DNA of 60,360 bases from Methanosphaera stadtmanae (lineage in GTDB: Archaea > Methanobacteriota > Methanobacteria > Methanobacteriales > Methanobacteriaceae), in the NCBI GenBank assembly GCA_015062825.1, contig SUTR01000004.1, forward strand, positions 1 to 60,360, in the 5' to 3' direction. The notes beneath the pieces were generated by a model. It saw only the letters and a program-made list of their open reading frames with translations. It had not been told where the DNA came from and searched no databases. The translations under genes and the position numbers were made by a program. The first letter of the stretch is position 1. The number at the start of each line of letters is the position of its first letter. This document shows, piece after piece, positions 1-60,360 of the stretch.

Positions 1-14
1 ACATAACAAGGTCA

Positions 15-37
15 ATAATACAACATTGTTGTATTAT
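15..37. terminator. Perfect 23-bp palindrome after the adhesin gene
   Basis: Eleven-base arms (ATAATACAACA and its complement) flank a single central T. It lies about 40 bases beyond the adhesin stop codon on the minus strand. As RNA it would fold into a tight hairpin, so a transcription end or mRNA 3' stabiliser is the simplest reading. A protein-binding operator for a gene left of the window is also possible. No long oligo-T tract follows it on the minus strand within the window. Confidence 0.4.
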
Positions 38-74
38 ACTGATTTATAAAGGAGAAGAGAATTGCTTGTCGCAC

Positions 75-3000
75 TTACTGTGTTATTGTTAGATTTGATT
101 CTGCTTCTATTCTTTGGTTAGTGGATATGTATGTTGCTGTTAATGTGTATGTTTTTGCTTTATATGAGGTTGGTATTGTATAGTTGAGTGTTGCCTGGTT
201 GTTTGATACTGTAACGTATATTACTTTGCCTGATTCATCCTTAACTGTTTTACCATTAATCTTGAAGACTACTTTACCATTAGTTGTATCCTGTATGTTT
301 ACGGTTATTTGTATTGTCTGATTGATTCGTGATTGATATGAATCTTTTGTAAATGTTATTGGTTCTAAAGGTTTTTGTTGTATTGTTGCATCTGATGTGT
401 TTCTTTGTGAGTTGTATTGGCTTGATCCACTGTATACTGCTGTTATGGTTATGTTCTTTCCTGTATATGATTCGGGTATGTTGTATTCTATTGTTGCTGT
501 TGAGTTTACTACTTTTACATAGATTACCCGGCCAGATTCATCCTTAATTGTCTTACCGTTTATCTTAAATACTACCTTTCCACCATTTATGATGTTTCCG
601 TTTTCATCAGTTACATGTGCAGTTATATTCACAGTTTCTGTTGCTATGAATGTATCATATTCCATGTTAATTATGGTATCTGGCTTGTTGATTGTTAATG
701 TAAATGTATCTATTAATGTGTTTTCATCATAGTATTCATTGGAGTAGTATACTTTTATGGTTGAATTGTATGTATTGTTAAATGTTGCATTTAAGTATGC
801 TAGTCCATCGGTTATGTTTGTCTGTTGTATTGTATTGTTTTTATCATCCCTGAATATGACGAGTCCTTCTGTTATCTGATTGTTGTTGTGGTCATATATT
901 TTTATTGTTGTATTTAGTGGAGTGTTTATTGAGCCTGTTGTATTCTCTGCTTCTACCCTTATTGACATTATGGTAAAATTAAATGTCCTTGTTATGTTAT
1001 ATCCATTATATTCAATGGTTACTTCATAGTTGTAACTTCCTTCATTTAAATTGCTTATATCAAACGATGATATTATGTTGTCATCATTTGTTATGTTATA
1101 TGCAAGTAGATTTCCAGTATCATCTTTGACTTGCTGGCCGTTTATTTTATAGTATACTTTTGCATCTGTTAATGTCTGGCTTGTTGTAGTGTTAATAAAT
1201 ATCATATCGGAAGATATTTTATATTTTGAGTTTATCTCTGGCACGTCCTGCATATATACCTTTATAGGTGCTGTATATCCACCATCTCCACCATATGTAT
1301 ATAAATCATCATAGTTTACACCATCAAAGCTTAAATAGGATAATCCTTCTTTTATGTCTATTGGATAATCAGTATCTGCTAATGGTACATATAATACTGA
1401 ATTGTTTAGGTTTTGTTTGATATTCAATATGACTGTTATTTCATCATTTTCTGATACTCTGTAGAGATTATCCAATTCTATTGTACGATATCCAGGATAG
1501 TCCACTGTTGAATTGAGTGTTGTTACTAGATTGTCATTTATGTATAGTTGCATTTGATAACCGGAGGTATCAAGGAAATAGGATCCTATTGCTGCTATTG
1601 TTTCATTCTTATCTACTGTGTACTTGTTTTTTATCCAGTACTGACCGTTGTTTCTGCCTAATGAATATACATAGTCTACTGTATCATACTGATAGATTCC
1701 TGTGTAGTTATAGTTGTTGTTATAGTCTATTGCAAAGTTTACACTGGTATAATCACCTAGATAAGCAAGGTTTCCTATTACCACATCATAGTATGAAACG
1801 TATTGATATCCGCCTATTCCAGTACTTGTACCCCAACTGTTTCTTATGATAAATGCTCCATCACCAGGTGGTGTTGTTTGGAAGTTGCTTGCAGAGTAGT
1901 TATCATCCCATCCTACAATGCTTACTGCATGAGTTGCCTGATATATATTATAATTGTATAGGTTTGTTCCACTTCCTGATTTTATTCCTGTATATACTGC
2001 ACCATACTTCATTATTGCCTCTTTTATAAGGTCATTGTCTGTGAAGTTCTGTCGTGATGGTACTATGTATATGTTTTGTATCTGCAGGCTTGAATTGAAT
2101 ATGTTGGAAATATGTGACATCGTACTGTATGGGTCCATTTCTTCATATATTGGTCCTAATGCACTTGCCATGTATCCTATTGCTTCAAAATCGTATCCTC
2201 CATCATTTGGTTCAAGTCCCTGATATCCCAGTATGGAGTATAGTTTGAACATGTTCTTTACATTGTTCTCTGATAGGTCCAGACTTATATTGGTTGCCTT
2301 TAGTACTGCGGATTCAATTGCACCTATTGTTGCAAATGATACACAGCTTCCAGCATTTCCCTGTGCCTTAATTGGAGTTACTTGTCCTTCATCAACCAAA
2401 CTATAGCTTGATGGAAGTGTTATGTTTGTGTTGCTTTTATTGTATAATCTGATAATTGTATCATTGCTTGTATAGGTTGTTGATGTAATTGTAATGTATA
2501 TTGTGTGGTTTATTGGATTGTACTTTTCATCACCAGAATATTCCAGATATACTGGTATTGGGCCTGTTTGATTAGTGTTTAATGTTATTGTTGTTGTGAG
2601 TTCTTTGTTTGCATTTAATGTTGTTGTCTGATTGTTGAAGGTTAAGTTAACTGTTCCTGTAATGTCATCGTTCTGGTATATTGTAATGTCTGCTGTGGAT
2701 GCATTTTTTATTGTGATGTTTTCTGTATATAGTATTGGATCTATCTTAGCATTTAGTTGCATCACTTGATTGTCTATATTTGCATATACTGTGGAATTAC
2801 CAGCATATGTATTGGTGGTCTGGCCGATTATATTTGCTGTTGTATGGTTAAACGTTCCATCATCTGATGTGAAGGTGACAGTTGTTTGTGGTAATGATTC
2901 AGTGATACTTCCTGAGTTTGATAACTCCTCAAGTGATACTTTGATTTCATAGTATGGATTTAATGTGCTTGTAGTGTTCTTGAACCTCATTAGAACCCAA

Positions 3001-4307
3001 CTGTCAGGTATTACTCCATTAGTGAGTTTTTTAAAGTCAGGATTGTTTACGGCCCACCAGTTTTCATTGATGTCATATGAGTTGACATTCTTAAGATATA
3101 TTGCTGAAGAGTTACTCTCATCAGTCAACATTGAATATTTGACTTTTAATGTATTGTTATATGAATAGATACTTGATCCGGTTGATGCATTGTTTGACTT
3201 GAATGTTGTTTTTGTTATGTTTACATTAGCATACATTACATAAATTCCAGCACCATACTTTGCATTGTTTGATATGAAGTGTGAATCACTTATGGATAGT
3301 TTTGTTGGATTTAACTGTATTATTGCTCCCCCATAATAACTAGCTGAGTTATCATCAAATATTGATGAGTTTACTGTCATGTTGGATTTTATGTTGAATA
3401 TGCTTCCACCAAAGCTTGCATTGTTCATTTTGAATATGGTCCCATGAATGTTTGTATTGGAATTGTCAGAATAGATACATCCACCACTGTATGCTGTGTT
3501 ATTATAGAATCCTGTTTGATAGATATTTAATGTAGATCTTGATTGATAAATAACTCCACCAAAAAGGGCTGTATTATTGATAAATGTACAGTTGTCCAGA
3601 TTTACTGTTGAATATGTTGAATGTATTGTTGATGAATAATTTTGTCTATAATTATCATTAAATCGGCAGTTTGTAAAGTTGACATTAGATTGACTTATAT
3701 AGAATGCTGAATTGCTTGTTGAATTACTTTTTACAAAGTTGACATTGGAAAAACTAAGATTTAATCCATAAATATAGAATAAACTTGTATTGTAATCTCC
3801 TGAGACTGTTATGTTACATTCAGGACTGGCTGTAATGGTCAATGTCTTAAGAGTGCTTGATGAACGTATGGATATCATTGATGTTAGATTGTATACATCA
3901 GAATTATTTGTTGTTGTAAGGATTATTGTACCGTTATCTGCTATATTATCTAGAGCATTTGTTAATGTAGTTGGACTATTACTGTTTTCTCCAGTATTTG
4001 ATGATAATCCCTGTGAGTTTACATATATTGTTGAGTATTTGTTTGCTGTTTTTATTGCTTTGTCATTTGTTGAAATATTTTTAGTATCATCAGGTGTAGC
4101 TGTAGTTAGAGTATCTTCCTTGATAGGTGTTTGTTTATAATTACTGCTTATTTGTGAATCATCAAAATCAGTATTTATTGAAGATGATGAATCTGTTGTT
4201 ATGAGAGTATCATTAGATGTGCTTTGAGCACTTACACTACCAAATGCTAAAAATACACCCAATAATATCATTATCATTAATGTAAAATGTTTAAATTTGA
4301 TTTTCAT
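75..4307 (-). CDS. Adhesin-like surface protein with embedded papain-type (C1) cysteine protease
   Basis: A 1410-residue secreted protein. Residues 1-27 form a signal peptide (KIKFKH, then a hydrophobic core ending SVSA). Residues about 95-430 are Asn/Ser-rich repeats of the parallel beta-helix type (recurring 'F.NN.A..GG.I' units). A C1 peptidase domain follows, with Gln649 and Cys655 in QGNAGSC, His793 in THAVSIVGW and Asn823 in NSWGT, so all four catalytic positions are kept. The C-terminal 300 residues carry Ig-like repeats; two share KINGKT.KDESG and a diverged third reads KINGQQVKDD. No transmembrane anchor is visible at the C-terminus. Adhesin-like proteins of this build are typical of gut Methanobacteriales. 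Substrate and role (self-processing, or attack on host or neighbour proteins) are unknown. It is divergent from the AAA ATPase gene. Confidence 0.9.
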   Translation of the reverse strand: MKIKFKHFTLMIMILLGVFLAFGSVSAQSTSNDTLITTDSSSSINTDFDDSQISSNYKQTPIKEDTLTTATPDDTKNISTNDKAIKTANKYSTIYVNSQGLSSNTGENSNSPTTLTNALDNIADNGTIILTTTNNSDVYNLTSMISIRSSSTLKTLTITASPECNITVSGDYNTSLFYIYGLNLSFSNVNFVKSNSTSNSAFYISQSNVNFTNCRFNDNYRQNYSSTIHSTYSTVNLDNCTFINNTALFGGVIYQSRSTLNIYQTGFYNNTAYSGGCIYSDNSNTNIHGTIFKMNNASFGGSIFNIKSNMTVNSSIFDDNSASYYGGAIIQLNPTKLSISDSHFISNNAKYGAGIYVMYANVNITKTTFKSNNASTGSSIYSYNNTLKVKYSMLTDESNSSAIYLKNVNSYDINENWWAVNNPDFKKLTNGVIPDSWVLMRFKNTTSTLNPYYEIKVSLEELSNSGSITESLPQTTVTFTSDDGTFNHTTANIIGQTTNTYAGNSTVYANIDNQVMQLNAKIDPILYTENITIKNASTADITIYQNDDITGTVNLTFNNQTTTLNANKELTTTITLNTNQTGPIPVYLEYSGDEKYNPINHTIYITITSTTYTSNDTIIRLYNKSNTNITLPSSYSLVDEGQVTPIKAQGNAGSCVSFATIGAIESAVLKATNISLDLSENNVKNMFKLYSILGYQGLEPNDGGYDFEAIGYMASALGPIYEEMDPYSTMSHISNIFNSSLQIQNIYIVPSRQNFTDNDLIKEAIMKYGAVYTGIKSGSGTNLYNYNIYQATHAVSIVGWDDNYSASNFQTTPPGDGAFIIRNSWGTSTGIGGYQYVSYYDVVIGNLAYLGDYTSVNFAIDYNNNYNYTGIYQYDTVDYVYSLGRNNGQYWIKNKYTVDKNETIAAIGSYFLDTSGYQMQLYINDNLVTTLNSTVDYPGYRTIELDNLYRVSENDEITVILNIKQNLNNSVLYVPLADTDYPIDIKEGLSYLSFDGVNYDDLYTYGGDGGYTAPIKVYMQDVPEINSKYKISSDMIFINTTTSQTLTDAKVYYKINGQQVKDDTGNLLAYNITNDDNIISSFDISNLNEGSYNYEVTIEYNGYNITRTFNFTIMSIRVEAENTTGSINTPLNTTIKIYDHNNNQITEGLVIFRDDKNNTIQQTNITDGLAYLNATFNNTYNSTIKVYYSNEYYDENTLIDTFTLTINKPDTIINMEYDTFIATETVNITAHVTDENGNIINGGKVVFKINGKTIKDESGRVIYVKVVNSTATIEYNIPESYTGKNITITAVYSGSSQYNSQRNTSDATIQQKPLEPITFTKDSYQSRINQTIQITVNIQDTTNGKVVFKINGKTVKDESGKVIYVTVSNNQATLNYTIPTSYKAKTYTLTATYISTNQRIEAESNLTITQ

Positions 4308-4453
4308 AAGAAAAAATCCCGTATAATCTGATTAAATTAAATATCATATTTTAATTAATATATGTATAAGTATATGTGATTCAAAGGATAAAAATTTTTG
4401 AAAAAAAAAGTTAAATAAATAAATTTAATGTTTACAAGTACTAACAATGAATG

Positions 4454-4564
4454 TATTATCCCAAGTAATATGTTTAATATATATTAATAAAAATAATACA
4501 TATTACTCAGAATAATATAAATTATATATATTACTTAAAATAATACATATTAATTAAAATAATA
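4454..4564. promoter_or_regulatory. Array of five TATTA-N7-TAATA palindromes
   Basis: Five 17-base copies of TATTA-N7-TAATA start at 4454, 4482, 4501, 4529 and 4548. Steps between starts are 28, 19, 28 and 19 bases, so the array is also a degenerate 47-base tandem repeat of about 2.4 units. It ends just before the ATPase start and lies in the divergent gap with the adhesin gene. Regularly phased palindromes look like an operator set, perhaps for the winged helix of the downstream ATPase. The very low GC content means chance similarity must be tested. Confidence 0.5.
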
Positions 4565-4578
4565 TATTAGTGATTCTT

Positions 4579-5772
4579 ATGAGCAGTCTTGCATGGGTAA
4601 ATAAAAATGAGTTAAATGATGAAGAATTCTATAACAGAAAAGAGGAAATAAGCAATGTATCTGCATTACTTAATCTAACGGCAACTGGTAACGCACCATC
4701 ATTATTAATAACAGGAACAAGAAGCGTGGGTAAAACAGTCTTTCTTAATAAAATTAAAAAAGAATTAGAAAAAGATTACTTGATAGTATATATGGATTTT
4801 TCACGTGCAGAATGTTATCAAAAAGGTAATATGACACCCACAGGACTTCTTGAATATTATTTTACAGAGATAATTAATGAATGTGAAAAACATAAATTAA
4901 AAAAATTAAAACAGGTAATAAAAAAATACATTCAAACTAATGATTTTCATATTAAGGATATTACAACTATTAAAAATATTCCAGTACCACTATTTGAATC
5001 AGAAAAAAATTTTGAAAAATTAAAGGATTTCGTTTTTAACCTACCTTCACAGATATATGAAAAATATAATAATGAAATTAAGGGAGTTATAATAATTATT
5101 GATGAAATTCAAATTATTAAAGAATTAAATGATTATCTTGAATCATTCTTATGGTTATTTAGAAGTTATACTCAAAATGATAAACATATCGCCTATGTAT
5201 TATGTGGTTCAATGAGTATACAGGATGAATTGATTCCACAGATATCTTCAAGTAATGGAGCTTTTGGTGGAAGAATATTAAATATTCAATTAGATCCTTT
5301 CAGCAAGGAAACAACTAGAAAATATTTAAATCAAAACGCTAGTGATTTAATATTTACTGAAGAATCATTTGAAAGATTCTATAAATGTACAAGAGGAATA
5401 CCTGCTTATATTAATATTTTTGGAAACCTGTTGCCAAAAAATACCACATTATCTGAAAAAGATATTATAGAACAATTTGATAATAATTTAAATAGTATTA
5501 TTCCACATTTAATAAATAGTTGGAGCAGATTAACAATGAAAGAAAAGGAAATAATCATTTCATTGTTGAACCATCCTTTAAAAAGAATAGAAATTGCTAA
5601 ACATATGAGTGTAACCACAGGTTCTTTAAGTGCATCCTTAAAGAAATTATGTAACTTAGGATTAATTGGCATTAACAATGAGAATTTATATGAAATTCAA
5701 GAAAAACTTCTTGCAAGATGGCTGAAAAAAGAATATGAAAAATATAATAGTTATCCTTATATCGTTATTTAA
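4579..5772 (+). CDS. Archaeal AAA+ ATPase (ATPase_2 family) with C-terminal winged helix
   Basis: A 397-residue STAND-like archaeal ATPase. The N-terminus has the family's 'F.NRKEEI' signature at residues 17-24, the Walker A is GTRSVGKT (46-53), and a Walker B of the IIIIDE type lies near residue 175. The last 80 residues look like a winged helix-turn-helix ('RIEIAKHMSVTTGSLSASLK'). The start was set at ATG 4579, because GTGAT at 4570-4574 makes a good ribosome binding site; GTG 4570 would be the alternative. The family's role is poorly known, often linked to mobile or regulatory functions. The palindrome array directly upstream suggests autoregulation (inference). Confidence 0.8.
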   Translation: MSSLAWVNKNELNDEEFYNRKEEISNVSALLNLTATGNAPSLLITGTRSVGKTVFLNKIKKELEKDYLIVYMDFSRAECYQKGNMTPTGLLEYYFTEIINECEKHKLKKLKQVIKKYIQTNDFHIKDITTIKNIPVPLFESEKNFEKLKDFVFNLPSQIYEKYNNEIKGVIIIIDEIQIIKELNDYLESFLWLFRSYTQNDKHIAYVLCGSMSIQDELIPQISSSNGAFGGRILNIQLDPFSKETTRKYLNQNASDLIFTEESFERFYKCTRGIPAYINIFGNLLPKNTTLSEKDIIEQFDNNLNSIIPHLINSWSRLTMKEKEIIISLLNHPLKRIEIAKHMSVTTGSLSASLKKLCNLGLIGINNENLYEIQEKLLARWLKKEYEKYNSYPYIVI

Positions 5773-5948
5773 CTGATCGGTATAATTTAAAAGTATAATC
5801 AAATAATTTTATTTAGAAGTATAAATATAACAATTATTAAATATGAAAAAAATGGTAATTCTATTGGAATGAATATTAAATATAAAATGTTTATTTACCA
5901 TGAATATTACATTTACAACATAAACTATTGATTACAGGATGAATTATA

Positions 5949-7085
5949 ATGAAAATATGCTTTGTAACAGAATTCTTCGTACCTTACTATAATGGTGGTG
6001 GAGAACACAGATACTATGATTTGGCTAAAAGACTTGTCCAGCAGGGACATGAAATTGACTTATTGACCATGAAGATTGCAGGAGACCTAAAAAAGGAGGA
6101 TATTGATGGTATAACTGTTCATCATATTGGACCAAAAATAGAAAATATACCCTATAGAACAGGTAAGGATTTTATCCAGTATTTCTTCAGTGTGGTTAAA
6201 TGGCTGTTGACTCATAAATATGATATTATAGATGCACAGGCATATTCACCCTTGTTATCCGCATATGTTGGAAGTAAACTGAAAAGAACTCCTCTGATTG
6301 GTGTAATATATGATACTAGTACTACCAATAATGATCAGTGGCTTCAATCAGGAAATACTGCTAGTCGAATGGAGAAAATCCTAACAAAAATAAAATATGA
6401 TAAAATATTAACCATCAGCCCACCTACAAAGGAGTCCCTGATTAATGATTTTGGTGTTGATGAAGATAATATTAAAGTAATATACACTGGCGTAGATGTT
6501 AAAAAACATGATTCTGTAATAGAAGAAGATGTTGTGGAGAACCAGATAATATTTGTAGGAAGACTTGCACCGCATAAGCATCCTGATGATTTAATAAATG
6601 TTGTAGATAAGATTAAAGAGAAGATTCCAAATATAAAACTGGTCATCGTCGGTCGTGGACAGCTCAAAGAAAAACTGTTAAAATTGGTTGAAGAGAAGAA
6701 TTTAGGTGACTATGTTACATTTAAACAGGATTTAACTGATGAAGAGCTTATTAGAGAAATGAAAAAATCTGAAATGCTGGTACTTCCTTCAACCCGTGAA
6801 GGATTTGGAATGGTTCTGGCAGAGGCTAATTGTTGTCATAAACCAGTTATTGCATATAAATCCGGTGGAACAACCGAGGTAATAGATGATAATGTAACCG
6901 GTTTTTTAATAGAACCGAAAGATACCGAACAACTTAGAGAAAAGATAGAATTGCTACTTGTTGATAAACAACTGCAGCATCAAATGGGAGAAAATGGCAG
7001 ACGGAAAGTTGAAGAGAAGTATGACTGGGATAAATTATCCAAACAATATATCCAGTTAGTTGAAGAGATATTGAATGAAAAATAA
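5949..7085 (+). CDS. Glycosyltransferase family 4 (GT-B fold)
   Basis: A 378-residue cytoplasmic glycosyltransferase. The N-terminal Rossmann domain starts 'MKICFVTEFFVP' with a glycine loop (NGGGEHR). The C-terminal donor-binding domain holds 'IIFVGRLAPHKHPDDL' and the EX7E motif region 'REGFGMVLAEA', both typical of GT4. It would transfer a sugar from a nucleotide-sugar donor to a lipid-linked or protein glycan. The acceptor cannot be read from sequence. It begins a run of surface-glycan genes and resembles the second GT4 at 9823, which has the same length and a matching N-terminus. Confidence 0.88.
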   Translation: MKICFVTEFFVPYYNGGGEHRYYDLAKRLVQQGHEIDLLTMKIAGDLKKEDIDGITVHHIGPKIENIPYRTGKDFIQYFFSVVKWLLTHKYDIIDAQAYSPLLSAYVGSKLKRTPLIGVIYDTSTTNNDQWLQSGNTASRMEKILTKIKYDKILTISPPTKESLINDFGVDEDNIKVIYTGVDVKKHDSVIEEDVVENQIIFVGRLAPHKHPDDLINVVDKIKEKIPNIKLVIVGRGQLKEKLLKLVEEKNLGDYVTFKQDLTDEELIREMKKSEMLVLPSTREGFGMVLAEANCCHKPVIAYKSGGTTEVIDDNVTGFLIEPKDTEQLREKIELLLVDKQLQHQMGENGRRKVEEKYDWDKLSKQYIQLVEEILNEK

Positions 7086-7126
7086 TCTTTACTTATGATT
7101 AAAATAATTACCTAAGGTGATATTTA

Positions 7127-7702
7127 ATGTTAAAAGTTTTAGGTATTGTAGGAAGTCCTCATAATCATGGAAATACTGCTTTTTTAGTTGAAAATTCATT
7201 AGATGTGATTGATAAAGAAGATGACTTTGAAGTTGAACTGATTACATTAGGCGATAAGAATATTAATTATTGTGTTGGATGTGATAAGTGTAAAAAGACC
7301 AATAGATGTACAATAGATGATGATATGAGGGAATTAACTGCTAAAGTAAGAGATGCTGATGCATTGATTGTTGGAAGCCCTGTTTATTTTGGTGACATGA
7401 CTGGTCAGTTGAAGACTTTTATTGATAGATTGCGTCCTCTTCGTAATATCCATGCCTTCAAGTTTAAGGTTTGCGGTGCAGTATCTGCAGGTGGATTTCG
7501 TAATGGTGGACAAGAAGCTACAATAGCCAGCATTCATGATTTCTTTCTTGTTCAGGGAGGAATTGTTGTAGGTGACAATCGTCCTACTGCTCATTTTGGT
7601 GCAACCGGTGTTGGTGATACCTCAGAGGATAAAGTAGGATTTGATACTAGTGTTTATTTAGCCCAGCGTATTATTGATGTTACTCGTCGATTGAATGAGT
7701 AA
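7127..7702 (+). CDS. Iron-sulfur flavoprotein (Isf/NADPH-dependent FMN reductase family)
   Basis: A 191-residue flavodoxin-fold protein. The N-terminal 'GSPHNHGNTA' loop binds the FMN phosphate. The compact cysteine motif CVGCDKCKKTNRC (C-x2-C-x2-C-x5-C) matches the 4Fe-4S ligands of methanogen iron-sulfur flavoprotein. Such proteins shuttle electrons between ferredoxin and acceptors such as O2 or H2O2, so a redox-stress role is likely. It has a good GGTGAT ribosome binding site and lies 41 bases behind the GT4 gene. Two further members occur at 32941 and 36656. Confidence 0.85.
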   Translation: MLKVLGIVGSPHNHGNTAFLVENSLDVIDKEDDFEVELITLGDKNINYCVGCDKCKKTNRCTIDDDMRELTAKVRDADALIVGSPVYFGDMTGQLKTFIDRLRPLRNIHAFKFKVCGAVSAGGFRNGGQEATIASIHDFFLVQGGIVVGDNRPTAHFGATGVGDTSEDKVGFDTSVYLAQRIIDVTRRLNE

Positions 7703-7824
7703 TGATAATACAATTTAACTTTTTTTAGAATAAAATAATTAAACTACTTAAAAATAGCATGAGAAACGTCTTTTGAATAAAAAATTGCATTAAATAAAAA
7801 AAAAGAGAAGATTATGGATAATTT

Positions 7825-8298
7825 TTATACAAATGGTATTGGATTGATTGTTGTTGTATTGACTATTGTTTCTAATGCTGTCTGGTTATGTTTTCCTTTT
7901 TCATAGATGTGGTATGTTTTATAGTTTTTCTCATAAAAATAATTGTAGTCAACAGTTTTATTGGTTTCACTATCCTGTAAAATTACCCCTTTAATGTTTA
8001 CATCGCCTATTTTCTTATTGTAATCTTTTATCGTTTGATCTTGATGCATTTCTTTATATAAGTCTATGACTTGATCTATTGATTGACCCTTATTTAATAC
8101 AGAAACTGTAAATGTTGTTTTATCATCTTTAATTGTGGATGAATTATCTGTTGTATTTGCTACTTCATATCCATCAGGGATTGAAACGGATGATGTTCCA
8201 ACTTTTGCATTGTATGTTGAATTAAATGCTAATATAGCATATATTGCAAGTACAACTAGGACAATTCCAATTATGGCATATTTCACTCTATTGTCCAT
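7825..8298 (-). CDS. Small membrane-anchored exported protein, function unknown
   Basis: A 157-residue protein that I do not recognise. Residues 6-24 are one hydrophobic segment (YAIIGIVLVVLAIYAILAF) right after 'MDNRVK', so it is a signal anchor with the rest outside the cell. The outer part of about 125 residues is mixed alpha/beta, with no cysteines and a Thr/Asn-rich composition ('TTFTVSVLNKGQSIDQVIDL'). A ribosome binding site (GAGGAGAG) precedes the ATG. It is convergent with the iron-sulfur flavoprotein gene. Confidence 0.75.
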   Translation of the reverse strand: MDNRVKYAIIGIVLVVLAIYAILAFNSTYNAKVGTSSVSIPDGYEVANTTDNSSTIKDDKTTFTVSVLNKGQSIDQVIDLYKEMHQDQTIKDYNKKIGDVNIKGVILQDSETNKTVDYNYFYEKNYKTYHIYEKGKHNQTALETIVNTTTINPIPFV

Positions 8299-8568
8299 AA
8301 ATATTATCTCTCCTCGTTATCTAAAAAATTATATTATTAAAATATATTTATCTTTTTCATTAGTATTAACATTATTGATTTTGAAGTAATCCTTGGTAAT
8401 TTAAGTGTATTTTAATTAATCATAAGTAATCTTTATTTAATTGTTCTAAGATAAATAATAATATTATAATCTATAATTATTTACAAGTAGTTAAACAACT
8501 AATCTAAACTATTGAATTGCAGATAAATAATACAATTTTTATACATTAAATAAATTATAAGTGATATC

Positions 8569-9801
8569 ATGAATTGGAACAATAAAAACGTACTCATAAC
8601 AGGTATTAGTGGTTTTGTAGGAGCTTATCTAGCTGAAGAATTGATTAAAAACGAAGCAAATGTTTATGGTTTAGTAAGACGTCGCAGTGATGGTAGTATT
8701 CCTAAGAATATTAAGAACCATAATCTCCAAGGTAAATATACTGAAATAACAGGTGACTTAACTGATTTTAGTGCTGTTGAAGCTGCTCTTAAAGAGTCAG
8801 AACCTGATTATATCTTCCATTTAGCAGCACAGTCATTTGTACCACAATCATTTGATAATCCAACAGATACTGAGGACAATAATTCTAAAGGTACCAACAA
8901 CATTCTTGAAGCTATGAGAGTAACTGATTGTGATGGCCGTATGGTATTTGCAGGTTCTAGTGAAGAATATGGACTTGTATTCTCTTCCAAACAACAATAT
9001 GACCAGGCAATCAAACAGTATGGTACAATATTCCCTGATATTGTTGATGGTAAGATTGATGAACTTCCAATCAGTGAGACAAATCCTTTACGTCCTATGA
9101 GTCCATATGCAGTAAGTAAAGTTTATGGTGATTACCTCTCACGGAATTATTATCATTCCTATGATGTGGATACTGTTGTAAGTCGTGCATTCAATCATGA
9201 AGGGGCTGGTCGTGGTAATATGTTCGTTACAAGTGTTGTTACCAACCAGGTTATGCAGCTTAAGATGGGACTTGCAGATAAGATTACTATTGGTAATGTC
9301 AATGCATTCCGTGACTGGACACATGTAAATGATATTGTAAATGGATATATGACCTTAGCCATGAAGGCTAATAGCGGTGATGTTTATAACCAGGGTTCTA
9401 TGAGAACAAATTCCATTCTTTCATACATACTTTTAAGTCTTAAGCAGGCAGGATACGAAGTTAATAGCATTAGAACATTTAATGATGATAAAAAAATTGA
9501 TAATCCTGCAGAAATGAATGATGACAAGTATTATGGAGTATCATTTGATAAGACAAAAGTAGATTCAATGCTGCTTGATGATGAAGTTGAATATAACATT
9601 GCAGATAAGGGTATTTTGGTTGATACAGGAGATAAAGATATTAGAATAGAATTTAATCCAGATCGTTTCCGTCCAGCAGAGGTACCAATTCTATTTTCTA
9701 ATACTGAGAAAATCCAGAAACTTGGTGTAATTCCTAAACATAGTGTGATGGATATTATTGATGATCAATTGGATTATTATCTTGATACCAACAACCAATA
9801 A
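8569..9801 (+). CDS. Extended SDR nucleotide-sugar dehydratase/epimerase (GDP-mannose 4,6-dehydratase-like)
   Basis: A 410-residue NAD(P)-dependent sugar-nucleotide enzyme. The dinucleotide-binding GxxGxxG is at residues 12-18 (GISGFVG). The catalytic Tyr and Lys lie in 'YAVSK', and a Ser/Glu pair in 'GSSEEYG'. The order matches the GDP-mannose dehydratase branch, but it is 60-70 residues longer, with an insert before the YxxxK and an extra C-terminal strand region. It would supply an activated sugar for the flanking glycosyltransferases. The exact substrate is uncertain. Confidence 0.82.
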   Translation: MNWNNKNVLITGISGFVGAYLAEELIKNEANVYGLVRRRSDGSIPKNIKNHNLQGKYTEITGDLTDFSAVEAALKESEPDYIFHLAAQSFVPQSFDNPTDTEDNNSKGTNNILEAMRVTDCDGRMVFAGSSEEYGLVFSSKQQYDQAIKQYGTIFPDIVDGKIDELPISETNPLRPMSPYAVSKVYGDYLSRNYYHSYDVDTVVSRAFNHEGAGRGNMFVTSVVTNQVMQLKMGLADKITIGNVNAFRDWTHVNDIVNGYMTLAMKANSGDVYNQGSMRTNSILSYILLSLKQAGYEVNSIRTFNDDKKIDNPAEMNDDKYYGVSFDKTKVDSMLLDDEVEYNIADKGILVDTGDKDIRIEFNPDRFRPAEVPILFSNTEKIQKLGVIPKHSVMDIIDDQLDYYLDTNNQ

Positions 9802-9822
9802 AGTTATAGGATGGAAAATAAA

Positions 9823-10959
9823 ATGAACATATGCATCATCACAGAGTTTTTTCCACATAGCGATAAGCTTGACATTAAAGGTGGAGTGGAAGTCTGTGCA
9901 TATAATGAAGCTACAGAACTTTCAAAATACCATAACATCACCATATTAACATCTAAAGATGAACAAATGGATGAATTTGATATTGGTAACATTCACATAA
10001 TAGGTTGTGGAGACAAGCATAACTATGTACAGAAGGGATCATTTACAAACAGATTAAAATTTATGAAGGATGCATATGATAAGGGCAAACAGTTAGAGGA
10101 TATTGACCTGATTATAGGTTATAACTTTATTACATATCCTATAGCTCAACGAATTGGAAAAAAGTTAAACATACCTGTCGCTTCAAGATATCATGACGTA
10201 TGGGTTGGAAAATGGGTTGAAAATATAGGTGTTAGTGGATTGTTTGGTGAAGTACTTGAAAGATATGTACTTAGAAATAAGATGGACTTATATGTCTGTG
10301 TATCTGATTATACAAAGAACAATCTATTGAAATACGTTAAAAACACCAAAATTGAAACTGTCCATAATATGGTTGACTTTCCAATAGTTGAATCAGACCC
10401 CTATACAAATCCCACAATCAGCTGCGTTGCAAGACTTGTTGATTATAAGCGAGTAGAAGATCTTATAAGAGCAGTCAATATTGTTAAGGAAACTATTCCC
10501 AACATCCAATGTAAAATTATTGGTACTGGTCCATTGGAGGATGAACTTAAATCCTTGACAAAAAGTTTAGATTTAGATGATAATGTGGAGTTTCTTGGAT
10601 TTGTAGAGGAACATGATGATGTTATGAAGGTTGTCAATTCATCAGATATTTTCTGTCTTCCAAGTATTGTTGAAGGATTTGGAATTGTGATTATCGAGGC
10701 ACAATCACTTAGAACTCCATTTATTGCAGCAGAAATCCCACCTGTTGTTGAATCCAGTGGACAAAAAGGAGGATTGTTCTTTAAGCCAAGAGATTATGAA
10801 GATTTAAGCAGACAGATTTTAAGATTGCTTGAAGATAAACAGTTATATAAACAATTGCAAGAGGAAGGATTTGAAAATACCAATAATTATACACACAAAG
10901 TCATTGGTGAAAAATTAAATAACTTATATACCAATTTGATAAAGGATAAAGATAAATAA
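9823..10959 (+). CDS. Glycosyltransferase family 4 (second copy in cluster)
   Basis: A 378-residue GT-B enzyme. The start at ATG 9823 is preferred over 9811, because AGGATGG sits 8 bases before it and the resulting 'MNICIITEFFPH' aligns with the other GT4's start. The C-terminal domain has 'ISCVARLVDYKRVEDLI' and the EX7E region 'VEGFGIVIIEAQ'. It follows the SDR gene by about 20 bases and is likely co-transcribed, so it probably uses the sugar made there (inference). The acceptor is unknown. Confidence 0.87.
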   Translation: MNICIITEFFPHSDKLDIKGGVEVCAYNEATELSKYHNITILTSKDEQMDEFDIGNIHIIGCGDKHNYVQKGSFTNRLKFMKDAYDKGKQLEDIDLIIGYNFITYPIAQRIGKKLNIPVASRYHDVWVGKWVENIGVSGLFGEVLERYVLRNKMDLYVCVSDYTKNNLLKYVKNTKIETVHNMVDFPIVESDPYTNPTISCVARLVDYKRVEDLIRAVNIVKETIPNIQCKIIGTGPLEDELKSLTKSLDLDDNVEFLGFVEEHDDVMKVVNSSDIFCLPSIVEGFGIVIIEAQSLRTPFIAAEIPPVVESSGQKGGLFFKPRDYEDLSRQILRLLEDKQLYKQLQEEGFENTNNYTHKVIGEKLNNLYTNLIKDKDK

Positions 10960-11034
10960 AGCATACAGGAATAGATAAATAATTATAGATAAAATATAGA
11001 TTATGGATAAACTAGAATAATTAGAGGAATACAC

Positions 11035-11745
11035 ATGAACAAAGAGGATATACCGCCAATTACATCAGACATTTACATAATTCTTTCTAGTTATAATGAA
11101 GAAGAAACACTAGAAGAAGTTACAACAGGACTAGTAGAACGTGGCTTTAAGGTTCTTATAATAGATGATGGTTCAAAGGACAATACACCAGCAATTGCAA
11201 AAAGATTAGTTAAAAAATACAAGCCAATGATATATTACTATAGACATACAATCAATGTAGGTTTAGGTGGTGCAATCAAGACTGGAATTAAAGCAGCACT
11301 TGATAAGGATGCAGATATTATGATCACATTTGATGCAGATGGACAACATAATCCTGATGATTTATATAATATGTATCCATTAATACAGGATGACAAGGCA
11401 GATGTGGTAATCGCAGCACGTGACTTCAAGGACATGCCTACAGGCAGAAGATTTGGAAATACCGTCATGAACTATATCACATATATATTCCAGGGAAAGA
11501 TGGTTACTGACTCACAGTCCGGACTAAGGGCATTTAGTAACAAGGCAGCTCGTAAACTTACACTTAAGTCTTCTCACTACAGCATATCCTCAGAGATTAT
11601 TGGTGAGATTAAACGTAAAAAGTTAAGATATATGGAAGTGCCAATGACTACTATATATGATGAACGTACTATACAAAAGGGAACAAACACATTAGTTGGT
11701 ATTAAAATCATATTAGAATTCATTAATGAAACTTTGAAAAAATAA
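11035..11745 (+). CDS. Glycosyltransferase family 2, dolichyl-phosphate mannose/glucose synthase type
   Basis: A 236-residue GT-A enzyme. It has the nucleotide-binding 'IDDGSKDNT', the metal-binding 'DADGQHNPDD' and 'QSGLRAF' motifs of polyprenyl-phosphate sugar synthases. It lacks C-terminal membrane helices, so it is the soluble or peripheral type. It would make a lipid-phosphate sugar at the inner membrane face for surface glycan or pseudomurein assembly. It is followed after 15 bases by a DUF2304 gene, a pairing commonly seen with this GT2 type. Confidence 0.87.
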   Translation: MNKEDIPPITSDIYIILSSYNEEETLEEVTTGLVERGFKVLIIDDGSKDNTPAIAKRLVKKYKPMIYYYRHTINVGLGGAIKTGIKAALDKDADIMITFDADGQHNPDDLYNMYPLIQDDKADVVIAARDFKDMPTGRRFGNTVMNYITYIFQGKMVTDSQSGLRAFSNKAARKLTLKSSHYSISSEIIGEIKRKKLRYMEVPMTTIYDERTIQKGTNTLVGIKIILEFINETLKK

Positions 11746-11760
11746 AGGGACTGTTAAAAA

Positions 11761-12102
11761 ATGTTTACCTATCAAATAATAATTTTAATTGTAAGTTTAG
11801 TGGCTATTGGATTAGGTATTAAACGATACCATGAAGATAATATGAGTCTTATCTACTTTGTAGCATGGATTTTTATATGGATACTTATCATATTGTTTTC
11901 AATATTTCCAGGTATAAGCAGCAGTATAGCAGCAATATTTGGATTTGGAAGAGGATTGGATACATTATATATCTTTTCAACAATATTACTCTTCTATATA
12001 GTCTTTAAGTTATATAATAAGATTGATGATCAGAATAAAAGAATTAACGATTTAGTAAGTGAATTAGCAATTTATCATGAAAAAAAGGAAGAAGATGAAT
12101 AA
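11761..12102 (+). CDS. DUF2304 family membrane protein
   Basis: A 113-residue protein with three hydrophobic segments (about 3-18, 28-45 and 66-82) and a charged coiled tail ('KIDDQNKRINDLVSEL'). This is the usual DUF2304 layout. Members sit beside polyprenyl-phosphate glycosyltransferases and are thought to act as their membrane partner or as part of a glycan lipid flippase-type unit. It is tightly coupled to the upstream GT2. Confidence 0.8.
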   Translation: MFTYQIIILIVSLVAIGLGIKRYHEDNMSLIYFVAWIFIWILIILFSIFPGISSSIAAIFGFGRGLDTLYIFSTILLFYIVFKLYNKIDDQNKRINDLVSELAIYHEKKEEDE

Positions 12103-12234
12103 TATTGACGGTTAACAAATTTAAATAAGCAAATCAGATATAAATTATTATAATAGTTTCAATATAATTATGTAATAGTACAATATGAATATGAATTTCA
12201 TCATTTTAACTAGAATCAAATGGAGGATTAGATT

Positions 12235-12603
12235 ATGTTCCCTGGTGGAAAAATGAACAAAAAACAATTAAGACAAATGGAAAAGCAAATGAAAAAAATG
12301 GGTATGAATATGAATGAACTTGAAGGTGTTGAACAGGTTGTCATTACCCTTAAAGATAAAGAAATAGTAATTACCAATGCAGAAGTAAGTATTATGAAAG
12401 CTATGGGACAAGAAACATATCAAATTGTTGGAGATGTAGAAGAAAGAATCAAAGGTAGTGATGATGCAGACGTAACAGTTGATATTGATGATGACGATGT
12501 TGAACTTGTTGCTAGCCAGACAGGAGTATCCAAGGATGAAGCACGTAAAGTTCTAGAAGAAGTAGGTGGAGACTTAGCAGAAGCTATAATGAAGCTTGGA
12601 TAG
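12235..12603 (+). CDS. nac: Nascent polypeptide-associated complex protein
   Basis: A 122-residue archaeal NAC, which forms a homodimer at the ribosome exit tunnel and shields nascent chains. The N-terminus is Met/Lys-rich ('MFPGGKMNKKQLRQMEKQMKKMG'). The NAC beta-barrel follows ('QVVITLKDKEIVITNAEV') and a UBA domain closes it ('QTGVSKDEARKVLEEVGGDL'). The length is normal for the family. A GGAGG site precedes the ATG. It stands alone, followed by T-rich tracts. Confidence 0.95.
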   Translation: MFPGGKMNKKQLRQMEKQMKKMGMNMNELEGVEQVVITLKDKEIVITNAEVSIMKAMGQETYQIVGDVEERIKGSDDADVTVDIDDDDVELVASQTGVSKDEARKVLEEVGGDLAEAIMKLG

Positions 12604-12928
12604 TTTTTACATTTTCTTTTTTCAACTATTTTTTTCAATAATTTTTTAACATCACACCCCATAAAAAAATTAAATTACAGAATAATATTTTTAATCAGAT
12701 AAATTACAGATTAAAGATAAACTAATCATCATTTAAAAAATCAACCACATATAAAATTTTTATTTGAAATTAATAAATAGTAATTTAATTTATACATAAA
12801 TTTAAAGATTATGATACGAGAAATTATATTAACTTACCATTAATAATAAATATAATGAGTTATAGATAGATATATATTATAAATTAATAGAACAGACTAA
12901 AGAGAAAAAAAAATATAAAGGTGATCTT
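12604..12928. other. 325-base AT-rich gap: terminator tracts and promoter region
   Basis: The first 50 bases hold three T-runs (about 12604-12650) that fit archaeal oligo-T termination of nac. The rest is AT-rich, with a repeated AAATTACAGA. No open reading frame or stable hairpin was seen. The right end must contain the promoter of the RNase operon. Confidence 0.5.
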
Positions 12929-13969
12929 TTGAAAGTAATTGTTGATGGGTCAAATGTAGCATATTATGGACAACAACCAAATGAAGAAACGGGAAAGGTA
13001 ACTCCGAGTTTAAAAACTCTTAAAGTTGCAATAAGTACTCTTGAAAAATTAGGACATGAACCAATAGTACTAGCTGATGCTCCATTAAGACATGAAATTG
13101 ATGATAAAGATAGCTTTAATGAAATGATTAAGAACGAAGAAGTATTTCCAGTACCCGCAGGTACTATTGCAGATCATTACATACTTAATTTAGCATATGA
13201 AAAGGATGCTAAAATATTATCTAATGATTTCTTCAGAGATTATCAGGATGAATTTCAGGACATTCCTAGTAGAAGATTACCATACAGAGTTAAAAATGGT
13301 AGATTCCAGATTGGAAAGCCTGCACCACCTAAAAAAGTTAAAAATATTCTTCAAAAAATCTGTTCTAAATCATTAAATGAGTTTGAAAGACGGGGCTTTG
13401 ATGTTTACAAAGCTAAAAAGAATCGTAAATTCAGTGGATTAGCAGTGGCACAGGAAGCTATTAGTCGTGTAAACAATGAGGAAGAAAATGCTATTGATTC
13501 AAAGCTTGAAAATGTTTTTATGAAAATACCACTTCTTAATAAGATGGTAGGCTTTGTTGATGATGACATAGAGGATTGTGACTTCCTAATATTTGTACTT
13601 GTAAATCCAAAGGATTATAAGGAAGCAGTTCGTAATGCAGGTACTATTGCAGTTACAGTGAGAAATAAGTTAAACCTTGACCATTCTCCATTAGTTGCTG
13701 TACGTAACGACTTGTTTACAAGACCAGGCACATTTGAATTAAATATCATATACTCCGATGAAGTACTGGAGGAATCTCCATATAATTTAAATATTATAAT
13801 TAACGATTCTGACTACTCATTTATAAAACATAACTCAAGAAATATTGCAAGTACCCTTGCAAGTAGACTGGGTACTTGGAAGTTTCCTATTGTATCAGTA
13901 AAACCAAGTATGTTAATGGAAAAACCAGGACAATTCGAAATTTCTGTAGAACGTGGAGGTAAGAGATAA
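12929..13969 (+). CDS. NYN/PIN-like (Zc3h12a-type) ribonuclease with unknown C-terminal domain
   Basis: A 346-residue protein starting at TTG, with AGGTGAT just upstream. Residues 1-120 look like an NYN/PIN nuclease: 'VDGSNVAYYG' gives Asp6 and Asn9, Asp82 lies in 'ADHYIL', and Asp100/Asp104 in 'SNDFFRD'. This is the acidic constellation of Regnase-type RNases. The C-terminal half (about 190-346) is an unrecognised alpha/beta domain with possible internal duplication ('RNAGTIAVTVRNKL', 'RNIASTLASRLG'). The stop codon abuts the ATG of the next gene, so the two are translationally coupled. Target RNA is unknown. A link to the neighbour's possible nucleotide signal is inference. Confidence 0.72.
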   Translation: MKVIVDGSNVAYYGQQPNEETGKVTPSLKTLKVAISTLEKLGHEPIVLADAPLRHEIDDKDSFNEMIKNEEVFPVPAGTIADHYILNLAYEKDAKILSNDFFRDYQDEFQDIPSRRLPYRVKNGRFQIGKPAPPKKVKNILQKICSKSLNEFERRGFDVYKAKKNRKFSGLAVAQEAISRVNNEEENAIDSKLENVFMKIPLLNKMVGFVDDDIEDCDFLIFVLVNPKDYKEAVRNAGTIAVTVRNKLNLDHSPLVAVRNDLFTRPGTFELNIIYSDEVLEESPYNLNIIINDSDYSFIKHNSRNIASTLASRLGTWKFPIVSVKPSMLMEKPGQFEISVERGGKR

Positions 13970-15184
13970 ATGGCTTTTGATGGTATAACCAAAAGCCTAT
14001 TTAGCAGACTTCTTAATAAAAAGGTTATAAGTATTGGTACAAAATATTACGCTACTAATGAACTTGAAACAGAATACGTTGGTCTGATAAATCTTACAAA
14101 GACCATGCTAGTGGAAGTTAAACAGGCAAACATTAACAGTCAAAGTATCTTTGAAAATCTTGAACAGGAAATTGATCAAAGAGACCTTCCTAAGAATAGA
14201 AAGTTCATTGAGATGAAACCAGCGGACAATTCAGTTAATGAATATGCTCTTCTTAGTAATATTATCATGGGTAGTGACCGTTACTTATATATTGAATTAT
14301 TTAAACCTAATTATCTCATTGAAGATTTTGCTAATATGGTAATTGAAGCAAATGGTACTATTGTGGAAAAAAGTCATTCAGAACTTGTATCACATATGCC
14401 GTCCAAGAAGGACAGTATTAAAATTGCTATTGACATGATAAGTTTGGGTATGCAACAGAACTGTAATGTCAGGGCGTCTGTTGGAATGACTGGAGCAGCA
14501 TCTATTGAAAGAGCAATTGAAATGAATAATGAAATTGGAAACATATCAGGTGTTGCATTTACAAAGTTAGGTGGAGAATATGGAGTCATATTTGAAGAAA
14601 CACCTACTGATAAAAAAGTACATTTACCTGCAGTGGAAATTGATAACTTTATGTATATCGATGCTAAGGATTCAACAGGTTATATTGCAAAATATGGAAA
14701 GGATAAACTTATTGAAATAATGAATGACATCAATGAGTATATTGCAAATGATGGAAACGGAAAAATTGAAGGCTACAGGGTAGGTGGAGATGATTTAATC
14801 ATTAACTTCCCTAACAAGGAAATTGCACTTAAGACAGGACTTGACTGTGCATGGTATGCATTAAACAATGACTTGAATCTGCGTGTAGGAATTGGTAAAA
14901 GCAGACGTGAAGCTGGAGAAAATGCACATCTAACAGATTCAATAAAGATACATGATGATACGCCAGTAATAGTCTTTGACATAGCAAATGGTAAATATGC
15001 ATATTATATTCCAACAGCATTCACTCGTTCAACATTGGACTTTCTGGAAAATAAGAAGTTAACAATTATAGGAATTTTCATATTCGTATTTGTTTTAACG
15101 CTTATCGGATGGAATACACAGAATATATGGCTGGGATTTGTTGCAATAATTATTGCAATATTAATAGCCAGCATATCAAATTAA
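13970..15184 (+). CDS. Membrane-anchored GGDD palm-domain protein (GTP cyclohydrolase III / mCpol-like cyclase fold)
   Basis: A 404-residue protein. Residues 222-340 resemble the palm domain of archaeal GTP cyclohydrolase III, GGDEF cyclases and mCpol. Asp231/Asp234 lie in 'YIDAKDSTG', GGDD is at 272-275, and 'LRVGIGKSRREAGENA' starts at 304. Residues 150-212 ('RASVGMTGAASIERAI') look like part of a second, degenerate palm. Two hydrophobic segments (about 364-382 and 386-402) anchor it, placing the catalytic part in the cytoplasm. GTP cyclohydrolase III itself is shorter and soluble, so a nucleotide-cyclising or signalling role is possible. It abuts the RNase gene with no gap. Confidence 0.68.
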   Translation: MAFDGITKSLFSRLLNKKVISIGTKYYATNELETEYVGLINLTKTMLVEVKQANINSQSIFENLEQEIDQRDLPKNRKFIEMKPADNSVNEYALLSNIIMGSDRYLYIELFKPNYLIEDFANMVIEANGTIVEKSHSELVSHMPSKKDSIKIAIDMISLGMQQNCNVRASVGMTGAASIERAIEMNNEIGNISGVAFTKLGGEYGVIFEETPTDKKVHLPAVEIDNFMYIDAKDSTGYIAKYGKDKLIEIMNDINEYIANDGNGKIEGYRVGGDDLIINFPNKEIALKTGLDCAWYALNNDLNLRVGIGKSRREAGENAHLTDSIKIHDDTPVIVFDIANGKYAYYIPTAFTRSTLDFLENKKLTIIGIFIFVFVLTLIGWNTQNIWLGFVAIIIAILIASISN

Positions 15185-15200
15185 AGAAGGTTGTGTTAAA

Positions 15201-15512
15201 ATCAGGGCAGAACTTCAATCAAGAATATTTATAGTTGTAATAGTAGCTATTATTGCAATGATGGCAGGTTCTATTGCATCAATCTTCATACAATTTGATA
15301 ATCCATTTGAAGATAATGATTATAGAAGTAGTTACTCCAATAACAATAATTCAACATATAATGATTATTCTAACTACTCAAATTCTAGGTCAAACTCATC
15401 AAAATATTCATATAACAGGACTAATCAGTCAAATTACTATAATGATAATGAAAATTTATCAGTAAGTGATAGAATAAAGATTTTTATCAATGAAATATTT
15501 GGAGATAAATAA
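15201..15512 (+). CDS. Small membrane protein with Asn/Ser/Tyr-rich tail; probable ATC start
   Basis: A 103-residue protein that I do not recognise. Starting at ATG 15258 would cut through the only hydrophobic helix. Reading back to ATC 15201 gives 'RAELQSR' plus a full membrane segment (IFIVVIVAIIAMMAG), and AGAAGGT lies 9 bases upstream. No ATG, GTG or TTG exists in frame there. The outer part is low-complexity and rich in N, S and Y, ending in 'SVSDRIKIFINEIFGDK'. It is the third gene of the RNase/palm-protein unit, 16 bases after its neighbour. Confidence 0.5.
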   Translation: MRAELQSRIFIVVIVAIIAMMAGSIASIFIQFDNPFEDNDYRSSYSNNNNSTYNDYSNYSNSRSNSSKYSYNRTNQSNYYNDNENLSVSDRIKIFINEIFGDK

Positions 15513-15551
15513 TATTATTGTTCCAAATAATATCCCAACTACCTTTTTTTT
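15512..15551 (+). terminator. Hairpin plus T8 after the small membrane protein gene
   Basis: A perfect 8-base inverted repeat (ATATTATT at 15512-15519, AATAATAT at 15526-15533, 6-base loop) overlaps the stop codon. It is followed by T8 at 15544-15551. This separates the RNase/palm unit from argJ. An operator for argJ is an alternative reading. Confidence 0.45.
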
Positions 15552-15609
15552 ATTAAATAATTTTCAAAGAATATGATTACAAAATAAATGTATTAGGAGT
15601 GTGATTACT

Positions 15610-16806
15610 ATTAAACAATTAGATAAGGGTTTATGTTCTTTAGAAGAAATAAAAACCTGTGGGTATAGGGAAGGAAAATATGGTGTTACCGTAATATATC
15701 ATAAAAATTCCACAGCTGCAGCAGTATATACAAAAAATAAAGTCTATGCAGCTCCAATAACAATTACAAGAAAACACATTGCCGATGGAAAAATATCTGC
15801 CATACTGGTAAATAGTGGAAATGCAAACTGTTATACCAAAGAAGAAGGAATAGAAAAAGGATTAGAACTTGCACAATTAGCTGCTGATAAACTGGAAATA
15901 CCCCTTGAAGAAGTTGCAGTTGCAAGTACAGGAGTAATTGGTCGTCAGATGCCAATGGATATACTAAAGCCAATTGCGGAAAAATCCATTGAAAAATTAG
16001 ACAATAGCCGACAATCAGCAACTGATGCAGCACGTGCTATTATGACAACTGACACTGTCCCTAAGGAGATTGCAGTTGAATCCCAATTAAATGATGGCAC
16101 AACATTTAAGATAGCAGGTATTTGTAAAGGTTCCGGTATGATTGCACCTAATATGGGAACCATGCTTGGATTTATTACAACCGATTTGAAGGCAGACAAG
16201 GACATGCTTCATGAATGTCTTTTGAAATCTGTTGAAAAGTCATTTAATATGGTTGTAGTTGATGGTGATGAAAGTACCAATGATACTGTAATTCTAATGA
16301 GTACAAACACACAAGTTGGAGATATTGATGAAAATTTCCAAGAAGCTCTTGACTATGTATGTATGAGCCTGGCCAAACAGATAGCAAAAGATGGTGAAGG
16401 TGCTGAAAAGTTCATGGAAGTAGAATGTTTAGGTGCAAATAGTTTAACTGATGCAATAAAGGTATCAAAAAGTGTAGTTTCAAGCAGTCTTGTAAAAACA
16501 GCTCTTAAAGGTGCTGATCCAAATTGGGGTCGTATAATATCTGCCGTAGGATACAGTGGAGTAGAATTTAATCCAGAAATAGTATCCATTAGTATAGCTT
16601 CTAAAACTGATGAAGTTATCATAGTAGACAAGGGCAATGTGACAACTTATGAAGATCCAAAGTTATTAGAAAAAGCTGAAGAGATAATGAAGGAAAAAGA
16701 AGTAATAATTAGAGTAAATTTACATGAGGGAGATTATAGCATAACAGCATATGGCTGTGATCTTACCTGTGAATATGTGCATATAAATGCTGATTATACA
16801 ACATAA
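15610..16806 (+). CDS. argJ: Arginine biosynthesis bifunctional protein ArgJ (ornithine acetyltransferase)
   Basis: ArgJ moves the acetyl group from N-acetylornithine to glutamate and can also make N-acetylglutamate. The protein self-cleaves before a Thr in the 'APNMGTMLGF' region, present here. Glycine-rich 'KGAGSGMIAPN'-type and 'DPNWGRIISAVGYSG' motifs are family hallmarks. The start is taken at ATT 15610, with GTGAT at 15601-15605 as binding site. GTG 15601 is only one base from AGGAG and so is poorly placed. The product is 398 residues, a normal length. It is followed after 18 bases by argB. Confidence 0.93.
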   Translation: MKQLDKGLCSLEEIKTCGYREGKYGVTVIYHKNSTAAAVYTKNKVYAAPITITRKHIADGKISAILVNSGNANCYTKEEGIEKGLELAQLAADKLEIPLEEVAVASTGVIGRQMPMDILKPIAEKSIEKLDNSRQSATDAARAIMTTDTVPKEIAVESQLNDGTTFKIAGICKGSGMIAPNMGTMLGFITTDLKADKDMLHECLLKSVEKSFNMVVVDGDESTNDTVILMSTNTQVGDIDENFQEALDYVCMSLAKQIAKDGEGAEKFMEVECLGANSLTDAIKVSKSVVSSSLVKTALKGADPNWGRIISAVGYSGVEFNPEIVSISIASKTDEVIIVDKGNVTTYEDPKLLEKAEEIMKEKEVIIRVNLHEGDYSITAYGCDLTCEYVHINADYTT

Positions 16807-16824
16807 GAATTAGAGAATGATAAT

Positions 16825-17721
16825 ATGGTTAAAGAAGAACAATTAGACATAAGTAAGGTATTGATAGAAGCATTACCATACATCAAGAAGTTTCATGATA
16901 AGAAGATTATGATTAAGTATGGTGGACATGCAATGATTGATGAACAAGCAATGAGTTCCACAGCTAAAGATACTGTGCTGCTAAAATATGTGGGTATGCA
17001 GCCATTAGTTGTTCATGGTGGAGGACCGGAAATTTCACGTTCCATGGATAAGATGGGTAAAAAAGCAAAATTTATCGGAGGATTACGTGTAACAGATTCT
17101 GAAACTATGGAAATAGTTAAAATGGTTCTTGTTGGAAAAATCAATACTGAAATAGTATCCAAAATAGGATTACATGGTGGAAAAGCAATAGGTATCTCAG
17201 GTAAAGATAATTTCCTGCTTGAATCATCCAAGAAGGATCCTGCAAAAATCAAACATGAAAATGGTGAAATACTTGAAGTAGACCTTGGATATGTGGGAAA
17301 GATTGATAGGGTAAACAGTAGAATTGTAGAAGACCTTACAAGCAATAATTATATTCCAGTCATATCACCTATTGGTATAAATCATGAGGGCAATACATTA
17401 AATCTTAATGCAGATACTGTTGCAGGTAGCATTGCAAGTGAAGTTGATGCTGAGAAGCTAATTGTTTTAACAGATGTTCCTGGAATAATGACCGATCCAG
17501 AGGATCCTGACAGTATCATCCGAAGAATTAAGGTGGATGAATTGAGAGAATTGGTTGATACAGGCATTATTACTGGAGGTATGATTCCTAAGGTTGAAAC
17601 CTGTATAAATGCAGTTGAAAATGGTGTGAAAACTGCACATATTCTTGATGGAAGAATAGATCACTCCATACTTCTTGAAATCTTTACTAAAGATGGTATA
17701 GGAACAATGATTAGAAAATAA
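16825..17721 (+). CDS. argB: Acetylglutamate kinase
   Basis: A 298-residue amino acid kinase that phosphorylates N-acetylglutamate, the second step of arginine synthesis. It has the N-terminal 'IKYGGHAM' loop, '[10 protein letters not shown]', and the C-terminal '[10 protein letters not shown]' ATP-site motif. The length and order match cyclic-pathway ArgB enzymes, which are often feedback-inhibited by arginine. It lies directly after argJ, so the two form an operon. Confidence 0.96.
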
Positions 17722-17744
17722 TATTTAATCTCCCATCAACTAAC

Positions 17745-17751
17745 TTTTTTT
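17745..17751 (+). terminator. Oligo-T terminator after argB
   Basis: T7 follows 'CAACTAAC' 24 bases after the argB stop, and a further T-run follows at 17758-17765. U-rich 3' ends are the usual archaeal stop signal. The same 'ACT' plus T7 pattern recurs behind secD, uvrB and thrC. Confidence 0.45.
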
Positions 17752-17796
17752 ATAAAATTTTTTTTAATGTTTGCTTACTTTAAAGGAATATTTACT

Positions 17797-18732
17797 ATGA
17801 TGAAATCAGTACAATTAAATAATAGACAAATAGGAAAATTCATTTCCAATACAGAACATTTACGTCATGAAAAACCTCATCAATATGAAAAGATACGAAT
17901 TCATGATGGTGATATTGTATTAATATTGTATAATTCTGGAAAATTAGTATATGAAGACAATCCTCATTGCAATAGTATTATTAATCCATTAGTTTCTAAA
18001 AAATCATATGATGACAGAAAAGATAATACTCAGAAAAAATCCATAAAAGGCCACAAAACCAAAGCAAGATACTATAAAAATAAACAAAACTATGAACAAT
18101 ATAATGACATTTCACTCTCAGACTATGAATATACTATAGGCTCTGATGAAACTGGTAAAGGCGAATGGTTTGGACCATTAGTAGTAACAGCAGTATCTAC
18201 ATCAAAGGATGAAAATATTAAACTTCGAGAAATGGGAGTCAAGGACAGCAAAAAACTTGACAAAAAACAGATAACACAACTCTACCATAAAATAGAAGAG
18301 CTTGGAATACGCCATGAAAGCATAGTTTTAAAACCATTCAGCTATAATAAACTTTACAATAAATTCAAAAGTGAAGGAAAAAATCTAAATCATCTACTTG
18401 CTTATCTTCATACAAAATTAATTAAAATGCTACTGGAAGATACACCATCAAATGACCTGCTAATAATAATAGATAAATTCGATATTAAAAAGACCAATGA
18501 ATACTTAAACAATAACAGCTTAAATGTAATACAGACAGAAAATGGAGAAAGATACACACCAGTAGCCGCAGCCAGCATAATAGCAAAATACAAGTATGAA
18601 AAGGCATTGCATGAATTAGAAAAAAGATATAATGTTAAACTAAACAAAAAAGCAAAAACATCAAAAATAGATAAGGATATTCTAGAAAAAGTAGCAAAGA
18701 CCCACTTCAAAAACATTAAAAGATACCTGTAA
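17797..18732 (+). CDS. rnhC: Ribonuclease HIII
   Basis: A 311-residue RNase H that cuts the RNA strand of RNA-DNA hybrids. The first 70 residues match the TBP-like substrate-binding domain of RNase HIII ('RIHDGDIVLILYNSGKLVYE'). After a basic linker the catalytic domain opens with 'GSDETGKGEWFGP', the HIII version of the motif, and continues with 'KDSKKL' and 'AAASIIAKY'. The start at ATG 17797 is chosen because AAAGGA precedes it by 9 bases; 17767 lacks a site. RNase HIII is mainly bacterial and rare in archaea, so lateral gain is plausible. Confidence 0.88.
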   Translation: MMKSVQLNNRQIGKFISNTEHLRHEKPHQYEKIRIHDGDIVLILYNSGKLVYEDNPHCNSIINPLVSKKSYDDRKDNTQKKSIKGHKTKARYYKNKQNYEQYNDISLSDYEYTIGSDETGKGEWFGPLVVTAVSTSKDENIKLREMGVKDSKKLDKKQITQLYHKIEELGIRHESIVLKPFSYNKLYNKFKSEGKNLNHLLAYLHTKLIKMLLEDTPSNDLLIIIDKFDIKKTNEYLNNNSLNVIQTENGERYTPVAAASIIAKYKYEKALHELEKRYNVKLNKKAKTSKIDKDILEKVAKTHFKNIKRYL

Positions 18733-18766
18733 AAATCAAAAAAGATTAAATCAATCAGAATAAAGA

Positions 18767-18775
18767 TATATAAAT
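18767..18775 (+). promoter_or_regulatory. Likely TATA box for argC
   Basis: TATATAAAT lies 97 bases before the argC ATG, in the gap after rnhC. Its sequence fits an archaeal TATA element, and it implies a leader of about 70 bases. A small imperfect inverted repeat (AATTAT/ATAATT) lies in the leader. Confidence 0.4.
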
Positions 18776-18871
18776 AGTATAGATAAAAAATTTAAAAAAA
18801 ACAATTATGACAATAATTATAATACATACTAAGAAAAGCTTAAATTAAGTATTAATGGAGAACAAGATAAT

Positions 18872-19900
18872 ATGAGTAAAATAGAAGTAGCAATAATAGG
18901 AGCAAGTGGATATACAGGAGGAGAATTAGTAAGAATACTTTCAAGACATCCAAAAGTAGAAATTACCACTGTCACTAGTAGAAAAAATGAAGGAAATCCA
19001 CTATCAGAACTTCACCCACACCTTGAAGACCTCGACTTGAAATTCTCAAATCCCGAAAATAAGGATGTTGATGCAGATATAGTATTCTGTGCAGTACCCC
19101 ATGGAGCATCCATGAAAATAGTGCCTGATTTTCTAAACAATGGAAGCAAAGTTATTGACCTTAGTGGTGACTTCAGATTCCAAAACATTGAAACATATGA
19201 AAAATGGTACAATATCAAACACATCCATCCCGAATTAGATGCAGTATTCGGTCTTCCAGAGATAAACAGAGACCTTATTAAAGATGCAGATCTTATTGCA
19301 AATCCGGGCTGTTTCCCAACAGGAGCAATACTTTCAAGCCTCCCTATTGTAGAAAATGAACTTGTAGACAGAATCATTCTGGATAGTAAAAGCGGAGTTA
19401 GTGGAGCAGGTGTAAATCCTAATGGAAATACACATTATCCTACATGTTCTGATAATGTAAAACCATATAATATGACAACCCACAGACATACTCCTGAAAT
19501 AAGAGAACAGTTAAGAAACTTTGGAAACGGCAATGTGAAAGTATCATTTACACCACATCTTGTACCGGTTATTCGTGGAATCATAACAACAAACCATAGT
19601 TTCCTCATTAAGGATAATGTAACTGCCGATGACATCTACTCATTATATGAGGAATACTATAAGAATGAAGCATTTGTTCAAGTACTTAAAGATAACAGAG
19701 TACCACTTCTTGCTAGTGTACGTGGCTCAAACTATTGTCAAATTGGTGGAATATCACTTGATGATGAAGATCAACTAGTTGTCATATCTGCAATTGATAA
19801 CCTTGTAAAAGGAGCATCAGGGCAAGCTATTCAAAATATGAATATAATGTTTGGATTTGATGAAACAGAAGGTCTTAAAGAATTAGGATTATATCCATAA
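18872..19900 (+). CDS. argC: N-acetyl-gamma-glutamyl-phosphate reductase
   Basis: A 342-residue NADPH-dependent enzyme, the third step of arginine synthesis. It has the N-terminal '[16 protein letters not shown]' Rossmann loop, and the catalytic Cys lies in '[11 protein letters not shown]'. 'HTPEI' and '[10 protein letters not shown]' are also typical. The length is normal. It is separated from argJB by rnhC and has its own promoter. A flavodoxin gene follows 24 bases later. Confidence 0.96.
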
Positions 19901-19924
19901 ACTTAAAAAAAAGGAGATGAAAAT

Positions 19925-20389
19925 ATGGCTGATTTAGTAGTATTTTATTCACGTAGTAACAATACAAGAACTGTTGCACAGACAATTTCTGAGGAAACTG
20001 GTGCAAAGATTGTTGAAGTTGAAGATAAAAAATCCCGTTCTGGACCAATTGGATATCTAATTGGTGGATTTGATGCATTACGTGAGAAAAAAACAAACAT
20101 CACCTATGAAAAAGTTAACCTAAATGATTATGATACTGTATATATTGGAACACCGGTATGGGCATCCAAACCAACACCCGCCATTGTTGAATTTATCAAA
20201 GAAAATGAATTTAGTGGAGTTAACACCATTACCTTTGCAACTATGGGCAGTTCTGGTGGAGATACAACCATTAATGTTATGAACAATATGATTATCAGCA
20301 TGGGTGGAAATGTTAAAAAATCTTTTAGCCTTGCAATCAAGAACAATGATATTAAACAATTAACATTAGATGCATTAAGAGATGAATAA
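19925..20389 (+). CDS. Flavodoxin
   Basis: A 154-residue flavodoxin that carries electrons through FMN in the cytoplasm. The phosphate loop is 'YSRSNNTRTVA' and the isoalloxazine loops are 'GTPVWASKPTPAI' and 'TMGSSGGDT'. A strong AGGAGATG site precedes the ATG. It sits just behind argC and is first in a row of three related genes. The partner enzyme is not evident. Confidence 0.9.
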   Translation: MADLVVFYSRSNNTRTVAQTISEETGAKIVEVEDKKSRSGPIGYLIGGFDALREKKTNITYEKVNLNDYDTVYIGTPVWASKPTPAIVEFIKENEFSGVNTITFATMGSSGGDTTINVMNNMIISMGGNVKKSFSLAIKNNDIKQLTLDALRDE

Positions 20390-20717
20390 TATTCATCTAA
20401 ACTTAACTTATTTTTTAAAACTATATTAATTTGTATGAAATTCTATGAATACACTTAATTCTCAAATTACACCAAGCAAAAGTCAACTAATAATAATCCC
20501 ATATAGAAATAATTCTGAAAATATAATCAAGCAGATTAGACAAATAGGAATGTTACTAAAAATTAATTGATTAAATTAAAAATTTACATAAAATTCTTTT
20601 AGTATTAACAGAAAACAAATAAATAATAAGAGAATACAAAATAATAATATAATTAATATGAAAAAAATATATTGAAAAATACAAAAAAACTTTTAATTAA
20701 ATATATAGAATGATTTT
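20390..20717. other. 328-base gap between flavodoxin genes
   Basis: It starts with a T6 tract, holds a possible 41-codon reading frame (20445-20570), and ends in an AT-rich promoter region with 'TTTTAATTAAATATATAG' just before the next ATG. No stable hairpin was seen. Confidence 0.4.
20445..20570 (+). other. Possible short reading frame or gene remnant (41 codons)
   Basis: ATG to TGA encodes a peptide with 'SQLIIIPYRNNSENIIKQIR'. Its composition looks more protein-like than the surrounding AT-rich gap. There is no ribosome binding site before the ATG and I recognise no family. It may be a decayed gene end or chance. Confidence 0.2.
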
Positions 20718-21188
20718 ATGAGAAATTTAATATTATTTTATTCAAAAACAGGTAACACTGCATTAGTAGCTCAAACCATTAAAGACAAGTTCAAATCACA
20801 TGTAAAGGAACTAAATGATTTTTCACATAACAAAACGGGTATTGAATATCTTTTTCCAACAATATTTGAGTCTGCTAGTATAAATCATTATAATTTTGAC
20901 ATTGATTACTATGAAACCATTTTTATTGGTACACCAGTATGGATTTCATCTTTAACTCCTGCAATAAGTGAAATGATTAAAAATGTTGACTTTAAAGGAA
21001 AAAATGTTGTTCTTTTTAATACCATGAAATTTTATGGTGGTCATAATGCCATCAGAAGAATGGCAAAACTTGTAAAGAAAAGTAATGGGAATGTAATAGC
21101 AGCATTCACCATTAAAACAAACACGTCAAAGGAAAATATAGTCAAAAATACAATATCCGCCATTAACGATATTAACTTAAAAGATTAA
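20718..21188 (+). CDS. Flavodoxin-like protein
   Basis: A 156-residue flavodoxin-fold protein with an intact phosphate loop ('YSKTGNTALVA') and FMN ring loops 'GTPVWISSLTPAI' and 'TMKFYGGHNA'. It resembles the gene at 19925 throughout, so the pair arose by duplication. It is preceded by its own AT-rich promoter region and 'GATTTT' before the ATG. The C-terminus is more basic than in the first copy. Confidence 0.85.
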   Translation: MRNLILFYSKTGNTALVAQTIKDKFKSHVKELNDFSHNKTGIEYLFPTIFESASINHYNFDIDYYETIFIGTPVWISSLTPAISEMIKNVDFKGKNVVLFNTMKFYGGHNAIRRMAKLVKKSNGNVIAAFTIKTNTSKENIVKNTISAINDINLKD

Positions 21189-21300
21189 ATCTAAACCCAT
21201 TCCATTTTTTTATCTATAATATACCCATTATTTAATTAGATAACTATTTATAAGAAATAATCCATATATTTACTTTAGAAAATTAAAATCAGGAGATAAT

Positions 21301-21789
21301 ATGTCATTATTAATAGTTTATTCATCAGGACGAGAAATTCAATATATATCACATATTATTAAGGATAAGTTTAATGCAGATATTATTGAAGTGAAAGATT
21401 TGAATAGAAAAAGAGGATTTTTCAATAATATTAAATCTAATTTTAATGCATTACGCTCTACCAATACAGAAATCAGCCCTGAAACTATAGATTTAGATGA
21501 CTATAATCTCATATTAGTGGGTTGTCCTTCAACTATGGGAAATGCTTCTCCTGCCATTAAGACACTGATTAATAATTGTGATTTCAGTAATAAAAATGTC
21601 ATATTATACACTACTACAAAGGCCAATAATGCTACAGGTGTTTTAAAACAGATGAAAAAATTAGTTGAAGATAAGAATGGTGTTGTTGTGAATACTTTTA
21701 TTCAACGAGTAAACGATAAAAGTGAACAGGATTTAATGGTTAACACCATTAAACTTCTTCCACATTTGGATATTGATTTGTATATATAA
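21301..21789 (+). CDS. Diverged flavodoxin-like protein with altered phosphate loop
   Basis: A 162-residue member of the same family. The usual T/S-rich FMN phosphate loop is replaced by 'YSSGREIQYIS', lacking the T-G-N-T pattern. The second loop, 'VGCPSTMGNASPAI', is only partly kept. It may bind flavin weakly, bind another ligand or be a non-redox relative. AGGAGATAAT precedes the ATG. It is convergent with the MurT-like gene, 12 bases apart. Confidence 0.75.
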   Translation: MSLLIVYSSGREIQYISHIIKDKFNADIIEVKDLNRKRGFFNNIKSNFNALRSTNTEISPETIDLDDYNLILVGCPSTMGNASPAIKTLINNCDFSNKNVILYTTTKANNATGVLKQMKKLVEDKNGVVVNTFIQRVNDKSEQDLMVNTIKLLPHLDIDLYI

Positions 21790-21801
21790 GTATTTAGGAA
21801 A

Positions 21802-23223
21802 TTATTTGTTTTTTTGTAGTCTGTTTTTCATTTCATTCCAGAATACTTCTTCCTCTCCACAACCTGACACGAATATATATTCATATTCGGAATTCTTAAT
21901 TAGATCGATTACTTTTGTAATACGTTTTTCAAAATCAAATTCCACTGGATAAAAATCACTGTTATAATCATCCTTGATTTGATTATAGTATTCTTCTGCC
22001 TTTTTTATAGATGTTCTTCCAGGCAACATGATTAGATGTTCCGGTTTTAATGCTTTTATTGATTGAAGATGATCTTCAAAGATTTCTTCTTCATATTCAT
22101 CGGGAGTATTGTATATGAATTCAAGCTGACCTTTTGTATGAAGATTCATAAGTAGTGCATTTGATTTTAATGCATCACCATTGTCTCCTTGTCCTATACC
22201 TACAGTTTTTCCATCAACATCCAATAGTTCAAATCTTCCTGGCGGCAGAATTGTAAAGTCTATATTATTATAGTAATCTTCTATTTTACTATTGATATCT
22301 TGGATGTTTGTAGTGAATGTTGCATAGGTAGTGATTGCTGTTAGTATATTGTATAAGTTATGTATTCCAAGTATTGGAATGTTCATTGTTGCATTAATTT
22401 TTACTTCTTGTTTTAGAATGTAATTTTCAAGACTACCCTCAACTGTGATAATCCATCGGTTTTCCTCTTGTGTAAAACTTGATAATTTAACATTTGGTTC
22501 CTGTCGTTTAAATCCACATTCGCATGAATATTTTCCACGATGATTCATAAAGTACTGAGTATATTGTAGCTTACTTTTACATACAGGACATAGAGTATCT
22601 ACTTCATCAAAGATATCATCAAGGTCTATATCAAATCCATAATATATGACATTCACGTCATCTTTTTTATTTTCTGCAATGTTTTGAGTATAAGGATCAT
22701 CACAGTTTGATATTATCACACCATTTGTCATGCCCTGTGATAGTAATGTTTTTGCACGAACATAATCATCAAAAGAGTTTTTGACACCCAATACCTGTGT
22801 ATGTTCACGTGAAATATTGGTATATACTACCCCAATAGGATCAACCAGCCTCTGTATGGTATCAGGCATTCCATGTTCAATATCACGAATTCCATATTCA
22901 AAAACACCTAATTTTGATTTTTTTCTTAAAAGACCTGTAGTTACAGCATATATTGTATTGTTCCCTAAACTTGATGATAAATCCACATCCTTACTTAACA
23001 AATCTATTATCATTGTAGTTGTGGTTGTTTTACCATTTGTACCTGTTATTAATACTGCACCTTCTTCCAGTTGCTCTTTTGATAAGTCATATATATTTTC
23101 TTCGCCTGTAATCTTTATAAATGTTAAACCTGGAAAACTATTTCCACCCGTTGGCAAAACTTTTAATAAGTATTTTGAATTTTTACCTATGAATTTTGCA
23201 AGTTTATATTTTACTCCTGCCAT
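21802..23223 (-). CDS. MurT-like Mur ligase (DUF1727)
   Basis: A 473-residue ATP-dependent ligase. The ATP loop is 'ITGTNGKTTTTTMI'. A four-Cys zinc ribbon ('CPVC' ... 'CECGF') sits in the middle domain, as in bacterial MurT. The C-terminal DUF1727 region contains 'LPGRTSIKKAEEYY' and 'VSGCGEEEVFW'. Bacterial MurT works with the glutaminase GatD to amidate lipid II; no GatD neighbour is seen here. In a pseudomurein methanogen it may act on the peptide of the wall precursor (inference). GGGAGATTGAT precedes the ATG. Confidence 0.82.
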   Translation of the reverse strand: MAGVKYKLAKFIGKNSKYLLKVLPTGGNSFPGLTFIKITGEENIYDLSKEQLEEGAVLITGTNGKTTTTTMIIDLLSKDVDLSSSLGNNTIYAVTTGLLRKKSKLGVFEYGIRDIEHGMPDTIQRLVDPIGVVYTNISREHTQVLGVKNSFDDYVRAKTLLSQGMTNGVIISNCDDPYTQNIAENKKDDVNVIYYGFDIDLDDIFDEVDTLCPVCKSKLQYTQYFMNHRGKYSCECGFKRQEPNVKLSSFTQEENRWIITVEGSLENYILKQEVKINATMNIPILGIHNLYNILTAITTYATFTTNIQDINSKIEDYYNNIDFTILPPGRFELLDVDGKTVGIGQGDNGDALKSNALLMNLHTKGQLEFIYNTPDEYEEEIFEDHLQSIKALKPEHLIMLPGRTSIKKAEEYYNQIKDDYNSDFYPVEFDFEKRITKVIDLIKNSEYEYIFVSGCGEEEVFWNEMKNRLQKNK

Positions 23224-23895
23224 ACCAAATCAATCTCCCTATAATTGCAGAATATCAAAGAATATCTACATTAAAACAAAAAAATGTTAATAATAAAAAG
23301 CATTATTTAATCTCATACATTTTACTATAGTATATTAAGGTATGATTAATTAAATATTTATAAATTATTGTTAGAGAGAATTATACGTACCTATGTGAAA
23401 TTAAAGATTAATGCAAAAAACAGGATTAAATACCATAATTTGTTAAAAAAAAAGTACAATAATACTTTAAAAGAAAGTATACGCCAAAATATAAGCCAAG
23501 TTTTGTTTTAATATTTTACTCATTTCAAAAAATATTGCATCATACATATAACAATCATAAACTGTAAGATATGAGTCAAAAATAGTACTCTTAATAGCGC
23601 AACATTATTTAAATTTTTCAAAATAAGAACAACAACATATTTATAACATTATAATAGAAACAATGTCTTTATTATCCAATAAACCATTAAAACCACCAAT
23701 AATTCTTAAATAGACATTAAATATCATGTTATCATTGCAAAAATTGAGAATAACCTGAAATTATATTTATGTTATATTTTTCATTTTTCAAAAAATTTTT
23801 ATAGAATTTAAAACAAACTTAATACTATAATATATTATAATATTAAAAATATGATAATATAATTTTTTAAAGTTAAAATAGGAGAGTAATGAGAA
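23224..23895. other. 672-base gap between the MurT-like gene and secF
   Basis: This is the longest gap in the window. It contains promoters for the two divergent genes and is nearly uniform AT-rich sequence. One perfect inverted repeat (ATACTTT at 23462-23468, AAAGTAT at 23474-23480, 5-base loop) was found. I see no open reading frame with a ribosome binding site and no tRNA-like fold. A small RNA in the middle part cannot be excluded. Confidence 0.4.
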
Positions 23896-24747
23896 TTGGT
23901 AGATGTAATAAATTATATTACAAGAAAATCTCATAAGCCTCTAATTTTAATTCCAATACTGTTAATGATATTATCCCTCTTATATCTGGGCATCTTCGGA
24001 TTGAATGAAGGTGTAGATTTAAAGGGAGGTACATTGGCAACAGTTGAATTAAAACAACCTATGACTGAATCAGAGATAACTAGTTTAGTTCAACAGGGAC
24101 TTGGAATAAAGGAAGTTCAAACTTCCATAACTGATAAAACTGCAACAATCACAATATCAGGTGATGTTGATGTAGCAGAGTTTACTCAGAAGTTCCAGGA
24201 AAAATTTAATGTCCTTAGTTTTAAAAATGTTGGTGCATTGCTAGGACAGGATGCTGTAATGCAGATTATATATGCATTAATATTTGCATTTGTATTTATG
24301 TCTGCTACAGTATTCTTCATATTCAGAGACTTTGTACCATCAATAGCTATTATATTATCTGCTGTATGTAACATCTCAATAGCAGTAGGAGGTATGTCCT
24401 TATTTGGAATACCAGTATCTGTTGCTAGCGTAGGTGCTTTACTTATGCTTATTGGGTATGGTGTTGATACAGATATTATTCTTACAACCCGTCTTTTACG
24501 AAGACGTGAGGGAACTGTAGAAGATCGTGCAACAGATGCATGTAAAACTGGTATTACAATGAGTTTTGCAGCTCTTGCATCTATGATAGTTCTATTTGTT
24601 GTTGTAAGAGTATTCATCCCATCAGCACAAGTATTAGATGACATATCAGCAGTTCTTATAATGGGACTTTTATCAGATTTAATGTCTACATGGCTTATGA
24701 ACCTAGGAATACTTAAATGGCATATGGAAAGGGGTGGTCACAATTAA
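23896..24747 (+). CDS. secF: Protein translocase subunit SecF
   Basis: A 283-residue membrane protein, part of SecDF, which helps pull exported proteins through SecYEG. It has an N-terminal membrane helix, the '[14 protein letters not shown]' motif, an outer domain to about residue 110, then five membrane helices with '[17 protein letters not shown]'. The start is TTG 23896: an in-frame TGA lies at 23890, so no earlier start exists, and AGGAGAG is upstream. It overlaps secD by a few bases. Confidence 0.94.
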
Positions 24748-26083
24748 TTATGAAACTATTCAGTTTATTAAAAGACCACGTACATTAATACTAATAATCC
24801 TCTTAATTGTTAGTATTGCTTCAATTGGAATATTTGGATTGCAAGAAGGACTGGATTTACAGGGCGGATCAATGATAAACCTTCATTTAGATCAGCCTGT
24901 AGATCAGGATACTATGAGTACAGTAACAGCAGTACTTGATAAAAGGTTAAATGCCTTTGGTATTAGTGATGTTAAAGTAAGACAAAGTGGAAGTCAGGAT
25001 GTAATTGTAGAGATTGCAGGAGTCAAACCTGAAGAGGTTGAAAAAATTGTAAGTACTCCGGGTAAATTCGAGGCAAAAATTAATGGAAATACTGCAATTA
25101 GTGGTTCTGACATTGCTAGTGTATCTGCTGCAGAAGTAACAGGTAACAGATGGCAGGTTCCATTTAGTATTACAACATCAGGTGCTGAACATTTTGCAAA
25201 AGTAGCTGAAGGTCAAGCAGGTGCAAAGGTAGAGATGTACCTTGATGATGAACTTATATCTGATCCCCAATTAGATGCAGGACTTGCAAATGGTAAAGCA
25301 TCCACGGAAGTATCTGTATCTGGTGGAGAAGAATCAAAACAAGCAGCACAAGACAAAGCTAACGAAATCCACACAGTTCTTGAATCTGGTGCATTACCAG
25401 TTAAATTATCAATTAACGGTGTAAGTAGTGTATCAGCAGAATTAGGTTCTCAATTTGAAACTGGTGCAATTATTGCAGGAATATTAGCATTGCTTGCTAT
25501 AGCTGCTGTTGTAACCATTAAGTATAAATCACCGTCACTAATCATTCCGATTGTTGTTACAAGTATATCAGAATTATTACTTGTATTAGGATTTGCATCT
25601 ATAATTCACTGGAACTTGGATTTAGCAGCTATTGCTGGTATTATTGCAGCTATTGGTACTGGTGTTGACGACCAGATTGTTATGACTGATGAAGTTCTTG
25701 CTCGTCGTGACAGAAGTGATCGTAAAAATATTGTTAAAACAAGAGTTAAAGATGCATTCTTCATAATTTATGCATCAGCAGGAACACTTATTGCAGCTAT
25801 GCTTCCACTTGCATATATTGGATTTGCAAGAGGTGCAACAGGAATTGGTATGCTTACCGGTTTTGCAGTGACAACTGTTGTAGGGGTACTTGTAGGTATA
25901 TTCATTACAAGACCTGTATTTGCAGATTATATGGAAACCTTCCTTATCCAGTCACCAAGTAACAAAATGCAGAACATCAAAAAAGGTGACATTAAAGTAA
26001 AAGATAAGAAAAAAGGAAGAAAAACCATTGCACGTGAGCAAGCTGAAGCAGAAAAGAAAAATAAAAGAGGATTTAGAAGATAA
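24743..26083 (+). CDS. secD: Protein translocase subunit SecD; probable ATT start
   Basis: A 446-residue partner of SecF. It has '[18 protein letters not shown]' after the first helix, a P1-like outer domain to about residue 230, then the membrane bundle with '[19 protein letters not shown]'. The C-terminal tail is Lys/Arg-rich. GGGGTGG at 24731-24737 is placed 5 bases before ATT 24743. The alternative GTG 24734 lies inside that site and so is unlikely to be used. The ATT overlaps the secF stop, so translation is coupled. Confidence 0.93.
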
Positions 26084-26099
26084 TTACTCTTCTAACTAC

Positions 26100-26133
26100 T
26101 TTTTTTATAATTACCCAAATAACTATTTTTTTT
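26100..26133 (+). terminator. Double oligo-T terminator after secD
   Basis: T7 at 26100-26106 and T8 at 26126-26133 follow the secD stop by 17 and 43 bases. Tandem T-runs fit archaeal U-rich termination. Confidence 0.45.
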
Positions 26134-26276
26134 ATAAAAAACAATAATTTGATGTTTATAATTTTTGATTTTTCCTCATCAATAAATACTAATATTATTA
26201 TTAATAAAGATAAGTATATATTATAAATCATTTTTTTAATGATTATATTTAATGATAAATTGAGAGTGGAAAAAAT

Positions 26277-27479
26277 ATGGATGCTATAACAGTAATAATA
26301 ATGATTGTTTTATTTGTTCTAGCAATGGTATTTGTATTCTCAACAGCACTTTTAACACCATATATTGGTAAAAAAAATTTAATATCAGTAATATTATTAG
26401 GATTGGTAGTTGGAATTGTTGGTGGAGCGTTTTTAATTGCACCGATGGTCGGAGATCTTCCTGATGTTACAAGAGCGGTTGTTGAAGAAAGTGTTGAAGG
26501 AACAGATAACATTAAGCTAGAATTATCAACAAATGGTAATTTAACTGAGATTCTTAACAACATATCATCAATCACCGGTGTAGAAAAAGTGTCTTATGAT
26601 GGTATATCATTTAAGATAAATGAAGCATTTGAAACACCTGCTGACAAGACTCGTTTCTTAACTTACCTTCAAAGTCAGAATTCAAATATTACAGATGTAA
26701 AAGAAGTAGATAATGAAACGTTTTATGTATACATGGCGGATAATACAGATCCTCAAAGTATAATGGATACTATATATTACAGCTTTGGACAACAAACATA
26801 CATACACCTTAAATTTACTTCAATGCAGGCAGATGCAACTGTTAAGGCAAATAATGTAACAAAGGTTATGAAGAGCATCGAAGAAAATGGTGCGGTAATA
26901 CTAAATGTTACAGGCCCAACAGAAGATATGACACATACTATAAACAAGTACATTCCAAATGAATTCAATGCAGTACTATTATCCGGACTTTTAGGAGTAA
27001 TAGTGGCTATTGCAGGATTCTTTGTAGATAGTATATATAATTTCATCACTAGATTTAGAAAAAGAAACAAAAATCGTACATCTGATCGTGAAAGAATTAA
27101 ACGTAAAGTAGTTCCAGGTACAGAAAGACGACAAACACAAAACAATAGACATAGAGCAAAAGGTGATTCAATAGACATATTTGACGATTCGTTTGATCAA
27201 AGTCCTAAACAAACCATCGGTTCAAACAGGAAGTTTAAACAATTGTCAAAAGATGACTTCAAGGAAAAATCAGAGGACGTCTTTGATAAGTCTAAAAAAG
27301 CTGAAAAATCAGGTGGAAGATTTTCATCAATCAAAGGCAAATTTGGTAAATCCAAGAATAAAGATAGTGGAAAAAACGATAAACGTTCTTCTGACAACAA
27401 GGATTCATCAAGTAGTAAAACTAAACCTAAGAATACTAAAAGAAAAGCACCACGTGTTAAACCTAAACGTAAACAATAA
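26277..27479 (+). CDS. Membrane protein with basic cytoplasmic tail, downstream of secDF; function unknown
   Basis: A 400-residue protein that I do not recognise. Two helices lie near residues 3-25 and 36-60. An outer domain of about 180 residues follows, with two similar halves ('GVEKVSYDGISFKI', 'DVKEVDNETFYVYM'). A third helix ('ALLSGLLGVIVAIAGFFV') precedes about 145 residues rich in Lys, Ser and Asp. The outer-domain-between-helices build resembles SecD/SecF P1 domains in outline only. The position after secDF suggests a link to export or membrane assembly (inference). GAGAGTGG precedes the ATG. Confidence 0.72.
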   Translation: MDAITVIIMIVLFVLAMVFVFSTALLTPYIGKKNLISVILLGLVVGIVGGAFLIAPMVGDLPDVTRAVVEESVEGTDNIKLELSTNGNLTEILNNISSITGVEKVSYDGISFKINEAFETPADKTRFLTYLQSQNSNITDVKEVDNETFYVYMADNTDPQSIMDTIYYSFGQQTYIHLKFTSMQADATVKANNVTKVMKSIEENGAVILNVTGPTEDMTHTINKYIPNEFNAVLLSGLLGVIVAIAGFFVDSIYNFITRFRKRNKNRTSDRERIKRKVVPGTERRQTQNNRHRAKGDSIDIFDDSFDQSPKQTIGSNRKFKQLSKDDFKEKSEDVFDKSKKAEKSGGRFSSIKGKFGKSKNKDSGKNDKRSSDNKDSSSSKTKPKNTKRKAPRVKPKRKQ

Positions 27480-27499
27480 AAGTCAACTTTCCACTTTCA

Positions 27500-27520
27500 T
27501 TTTTTTTATTTTCTTTTTTT
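27500..27520 (+). terminator. Oligo-T terminator after the secDF-linked gene
   Basis: T8 at 27500-27507 and T7 at 27514-27520 begin 21 bases after the stop codon. Confidence 0.45.
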
Positions 27521-27597
27521 AACTTTATTTCTTAAAAAATAATTATAACTAACAACATTTAACTATTTAAAAAAACTAATATTCAGGTGTTTATAGA

Positions 27598-28299
27598 ATG
27601 AAGAGCGTAATATTATATTCCGGAGGAAAAGACAGCACCATGGCATTATATCATGCAATGAAAAACTATGATGATATATATGCATTGTTATCCATGGTAT
27701 CAAGAAATAAGGAATCATACATGTTCCACGTGCCCAATATCCATATGGTAGATTATTGTTCAGCAGCAATGGAAATACCAACAATAGATATTGCAACAGA
27801 TGGTATTAAAGAGAAAGAACTTGATGATCTGGAAGCTAGCCTTTCAAGACTTAAAGAAAAAGGTGTGGAAGCTGTATATTCTGGAGCATTAGAATCAACT
27901 TATCAAAGAACAAGGATAGACAACATCTGTCAAAAATTAGGATTAAAGTCAATATCACCATTGTGGCATACAGATCCCGTAGAATATATGCATACAATTG
28001 TTGATGAAGGATTTACTGTTATAATTACAAGTGTATCCGCTTATGGTCTTGATAAAAAATGGTTGGGACGAACAATTACCCATGAAGTTATAGATGAACT
28101 GGTAGAACTAAATAAAAAGTATGGTATTCATCCAGCATTTGAAGGAGGAGAAGCAGAAACGTTAGTGCTTGACGGACCAATGTATGACCGTAGAATAGTA
28201 GTAGATGATGCGAAAATAGAATGGGATGTGGATAGTGGTGTGTATAATATTACCAAAGCACATCTAGAAGAAAAATATGATTATTCCATTGATGAATAA
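27598..28299 (+). CDS. Diphthine--ammonia ligase-like PP-loop ATPase (Dph6 family)
   Basis: A 233-residue adenylating enzyme. The PP-loop is 'YSGGKDSTMALYHAM' at residues 6-20. 'VYSGALESTYQRTRID', 'SPLWHTDP' and 'HPAFEGGEAETLVLDGP' are the Dph6/MJ0570 signatures. The family amidates diphthine to diphthamide on elongation factor 2. The length is the archaeal single-domain form. It has its own AGGTG site and a short gap to the convergent RNA-binding protein gene. Confidence 0.88.
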   Translation: MKSVILYSGGKDSTMALYHAMKNYDDIYALLSMVSRNKESYMFHVPNIHMVDYCSAAMEIPTIDIATDGIKEKELDDLEASLSRLKEKGVEAVYSGALESTYQRTRIDNICQKLGLKSISPLWHTDPVEYMHTIVDEGFTVIITSVSAYGLDKKWLGRTITHEVIDELVELNKKYGIHPAFEGGEAETLVLDGPMYDRRIVVDDAKIEWDVDSGVYNITKAHLEEKYDYSIDE

Positions 28300-28309
28300 A
28301 AGGATTAAG

Positions 28310-28714
28310 TTAGGATAGAATGTAATTTATTACATCATCCACATATTCCGTGTTTATCTCCACCTTTATATCATCTAGTGTAGATATGTTTTCATCAATT
28401 ATATGAAAGTTGTTATTACATGCAGATTGCTTATTTATATAAAATATTAAATTATTTTCAGTTTTATTTTTTTCAAAAATGTTTCTGGCAAGTAATGTGT
28501 AATCATCATTCTTTATTCTTTTTTTGATAGTGGATAATAGACTAATATCGCCGTTTATTTCTATTTTTTTGTTGTTGTCTGTTTTTATGATTGTTATTTC
28601 TTGGTCGTTTGTTGTTATATTTTTTAAACTGTTTTTGACCTTTTCCATGTTTTCTGTTCTGTTTATTTTTGTTGTAATTTTTACTTGAGTATTTTGCAGT
28701 TGGTTTAATTTCAT
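28310..28714 (-). CDS. RNA-binding protein of the exosome-associated PF01877 (DUF54) family
   Basis: A 134-residue protein. The pattern 'VKITTKINRTENMEKVKNSL' followed by 'FYINKQSACNNNFHII' and 'LDDIKVEI' matches archaeal PF01877 proteins, which bind RNA. ATG 28714 is chosen because GTTGAT lies 5 bases before it; TTG 28720 is an alternative. Its first 173 bases overlap, in another frame, the tail of the upstream UPF0200 gene on the same strand. Confidence 0.75.
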   Translation of the reverse strand: MKLNQLQNTQVKITTKINRTENMEKVKNSLKNITTNDQEITIIKTDNNKKIEINGDISLLSTIKKRIKNDDYTLLARNIFEKNKTENNLIFYINKQSACNNNFHIIDENISTLDDIKVEINTEYVDDVINYILS

Positions 28715-29330
28715 TTGCAATCAACGCCCTTACATTATTTTTAAATATTGGTATTGGACCTTCATTAATTAGCATGAAATCAGCTAATGCTACCACATTT
28801 CCTATTCCAAATTTTAATTCTCGTCTATCTCTTTCAAGAAATGTCTTATAATCTGATGAATCATCAGCACGTTTTCTTCTTTTTAGACGATTGTATCTAA
28901 CCTCAGGATTAGAGTGAATTGCTATTATTTTAAAGTTTCTGAAGTTTTTCTTGAAGATATTTACTTCAAATGGACTACGTATACCTTCAATTATATAAAC
29001 ATCTTGTTCTACCTTTTTAAACTTTCTATGAGAACTTTTAGGATTGTTGTTTTTATTATTGCCCTTATATATTTTAGTTGTGGTGGTATGGTTATTTATT
29101 CTGTTTCGAGATATCTTTATAATCTCATCAACACATCGTTCTGCTATAACATTGTTTCCATATTTTTTTCTTAAGTTTACTGCAGCTGCTGCTGATGTAC
29201 AGTTTTGTTTTTCAGCCTCTTTACGTACAACATCACCCATGCTTACTATATGAACACCTTCATTTCTTGCAAGCCTTGATATTATACTTTTTCCCGAACC
29301 TGGAAGCCCTGTTACTCCGTAAACTTTCAA
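28542..29330 (-). CDS. UPF0200 family P-loop kinase-like protein with long Lys/Asn tail
   Basis: A 262-residue protein. The P-loop is 'GLPGSGKS' near the N-terminus, followed by 'VSMGDVVRKEAEK' and 'YIIEGIRSPFEV', as in UPF0200 and dephospho-CoA-kinase-like proteins. The start is TTG with GGGGA upstream. The conserved part ends near residue 185. The last 75 residues are almost only Lys, Asn, Arg, Gln and Tyr, and overlap the next gene's coding sequence, so this tail may be a read-through extension after loss of the original stop. The inserted 'NNHTTTTKIYKGNNKNNN' stretch near residue 80 is also unusual. Confidence 0.75.
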   Translation of the reverse strand: MKVYGVTGLPGSGKSIISRLARNEGVHIVSMGDVVRKEAEKQNCTSAAAAVNLRKKYGNNVIAERCVDEIIKISRNRINNHTTTTKIYKGNNKNNNPKSSHRKFKKVEQDVYIIEGIRSPFEVNIFKKNFRNFKIIAIHSNPEVRYNRLKRRKRADDSSDYKTFLERDRRELKFGIGNVVALADFMLINEGPIPIFKNNVRALIANEIKPTAKYSSKNYNKNKQNRKHGKGQKQFKKYNNKRPRNNNHKNRQQQKNRNKRRY

Positions 29331-29378
29331 ATTATTATTCCCCTTATTATATTCTATATTATACTTTTATGTTTAATT

Positions 29379-30119
29379 CTATTCAAATCTTTTTATTATA
29401 TCCTTAATTGCATTATCAAGATTTTCCTTATTATCAAATGAATTAATGATAGAAAGAAGTTCCTCTTCAGAATAATCCATCAATTGCTTTATATATTTTA
29501 TAAGAAGTGGTACTGCTCTTACTATATTATCTACAATGGTTAATGTACTTGTAACTGCTGTACGACTTAATGGATTTAAATCAACTGATATAATGTTCTT
29601 ATCCAGTTTTGAAAGTGCCTCTGCACGATCACCGTCTTCAAGTGGTATGAAGATAAGGTCTGATTTACTGATTCCTTCAATACTAACTGGTGATCTTGGA
29701 CCATTTAAATCAGGTGTGTTGATAAATTCATCATCATTTGTACCAAGAATATTTTCCACACCCAGACTGCGATAGACTTTTTCAATATTTCTTACACGTT
29801 CATTGGTTCTGTAGTATAAATTTATTTCAACAGGTATGTCCAACAGCTTTGATAACTCTGCAATATCTTCTGCAACTAGTGCAGTTGTATTACCATTTAC
29901 ACTTAATACCGGATGTTTGCTTGTTAGGAAATAACAAGCTGCAACTTTAATGGTGTTACTTGAATTTTCTGTAGTTTTTTCACCGATAAGATAATCATAG
30001 CATTCCCCACGGCCATGGGCTATCATGCCTGAATCTGCAAGTATGCCCTCTTGGTGTGCTTCTACAATTTTCTGTCTATATAACAATGATTGGTATCGTG
30101 GATGGTCTTCATTTAACAT
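29379..30119 (-). CDS. 4-phosphopantoate--beta-alanine ligase (archaeal phosphopantothenate synthetase)
   Basis: A 246-residue enzyme (COG1701). It joins phosphopantoate and beta-alanine with ATP, the archaeal route to coenzyme A. It has 'HPRYQSLLYRQKIV', 'AHGRGECYDYLIGEKT', 'LSVNGNTTALV' and 'VDLNPLSRTA', which are the family's conserved blocks. The length is normal. It sits upstream of the UPF0200 gene on the same strand, and they may share a transcript. No clear ribosome binding site precedes the ATG, so the message may be leaderless. Confidence 0.92.
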   Translation of the reverse strand: MLNEDHPRYQSLLYRQKIVEAHQEGILADSGMIAHGRGECYDYLIGEKTTENSSNTIKVAACYFLTSKHPVLSVNGNTTALVAEDIAELSKLLDIPVEINLYYRTNERVRNIEKVYRSLGVENILGTNDDEFINTPDLNGPRSPVSIEGISKSDLIFIPLEDGDRAEALSKLDKNIISVDLNPLSRTAVTSTLTIVDNIVRAVPLLIKYIKQLMDYSEEELLSIINSFDNKENLDNAIKDIIKRFE

Positions 30120-30277
30120 ATTTTCTAATTTAGTAATTTATATTATATAGATTTTATGATGAAAATTATTTCAACGGTACCATATTTATTAACAGTTAAT
30201 AACATAAATATTCATTATTAAATAAAAAAAAATATTATTAAAATTATATTAACAATAGAAATATTCGAGGTTAAACA

Positions 30278-31306
30278 ATGAAAGAACTACTTAGAAAATT
30301 ATCAGAAGCATGTGGAATATCCGGATTTGAAGAAGACATTAGAGAAATATTAAAAGAGGAACTTAAAGACCATGTTGATGATATGGAAACTGATGTGATG
30401 GGAAACCTTATCACCACACATAAAGGTAAAGAAGGAAAACCTAGTGTAATGCTTGCATCACACATGGATGAAATTGGTCTTATGGTCAGTTTCATTGATG
30501 ATGAAGGATTCTTAAGATTTGTGAAAATTGGTGGAATCAATGATCAAATGCTATTAAATCAGAAAGTATATATTAAGACTGAAAATGGAGACGTTCCAGG
30601 TATAATCGGTTCCAAACCACCACACATTACTAGTGCAGCTGAAGCTAAAAAAATCATTGAATACAAGAACATGTTTATTGACATCGGTGCAAAAGACAAA
30701 GAACAAGCAGAAAGTTTAGTGTCAATTGGTGATCCTATAGTATTCCATACTGAATTTGAAGAATGCCTTAATGACCTTGTAATGGGTAAAGCATTAGATA
30801 ACCGTGTAGGCTGTGCAGTAATGACACAAGTTATGAAAGAGATTGATTGTGATGCAACAGTATATGGTGTTGGAACTGTACAGGAAGAAGTAGGACTTAA
30901 AGGTGCAAAAACATCAGCATTTAAATTGAATCCAGATATGGCAATAGCACTTGATGTTACTATTGCAGGAGACCATCCTGGAGTAAAACCAGAGGATGCA
31001 CCAGTTAAAGCAGGAGCAGGACCAGTCATATCATTTGCAGATGCTAGTGGTAGAGGATTAATCACCCATCCTATGATGAAAAAATTATTAGTTGAAGCTG
31101 CTGAAGCTGCAGGAATTGATTATCAAGTTGAAGTAGGTGATGGTGGTACAACTGATGCAACTGCAATCCATTTAACACGTGAAGGAATAGCTACTGCAAC
31201 ATTATCCAGTGGTTCAAGATACATCCACACACCTATCAGTGTTGTAAATGTCAAAGATGTAGAAGATACTGTTAAATTAATTGTAGAATTCCTAAACAGA
31301 TTATAA
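30278..31306 (+). CDS. M42 family metallo-aminopeptidase
   Basis: A 342-residue zinc peptidase of the TET/glutamyl-aminopeptidase type, forming large hollow particles that trim peptides. Metal and catalytic residues are visible in 'SHMDEIGL', 'KALDNRVGC', '[10 protein letters not shown]', 'ALDVTIAGD' and 'YIHTPISV'. The start has GAGGTT upstream. It is divergent from the pantothenate gene and stands alone. Confidence 0.93.
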
Positions 31307-31421
31307 ATAAATATCTTTCATCTTCCCCATCATTTTTTTGTGAACATTATCCAGAATAATTTATTTTTAGAATAAGAAAAATATTATAAAAAATAGATAA
31401 AAAAAGTTTTTAATGGTGGAC

Positions 31422-32264
31422 TTATCTTATATTCAATCCACCTATTTGAATCTTGCTGGTTATATCAAATTGTTCTGTTGAACCGTCATAGGCATTTCCT
31501 TTAAGACAGTTAAATCCATTGAAGTAATTGTATTGATATCCTTCAGCATTATATCCTCCAAGTTCTATATTGGAACGAACATATACTTTTTGATTGTTGT
31601 TTGCAAGATTTAATCCACCAATCTTAATCTCAGAATCCATATGAGCATATCCATGAGGAATTCCATTAACGTTGACTCCACCAACAGTCACATGATTGTC
31701 CAAATGATTTATATAAGCATTGTTTAGATTAATGTTTGCTCCACCCAATGTAATATTCAATCCCATCGTATCAATTTGAGAATTTGGAGATAATTCTGCA
31801 TTTATTCCACCACTTAATAATTCAGCATTGATATTATAACGATATTTATTACTTAATACAATTGTATTACCTGCACTCTTTGATGTAATATCTACTGTTA
31901 CAGTTTCATTTGTCTGGGAATGTTTTATTGTAGTTGATGCGTTATTGGAGTTACTTGTAGTTACATTATAAATATCATCGGTATCTGCAAATTCTATCTT
32001 TACAGCACCTACCTTCTGATGAATATTAATATTTATTGTTGGTCTAATATTTGATTCATTAACCGTCACATATAATTCGGATATGTTTGTCTCATTATTA
32101 TCTGCATATGTTATGTTTTCTATTTCATCAGGTTTCATAATCATTGAAACCGTATTGCCACTTGCCTTATCCTTGTTGAGTATAAATGAATTTACACCTA
32201 CAATGGCTATGGATAAAATTAATGCTATAATGATTAATATCCCTAATATTTTACTTGCCTTCAT
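31422..32264 (-). CDS. Signal-anchored beta-repeat protein, function unknown
   Basis: A 280-residue protein. An N-terminal membrane segment ('ILGILIIIALILSIAIVGV') is followed by an Asn/Thr-rich outer region. The second half has a repeating 'GG.N' pattern ('LLSGGINAEL', 'TLGGANINL', 'TVGGVNVNG', 'KIGGLNLAN', 'ELGGYNAEG', 'QIGGLNIR'), spaced about 20 residues, as in beta-solenoid or DUF4097-like folds. ATG 32264 overlaps the stop of the upstream gene by one base and has GGGGAT before it, so the pair is coupled. A surface role is likely. Confidence 0.75.
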   Translation of the reverse strand: MKASKILGILIIIALILSIAIVGVNSFILNKDKASGNTVSMIMKPDEIENITYADNNETNISELYVTVNESNIRPTININIHQKVGAVKIEFADTDDIYNVTTSNSNNASTTIKHSQTNETVTVDITSKSAGNTIVLSNKYRYNINAELLSGGINAELSPNSQIDTMGLNITLGGANINLNNAYINHLDNHVTVGGVNVNGIPHGYAHMDSEIKIGGLNLANNNQKVYVRSNIELGGYNAEGYQYNYFNGFNCLKGNAYDGSTEQFDITSKIQIGGLNIR

Positions 32265-32791
32265 TAGAATATCCCCATTAGAATTATTATAATAAATAGC
32301 CATATTCCATATGTTGATATGAATGCTTTACCAAAGTCCATACCATACTCTGTTGCTACAGCCGTTACGACTATAAACATCTGCCATAATATTACTAGTA
32401 AAAGCACTGGAAATATGAACATCTTATTTAGTACTGTTGCTGCTAATCCTATTATTAGGAAGATATATAATGAGCTTGAATAACAGATTAAATTATAACA
32501 AGCCATTAACTTACCATTTCCTCCAAATAATATCTTAGAAAATATATGTATTGTAATTGCATGTATAAATCTGAATACTAATGATATAACTACTGTAATT
32601 AAGAAAATAGATACAGCAAGTGTTATATCCTGCAATAGAATTCCTATGATAAGAGATAAAAATGCAAGATAAAATATTACGGACAATATGCCATAATAGC
32701 CAGATTTTTGACCTCTTAGATAAAATAATTCTTCTGGTGATATAATTAACATACCACTATCTGAGAAAAAATCTATTAATTTAGTTTTCAT
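32264..32791 (-). CDS. Yip1-like multi-pass membrane protein
   Basis: A 175-residue protein with a soluble start ('SPEELFYLRGQKSGYYG') and about five hydrophobic helices. This is the build of Yip1-domain proteins, common in archaea beside exported beta-repeat proteins. ATG 32791 is preferred over 32833, which would add an unlikely leader. It is translationally coupled to the repeat protein gene, so the two probably work together at the membrane. Confidence 0.7.
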   Translation of the reverse strand: MKTKLIDFFSDSGMLIISPEELFYLRGQKSGYYGILSVIFYLAFLSLIIGILLQDITLAVSIFLITVVISLVFRFIHAITIHIFSKILFGGNGKLMACYNLICYSSSLYIFLIIGLAATVLNKMFIFPVLLLVILWQMFIVVTAVATEYGMDFGKAFISTYGIWLFIIIILMGIF

Positions 32792-32940
32792 ATTATTATA
32801 TTTTGTATATGAAAATATAAAAAAGATATCCAAAATTATTGTTTCAAAAAATAGTAAATTGTATTAACTAATATTGTTTTATTTTCTTGTTGAAAATTTA
32901 AATTGTTTAATTAATATATAGTTAATCAGAGTAGATTTTT

Positions 32941-33486
32941 ATGAATACTGTGACAGTCATTGCAAGTCCTAGACATGATGGAAATTGTAAAAAGATAGTT
33001 GATAAGATTACAGAGGGAATAATAGAAAATGGTGGAAGAAATCAAATTTATTTCATGGATGAATTAAACATAAAGCATTGTATTGCATGCAAAAAATGTA
33101 AGGATTTGGAACATCCTACTAAATGCATTATTGATGATGACTTTAGAATGATAATGGATAAGGTAAAATCTGGTTGTGCATTAATATTTGCTGCTCCTAA
33201 TTATTTTGGAGAAATAAATTCTCTGGGACATTTGTTTATGGAACGTTTTTATTCAATGACAAAAACCACTCCCAACAGGCTTGACGGTACAGGCAAGGCT
33301 GTGATTATCCATACTTATGGGGCACGTCAGGGTTATTATGATGAATATATTAATAAACGTGCAAGATTGTTTGAATCAATAGGATTGAATGTAGTTGCAG
33401 TATTGGGTGTGGGAGAAAATCTTCCACTAAAAGGAGATAGTGATGAAATTCTAAGAAAAGCCAAAGATATAGGCTTGAACTTATAA
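32941..33486 (+). CDS. Iron-sulfur flavoprotein-like NADPH-dependent FMN reductase
   Basis: A 181-residue flavodoxin-fold protein with the phosphate loop 'ASPRHDGNCKKIV'. The cysteine motif is CIACKKC followed by Cys 9 residues later, a wider form of the C-x2-C-x2-C-x(n)-C cluster at 7127. 'IIDDDFRMIMDKV' and 'AAPNYFGEINSLGH' are usual for the family. It is 36 bases upstream of the first copy of an unknown triplicated gene and could be co-transcribed with it. Confidence 0.82.
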   Translation: MNTVTVIASPRHDGNCKKIVDKITEGIIENGGRNQIYFMDELNIKHCIACKKCKDLEHPTKCIIDDDFRMIMDKVKSGCALIFAAPNYFGEINSLGHLFMERFYSMTKTTPNRLDGTGKAVIIHTYGARQGYYDEYINKRARLFESIGLNVVAVLGVGENLPLKGDSDEILRKAKDIGLNL

Positions 33487-33522
33487 TGATTCAAGGATTA
33501 AGTTATAAAATGGTGATTTTAG

Positions 33523-34080
33523 ATGATGGATAAACTGATTAATATCATTAAAGAAGAGGAACGTGTTCTGGTAGCAGATATTCTGTCTGATGATATGAAA
33601 AAGGAAATATTAAAACTGGAGATGAAACGGTTAAACGAGCCAATTCCCGTTATTAATGAAAGTCTTCAGAAAGCCTTTGATAAGGAACATGCAATTGTAG
33701 TAATAGTTGACCGTACAGGTATTGTAATACCTGATGAGGAGTTAGTTGCTACCCTTACATTACAGACTGATACTGGCAAAGTAATTGGTGAAGAAGTATA
33801 TGACCCTGATGAATTGGAGATGCTGAAGGATGATCCTGAAGCATATTTCATATCAGAACATTTTGTTACATATCCTAATATGGCAGTTAGTGGTGAGAAA
33901 CAATTCTTTGTAGTTACTGAATTATATGACCAATTGGATTGTGAAGATCAGTTTGATGAATATGTATCCAGCTGGACTATGGGATCTCCATCTACAGAAG
34001 CTGACCATTATATTAAAGATTGTTATGATATTTCACATATTGAACGAATAGTTACATTTATCATTGGCTTTGACGAATAA
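33523..34080 (+). CDS. Unknown acidic protein, copy 1 of a three-member tandem family
   Basis: A 185-residue cytoplasmic protein with no recognised domain. The N-terminal helix region 'DILSDDMKKEILKLEMKRL' and the blocks 'LTLQTDTGKVIGEEVYD' and 'SGEKQFFVVTELY' recur in the copy at 35311 and, weaker, at 34637. A GGTGAT site lies 5 bases before the ATG. It is rich in Asp/Glu. It is convergent with the HxlR regulator gene, only 5 bases apart. The association with redox flavoproteins on both sides is the only clue to function. Confidence 0.75.
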   Translation: MMDKLINIIKEEERVLVADILSDDMKKEILKLEMKRLNEPIPVINESLQKAFDKEHAIVVIVDRTGIVIPDEELVATLTLQTDTGKVIGEEVYDPDELEMLKDDPEAYFISEHFVTYPNMAVSGEKQFFVVTELYDQLDCEDQFDEYVSSWTMGSPSTEADHYIKDCYDISHIERIVTFIIGFDE

Positions 34081-34085
34081 TTGGA

Positions 34086-34496
34086 TTATTCTATTTCCAA
34101 CAGGTTCTTGTATGATTTTTTCATCTTTTGTGGGAAATCATCTACTATATCACTGTCACATTTCAGGGTGTCCAATCCATAGAGTACCATTTCATATATG
34201 ACTTTGTTTAATGCACGAGACTTGTCTGTTAAGTAATATTCAGTATTGTTTCGGGATGCATTATCATTATACTTCTTTTCTAATAAGTCATTTTCTTCCA
34301 TGAATTTTAAAGTATCAGAAAGTACTGCATTTGTTAGATTATTCTTATTTTCCTTAAATTCAGTGAAATGCTTTTTACCAGTATACATATCCCTTATTAT
34401 TGATATAACCCATTTTCTGCCTATGAGATTTAATGTTGCATCTATAGGACAGTTAGGTCCTCCCCATACATTAAGAATTTTTTCTTCATCTGACAT
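34086..34496 (-). CDS. HxlR-family winged-helix transcriptional regulator
   Basis: A 136-residue DNA-binding protein. It opens with the HxlR hallmark 'CPIDATLNLIGRKWVISIIRD', with the conserved Cys, followed by 'TGKKHFTEF' and the wing 'NDNASRNNTEYYLT'. Family members act as dimers, and the N-terminal Cys often senses aldehydes or oxidants. It is divergent from copy 2 of the unknown family and flanked by flavoprotein genes, so control of that cluster is likely. No ribosome binding site is evident. Confidence 0.9.
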   Translation of the reverse strand: MSDEEKILNVWGGPNCPIDATLNLIGRKWVISIIRDMYTGKKHFTEFKENKNNLTNAVLSDTLKFMEENDLLEKKYNDNASRNNTEYYLTDKSRALNKVIYEMVLYGLDTLKCDSDIVDDFPQKMKKSYKNLLEIE

Positions 34497-34569
34497 GTTT
34501 CTATATTTCTATAAAATATTATTTATTCTTATTTAAAATTTATGAGAATGTATGGTAAGTTCCAGGATA

Positions 34570-34596
34570 CAATATGTTTTTTAAATAATCATATTG
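34570..34596. promoter_or_regulatory. Inverted repeat in the HxlR divergent promoter region
   Basis: CAATATG (34570-34576) and its perfect complement CATATTG (34590-34596) are separated by 13 bases, so the centres are two helical turns apart. It lies between the HxlR gene and copy 2 of the unknown family. A dimeric regulator could bind here; HxlR is the obvious candidate. Confidence 0.4.
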
Positions 34597-34636
34597 ATAA
34601 TATAATATATACTTAATAATATGGGAGGTAATTACC

Positions 34637-35236
34637 ATTAGTAAAAGTAGTCAGGAAGTACTTCAGGAAGTAATTGACACTATTGAACCATTGCGTGGAG
34701 TTTTAAATGTAGGTGTGCTCAATGATGAAGTACGAAAGAATATTATGCAGATAGAAATGGAAAAAACTGGAGAATTAATACCTGTAATTAATCTAGGTGT
34801 TAAGGAATGTTTAGAAAGAGATTTTACCGTTGCAATAATAAAAAATGCATCATTTAGACCACCACCAACTGCAACAGTACAATTTGTAGATAATGAAGGA
34901 AACATTCTTGGAGAAGAAATTGTAAGCTCACAACAGAAGAAGAAATACCAGAATGATGAAAGTGCACAATTTATTAACCCCGACTTTGTACTGCTAAAAA
35001 ATCAAAAAGATATTGAAGAAGACCTAAAGGCAGAAAATATAGAAAAGAAAGGAGTAAAACAAGCATTTTTACTTCCACCAGTACAGTTTATTGAAGTGGA
35101 AGAACTTGAAGATACTTGTGATGTAGTATCAAGCAGTCCTGATCCATATGCAGACCTTTATCTGAAAAAATACTTCGACTTTGAGGATGATCCTAAACTT
35201 GCATCAATACTTGTAGGATTTAATGTTAAAAAATAA
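34637..35236 (+). CDS. Unknown protein, copy 2 of the tandem family; probable ATT start
   Basis: A 199-residue protein. The first in-frame ATG (34691) would remove the N-terminal helix shared with the other copies. Reading back to ATT 34637 gives 'SKSSQEVLQEVIDTIEP', parallel to 'SKTEELLEAIRADKA' in copy 3, and GGGAGGT sits 7 bases before that ATT. The body keeps 'VQFVDNEGNILGEEIV' and is otherwise the most diverged copy, with a Lys/Glu-rich insert near residue 130. Function is unknown. Confidence 0.65.
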   Translation: MSKSSQEVLQEVIDTIEPLRGVLNVGVLNDEVRKNIMQIEMEKTGELIPVINLGVKECLERDFTVAIIKNASFRPPPTATVQFVDNEGNILGEEIVSSQQKKKYQNDESAQFINPDFVLLKNQKDIEEDLKAENIEKKGVKQAFLLPPVQFIEVEELEDTCDVVSSSPDPYADLYLKKYFDFEDDPKLASILVGFNVKK

Positions 35237-35310
35237 TTAATCAACAAGTATTTCTAAACATAATTAGAAAATATATAACAAACAATAAAAAAATATTTAT
35301 CGTGATTTAA

Positions 35311-35886
35311 ATGAGTAAAACAGAGGAGTTACTTGAAGCTATAAGAGCAGATAAAGCAACATTGATAGCAGAGATTATGGATGATGACATGAAAAAAGGT
35401 GTCTTGGAATGTGAAATGAGACGTTTAGATGAATTAATACCATTTGTTAATAAGGGTATGGAAGAAGCATTTCAAGAGCAAGAGGCTATAATAATTGTTA
35501 GAGACAATACTGTTGAAGTTGAACGAACAAATGACACATCAGGTAGTGATGATTCATCATTTACCCTTCAAACGGAATCTGGTAAAATTATTGGTGAAAC
35601 CATACTTGATGAAGAGGAACTTGAAGAGTTACGTGATGACCCTACCGTAACGTTCATATCTGAAAATTTTGTCATGTACAACAATCTTGCATTGCCTGGT
35701 GAAAAACAGTTCTTCTTAATGACCAGTACAAATAGTGATTTCTTTACAGATGCAGATCTTGAAAGTATTGTTTCAAGTCTTAAGGTTGCTATTCCATCTA
35801 CAGAAACTGATCATTTTATACGTGACTGCTTTGAACTGGAACATGATGCACATATTGGAACATTGGTTGTTGGTTTTACTGAATAG
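35311..35886 (+). CDS. Unknown acidic protein, copy 3 of the tandem family
   Basis: A 191-residue protein, close to copy 1: 'EIMDDDMKKGVLECEMRRLDE', 'FTLQTESGKIIGETIL', 'PGEKQFFLMTS' and an end of the type 'FELEHDAHIGTLVVGFTE'. No known domain or membrane segment is seen. It is followed 12 bases later by the QueG-like iron-sulfur protein, so they are likely co-transcribed. Confidence 0.75.
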   Translation: MSKTEELLEAIRADKATLIAEIMDDDMKKGVLECEMRRLDELIPFVNKGMEEAFQEQEAIIIVRDNTVEVERTNDTSGSDDSSFTLQTESGKIIGETILDEEELEELRDDPTVTFISENFVMYNNLALPGEKQFFLMTSTNSDFFTDADLESIVSSLKVAIPSTETDHFIRDCFELEHDAHIGTLVVGFTE

Positions 35887-35898
35887 GATTTGGATAAT

Positions 35899-36594
35899 AT
35901 GAAAATTATTGATGTTGTTGAAGATTTAAGTGATGTTTACGGCATTGCTGATTTTTTAAAGGATAAGGATCGGCTTGTAGATATGTATGGAGAGGATATA
36001 TGCAAATATCCATATGCAATTGCCGTTGGGCATCGGATGAAAAAGGACATTATAGAGAATATCCCTCTAACATATAATGATGATAAGCTTGCACAGGATT
36101 ATCTTAATGAATATTTCAATTCTCATCAAAGGGTATCCAAGATATCTGATAAAATCATAAAGGTCATAGAAGAAGAAGGATTTAATGCTATTAAGCTTGA
36201 TGTATCTGGAAATAATGAAGAATTGAACTTGAAGATTCCTTTCAGTAATAAGGCTAGTGCAAATTTAGCAGGTATTGGCTGGCTTGGAAAAAATAACTTA
36301 CTTACCACTAAGGAATTTGGACCTCGTCTTACATGGGCTACAATACTTACAGATGCACCTTTGGGTGATTATGCTGGAAGTCCTATGGAATCATTATGTG
36401 ATGATTGTTCTATGTGTGTCAGGGCATGTCCAGGCAAGGCTATCCAGGATTTACCTGATCCTAAAGAATCATATAGTCCACAAAAATGTGGAGAGTTTCT
36501 TAACAAAAGAAAAGATGAAGGTCATCCTGTTGCATGTGGCATGTGCCTTTATATTTGTCCATATGGAAATGAAAAAAGTAGAGCATTATTATAA
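35899..36594 (+). CDS. QueG-like 4Fe-4S double-cluster protein
   Basis: A 231-residue iron-sulfur protein. 'AGIGWLGKNNLLTT' and 'TWATILTDAPL' match the epoxyqueuosine reductase family. The C-terminal ferredoxin part has 'CDDCSMCVRACP' and 'CGMCLYICPYG', giving ligands for two 4Fe-4S clusters. ATG 35899 is used, as TTG 35890 lies inside the ribosome binding site region. It is shorter than bacterial QueG and lacks its HEAT-repeat end, so the substrate may differ from queuosine. Confidence 0.82.
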   Translation: MKIIDVVEDLSDVYGIADFLKDKDRLVDMYGEDICKYPYAIAVGHRMKKDIIENIPLTYNDDKLAQDYLNEYFNSHQRVSKISDKIIKVIEEEGFNAIKLDVSGNNEELNLKIPFSNKASANLAGIGWLGKNNLLTTKEFGPRLTWATILTDAPLGDYAGSPMESLCDDCSMCVRACPGKAIQDLPDPKESYSPQKCGEFLNKRKDEGHPVACGMCLYICPYGNEKSRALL

Positions 36595-36655
36595 CCAACA
36601 TATAATATAAATATTAATAGAATTATTCAATTAGAAAAGTTATAGGTGAATTAAT

Positions 36656-37237
36656 ATGAAAGCTTTAACATTAATAACATCATCCCATCGTAATGGATTT
36701 ACCAAGAAGATTATAGATAGAATCACCATTGGTATAAAGGATGCAGAAGGAACTAATGAAGTATTGTTTTTGGATGATTTTGATATTAAATACTGTACTG
36801 GTTGTAGAAGTTGTCAAAAAGGTGGTGGATGTGTACTTGATGATGATTATAATAAGATTTTAGATAAGATTCGTCAAGCAGATTATTTTATATTCACAGC
36901 ACCAATATTCTATAATGATATTGCAGGACATTCAAAAATGTTCTTAGACCGTTTAGGCGCTCCAAATTATGATCCTGACCTTACAATTAAACCGACTAAA
37001 ACATTGCTCATGATTACCCATATGTCCAAGAACATCAATCCATTTGTAATAGAAAATACCCATAGATGCCTTGCAAGTGGTAATTTCCAAGTAAATAAGA
37101 TTTTGGATATCGGTGATTTGATGATGGACAGCACACTTGAAGAATGGGTATTGGAGGATTATGAGGATATTGGCTATGAACTGGAAGAATATGAAGTCAT
37201 ACCATATAAACTTGACCTTGAAAGTGCAACATTATAA
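36656..37237 (+). CDS. Iron-sulfur flavoprotein (Isf/FMN reductase family), third copy
   Basis: A 193-residue flavodoxin-fold protein. It has the phosphate loop 'SSHRNGFTKKI', the compact cluster motif CTGCRSCQKGGGC (C-x2-C-x2-C-x5-C), and 'FTAPIFYNDIAGHSKMFLDR'. It closes a group of redox genes (32941-37237) that includes the HxlR regulator. The acidic C-terminal tail ('EEWVLEDYEDIGYELEEYE') is unusual for the family. Confidence 0.84.
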   Translation: MKALTLITSSHRNGFTKKIIDRITIGIKDAEGTNEVLFLDDFDIKYCTGCRSCQKGGGCVLDDDYNKILDKIRQADYFIFTAPIFYNDIAGHSKMFLDRLGAPNYDPDLTIKPTKTLLMITHMSKNINPFVIENTHRCLASGNFQVNKILDIGDLMMDSTLEEWVLEDYEDIGYELEEYEVIPYKLDLESATL

Positions 37238-37295
37238 TAAAAGAGATAGACTAAATCTCTTTATTATACTTTTTAAATCCACACCTAATTTTAAA

Positions 37296-39113
37296 TCAAT
37301 TTTTATCTTGTTTATCTGCTTCCAATGTATCATATATTGTTTGTGCTAGTTTTTTACTGATTCCTGGAACTTTACATATTTGTTCATATGATGCATCATA
37401 TATTGCATCCAGATTATCAAAGTATGAAAGCAATGCTTGTTTTCTCTTTTTTCCAACTCCTGGAATTTCATCCAGTATTGACTTTGTAAATGCTTTACTT
37501 CTTAGATTTCTATGGAATGTTATTGCAAATCTGTGTGATTCATCCCTTACGTATTGCAATAGATGTAATGCCGTGGATTTTCTTGGAAGTATTATGGGAT
37601 CGCTTCTTCCCGGTACATATAGTTCCTCAAATTTCTTTGCAAGCCCTACAAGAGGCACATCCTTTATTTTTAATTGATTGAATACTTCGACAGCCATCCC
37701 CAACTGTCCTTTTCCTCCATCTATCAATACAAGATCAGGTTTTATATACATTGAATCATTAGGATTTACCTTTTCTTGTGGATAATCAGGAGATATTCTC
37801 CTATATCGTCTGGTTATTACTTCTTTCATCATTGCAAAATCGTTTGGACCAGGTGTGTTCATCTTGAATTTACGATACATCTTTTTTTCTGGTTTTCCAT
37901 TTTCAAATACTACCATTGATGCTACTGCATGAATTCCAGATATGTTTGATATGTCAAATGCTTCTATGTGATATGGCAGTCTTGGAAGGTTAAGGTATTG
38001 TTCTAGTGTTAGCAGTGGATTTTCTTCTTCTTTGGTATTTTCTGTTAGGCTAATGTGTGCATTTTTCTTTGCTATTTTTATAAGTGTCAGGTAATGGCCA
38101 TCTTCTGCTATCTTGAATTTTATCTTATGTCCATGTTTTTCTTCCAGCCATTCCATGATGATTTCCTTATCTTCTATATCATCCTCCAGTATTAGTTCAT
38201 CCGGACATGGTGCTGTTGAATAATATTGTTTTATAAATTCTGTTAGTATTTGCTTATCTGTAAATCCATTAATTCCAGTTAATACCAAGTCATCCTTCTT
38301 GTTGGTTTTTCCATTTCTAACGGATAATATAACTACCGCCGCTTCATTTGAGTTATGGTCTATTCCGATTATGTCCTGGTCAACATCCATTGTTGGCTGT
38401 ATGTTTTGCTGTTCGAGTGTGATTTTAATTGTTTGTATCTGGTCACGTATTAATGCTGCTTTCTCATATTCCATATTTTTTGAGCATTTCCTCATGTCCC
38501 GCTCCAATTGTTTTATGATTGTCTTGTATTTTCCCTGCAGCAATAGTTTTACACGACGTATATTACGATTATAGTCCTCTAGAGAGATATTGTTTATGCA
38601 TGGTGCATCGCATTGTTTTATCTGATAGTTAAGACATGGTCCATCCATATGTTTACAGGTTCTTATTCTGAAATTCTTGTTTATGAAGTCTATGAAACCT
38701 CTTGCATTTGTCACATCTGTATATGGTCCATAGTATGATGCTCCATCATCATACAATCTTCGTGTTACATGTATTCTTGGATATTCCTCATTTGTTATCT
38801 TAATATAAGGATACTGTTTTCCATCCTTGAGGTCTATATTATATGGCGGTTTGTATTTTTTTATTAGATTAGCCTCAAGAATCAATGCTTCCTTCTCAGT
38901 ATCTGTTAATATATATTCCAAATATGAAAAATGTCTCATCAATACCTGTGTCTTTGGCCGGTCAAGTTTGTCTTCATCCTTAAAGTAGCTTTGTACCCTA
39001 TTTTTTAGTTTTTTAGCCTTTCCAATGTATATGATTTTATCTTCTTCATTGTGCATTATATATACACCGGGCTTTTGAGGTAACTCTTCAGGACTTGTGA
39101 TTTTCATAGACAT
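37296..39113 (-). CDS. uvrC: Excinuclease ABC subunit C
   Basis: A 605-residue nuclease that makes both cuts around bulky DNA lesions. It has an N-terminal GIY-YIG domain ('PGVYIMHNEEDKIIYIGKAK'), a UvrB-binding UVR motif near 200-235 ('MEYEKAALIRDQI'), the RNase H-like half with 'EAFDISNISG' and 'DLVLIDGGKGQL', and a helix-hairpin-helix end ('IPGVGKKRKQALL', 'VPGISKKLAQTIY'). AGGAG lies 8 bases before the ATG. It is divergent from uvrB-uvrA, so all three can be co-controlled. Confidence 0.97.
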   Translation of the reverse strand: MSMKITSPEELPQKPGVYIMHNEEDKIIYIGKAKKLKNRVQSYFKDEDKLDRPKTQVLMRHFSYLEYILTDTEKEALILEANLIKKYKPPYNIDLKDGKQYPYIKITNEEYPRIHVTRRLYDDGASYYGPYTDVTNARGFIDFINKNFRIRTCKHMDGPCLNYQIKQCDAPCINNISLEDYNRNIRRVKLLLQGKYKTIIKQLERDMRKCSKNMEYEKAALIRDQIQTIKITLEQQNIQPTMDVDQDIIGIDHNSNEAAVVILSVRNGKTNKKDDLVLTGINGFTDKQILTEFIKQYYSTAPCPDELILEDDIEDKEIIMEWLEEKHGHKIKFKIAEDGHYLTLIKIAKKNAHISLTENTKEEENPLLTLEQYLNLPRLPYHIEAFDISNISGIHAVASMVVFENGKPEKKMYRKFKMNTPGPNDFAMMKEVITRRYRRISPDYPQEKVNPNDSMYIKPDLVLIDGGKGQLGMAVEVFNQLKIKDVPLVGLAKKFEELYVPGRSDPIILPRKSTALHLLQYVRDESHRFAITFHRNLRSKAFTKSILDEIPGVGKKRKQALLSYFDNLDAIYDASYEQICKVPGISKKLAQTIYDTLEADKQDKN

Positions 39114-39235
39114 ACTATTATCTCCTATAATATAATAGATTTTATAATTATTATTATAATAATATTCTCATGTAATGTGATAATTTCAATATTATAATAT
39201 AGTATTATTTAGTAGATATTATAGAGATATATACT

Positions 39236-41182
39236 ATGTCAAGATTCAAATTATATTCTGATTATAAAGCATTTGGTGACCAGCCTAAAGCCATTGATTC
39301 CCTTGTAGAACACTTCAATAATGGTTGTAATGAACAGGTACTTGAAGGTGTAACTGGTTCTGGTAAAACATTTACAATGGCTAATGTTATTGAACAATTG
39401 GATAAGCCTACACTTATTATGAGTCATAACAAGACACTTGCTTCACAGTTATATGAGGAATTCAAGGAGTTTTTCCCAGATAATGCTGTTGAATATTTTG
39501 TAAGTTACTATGACTATTATCAGCCAGAAGCTTATGTTGCACAGACAGACACGTTTATTGATAAGGAATCAAGTGTTAATGAGGAGATAGACCGACTTAG
39601 ACATTCCACTACACAGTCACTTCTTACAAGAGATGATGTGATAGTTGTCAGTAGCGTCTCTTGCATATATGGTATTGGTTCACCTGAAGATTATGTGGAA
39701 TTTACATTGCAGTTGGAATGTGAACAGGAAATTTCAAGAGAGGAAATCCTAAAATCCCTTGTTGAAATGCAGTATAATCGTAATGATATTGAATTTGAAA
39801 GAGGATGTTTTAGAGTACGTGGAGATGTTATTGAAATATTTCCTATAAACGCAAATTATGCATTCCGTATTGAAATGTGGGGAGATGAAATTGATGTCAT
39901 TTACAAGATTGACCCACTTAAGTATGATATTATTGAACAATTGCGGAAGGTTATAATATTTCCTGCAAAACACTTTGTTATTGCAAAAGAGAAGCAGGAT
40001 GTTGCAATAAGAAACATTAAGAAGGAACTTGAGGAACGCGTAAATACATTCAAGGCTACAGGCAAATATGTTGAAGCCCAACGTATTGAACAACGTACTA
40101 ACTTTGATATGGAAATGCTGCAGGAAATAGGATATTGTTCAGGTATAGAAAATTATTCCATGCATATGAATGGTCGTAAGTGGGGAGAAACACCTTATTC
40201 ATTGCTAGGATATTTTCCAGATGATTATCTTACAATTATTGATGAATCTCACGTTACTGTACCACAAATTAGGGGAATGTATGAAGGAGACCGTGCAAGA
40301 AAAGAAACTCTTGTACAATATGGATTTAGACTGCCTAGTGCAAAGGAAAATCGTCCATTGCGATTTGATGAATTCATGAGGCTTCAGAATCAGGTATTGT
40401 ATGTATCAGCTACACCTGCTGCATATGAACTTGGACGCAGCAAAAATAAGGTAGAACAGATTATCAGACCAACAGGATTAGTTGATCCATTGCCTGTTAT
40501 CAGACCAGTTAAGAATCAGGTTGATGACCTTTTAGGTGAAATCAAAAAACGTGTTGAAAAGGATCAAAGAGTTCTTGTTACCGCCCTTACCAAGAAAATG
40601 GCTGAAGACTTGACAGATTATTATATTAAGATGAACATTAAGGCAAGATATTTGCATTCAGAAATTACAACGTTGGAACGTACAGAAATCATTGATGATC
40701 TTCGTCGTGGAGAATTTGACTGCCTTATAGGTGTAAACTTATTGAGGGAAGGTCTTGATTTACCGGAAGTATCACTTGTAGCAATACTTGATGCTGATAA
40801 GGAGGGATTCTTACGTTCACAAACCTCACTTATCCAGACTATTGGTAGGGCAGCACGTAACGTTGAAGGAATGGTAATATTGTATGCTGATAATTTAACC
40901 GATTCAGTAAGAAATGCCGTAAACATAACAGAACGTAGAAGAAAAATACAAATGCAATACAATAAGGATCATGACATTATTCCTCGAAGTGTAGTGCGCA
41001 AACTTAAGGAGAAAACCATTAAAGAGGATATGGAGAACATACCTGACATTGATAATATTACAACCAATGATGTTGATGAAATAATCAAACAGCTGGAAAA
41101 AGAGATGAAACAAGCAGCCAAAGAATTGAACTTTGAAAAAGCGGCAAAATTAAGAGATCAAATACTCGAATTACAGGAATAA
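39236..41182 (+). CDS. uvrB: Excinuclease ABC subunit B
   Basis: A 648-residue helicase-like protein that loads at the damage and recruits UvrC. It has Walker A '[13 protein letters not shown]', the beta-hairpin region '[11 protein letters not shown]', DEAD-type '[15 protein letters not shown]', helicase motif VI 'QTIGRAARN', and the C-terminal UVR motif '[13 protein letters not shown]'. The length is typical. The uvr set is bacterial in origin and found in several Methanobacteriales. Confidence 0.97.
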
Positions 41183-41212
41183 TCATCATAAACTTCTACT
41201 AATCCATACTCC

Positions 41213-41228
41213 TTTTTTTACTTTTTTT
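41213..41228 (+). terminator. Oligo-T terminator after uvrB
   Basis: T7 at 41213-41219 and T7 at 41222-41228 start 31 bases after the uvrB stop codon. Confidence 0.45.
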
Positions 41229-41271
41229 AGATATGCCCATCTGGGGTGTTGATAAGTTTTGTATATAAACC

Positions 41272-41279
41272 TTGATTTG
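41272..41279 (+). promoter_or_regulatory. Likely TATA box for uvrA
   Basis: TATATAAA, preceded by 'AAGTTTTG', lies 76 bases before the uvrA ATG and after the uvrB T-runs. This suggests uvrA has its own promoter. Confidence 0.45.
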
Positions 41280-41354
41280 CATAATAATAATAGTAGCAAG
41301 AAAAAAAATAGAATATAAAAAAATAATTAAAATTTATGATAATGGTGTTAGAAT

Positions 41355-44231
41355 ATGGAATCTAAGGAAGATATTAGAAATAGAGCCATTCAAGATAGAA
41401 AGATAATTGTTAAGGGAGCCCGAGAACATAACCTGCAAAATATTGACATTACAATACCTCGTGACAACTTCATAGTTATTACAGGATTAAGTGGTTCTGG
41501 TAAATCGTCCCTTGCATTTGATACAATATATGCTGAAGGTCAACGTCGTTATGTGGAATCATTATCTGCATATGCAAGACAATTTTTAGGACAGATGGAA
41601 AAACCAGAAGTGGACTATATTGAAGGATTAAGTCCTGCCATTTCCATTGATCAGAAGACTACACGTATGAATCCACGTTCTACTGTAGGTACTGTTACTG
41701 AAATATATGATTATCTTAGATTATTATATGCAAGAATAGGAATTGCTCATTGTTATAATTGTGGAAAAGAGATTTCCCAACAAACACCCGGACAAATTGC
41801 ACAAAGCATCATAGAAGAGAATGAACATGCAAAAATCATTGTTCTAGCACCAGTAATCAAAGACAGAAAAGGTATGCATCAGAAAATTTTCCAAACATAC
41901 AAAGAAAAAGGATTTGTTCGTGTCAGAGTTGATGGTGAAATACTGTCCCTTGATGATGAAATTAAACTAAATAAGAACAACAAACATACTATTGAAATTG
42001 TGGTGGACAGACTTAAGGTTGCAAACAATGAAAACTTCCGGAAAAGATTGGTAGAATCTGTGGAGACTGCATTAGAAATAGGTGAAGGATTGGTGGCAAT
42101 AGAAAACAACAGCAACTCCACCACCCAGATATATAGTGAATCGTTGGCTTGTCCTGATTGTGGTATAAGTTTTACTGAAATCAGCCCACGTATGTTTTCA
42201 TTCAACAATCCACAGGCAGCATGTCCAATGTGTAATGGTATTGGAAGTACAATGGAGGCAGATCCTGATTTAGTAATTCCCGATAAGACATTATCATTAC
42301 GTGAAGGTGCAATTAAACCTTGGAGCAACTCTCAACGTACAGATTCATATTATAATAAACTCATTGCAGGAGTAGCCAATCATTATGGATTCAATTTGGA
42401 TGTTCCATTCCATACCTTATCTGAGGAACATAAAAATATCATATTATATGGTAGTGGTGATGAAGCAATAACTTTTAACTTTATCAGAGCCGGCAAGACA
42501 CATCGTGTAACAAAACCATTTGAAGGTGTTGTACCTTATATGAAACGTTTATACATAGAGACAAAGTCCCGTTATAGACGTAAAGCAGCACATACATACA
42601 TGTCACTTAATGATTGTCCGATGTGCCATGGAGACCGTCTTAAACCAGAAATGCTTGCAGTGACTGTTGGCGATTTAAATATAGCTGAACTTACAAAGTT
42701 ATCCCTTGTTGATACTAAAAAGTTCTTTGATAATTTAGAGCTTACCGAGCGTCAAGAATTTATTGGACATGAAATTCTAAAGGAAATCAATGAAAGATTG
42801 TCATTCCTTAATGATGTAGGATTAAACTATCTGACACTTGCACGTTCATCAGGTACGCTCTCTGGTGGAGAAGCACAACGTATCAGACTTGCAACTCAGA
42901 TTGGAAGTCGTCTTGTAGGAGTATTGTATGTACTGGATGAACCTAGTATTGGACTTCATCAAAGGGACAATATGAAACTAATAGATACGCTCAAGCATCT
43001 AAGAGATATTGGTAATACTCTCATAGTTGTTGAACATGATGAGGAAACAATACTTGAAGCAGACCATGTTATTGATATAGGACCTGGAGCCGGAGATAAT
43101 GGCGGTCTGCTTATAGCACAGGGTACGCCTGATGATGTAAAGAATAATGAAAATTCATTGACAGGTGATTATCTTGCAGGTCGAAGAAGTATTGAGGTTC
43201 CAAAGAAAAGACATAAAGGTAATGGTAAGAAAATTAGCGTTATCGGTGCTGAGGAAAATAACCTTAAAGGCATTAATGTTGACTTCCCATTAGGTAAGTT
43301 CATATGTGTAACAGGTGTTAGTGGTTCTGGTAAAAGTACGCTTGTAAATGAAATATTATATCATGGAATTGATGAGATTCTGACACATAAACATAGATTC
43401 CATGTAGGTAAGCATAAAAGTATTAAAGGTGTGGAAAATATTGACAAGATTATTGTTATTGACCAGTCACCTATTGGACGTACTCCTCGTTCAAATCCTG
43501 CAACATACATAGGATTATTTACATATATTCGTGAGTTGTATGCACAGACAAATGAAGCTAAGCAGCGAGGATATAAACCTGGACGATTTAGTTTCAATGT
43601 GAAAGGTGGGCGTTGTGAAGCATGTTCCGGAGATGGTATTGTACAGATAGAAATGCACTTTTTAGCTGATGTATATGTGCCATGTGAAGTTTGTGACGGA
43701 AAACGCTATAATAATGAAACATTGGATGTACGATATAAGGGCAAGAACATCAATGATGTACTTGAGATGACCTGTGATGAAGCATTAGAATTCTTTGAAC
43801 ATATTCCTAAGATTAAAAAGAAATTAAAGACACTTGTTGATGTAGGACTGGGATATGTGAAACTTGGACAACCTGCAACAACCCTTTCCGGTGGTGAAGC
43901 ACAGCGTGTTAAATTAGCAAAAGAATTAAGTCGTCAAAATACATCAAATACTTTATATATATTGGATGAACCTACTACTGGATTGCACTTTGAGGATATT
44001 AATAAGTTGTTAAAGGTATTATGTAAACTCAGAGATCAGGGCAATACTTTAATTGTTATTGAACATAATCTGGATGTAATTAAAACTGCAGATCATATTA
44101 TTGATTTAGGACCTGAAGGTGGTGATGAAGGCGGACAATTGGTTGCAGAAGGTACTCCAGAGGAAATTGCAAAAACTAAATCATATACAGGAATATATCT
44201 TAAGCCTATGCTTTCAAATAATGGTAAATAA
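41355..44231 (+). CDS. uvrA: Excinuclease ABC subunit A
   Basis: A 958-residue ABC ATPase that finds DNA damage and hands it to UvrB. It has two Walker A motifs ('[13 protein letters not shown]', '[13 protein letters not shown]'), two signature motifs ('[12 protein letters not shown]', '[12 protein letters not shown]') and zinc fingers ('CYNC', 'CPDC' ... 'CPMC', 'CEACSGDG' ... 'CEVCDG'). The length is normal and no key residue is missing. Confidence 0.97.
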
Positions 44232-44324
44232 AATCTTATTTATCCATTATCTCATATTCCTTTAACCATTTATTAACAAGGATAAAAATATTTATCTCTT
44301 AATTGATAGAAAATTATATATTAA

Positions 44325-44365
44325 GTATCAAGGATATTATATATTATGTATTAAATTTTTGATAC
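44325..44365. promoter_or_regulatory. Inverted repeat before the MBL hydrolase gene
   Basis: GTATCAA (44325-44331) and TTGATAC (44359-44365) form a perfect 7-base inverted repeat spaced by 27 bases, 26 bases before the ATG. It may be a regulator site or a leader hairpin. In such AT-rich DNA, chance is possible. Confidence 0.25.
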
Positions 44366-44390
44366 GATATAATAATTTAAAGGAGATAAT

Positions 44391-45170
44391 ATGAAACTAC
44401 AATTCTTAGGAACCGGGGGTGGTAGGTTTGCAACTATCAGCCAGAAGAGAATGACAGGCGGTTTCAGAATTGATGATATTGATGGTAGAAATATTCATAT
44501 AGACCCAGGGCCAGGTGCATTAGTACGAAGTCACCAATATGGATTAAATCCTCGTAAGATTAACATGTTACTTGTCAGTCATTGTCATACTGATCATTAT
44601 AATGATGCAGAAGTAATGATAGAAGCATTGACGCAGGGAATGACTAAAAAGACAGGACATGTGATTGCAAGTGATAGTGTTTTAAATGGATTCGAAGATA
44701 TCGGTCCAGCCATATCACAATACCACCAATCTAAACCTGAAGTATCTGTACTTCATGCAGGTGAAGAAGTAACTGATGGAAATATTACCATTAAAGGTAC
44801 ACATACCCATCATGGTGACCCTACATGTGTGGGATTTAATATTAAGTATAATAATTTTTCTCTTAGTTATACTGCTGACACGGAATATTTTCCTGAACTA
44901 CACAAAGATCATGAAGGTGCAGATGTATTAATTGGATGTGTAATCAAAGAAGGTGAACGTAGAATTAAAGGACATCTTAGAACTATTGATTTTGAACAAT
45001 TAATAGAAGAAGTACAACCTAAACTGGCAATAATGACCCATTTAGGTGTTAATCTAATAATGAACAATCCTTTCCAGAACACTAGAATTATTAGTAATAA
45101 CACTGGTATTAGGACTATTGCCGCTACAGACGGATTATCGATTGACTTAGATCAATTTTTAGAAAGTTAA
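44391..45170 (+). CDS. MBL-fold metal-dependent hydrolase
   Basis: A 259-residue metallo-beta-lactamase-fold protein. Metal ligands are in 'SHCHTDHYND' (HxHxDH), 'THTHHGDPT', 'SYTADTEYF' and 'MTHLGVN'. The lineage resembles RNase Z and lactonase-like hydrolases, but the C-terminal exosite of RNase Z is not seen. Substrate is unknown. AAGGAGATAAT gives a strong start. It is followed by tRNA-Thr. Confidence 0.85.
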   Translation: MKLQFLGTGGGRFATISQKRMTGGFRIDDIDGRNIHIDPGPGALVRSHQYGLNPRKINMLLVSHCHTDHYNDAEVMIEALTQGMTKKTGHVIASDSVLNGFEDIGPAISQYHQSKPEVSVLHAGEEVTDGNITIKGTHTHHGDPTCVGFNIKYNNFSLSYTADTEYFPELHKDHEGADVLIGCVIKEGERRIKGHLRTIDFEQLIEEVQPKLAIMTHLGVNLIMNNPFQNTRIISNNTGIRTIAATDGLSIDLDQFLES

Positions 45171-45203
45171 AAATACTTTCTATTTTGATTTTTATTATAA
45201 AAT

Positions 45204-45277
45204 GCCATGGTAGCTCAGCCCGGCACAGCACTTGATTCGTAATCAAGGGATCGAGGGTTCAAATCCCTCTCATGGCT
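45204..45277 (+). tRNA. tRNA-Thr (anticodon CGT)
   Basis: A 74-base cloverleaf without intron. The acceptor stem is GCCATGG paired with TCATGGC (one G-T pair), and the discriminator base is T45277. The D arm has three pairs with GG in the loop. The anticodon stem is CTTGA/TCAAG, enclosing TTCGTAA with CGT at 45238-45240. The T arm is GAGGG TTCAAAT CCCTC. The CCA is not encoded. Confidence 0.95.
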
Positions 45278-45348
45278 TATTAAACTATTTTTTTATTTAA
45301 TTTAATCATATTAAAAAGAATATGGGGAGATTAAGTTATATCTTTTTC

Positions 45349-46449
45349 CTATTTTTCTATATTATCAGGATGAATAAATCCTGCACGTATCATATGATCT
45401 GCTATTACTATATTGCATGCTGATTCTGCTACGGTTGTTACTCTTGGACATATGCATGGATCATGTCTTCCCTCTATTTGTATAGTGTCATTTTGTCTTG
45501 TTTGAAGATTTATTGTATCTTGTTTAAATGATATGGATGGTGTTGGCTTTACTGCTATTCTTATGACCAATGGCATCCCATTTGTCATTCCACCTATTAC
45601 TCCACCTGCATTATTGGTTTTTGTTTTTATCTTGCCCTCATCCATATAGTATTCATCATTCATCTGTCTGCCAGTAAGTGAGGCACTTTTAAATCCTAAT
45701 CCTATTTCAACACCTTTTACTGCTCCGATATTCATCAATGCTTTTGCCAAATCCCCATCTATCTTATCAAATACAGGTTGTCCAAGCCCTACAGGTAGAT
45801 TGTCTATTATTATTTCAACTACACCACCAAGAGAATTGCCTTCCTTTTTAGCATCCAATATTGCATTTTCCATTTGAATAGCTTTTTGTTTATCTGCACA
45901 TCGTACATTGTTTTGTTGAATATTTTCCTTTATTTCTTCCAATGTGTATTCTTTTTCTATTTTAATGTCCTTGATTTGTGTTACATGTGCTGTTGTTGTT
46001 ATGTTATGTTGTTCTAATAGTTTTTTACTTACTGCACCGCCTATTACATGACCTATAGTTACACGTCCGCTTCCTCGTCCGCCACCCCTATAATCATAGT
46101 TTGTATATTTTTCATACCATGCAAAGTCTCCATGTCCTGGTCGTGGCTTGTTGATTAGGTTATCATAGTTTTTACTTCGTTGGTCTCTGTTATAGATTAC
46201 TGCAGTTATGGGTGTTCCATCGGTTTTTCCATTGAATATTCCAGATAATATTTCTACTTTATCTTTTTCATCACGTGATGTTGTTATTTGACTTGTTCCT
46301 GGTCGTCTTTTATTTAATTCTTCTTGTATATCTTCTTTTGAAAGTTTTAGTCCTGCGGGACATCCATCTACAATTGCACCTAATGCTGTTGCATGGCTTG
46401 CGCCAAAGGTTGTTACTGTGAATATTTTTCCTGTTGAATTTGATGACAT
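45349..46449 (-). CDS. aroC: Chorismate synthase
   Basis: A 366-residue FMN-dependent enzyme, the last step to chorismate. It has '[21 protein letters not shown]' near the start, '[13 protein letters not shown]', '[19 protein letters not shown]' and '[10 protein letters not shown]', which are the family's three signatures and active-site His regions. The length is normal. It is on the same strand as aroD and an unknown gene, and together they make a likely shikimate transcript. Confidence 0.97.
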
Positions 46450-46672
46450 ATAAATTATTCCTTTAAAATGTTATTGTTTAAATTAATATATTGTTTTCTA
46501 GTTGAAATTTAATATTTTTTATTTATCTTTAATTATATTTTATTTGAATTGTTTATATCTAATTTTTTGTTATATTCCGATACATGATTATTTGGATGAT
46601 TATCATTATCGTTTAAAATATTTATTGACTTATTAACAGGGATCATCTCTTGATTTATGGATGTTATCCATT

Positions 46673-47323
46673 TTATATATGTTTTTCATCTAGGTATTCT
46701 ACTGATTTGATTATAGATTCTTGTACATTTGGTATTTTTGTTTCTAGAAATTCTATTATTTGATGTGATGTCTGTTTTTGTTTTGTTCTTTTTTCAATGT
46801 AATCTATTGATGTTGAGTCTATCCATTCCTTTATCCATTGGTAGTCTATATGCATTAATGGATAAATCATGTCTTCATCAAAGTCATTGTGTATCTTACT
46901 TGCTGTTGTCATTAAATCAATGTATTCTGTTGCAAAGTCATTAATGCATTTAGTGCTTGCTGTTTTAGTGTCAGTTGTCTTTGTCCTGATTATTGTTATT
47001 CCATATTTTCTTCTGTATGCTTCAAGTAGAATGTATAGCAGTATGTTTTCAGGTGTTCTATCATCTTCTATGTATATTGTATCGCGAGGCTTTATCTGAT
47101 TTTTTATTGTTCTTGATACCTTAATGCATATTTTCTGCAGCAACTTTGAACGTACAACCTTTATATCAGGACAATATGTATGGAATTCTGCTTCTTTTTT
47201 TCTTGAGAATTTGGAAAACTTTAAATTGTTGATATAGATTGTATCCATGTATATGCTTATGTATCTGGTATCTACTCCTATTTTATTTAATTGTTTAATT
47301 ATTTTTCTTTCCTTATCGTTCAT
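46673..47323 (-). CDS. Unknown protein between aroD and aroC
   Basis: A 216-residue cytoplasmic protein that I do not recognise. The N-terminal part is basic ('KFSKFSRKKEAEFHTY'). A central block 'IYIEDDRTPENILLYILLEAYRRKYGITII' looks like a nucleotide-binding or PP-loop-like fold without the classical SGGxDS. ATG 47323 is preferred to TTG 47332, with TTGAT as a weak site. It starts 5 bases after the aroD stop, so it is in the shikimate operon. A role in that pathway is not shown. Confidence 0.7.
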   Translation of the reverse strand: MNDKERKIIKQLNKIGVDTRYISIYMDTIYINNLKFSKFSRKKEAEFHTYCPDIKVVRSKLLQKICIKVSRTIKNQIKPRDTIYIEDDRTPENILLYILLEAYRRKYGITIIRTKTTDTKTASTKCINDFATEYIDLMTTASKIHNDFDEDMIYPLMHIDYQWIKEWIDSTSIDYIEKRTKQKQTSHQIIEFLETKIPNVQESIIKSVEYLDEKHI

Positions 47324-47328
47324 TTTAA

Positions 47329-48009
47329 TCAATTTTTTAATTGTTCTAATAGTCTTATGGTTGTATCAATATCATATTGTCCTGGTGCTGATGTTTTTTC
47401 TATTGAAGCATATGTTATTGGACTTGATAGTATTGGTGCAAATATTCTTGTATATGAACCAATCGCATCCATACTTATTGCTATAATTCCCGGATTATCA
47501 AGCAATAACTGAATTATGGTATATGTATCTTCAACATTAACCGGTTTAACTGCTATCTTTGCCATGTCCCCTATGGATAATGATTCATCTATGATATCCT
47601 GTAATTTATCCATCTGTGGTGTTTTGCTGAAGTTATGATAAGAGATTATTGTTTTATTTGCATTGTCTATTACTTTTTGTCTAAGTTTAGCATCTGTTGA
47701 TAATTCAATGTCTGTTATTTCGACATTTTTGGCATTTTCAATCAGTATCTCTACGCGTTGTCTTTCTGAGAGTTTATTATTTCCACCTTCAGTTTGTGTT
47801 CTATTGGTTAGTATGATTGGTATTTCTGTAATTTCCTTTACCTTGGCGATTATTTGACCGGCAAGGTCTGTGTTGATGTTTTCAACTAAATCCATTCTTA
47901 ATTCAATATAACCTATTGGTTTATCCTTTATTTTTTCAACAGTCCTTATTATATCATCCAAGTTATTATCAGTTATTGAAGCGCATACTCCTGTGTTAAT
48001 TTTAATCAA
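47329..48009 (-). CDS. aroD: 3-dehydroquinate dehydratase, type I
   Basis: A 226-residue Schiff-base aldolase-fold enzyme that turns 3-dehydroquinate into 3-dehydroshikimate. It has 'IELRMDLVEN', 'LTNRTQTEGG' (Arg), 'IISYHNFSKTP' (catalytic His) and 'MAKIAVKPVN' (Schiff-base Lys). The length fits archaeal AroD. It heads the aroD-unknown-aroC row. Confidence 0.95.
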   Translation of the reverse strand: MIKINTGVCASITDNNLDDIIRTVEKIKDKPIGYIELRMDLVENINTDLAGQIIAKVKEITEIPIILTNRTQTEGGNNKLSERQRVEILIENAKNVEITDIELSTDAKLRQKVIDNANKTIISYHNFSKTPQMDKLQDIIDESLSIGDMAKIAVKPVNVEDTYTIIQLLLDNPGIIAISMDAIGSYTRIFAPILSSPITYASIEKTSAPGQYDIDTTIRLLEQLKN

Positions 48010-48134
48010 GCCTCTTATTGAATAATTCTATTATTATATATAGGTGTCCTTTTGTTAATAATTTTCTAGATACTTCTTTTAATGACTTTGATACATAACT
48101 ATTATTATATGAATTTTATGGATGGTATTTAAAT

Positions 48135-48863
48135 ATGAAGATGACATGTATGGGAATTGATATTTCTGATAATGATATTTCATGTGATAACGATTTAGTC
48201 AGTAATGTGGACAGTTCACTTTTATCTATTATTGATGAGAATATTGTTTTTTCAAAGGTTACAAATGTTACTGGTGATGATATTACTGTTTCTACCATCA
48301 TTAATGATGATAATACTCTTGAAAGTGTTAATTCAAAGATTTATAATATTTTATACGAGAATGCCCAGGGTTTTGATGATTTAAATGGTGTTGGTAAAAC
48401 TAAAAGCCAAGCTGGTGAAGGAATAAGCTATGCTGAAATTGACTTGGATAAAAAATTTTATCCAGATGCTGTTGTTGTAGCATTTGACACTTATTGTGGT
48501 GAAAGTTTTGTTGGCAGTGTTGCAAAGAATGCCTATGATGCAGCTTGTGGAATGAAATATGTTGGTGATATTTCATGTAGTGTTGTTGATGATATAAAAG
48601 AAATTCCAGGAGTGGGCTTTGTATCAAATAGTACTGATGATCCTGTTATTGTTGCCAGCGTTCATAATACCGAGCAGGTAGGTGTAGTGGCCGGTGCTAT
48701 GATAGGTAGTATTCTTGGCTCTAAAAATACATACTTAACCCATAGAGGCAGTGCTTGTAATGTTATTCCAGGTAGTGTAATATTTACTGTAACAGCTATA
48801 ATGAATCATAATCTTATTGACTTATCAATTCCGTTTACCTATAGAATGAGATGTTTAAAATAA
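48135..48863 (+). CDS. Conserved-looking protein of unknown function
   Basis: A 242-residue soluble protein that I do not recognise. The first 80 residues are rich in Asp/Asn. The C-terminal two thirds have 'DAVVVAFDTYCGESFVGSVA', a Gly/Ala-rich 'GVVAGAMIGSILGSKNT' and 'LTHRGSACNVIPGSV', with several cysteines (in 'TYCGE', 'DAACGM', 'ISCSV', 'SACNV') that could bind metal or a cofactor. It is divergent from aroD and monocistronic. Its start lacks a clear ribosome binding site. Confidence 0.7.
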   Translation: MKMTCMGIDISDNDISCDNDLVSNVDSSLLSIIDENIVFSKVTNVTGDDITVSTIINDDNTLESVNSKIYNILYENAQGFDDLNGVGKTKSQAGEGISYAEIDLDKKFYPDAVVVAFDTYCGESFVGSVAKNAYDAACGMKYVGDISCSVVDDIKEIPGVGFVSNSTDDPVIVASVHNTEQVGVVAGAMIGSILGSKNTYLTHRGSACNVIPGSVIFTVTAIMNHNLIDLSIPFTYRMRCLK

Positions 48864-48946
48864 AAGATATTGCTCTACCTGAAATTTTGTTTTTAGCTTG
48901 AAATTATCATTAATTACATGTTAAATAATAAAAATCTAAATAACTT

Positions 48947-48956
48947 TTTATATAAA
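48947..48956 (+). promoter_or_regulatory. Likely TATA box for sucD
   Basis: TTTATATAAA lies about 130 bases before the sucD start. It is the clearest TATA-like element in the gap and would give a leader of roughly 105 bases. Confidence 0.4.
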
Positions 48957-49085
48957 TTATGATAAATATATTACTAATTAATCATGAAAAGATTTACTTT
49001 TAATTAAATTTTATTATATTTTACTAACAGTTTAAATGATTAAAAAGATTCAGAGATTAAATATTTAAAAAGGGAGAGGTTTTAG

Positions 49086-49949
49086 TTGATTTTATTAGAT
49101 GAAAATACAGAAGCAATAGTACAAGGAATTACAGGTAAACAGGGAAGATTCCATACAAAACATATGTTGGAATATGGTACTAACATTGTAGCAGGTACAA
49201 GTCCAGGTAAAGCAGGACAAACTGTAGAAGGCATACCTGTATACAATTCAATTGAGGAAATTAAAAAACACCATCCAAATGTAAATGCAAGTATCATATT
49301 TATTCCAGCACCACATGTTAAAGATGCAACATTTGAAGCTATATCCCAATTAGATTTAGTTATTATTATTACAGAACATGTTCCAGTACAGGATACCATG
49401 GAAATAGTCCAATATGCAAAAGATAACAATACTAAAATTATTGGACCAAACACTCCCGGACTTATTACTCCAGGTGTTGGTAAATTAGGTATTATGCCTA
49501 CAAACATATTCAATAAGGGAAAAGTAGGATTGGTCTCACGTAGTGGAACATTAACCTATGAAATTGCTAGTCAAATTACGGCAGCTGGTCTTGGAGAAAG
49601 TACATGTGTTGGTATTGGTGGAGATCCAGTAACAGGTATGGATTTCATTAAAGTACTGGATGAATTTGAAAAAGATCCTGAAACTGAACAGATTGTTCTT
49701 CTTGGTGAAATTGGTGGAATAGCAGAAGTTAAAGCAGCAAGATATGCTCAGGAAAATATTTCAAAACCTATAGTTGCATTTATTGCAGGAGTATCAGCAC
49801 CACAAGGAAAACGTATGGGGCATGCTGGTGCTATTATTGAAGGAACTGATGGTACAGCTCAACATAAGAAACAACTTCTAAAAGAATATGGAGTACATGT
49901 TGCTGATATTCCTAGTGAAATTATAAGCATTCTAAAAGAGTTACAATAA
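49086..49949 (+). CDS. sucD: Succinate--CoA ligase, alpha subunit
   Basis: A 287-residue subunit carrying the CoA site and the phosphorylated His. It has '[16 protein letters not shown]', '[11 protein letters not shown]', '[10 protein letters not shown]', '[14 protein letters not shown]' and 'GHAGAIIEG' (active His). The start is TTG with GGGAGAGG upstream. The beta subunit gene sucC is not adjacent, which is normal in many methanogens. It serves the incomplete reductive TCA branch. Confidence 0.95.
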
Positions 49950-50090
49950 TATTTTTCTTCACCATCAAACACAATATTGATAATTATTTAATGGATTTTA
50001 TCCATTTCTAATTTTTTTAAATAATAAGATTTATTAAAAACATTTACAAATAATAATATTAAACATTTCATTAATTATGAGGAGATTACT

Positions 50091-51296
50091 ATGGATAACA
50101 TAGATGAAATAATTGAAAAACTAGAAAATGGAGAAATAAAGCTTCATCAGCTAGAAAATATTATGGAATCTGCAAATAAGGCAGCTGATATTCGTCGTAG
50201 ATTTATAGAAAAACAATCAAATACCAAGTTAGAAAATATTGGTAGTTACTCTATAGACATGACTGAAACATCAAAGAAAAATATTGAAAATGCAATAGGA
50301 ACTATTCAAGTGCCTGTAGGTGTAGTTGGACCATTAAAGATTTACACCGAAGATGAAACAATTGAAACATACGTTCCTATGGCAACAACAGAAGGTGCTT
50401 TACTTGCATCAGTTAATAGAGGATGTTCTGCAATTAGAAAGGCAGATAATTGTCATGTATCTATTACCAATAATCAGATGACCCGTGCACCGGCAATTAA
50501 GACCAAATCAGTAGAAGCTGCTAAGAAGCTTAAGAATTGGATTAATGATAATTTTGAAAGGATTAAACAGGAAGCTGAAACAACCACAAGCCATGGAAAA
50601 TTATTGAAGATTGATCCTATAGCAATAGTTGGAAGATATGTGTATCCTAGATTTGTTTATTATACTGGTGACAGTATGGGTATGAATATGGTTACTATAG
50701 CTACAGAAAAGGCATTGAGCATTATTGAAGAAGAAAATGATATTAGTGTCATTGCATTAAGCGGTAATTTATGTGTTGATAAAAAGCCTTCTGCCATTAA
50801 TATGATAGAAGGAAGAGGTAAAAGTTTAATTGCTGAAATTACCATTCCAAAGGATGTTGTTGAGAAAACCTTGAAGACCACCACTGAAGCTATGGTGGAA
50901 GTTAATTATGTAAAAAACTTATTGGGCTCTGCCATAAGTGGTAGCTATGGATATAATGCACATTTTGCTAATATGGTAGCAGCAGTATTCCTTGCTTGCG
51001 GACAGGATCCAGCCCACGTTGTTGAAGGAAGTATTGGTATTACCTCTGCTGAAAATGATGATGGCGATTTATACTTCAGCATAACATTACCTGACCTTCC
51101 AGTTGCAACAGTTGGTGGTGGAACAAGACTTGAAACTGCAGTTGAGTCATTGAACATTATGGATTGTAAGGGTTCTGGCAAGGTTGAAAGATTTGCATCC
51201 ATCATTGCAGGAATAGTCCTTGCAGGTGAATTGTCCCTTGTAGGTGCTCTTGCAGCAGGACATCTTGCACGTGCACATAAACAATTAGGACGATAA
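50091..51296 (+). CDS. hmgA: 3-hydroxy-3-methylglutaryl-CoA reductase (class I)
   Basis: A 401-residue NADPH enzyme making mevalonate for archaeal isoprenoid lipids. It has 'IPVGVVGPL'-type and 'MATTEGALLASVNRGC' (catalytic Glu), 'TGDSMGMNMVT' (NADP site), 'LCVDKKPSAIN' (Lys), 'GQDPAHVVEGS' (Asp) and a C-terminal 'GHLARAHKQLGR' (His). The length is that of class I archaeal forms. AGGAGATTACT precedes the ATG. Confidence 0.97.
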   Translation: MDNIDEIIEKLENGEIKLHQLENIMESANKAADIRRRFIEKQSNTKLENIGSYSIDMTETSKKNIENAIGTIQVPVGVVGPLKIYTEDETIETYVPMATTEGALLASVNRGCSAIRKADNCHVSITNNQMTRAPAIKTKSVEAAKKLKNWINDNFERIKQEAETTTSHGKLLKIDPIAIVGRYVYPRFVYYTGDSMGMNMVTIATEKALSIIEEENDISVIALSGNLCVDKKPSAINMIEGRGKSLIAEITIPKDVVEKTLKTTTEAMVEVNYVKNLLGSAISGSYGYNAHFANMVAAVFLACGQDPAHVVEGSIGITSAENDDGDLYFSITLPDLPVATVGGGTRLETAVESLNIMDCKGSGKVERFASIIAGIVLAGELSLVGALAAGHLARAHKQLGR

Positions 51297-51329
51297 AATT
51301 TAAAATAAATATTAAAGGATAAATTAATT

Positions 51330-51917
51330 ATGAAAGTAACGTTAAAGAAAATTATAAAGGATTATATAGAACTTAGTCGTTATGTGGCTTTAGGTTCATT
51401 GGATGGTATTTTAACCGTGCTTAGTATTTCACTTACTGCTGCTATTGTAGGATTATCCAGTGGTGGAAATGTTAATCCATGGACTGTTGGTCTTACCGGT
51501 TTAAGTGGTGGTATTGCTATTGCATTATCCAATGGTTTTGGTTCATATGTTGGTGAACATGCAGAGGAAGGTAAACTAATAAGAGAACTTGAAAATCAGA
51601 TGATACTTAAAGAACGTAAACTTGATGATACTGTTATTCATCAACAGGCAAAGTATCGTGTATTTATGAGTATGCTTACTCATGGAAGTGCAAGTTTTAT
51701 GGGTTCATTTATTCCATCAATTCCATTTTTCATATTCAGTGACATATACACTGCACTTAGTGCTACACTTATCATATGTTTTGTGATGCTTGTAGTATTA
51801 GGCTGTTATCTAGGTAAGATTTCACAGGAAAGTATGGCCAAAACTGCTTTTAAAATCATATCTGTTGGTGTGCTAATAGTCATAATTAGTTATCTTATGG
51901 GTGGAGGACATGGATAA
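51330..51917 (+). CDS. VIT1/CCC1-like membrane protein (TIGR00267 family)
   Basis: A 195-residue protein with about five membrane helices. It has 'YVALGSLDGILTVLSI' near the start and 'LSNGFGSYVGEHAE', which resemble the metal-binding helices of CCC1/VIT1 iron-manganese transporters. A charged cytoplasmic loop ('RELENQMILKERKLDD') lies between helices 3 and 4, as in that family. It follows hmgA after 33 bases and is likely co-transcribed. The transported ion is unproven. Confidence 0.8.
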   Translation: MKVTLKKIIKDYIELSRYVALGSLDGILTVLSISLTAAIVGLSSGGNVNPWTVGLTGLSGGIAIALSNGFGSYVGEHAEEGKLIRELENQMILKERKLDDTVIHQQAKYRVFMSMLTHGSASFMGSFIPSIPFFIFSDIYTALSATLIICFVMLVVLGCYLGKISQESMAKTAFKIISVGVLIVIISYLMGGGHG

Positions 51918-51960
51918 TATCCATGCATAATCCCAATTCTCCTTTCCACATTTCATTTAC

Positions 51961-51967
51961 TTTTTTT
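51961..51967 (+). terminator. Oligo-T terminator after the VIT1/CCC1-like gene
   Basis: T7 lies 43 bases after the stop, preceded by 'TTCATTTAC'. Confidence 0.35.
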
Positions 51968-52166
51968 AGATTAGAATATTATATTGACATACAAAACGTA
52001 TTGATATCATCGTCCTATCTACCAATAATTATGATTTCAATAAAGGTAATATTATTATTAAATAGTAAACAGATATAATATTACTAGAGAAATATTGTTG
52101 TAAACTAATTTATTAGATTCATATTTAAAAGATACAATATTATATTGATAGTTAAGGAGAATTTAA

Positions 52167-53366
52167 ATGATAAGATGTATTTCATGTGGAGCAGAATACG
52201 ATGATGATGAAATAATATACACATGCAGTAAATGTGACTCCATATTAGAAGTTGTAACAGAAGTAGATGGAATATCAAAAGATACCTTTGAAAACAGAAG
52301 AGATAACATATGGAAATATAAGGAATTTTTACCAGTAAATGCTGAAAACAGAATAAGCCTTGATGAAGGTGGAACTCCATTTTGTAAATGTGACAAAATA
52401 GGAGAAGAACTAGGAGTAGAACTCTATGTTAAAGTAGAAGGTTCCAACCCAACAGGCAGTTTTAAAGATCGTGGAATGAGTGTAGGAACTACAAAAGCTG
52501 TTGATTTAGGTGTAGGAATGGTTGGATGTGCATCTACAGGTAATACATCTGCATCATTATCAGCATATGCAGCACGAGCAGGACTTAAATGTGCAGTACT
52601 TTTACCATCCGGAAAAGTAGCATTAGGAAAACTAGCACAGGCAATGTTCCATGGAGCCAAAGTATTTGGAGTAGATGGAAACTTTGATGATGCATTAGAA
52701 ACCATTACAAAATTAGCATTAGATGGAGAATTATACCTATTGAATTCAATAAATCCATATCGTCTAGAAGGACAAAAGACCATTGGTATGGAAATAGTCC
52801 ATGATTTAGGATGGCAAAGTCCTGACAGAATTGTTCTACCAGTAGGTAATGCAGGAAACATATCTGCAATATGGAAGGGTATAACTGAATTCAGCAATGC
52901 AGGTTATATTAAGGACACACCTATGATGACTGGTATTCAAGCTGTTAACAGTGCACCAATAGCAAATGCTATTAAGGCAGGCACTGATGAAGTTGTTCCA
53001 GTAGAAAATCCTGAAACCATTGCAACTGCTATTAGGATAGGAGCACCTGTAAGTACACTTAAAGCTATGAGAGCAATTAAAGAATCAAATGGTACTGCAG
53101 AAACAGTTACTGATGATGAAATTCTAGATGCACAAAAATATCTTGCAAGAACAGAAGGTATTGGTGTGGAACCTGCTAGTGCAGCATCAATTGCAGGACT
53201 TAGAAAACTTGTTGAAAATGGTGTTGTTGATAAGGGTGAACGTGTAGTATGTGTTGTAACAGGTCACGTTCTTAAAGATCCTAATGTTGCAATAGATGCT
53301 TGTGAAGAACCAACACAGGTTTCATCAGATCCTGAAGCTATTCGTGAAGTTATACGAACTATGTAA
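52167..53366 (+). CDS. thrC: Threonine synthase
   Basis: A 399-residue PLP enzyme turning O-phosphohomoserine into threonine. It has an N-terminal zinc ribbon ('CISCGAEY' ... 'CSKCDSI'), the PLP Lys in 'GSFKDRGM', 'CASTGNTSASLSAYAARAG' and the phosphate loop 'PVGNAGNISA'. The length and ribbon match the archaeal form. AAGGAG is upstream of the ATG. It is monocistronic, with T7 after it. Confidence 0.96.
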   Translation: MIRCISCGAEYDDDEIIYTCSKCDSILEVVTEVDGISKDTFENRRDNIWKYKEFLPVNAENRISLDEGGTPFCKCDKIGEELGVELYVKVEGSNPTGSFKDRGMSVGTTKAVDLGVGMVGCASTGNTSASLSAYAARAGLKCAVLLPSGKVALGKLAQAMFHGAKVFGVDGNFDDALETITKLALDGELYLLNSINPYRLEGQKTIGMEIVHDLGWQSPDRIVLPVGNAGNISAIWKGITEFSNAGYIKDTPMMTGIQAVNSAPIANAIKAGTDEVVPVENPETIATAIRIGAPVSTLKAMRAIKESNGTAETVTDDEILDAQKYLARTEGIGVEPASAASIAGLRKLVENGVVDKGERVVCVVTGHVLKDPNVAIDACEEPTQVSSDPEAIREVIRTM

Positions 53367-53406
53367 TATTAGATATTACTCCTTAAACTCCTCTTCTAAT
53401 TATTAC

Positions 53407-53413
53407 TTTTTTT
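53407..53413 (+). terminator. Oligo-T terminator after thrC
   Basis: T7 lies 40 bases after the thrC stop in a 'TATTAC' plus T7 context. A short perfect inverted repeat (53475-53481 and 53485-53491) follows further on. Confidence 0.4.
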
Positions 53414-53643
53414 CCCAAGTATACCCAATTTTTTAAATAAGCTTTCTTGAAGACATATTCCCATAATCTTTTAGAATAATCAAGGATTATTTAAAAATAT
53501 TCTTTTAAGAAGCATACAAGAAACATATAACTGATTAAACCGAATATGAATTGTGAAATTCAATTAAATAAATATATGAGAAAATTATTATATTGTTGAT
53601 TGATAAATATAATTACTATTTGATTAGATTTAGTGATGTACAT

Positions 53644-54267
53644 ATGATTAAAGAGGAACTTATAAGTATTTTTAGTAAAAAATATGTTAAGGATTATTTT
53701 ATCCGTAACAGGAATCTGATTTTATTGGGCATTATCATATTCATTATCTCCATAATTGTTGGTTATGTTTATAATGATGTGTTTAGGAACATTATGTTAG
53801 AGGCAATGAAAAATATGAATATTCCATTGGATAATCCTATAGATAGTACAGTTGCATTGTTCTTGAATAATATTCGTGTTAATCTATTGATGATTCTGTT
53901 GGGATTTACATTTTCAGTTATATCCGTGATGGTGTTGTTTGTTAATGGTATTTTGATTGGCTTTATAACTAGTATTGTGCCTGGCCATATCATATTTTTA
54001 TATACTTTTCCTCATGGTATTTTCGAGATTCCTGCCTTGTTTCTTGCAATGCTTGGATCATTTATTGTCACTAAGTTTGAAATTAAGATATTGAAGGGTA
54101 TTTTTCAGAATGGAAAAACATTTAAGGGAGAGCTTCATGACTCAAGATTGATGATAAAGGACATCATTTTAACAATTATTTTAGTCACTGTGCTACTTTG
54201 TATTGCAGCAATTATTGAAGCTAATTTTACATTGACTATTGGTAATTTTATTATGAGTCTGTTATAA
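53644..54267 (+). CDS. SpoIIM-like membrane protein (DUF95, stage II sporulation protein M family)
   Basis: A 207-residue protein with about five hydrophobic helices. The motif 'PHGIFEIPALFLAMLGSF' in the middle is the signature of the SpoIIM/DUF95 family. ATG 53644 is chosen, since GTGAT lies 5 bases before it; a start at 53593 would add a poor leader. The family's role in archaea is unknown, perhaps membrane remodelling or transport. It is 17 bases before the kinase gene. Confidence 0.82.
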   Translation: MIKEELISIFSKKYVKDYFIRNRNLILLGIIIFIISIIVGYVYNDVFRNIMLEAMKNMNIPLDNPIDSTVALFLNNIRVNLLMILLGFTFSVISVMVLFVNGILIGFITSIVPGHIIFLYTFPHGIFEIPALFLAMLGSFIVTKFEIKILKGIFQNGKTFKGELHDSRLMIKDIILTIILVTVLLCIAAIIEANFTLTIGNFIMSLL

Positions 54268-54284
54268 AGGAGGATTAGATTTTT

Positions 54285-54830
54285 ATGATGATTACAATTA
54301 CGGGAACTCCAGGTACTGGTAAGACCACGGTTTCACAACTATTGCATCAGCGACTAGATTCTAAGCTTATTAGTATCAATTCTCTTCTTGATGATTATGA
54401 TTTGAATTTGGGTACTGATGAGGTTCGTGGTTATAGGATTGTTGATACTGAGGCTATGATACCCATTATTAACGATATTAAAAATGAAAATGCTGAGACT
54501 CTGTTGATTTTTGAGGGTCATCTTGCACAGGATTATCCTTTTAGTGACCTGATTGTTGTGTTAAGATGTGATCCTTTGATTCTTAAAGAAAGATTATCCC
54601 ATCGCAATTGGAAGGATAAAAAAGTGGATGAAAATGTTTCTGCCGAGATTTTAGGTGTTTGCACTTCTGAAAGTTATGAGACCTATGGAGATATTGTTCA
54701 GGAAGTTGACACCACTAACAAGTCACCTGAGGAGATTGTTGATATTCTTGTTAAAATTATTGATGGTGATGTTGTTTGTCCATTGGGTGTGATTGATTAT
54801 TTGGGTAAATATTTTAATTTATTGGACTGA
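54285..54830 (+). CDS. Adenylate kinase of the AK6/Fap7 type
   Basis: A 181-residue small kinase. Its P-loop 'ITGTPGTGKTTVSQLL' starts at residue 4, followed by 'IVDTEAMIPII', 'LIFEGHLAQDYP' and the lid 'SHRNWKDKKVDENVSAE'. This is the archaeal counterpart of Fap7/hCINAP, which has adenylate kinase activity and helps cut pre-18S rRNA at a late step of small-subunit assembly. AGGAGG is upstream. It leads into a run of ribosome-linked genes. Confidence 0.88.
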   Translation: MMITITGTPGTGKTTVSQLLHQRLDSKLISINSLLDDYDLNLGTDEVRGYRIVDTEAMIPIINDIKNENAETLLIFEGHLAQDYPFSDLIVVLRCDPLILKERLSHRNWKDKKVDENVSAEILGVCTSESYETYGDIVQEVDTTNKSPEEIVDILVKIIDGDVVCPLGVIDYLGKYFNLLD

Positions 54831-55129
54831 TAATAGTTAGTGCTAATATTTTTTCTATAAGTTTAACTTTATAGTATTTATATCTTTCTTTTTTTCAGAT
54901 TATTTTTTTATTTTCAAGTAATGCTGAATAATTTTTATGCTAACTTTTGTCTATGTTATATGACAATTGGTGAAAATGACCTTCAAGTAGACATAATATA
55001 TTTAAGTAATGTTAAACATAAATTATATTATTATTCTTAAGTTTACTATCTAGATTTTATGTTTATCATAATTTCATTCCTTGCACTTAAGAACAATATT
55101 TCTATATTTTTTTAGAGGATTAGATATTT

Positions 55130-55444
55130 TTGAGCAGAAGAAAACAAAAGAAATGGATTAATAAGATTGCCAATGAAAGAATGGAAATATTATTTAATCG
55201 AGCAGAGTATGAGTTTTCTAAGCATCCTGAAAGATCTGATCGTTATGTTAAGCTAACTCGTAGTATCTCTACTAAGTATAATATAACATTACCACATTAT
55301 TGGCGAGGAAGATTTTGTAAAAAATGTAATAAGTTCCTTAAACCAGGAGCTAACTTAAGAGTAAGGCTTTCTGACAATACCATTTCAAGAACATGTCTTG
55401 AATGTGGTTATACAACCAGAGTACCATACACTAAGGAAGAATAG
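55130..55444 (+). CDS. rnp4: Ribonuclease P protein component 4 (Rpp21)
   Basis: A 104-residue zinc protein of the archaeal RNase P, pairing with Rpp29 to bind the RNA specificity domain. The start is TTG ('SRRKQKKWINKIANERMEIL'). 'CKKCNKF' and 'CLECGY' supply four zinc ligands. GAGGATTAGAT lies upstream. A 299-base gap before it holds T-runs, AT-rich promoter sequence and a near-perfect hairpin at 54855-54874. It begins the translation cluster and is 18 bases from the next gene. Confidence 0.92.
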   Translation: MSRRKQKKWINKIANERMEILFNRAEYEFSKHPERSDRYVKLTRSISTKYNITLPHYWRGRFCKKCNKFLKPGANLRVRLSDNTISRTCLECGYTTRVPYTKEE

Positions 55445-55462
55445 GTTAATGGAGTTGATTAT

Positions 55463-55726
55463 ATGAGCAAAGTCCAGAGTAAAAAAGAAATAATGAGAAA
55501 TTCACTTAATGCAGTTGAAATTAATATAGGTAAGAATGGTATTAATGAAAATGTATTTGAAGAAATCAGACGTCAATTAAAAAATGGTGAAATTGTAAAA
55601 ATACGATTTACTCGTAATATCGCATCTAATAAAGATGAATTCTTAGAGGAAATCGTTAAAAATACAAAGTCCCAATTGATTGATGTTAGAGGTAATGTTG
55701 CCGTATTATATAAAAGGAAAAGATAA
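55463..55726 (+). CDS. YhbY/CRM-domain RNA-binding protein
   Basis: An 87-residue single CRM domain. It has 'NAVEINIGKNGINENVFEEI' and the 'VRGNVAVLYKRK' end, and differs from the usual GxxG loop by 'IGKNGI'. Bacterial YhbY associates with the large-subunit precursor. Here it lies between rnp4 and S19e, so a role in rRNA maturation fits. Confidence 0.9.
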   Translation: MSKVQSKKEIMRNSLNAVEINIGKNGINENVFEEIRRQLKNGEIVKIRFTRNIASNKDEFLEEIVKNTKSQLIDVRGNVAVLYKRKR

Positions 55727-55781
55727 TTCTAAAATTTATAGAACAATAAAAACTATAATTTAATAGGAGGCAAATTAAACC

Positions 55782-56219
55782 ATGACAACAGCATTCGATG
55801 TACCTGCTGATAGTTTAATTAATGCAGTAAGTAAAGAATTAAAAGAAAACGATAAAATTAATGAACCTTCATGGGCACAGTTTGTAAAAACTGGTGTACA
55901 TAAAGAACGTAGACCTGAAAATCCAGATTGGTGGTATGTAAGAACTGCAGCATTACTCAGAAGAGTATATGTAGATGGTCCTGTAGGACTTAGCAGATTA
56001 CAAACTAAATATGGTGGCAACAAAGATAGAGGAACCAACCCTGAAAAATTCAGAAAAGGAAGTGGATCTATCATAAGAACCGCATTACAACAATTAGAAG
56101 AAGCAGGATATGTACAGAAAACTGAAGAAGGTAGATGTGTAACACCTGCAGGTCAATCATATTTAGACAACAAAGCTACTGAAATTATTAAAGACATTCC
56201 TGAATTATCAAAATACTAA
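55782..56219 (+). CDS. rps19e: 30S ribosomal protein S19e
   Basis: A 145-residue small-subunit protein needed for 30S maturation. It has '[20 protein letters not shown]', '[20 protein letters not shown]', '[21 protein letters not shown]' and '[20 protein letters not shown]', all family blocks. It has a strong AGGAGG start and normal length. Confidence 0.97.
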
Positions 56220-56257
56220 TTATGGGAAATTATTAAAAACAAGGGAGTTGTATTATC

Positions 56258-56617
56258 ATGAGTGAACTTGATGATATTAGACGTAGAAGAATGGAACAGA
56301 TAAGACAACAACAGATGCAACAACAGCAACAGCAACCTGCTATGGATTATCAACAAATGCAACAAGAAGAACAAATGAGACAACAGTATGAACAACAGAA
56401 GAAACAAGCACTAAGACAAATATTAACTCCAGAAGCACGTCAAAGACTGGCAAACCTTAGATTAACCAAACCAGAAGTAGTTAACGCAATTGAATTACAG
56501 TTAATACAATTGGCTGAAGCTAGACAGATACCATTACCAGTTAGTGATGATACTGTAAAACAGATTCTAAGAAATATGCAAGGTCAAAAACGTGAAATTC
56601 ACATTACAAGAAAATAA
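56258..56617 (+). CDS. PDCD5/TFAR19-family DNA-binding protein
   Basis: A 119-residue archaeal PDCD5 homologue. The N-terminus is Gln-rich (residues 15-55, many Q repeats). The core has 'LTPEARQRLANLRLTKPE' and 'IQLAEARQIPLPVSD'. Archaeal members bind nucleic acid or chaperonin. Its place after S19e is conserved in many archaea and supports a translation link. Confidence 0.92.
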   Translation: MSELDDIRRRRMEQIRQQQMQQQQQQPAMDYQQMQQEEQMRQQYEQQKKQALRQILTPEARQRLANLRLTKPEVVNAIELQLIQLAEARQIPLPVSDDTVKQILRNMQGQKREIHITRK

Positions 56618-56638
56618 TTATAATGTCTGTGTATTCTT

Positions 56639-57229
56639 ATGAAAGTAGCTATTACTTATAGTGGTGGAAAAGATAGTTCATTAATGGCAGTCATACTTGA
56701 TCGTCTAGGATATGATGTTGAGTTGGTTACAATTAACTTTGGAATCTTTGATTCTACAAAACCAGCAATTGAATCAGCAGCAAGTTTAGGATTTAAACAC
56801 AAGGTTTTAAAACTGGATAAACAGATATTACTTGATGCTGTAGATATGATTATTGAAGATAATTTTCCAAACAACGGAATAAATCATATACATCATACCG
56901 TACTTGAAATTCTGGCAGATGATTATAAAATCATAGCCGACGGTACAAGACGAGAAGATAGAATACCTAAAATGAAGATGAATGAAATTCAAAGCTTGGA
57001 AGATAGGAAGAATGTTCAATATTTAAACCTAACAGGAATTGGATATAAAACTATTAATGATATAAGTGATGATTTATTCAAACTTCAAAAAAGTGAAAGC
57101 AACATCCATAACAGTTCAGATTATGAGATGGAAATTAGGGTATTGCTGGAAGAAAAAGGTTATGACACTGATGAATTTTTCCCGAGACATATTCAATCAA
57201 GAGTTATAGGATGGAATAAAAATGAGTAA
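56639..57229 (+). CDS. PP-loop ATPase of unknown specificity
   Basis: A 196-residue adenylating enzyme with PP-loop '[20 protein letters not shown]'. '[14 protein letters not shown]' and '[12 protein letters not shown]' follow. It lacks the CXXC pair of tRNA 2-thiolation enzymes and the THUMP domain of ThiI. It sits between PDCD5 and L39e, and its last 8 bases overlap the L39e start, so translation is coupled. A tRNA or ribosome modification role is an inference from context. Confidence 0.78.
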
Positions 57230-57377
57230 AAATAAACAATTACCTAAAAAGCTTAGATTAGCTAAAAAAACTAAACAAAACAGAAGAGTACCTATCTTTG
57301 CTATGATGAAAACATCAAGAAGATTAAGAACTCATCCAAAAGCTAGACAATGGAGTAGAAGTAAAATTAAAGTATAA
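57222..57377 (+). CDS. rpl39e: 50S ribosomal protein L39e
   Basis: A 51-residue basic protein of the exit tunnel. It has '[20 protein letters not shown]', '[18 protein letters not shown]' and the end '[10 protein letters not shown]', and is full length. The ATG lies inside the last codons of the PP-loop gene (8-base overlap). Too short for usual length cut-offs but unmistakable. Confidence 0.95.
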
Positions 57378-57424
57378 ACACACTATATTTAATTTTTATT
57401 TAAAGCTTACAGGAGTGTATATTA

Positions 57425-57670
57425 ATGGAAAGAATTTACACAATCCCACTTAGGGATGTTAAAAGAGTACCTAGAACAAAAAGGTCACCTAAAGCAATGA
57501 GATACATCAGAGAATTCATTCAAAAACATATGAAAACTGAAGATGTAATCATTGACCAATCAGTTAATGAAAAAGTATGGGAAAGAGGAATAGAAAAAAT
57601 CCCTTCAAAAATTAAAGTTAAAGCTGTTGAAGAAGATGGAACAGTAGAAGTTACATTAGTAGAAGAATAA
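57425..57670 (+). CDS. rpl31e: 50S ribosomal protein L31e
   Basis: An 81-residue large-subunit protein near the tunnel exit. It has '[20 protein letters not shown]', '[20 protein letters not shown]', '[19 protein letters not shown]'. It lies 47 bases after L39e, the usual archaeal pair. CAGGAGTG is upstream. Confidence 0.96.
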
Positions 57671-57707
57671 TCAATCTACTAATTTATGCTAACTATGAGA
57701 TTATTAA

Positions 57708-57829
57708 ATTATCTAAAACCCTTTATCATTATAATACGAGTTACTAAAGGATTAGATAATAATGTATACATGTAAATAAGAGAACTTAATCAACTCTCTG
57801 CTACTTAAATATAATTCTCATTATTTAAG
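57708..57829. ncRNA. Structured intergenic element between L31e and eIF6
   Basis: Two hairpins lie in the 228-base gap. The first has arms ATTATCTAA plus CCTTTA (57708-57725) and TAAAGG plus TTAGATAAT (57745-57760), 15 pairs with a 3-by-1 internal loop and a 19-base terminal loop. The second is CTTAAATA (57804-57811) with TATTTAAG (57822-57829), loop 10. It could be a leader controlling eIF6, an L31e 3' end or a small RNA. Strand is unclear. Confidence 0.4.
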
Positions 57830-57898
57830 AGATGGGTAATAGAATTATATTGTTACATAATAGTCAAAATAAAAATAATTCACAGATGGAGTGATAAG

Positions 57899-58567
57899 AT
57901 GATTCAACGATTTGACATAGATGGAAATCCTAATTTAGGAGTATCCATATTAGCAAAGGACAATGTCGCAATAGTTTCTCCAGGACTTCAAGAATCATAC
58001 ATGAAAACTATTGAAGAAACACTTAAGGTACCAATTATTAAAACACCAATCTGTGGTAGTAATCTAGCAGGAGCATTAATGGCTGGAAATTCAAACGGTC
58101 TAATTGTATCACCATATATCTTTTCACATGAATTAGATATTATTCGTGAACATGATATTAATGTTGAAATAATTCCTGACAAATTAACTGCAATAGGAAA
58201 TGTAATTGTAGCTAATGATAATGGAGCTATTGTTCATCCAGGATTGTCTGATGAATCAAAAAGAATACTTAGAAAAACATTAGAAGTAGAACTTGTTGAA
58301 AGCACAATTGCTGGATTTGATATAGTAGGATCAGCAGTAGCTGCTACAAATAAAGGAGCATTAGTACATCCTGATGCATCTGAAGATGAACTAGAATTAG
58401 TGGAAGATGCTTTAGGAGTACCTGCAAAAATTGGTACAGTTAACCGTGGAGTTAAACTCGTAGGAGCATGTATCATTGCAAATTCAAGAGGAGTCATTGT
58501 AGGAAATAAAACTACAGGACCAGAACTAGCAAGGATTGACCAAGTATTTAACTTATTCGAGGAATAA
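57899..58567 (+). CDS. eif6: Translation initiation factor 6
   Basis: A 222-residue ribosome anti-association factor that binds the 50S subunit. It shows five similar sub-domains, each with a 'NSNGLIVSP', 'NDNGAIVHP', 'TNKGALVHP' or 'NSRGVIVG' turn, as in the pentameric star of aIF6. GGAGTGAT gives a good start. It is followed by LX with two bases between. Confidence 0.97.
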
Positions 58568-58569
58568 TT

Positions 58570-58794
58570 ATGATAACTAAAATTTTTAGAGTAAAAGGAA
58601 AATTATTAGATGTTGATAAAACCAAACCATTTACAAGAGAATTAAAAGGTATTAAAGAAGAAGATGTTAAAGAAAAATTATACTCTGAATTTGGTAGTAA
58701 ACAACGTCTTAACAGGGATAAAATAGTATTCGATGAAATAGTCGAAATAACAGCTGACGAAGTAACAGATCCTGTTGTAAAAGATTTAATATAA
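58570..58794 (+). CDS. rplX: 50S ribosomal protein L18Ae (LX)
   Basis: A 74-residue archaeal LX protein. It has 'TKIFRVKGKLLDVDKTKPFT', 'VKEKLYSEFGSKQRLNRDKI' and 'IVEITADEV'. It begins two bases after the eIF6 stop, so the two are coupled, as in most archaea. Confidence 0.94.
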   Translation: MITKIFRVKGKLLDVDKTKPFTRELKGIKEEDVKEKLYSEFGSKQRLNRDKIVFDEIVEITADEVTDPVVKDLI

Positions 58795-58829
58795 ATGTGA
58801 CTGATATTCAAAATTAGAGGTGTATCATT

Positions 58830-59267
58830 ATGGATGATAGACAAAGATTAGAACAAATGGTCACAGAACTAAATCAATTGCAACAACAAGGTGAAACAAT
58901 CACACAACAAATTGAACAACTGAACATGTCATTAAATGATCTTCAATCAGCTGAAGGTGCAGTTAAAGGCATTGAAGGTGCAGTTGGTAAAGAAACACTA
59001 ATACCAATTGGTGCAGGTTGTTTCGTAACTGCAGAACTAAAATCTGAAGATATAATTGTAGGTGTTGGTTCTGAAGTTGCAATTAAAAGATCAAGAGAAG
59101 AAACTGTTGAAACTCTCAAAAACGATAAGGAAGAAGTGCAGAAGTTAATTAGTTCACTTACCGAACAATTACAAAAAATCAATGATTACATTGCACAAAA
59201 AAGACCTGAAGCAGAAAAGTTAATGCAACAACAACAACAAATGCAACAACAGGTTCCACCAATGTAA
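58830..59267 (+). CDS. pfdA: Prefoldin subunit alpha
   Basis: A 145-residue chaperone subunit that forms a hexamer with beta subunits and passes unfolded proteins to the thermosome. Two coiled coils (residues 1-50 and 90-135) flank a beta-hairpin ('LIPIGAGCFVTAEL', 'IIVGVGSEVAIKR'). The ends are Gln/Met-rich. It belongs to the eif6-LX-pfdA-ftsY row typical of Methanobacteriales. Confidence 0.95.
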   Translation: MDDRQRLEQMVTELNQLQQQGETITQQIEQLNMSLNDLQSAEGAVKGIEGAVGKETLIPIGAGCFVTAELKSEDIIVGVGSEVAIKRSREETVETLKNDKEEVQKLISSLTEQLQKINDYIAQKRPEAEKLMQQQQQMQQQVPPM

Positions 59268-59286
59268 TTTTTTCTTCTTATCAACC

Positions 59287-59294
59287 TTTTTTTT
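59287..59294 (+). terminator. Oligo-T terminator after pfdA
   Basis: T8 lies 20 bases after the pfdA stop, after an earlier T6 at the stop itself. It likely ends the translation transcript. Confidence 0.4.
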
Positions 59295-59508
59295 AAATAC
59301 AAAATATTTTTAAATTCCATCTACTTTTAACAATTACACTTTAGTAAAGTTATATACTTCTTAGATAACATATTATTAAACAGGTTTGCCTAAGAGTTCT
59401 TAGTATAACTTAACAATAGTATAGATATTTTCATTAAATCAAATGCCACCCATATATAAATTAAATCTAAAATATCCAGGGAAAATAAATAATTAAAATG
59501 GTGATATT

Positions 59509-59619
59509 ATGTTTAAAGCCTATGAAAAATTATTAAAACGATTATCAAAACCATTAATGGAAAAACAAGAAAAGATAGAAAAGGAAAAGAAATATAAAAT
59601 CAAAAAAGAAAGAAAATAA
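59509..59619 (+). CDS. Small basic protein, 36 residues, function unknown
   Basis: ATG to TAA encodes a Lys-rich peptide starting 'MFKAYEKLLKRLSKPLMEKQ' and ending in an alternating Lys/Glu helix. GGTGAT lies 3 bases before the ATG, a first-rate ribosome binding site, and T8 at 59648-59655 follows. It would form one amphipathic helix. I recognise no family. The site, reading frame and terminator make it a likely real gene between pfdA and ftsY. Confidence 0.55.
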   Translation: MFKAYEKLLKRLSKPLMEKQEKIEKEKKYKIKKERK

Positions 59620-59647
59620 ATCTCTACTTCACCACCACAGATTATAC

Positions 59648-59655
59648 TTTTTTTT
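59648..59655 (+). terminator. Oligo-T terminator after the small basic ORF
   Basis: T8 lies 29 bases after the stop of the 36-residue gene and before the ftsY promoter region. Confidence 0.4.
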
Positions 59656-59782
59656 ATATAAATTTATTTAATGACTTAAATCACATATCATTAAAAATAA
59701 TTAACATTTTAACTAATAAAAAACAAAACATTAATTAATATTAAAGTTTTTAATCATATAGGATAATAAGGAATGTGAAAAA

Positions 59783-60360
59783 TTGTTCGATTTTCTAAAA
59801 AAGAAATTTAATAAAACTATTAAGGATGCATCAGAAACTACTGAAGAAGAGATGACTAAACACGATGAAGAATTTGCAAAAGATTTAGATAATCTTGAAG
59901 AAGCATTTTCATCAATTGAAGAAAAATACTCAAAAACAGAACAAGAAGAAGAAACAAGTGAAACTGAGGAAGAAATAGAAGAAGACAATGAAGAAATTGA
60001 AGAAAAAACTACAGAAACTTCTGAAGAAGTAAAAGAAGAAACAAGTGAAAAAATAGATGAATCTTCCCAAGAAAAAGAAGAAGAAATTTCTGAAGAAGAA
60101 GAGACCACTGAAGAAGAAAAACCTATTGATAAAGTTGAAGAAGAAAAAGAAGAAATCAGTGATGAAGAAGAAGAATCAGAAGATACCACTATAGAAGATA
60201 AGGAAATTGAAGAACAACCTCCTGTTAAAAAAGAAGAGAAAAAGAAAAAACGATTCTCATTCTTTAGTAGAAATAAGGATAAAGAAGAAGAAACTAAAGA
60301 AGATGAAGAAGAAACTAAAGAAGATGAAACTTTAACAGAAGAAGTGGAAGAAACTGCAGA
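59783..60360 (+). CDS. ftsY: Signal recognition particle receptor FtsY, N-terminal part (cut by window edge)
   Basis: The first 192 residues only. The start is TTG ('MFDFLKKKFNKTIKD', the usual FtsY opening helix), with AAGGA 10 bases upstream. What follows is an extremely acidic, Glu/Lys/Thr/Ser-rich stretch, the A domain that contacts membrane and translocon, interrupted by a basic 'KKKKRFSFFSRNKDK' patch. The NG GTPase domain lies beyond the edge. Assignment rests on the opening, the acidic domain and the position after pfdA. Confidence 0.8.
   Translation, partial: MFDFLKKKFNKTIKDASETTEEEMTKHDEEFAKDLDNLEEAFSSIEEKYSKTEQEEETSETEEEIEEDNEEIEEKTTETSEEVKEETSEKIDESSQEKEEEISEEEETTEEEKPIDKVEEEKEEISDEEEESEDTTIEDKEIEEQPPVKKEEKKKKRFSFFSRNKDKEEETKEDEEETKEDETLTEEVEETA

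Follow-up and report, generated by a model that had tools for sequence, protein, structure and literature searches.

An RNase gene that runs directly into a gene for a palm-domain protein invites the question of whether the two form a signalling pair and, if they do, whether they act in defence or in housekeeping. Such an arrangement is found at positions 12929–15512 of a 60,360-nucleotide stretch of Methanosphaera stadtmanae DNA (the window), where the two genes are followed on the same, plus strand by a gene for a small membrane protein. An earlier note, made from the sequence alone, described the palm domain as most like GTP cyclohydrolase III and mCpol, considered the pair to be undescribed, and raised a link to defence, while allowing that conservation across the order would point to housekeeping instead. 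We find that the pair is a housekeeping fixture of its phylum that has already been listed, and that by sequence it belongs to a known superfamily, as a divergent and apparently catalytically intact branch whose arrangement is new.

An NYN ribonuclease with a duplicated C-terminal module

The first gene (12929–13969) encodes a 346-residue NYN/Zc3h12a-type ribonuclease and starts at a TTG preceded by a Shine-Dalgarno-like GGTGAT (12920–12925). It is the single PF11977 gene in the source genome, matching that family with 79.7 bits against a cut-off of 23 (E 2.6e-22), and its profile aligns with the solved structures of ZC3H12A, ZC3H12B, ZC3H12C and KHNYN (E 1e-6 to 2e-5) with the acidic residues in register. 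The catalytic domain occupies residues 1–132 (12929–13324), within which D6, N9, D82, D100 and E108 are invariant in 27 of 27 NYN-bearing orthologs from many genera; the first four are the set that the earlier note had singled out. The active site is thus intact as judged by sequence, the enzyme looks active, and cleavage of RNA is predicted. All 36 complete loci read, across genera, have TTG at the corresponding start, and this conserved start may keep expression low.

The remainder of the protein is a module consisting of a linker segment (residues 135–209; 13331–13555), which is retained in Methanopyrus, and two repeats, R1 (residues 210–279; 13556–13765) and R2 (residues 280–342; 13766–13954). 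R1 and R2 align with each other by hhalign (E 6e-12) and represent one unit, about 60 residues long, that has been duplicated in tandem. The RNase therefore shares with Regnase/Zc3h12a an NYN domain with an intact acidic site, but it lacks the zinc finger and instead carries the R1–R2 module, for which Pfam and PDB profile searches returned only chance matches and no relative. The predicted model of the RNase, with a pLDDT of 31 reflecting few diverse sequences, gives no fold for this module.

A membrane-anchored protein with tandem palms

The palm gene (13970–15184) encodes 404 residues, and its ATG immediately follows the TAA of the RNase gene in the source genome. The earlier note had both frames exactly right, and the absence of any gap between stop and start, which it also reported, indicates translational coupling in this genome. 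Profile searches gave the protein no Pfam or NCBIfam assignment. An AlphaFold2 model built from eight close sequences is of modest confidence (mean pLDDT 59.5) and shows two units with identical strand and helix order at residues 105–208 and 226–346, followed by hydrophobic helices at residues 363–383 (15056–15118) and 386–403 (15125–15178). These predicted helices would form a C-terminal membrane hairpin that is conserved among orthologs. The two units are duplicates (hhalign Prob 98, E 1e-13), and we assign residues 98–212 (14261–14605) to the first palm and 222–352 (14633–15025) to the second. The copies had been placed at 130–212 and 222–340; the tandem arrangement holds, although the first copy begins near residue 105 rather than 130.

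The two palms have diverged in what they conserve. D231 (codon at 14660–14662), a putative first metal aspartate, and GGDD (residues 272–275; 14783–14794) are retained in the second palm only, and both are invariant in 31 of 31 orthologs, extending into Methanopyrus at 21–23% identity; the GGDD and paired membrane helices of the earlier note are both borne out. The first palm is without GGDD and has an invariant set of its own (K146, G172, T174, A176, A177, E180, R181, F197, K199, G201 and E203).

Comparison of the second palm with PDB profiles gives Rv1900c (E 5.3e-6) and Ma1120 (E 2.3e-4), and comparison with anti-phage libraries gives PycC, the Pycsar cyclase, at best at E 5.3e-6 and Cas10 at best at E 0.0066. 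Foldseek searches with the model, which has the palm topology that had been expected, find GTP cyclohydrolase III (2qv6), Ma1120, Rv1900c, AC9 and Cas10. The TM-scores are low and the pLDDT is only 59.5, so the assignment of a palm fold, and with it homology to the class III cyclases (Rv1900c at E 5e-6, and fold matches to Ma1120, Rv1900c and AC9), leans on the sequence profile. The Pfam class III family PF00211 matches below its cut-off (best member E 0.13).

Class III cyclases such as Rv1900c and Ma1120 have in common with the second palm the profile match, both metal aspartates (D231 and D274, in 31 of 31 orthologs), and a basic residue where the base is read. Position 270 is R or K in all 31 orthologs, and R270 aligns with the residue before GD in class III cyclases that we take to be the one that reads the base; this puts it at the Lys position of the base-reading Lys/Asp pair, for which no Asp could be assigned. 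The tandem palms are also like the mammalian C1/C2 pseudo-heterodimer. The palm protein differs in having a shorter loop after GIG and a C-terminal membrane hairpin, and the Asn/Arg pair of class III transition-state catalysis is not recognised in the second palm, where N318 is not conserved. For the transition-state Arg, R181 in the first palm is no more than a candidate, and the match of the first palm to class III structures is too weak to place the other half of the active site.

GTP cyclohydrolase III (ArfA, MJ0145) likewise has two palm-like domains per chain, a GGD-type motif, and a structure (2qv6) among the fold matches, but the palm protein differs from it in its membrane anchor and in having no significant sequence relation to it. 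We rejected this identity when PF05165 was not matched and hhalign gave E values of 0.1 for the whole protein and 0.012 for the second palms. A separate gene in the genome encodes a true GTP cyclohydrolase III (ArfA; L067:1489–2244) and adjoins cofD- and cofE-like genes, a setting that fits a role in F420 synthesis. By sequence, the palm protein is closest to the class III nucleotidyl cyclases, including the adenylyl and Pycsar cyclases, and not, as had been supposed, to GTP cyclohydrolase III or mCpol.

A small membrane protein gene and near-cognate starts

The third gene (15201–15512) encodes a one-span membrane protein with an Asn/Ser-rich tail. An ATC is present at 15201 where relatives have ATG, and the ATG listed for this gene (15258) lies downstream. 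We conclude that the gene probably begins at the ATC, which would give a protein of about 103 residues with a complete transmembrane helix. The earlier note was right that this is a membrane protein, and the gene is conserved in most genera; its probable start is upstream of the one then listed. In this protein the N-terminus is short and charged, the helix is of the CGS/GxG type, and the polar outer tail carries N-glycosylation sequons; for about ten of the tested tails these are clearly more numerous than in composition shuffles. Sister species have the same gene with an ATG after GGAGG, and related genes occupy the equivalent place in most other genera, although none was seen behind the Methanopyrus palm gene. 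The gene is a conserved third member of the locus in most Methanobacteria.

Starts at this gene vary, with ATC in the window, ATT in three other loci (L014, L022 and L025), and ATA in one (L026), as against ATG in the sister species. A similar situation is seen at argJ, where the window has ATT (15610–15612) and 23 of the 23 other Methanosphaera loci compared have ATG; the GTG start listed for argJ (15601) overlaps the ribosome-binding site. Taken together, the argJ ATT and the ATC of the small membrane gene suggest use of near-cognate AUU/AUC starts in the source genome.

The pair is a fixed part of the chromosome

Within the family, 135 of 139 genomes have the palm gene, and within the phylum 148 of 152 do; some of the four phylum genomes that gave no match are incomplete drafts. 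It is single-copy in each genome, with one draft carrying it as two pieces on one contig. Outside the phylum it was found only in five Methanopyrus genomes, and about 71 other archaeal genomes gave no match at E 0.001. A PF11977 gene is present in M. jannaschii.

As the earlier note had supposed, the RNase gene is a constant neighbour: it is directly upstream of the palm gene in every locus read, and the two are adjacent wherever both searches matched. Their stop and start touch or overlap in most genera, but 126–258 bases separate them in a few, so that tight coupling is not universal. The gene order with the RNase is conserved from Methanothermus-like to Methanosphaera genomes, and in wider loci of sufficient length the pair is flanked by NAC on its upstream side and by argJ (or argB) on its downstream side, apart from a few exceptions. 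NAC is separated from the RNase gene by about 325 bases in the window (12604–12928) and by about 700–1500 in other genera. Searches of phages, plasmids and viral contigs found no relatives of the pair. The RNase–palm pair is a single-copy chromosomal fixture with a housekeeping distribution and is probably inherited vertically; the conservation across the order that the earlier note had named as the mark of housekeeping is what we observe, and its suggested link to defence is not upheld.

Contrary to the earlier note, the pair was already on record. Among the genes of pseudomurein-containing archaea, Lupo et al. 2025 (PMC11915815) list as cluster D the combination of OG0001213, a Zc3h12a-like RNase NYN, with OG0001214, a 'Nucleotide cyclase' with more than one transmembrane segment; they go no further than this listing and put the cluster aside as probably unrelated to pseudomurein synthesis. 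We matched cluster D to the present pair by its description, its range (Methanobacteriales and Methanopyrales), and the uniqueness of the PF11977 gene, accessions not being part of the comparison. The two agree, in that an NYN RNase adjoins a polytopic cyclase here; in Methanopyrus the partner lacks the NYN domain. The main text of that paper (PMC11915815) mentions neither the tandem palm nor the duplication in the C-terminal module, nor the NYN-less Methanopyrus form or the third gene, and in the literature library searched we found no other work on this pair. The pair also matches pseudomurein in its phyletic range, but this carries little weight between two closely related orders with many genes in common.

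Methanopyrus retains the module and not the RNase domain

In each of the five Methanopyrus genomes (L113 and L119–L122), the palm gene is preceded by a 241-residue gene corresponding to the C-terminal half of the RNase alone, with no NYN domain. No PF11977 gene was found anywhere in the Methanopyrus genomes searched. Frames of 319–320 residues there could be taken to hold an NYN relic, but the residues that these frames add lie ahead of the true start and come from an overlapping frame. It follows from this arrangement that what accompanies the palm protein throughout is the C-terminal module and not the RNase domain, and that the palm protein does not need the RNase. Either the NYN domain was lost in Methanopyrus or it was gained in Methanobacteria.

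A tentative mechanism and its alternatives

We tentatively favour, at somewhat under even chances, a membrane-bound housekeeping unit whose palm protein makes or binds a nucleotide that controls a partner through the C-terminal module. The two palms would pair within the chain as a pseudo-dimer, like those of mammalian adenylyl cyclase, with the second palm (D231 and GGDD) holding the metals and the first supplying the other face of the active site. The protein would make a cyclic or related nucleotide at the membrane, or at least bind one, perhaps with the small membrane protein as the input that controls it. The nucleotide, or the palm protein itself, would then act on the C-terminal module as partner or receptor. 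In Methanobacteria the module would switch or place the RNase as the output, altering RNA turnover, and in Methanopyrus an equivalent contact between palm protein and module would operate with no RNase domain. The case for catalysis lies in the total conservation of D231 and GGDD in the sequences, and the separate invariant set of the first palm is what we would expect if it formed the other face of one active site. No other class III cyclase, taken as a PF00211 protein above cut-off, was found in 20 related genomes; together with the report of cAMP in Methanothermobacter in 1986, this argues for the palm protein as an important cyclase. The cyclic-nucleotide receptor domain PF00027 is also absent from the 20 genomes, which counts against a classical cAMP circuit.

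A serious rival, although one that we consider doubtful, is that there is no messenger and that the palm protein, whether it simply binds a nucleotide or is a structural relic whose site has been preserved, holds the RNase at the membrane through the C-terminal module so as to localise RNA decay, much as RNase E and RNase Y are anchored there. The conserved hairpin, the unrecognised class III Asn/Arg pair, and the missing PF00027 receptor are all consistent with a tether of this kind. The Methanopyrus form can be read either way: it keeps the palm–module pair in the absence of the RNase, but its module has no RNase to tether. It is also difficult to see why a scaffold should keep D231 and GGDD invariant when overall identity falls to 21–23%, a degree of conservation beyond scaffold needs. 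That the palm protein instead serves nucleotide metabolism, as an enzyme of the GTP cyclohydrolase III type or another, with the RNase merely co-transcribed, appears improbable. The fold match to 2qv6 and the resemblance of the GGD-type and GIG-type motifs to those of GTP cyclohydrolase III would fit, but the genome has its true enzyme beside cofD, neither the Pfam GCH_III family nor hhalign gives a significant relation, the locus has arginine genes and otherwise no pathway genes, and the order with the RNase has been retained from Methanothermus-like to Methanosphaera genomes.

It is very improbable that the RNase is the effector of an anti-virus system resembling Panoptes (mCpol), Pycsar or type III CRISPR, even though RNases and membrane partners are typical effectors and the profile matches to PycC and Cas10, weak as they are, point in this direction. 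mCpol makes 2'3'-c-di-AMP in the Panoptes defence system, and what it has in common with the present protein is a palm fold, a motif of the GGDD class, and the placing of a nucleotide enzyme beside a partner gene. The present pair has no mCpol family match by padloc or Pfam, no 2TMbeta partner, and no CBASS context; its conserved context is NAC and argJ, and its distribution is that of a housekeeping gene. The similarity to PycC is not accompanied by any match to a PycTM or PycTIR effector among the three genes. For type III CRISPR, the Cas10 match is at best E 0.0066 and no Csm or Cmr genes were identified beside the palm gene. The RNase has no padloc match, no CBASS or cas genes were identified among the neighbours, and no relatives were found in the phages, plasmids and viral contigs searched. 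In view of this context and of a near-universal, single-copy, syntenically fixed distribution, we reject defence of the mCpol, CRISPR or Pycsar kind.

Implications

A bolder form of the signalling model, which we regard as unlikely, is that these methanogens make cyclic nucleotides with the palm protein, which would be their long-missing synthase and a new branch beside class III, internally duplicated and membrane-anchored, and that R1–R2 is a new receptor through which RNA decay would be controlled, possibly in response to the envelope by way of the small membrane protein. A 2021 study concluded that most archaea probably make cAMP with a still unknown class of enzyme (PMC8646023). A near-universal, single-copy, membrane-bound protein of the cyclase superfamily in such an archaeon, with an RNase as its fixed neighbour, is a directly testable candidate for this open question in archaeal signalling. 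If the signalling model is true, nucleotide signalling would be linked to RNA turnover in abundant gut methanogens.
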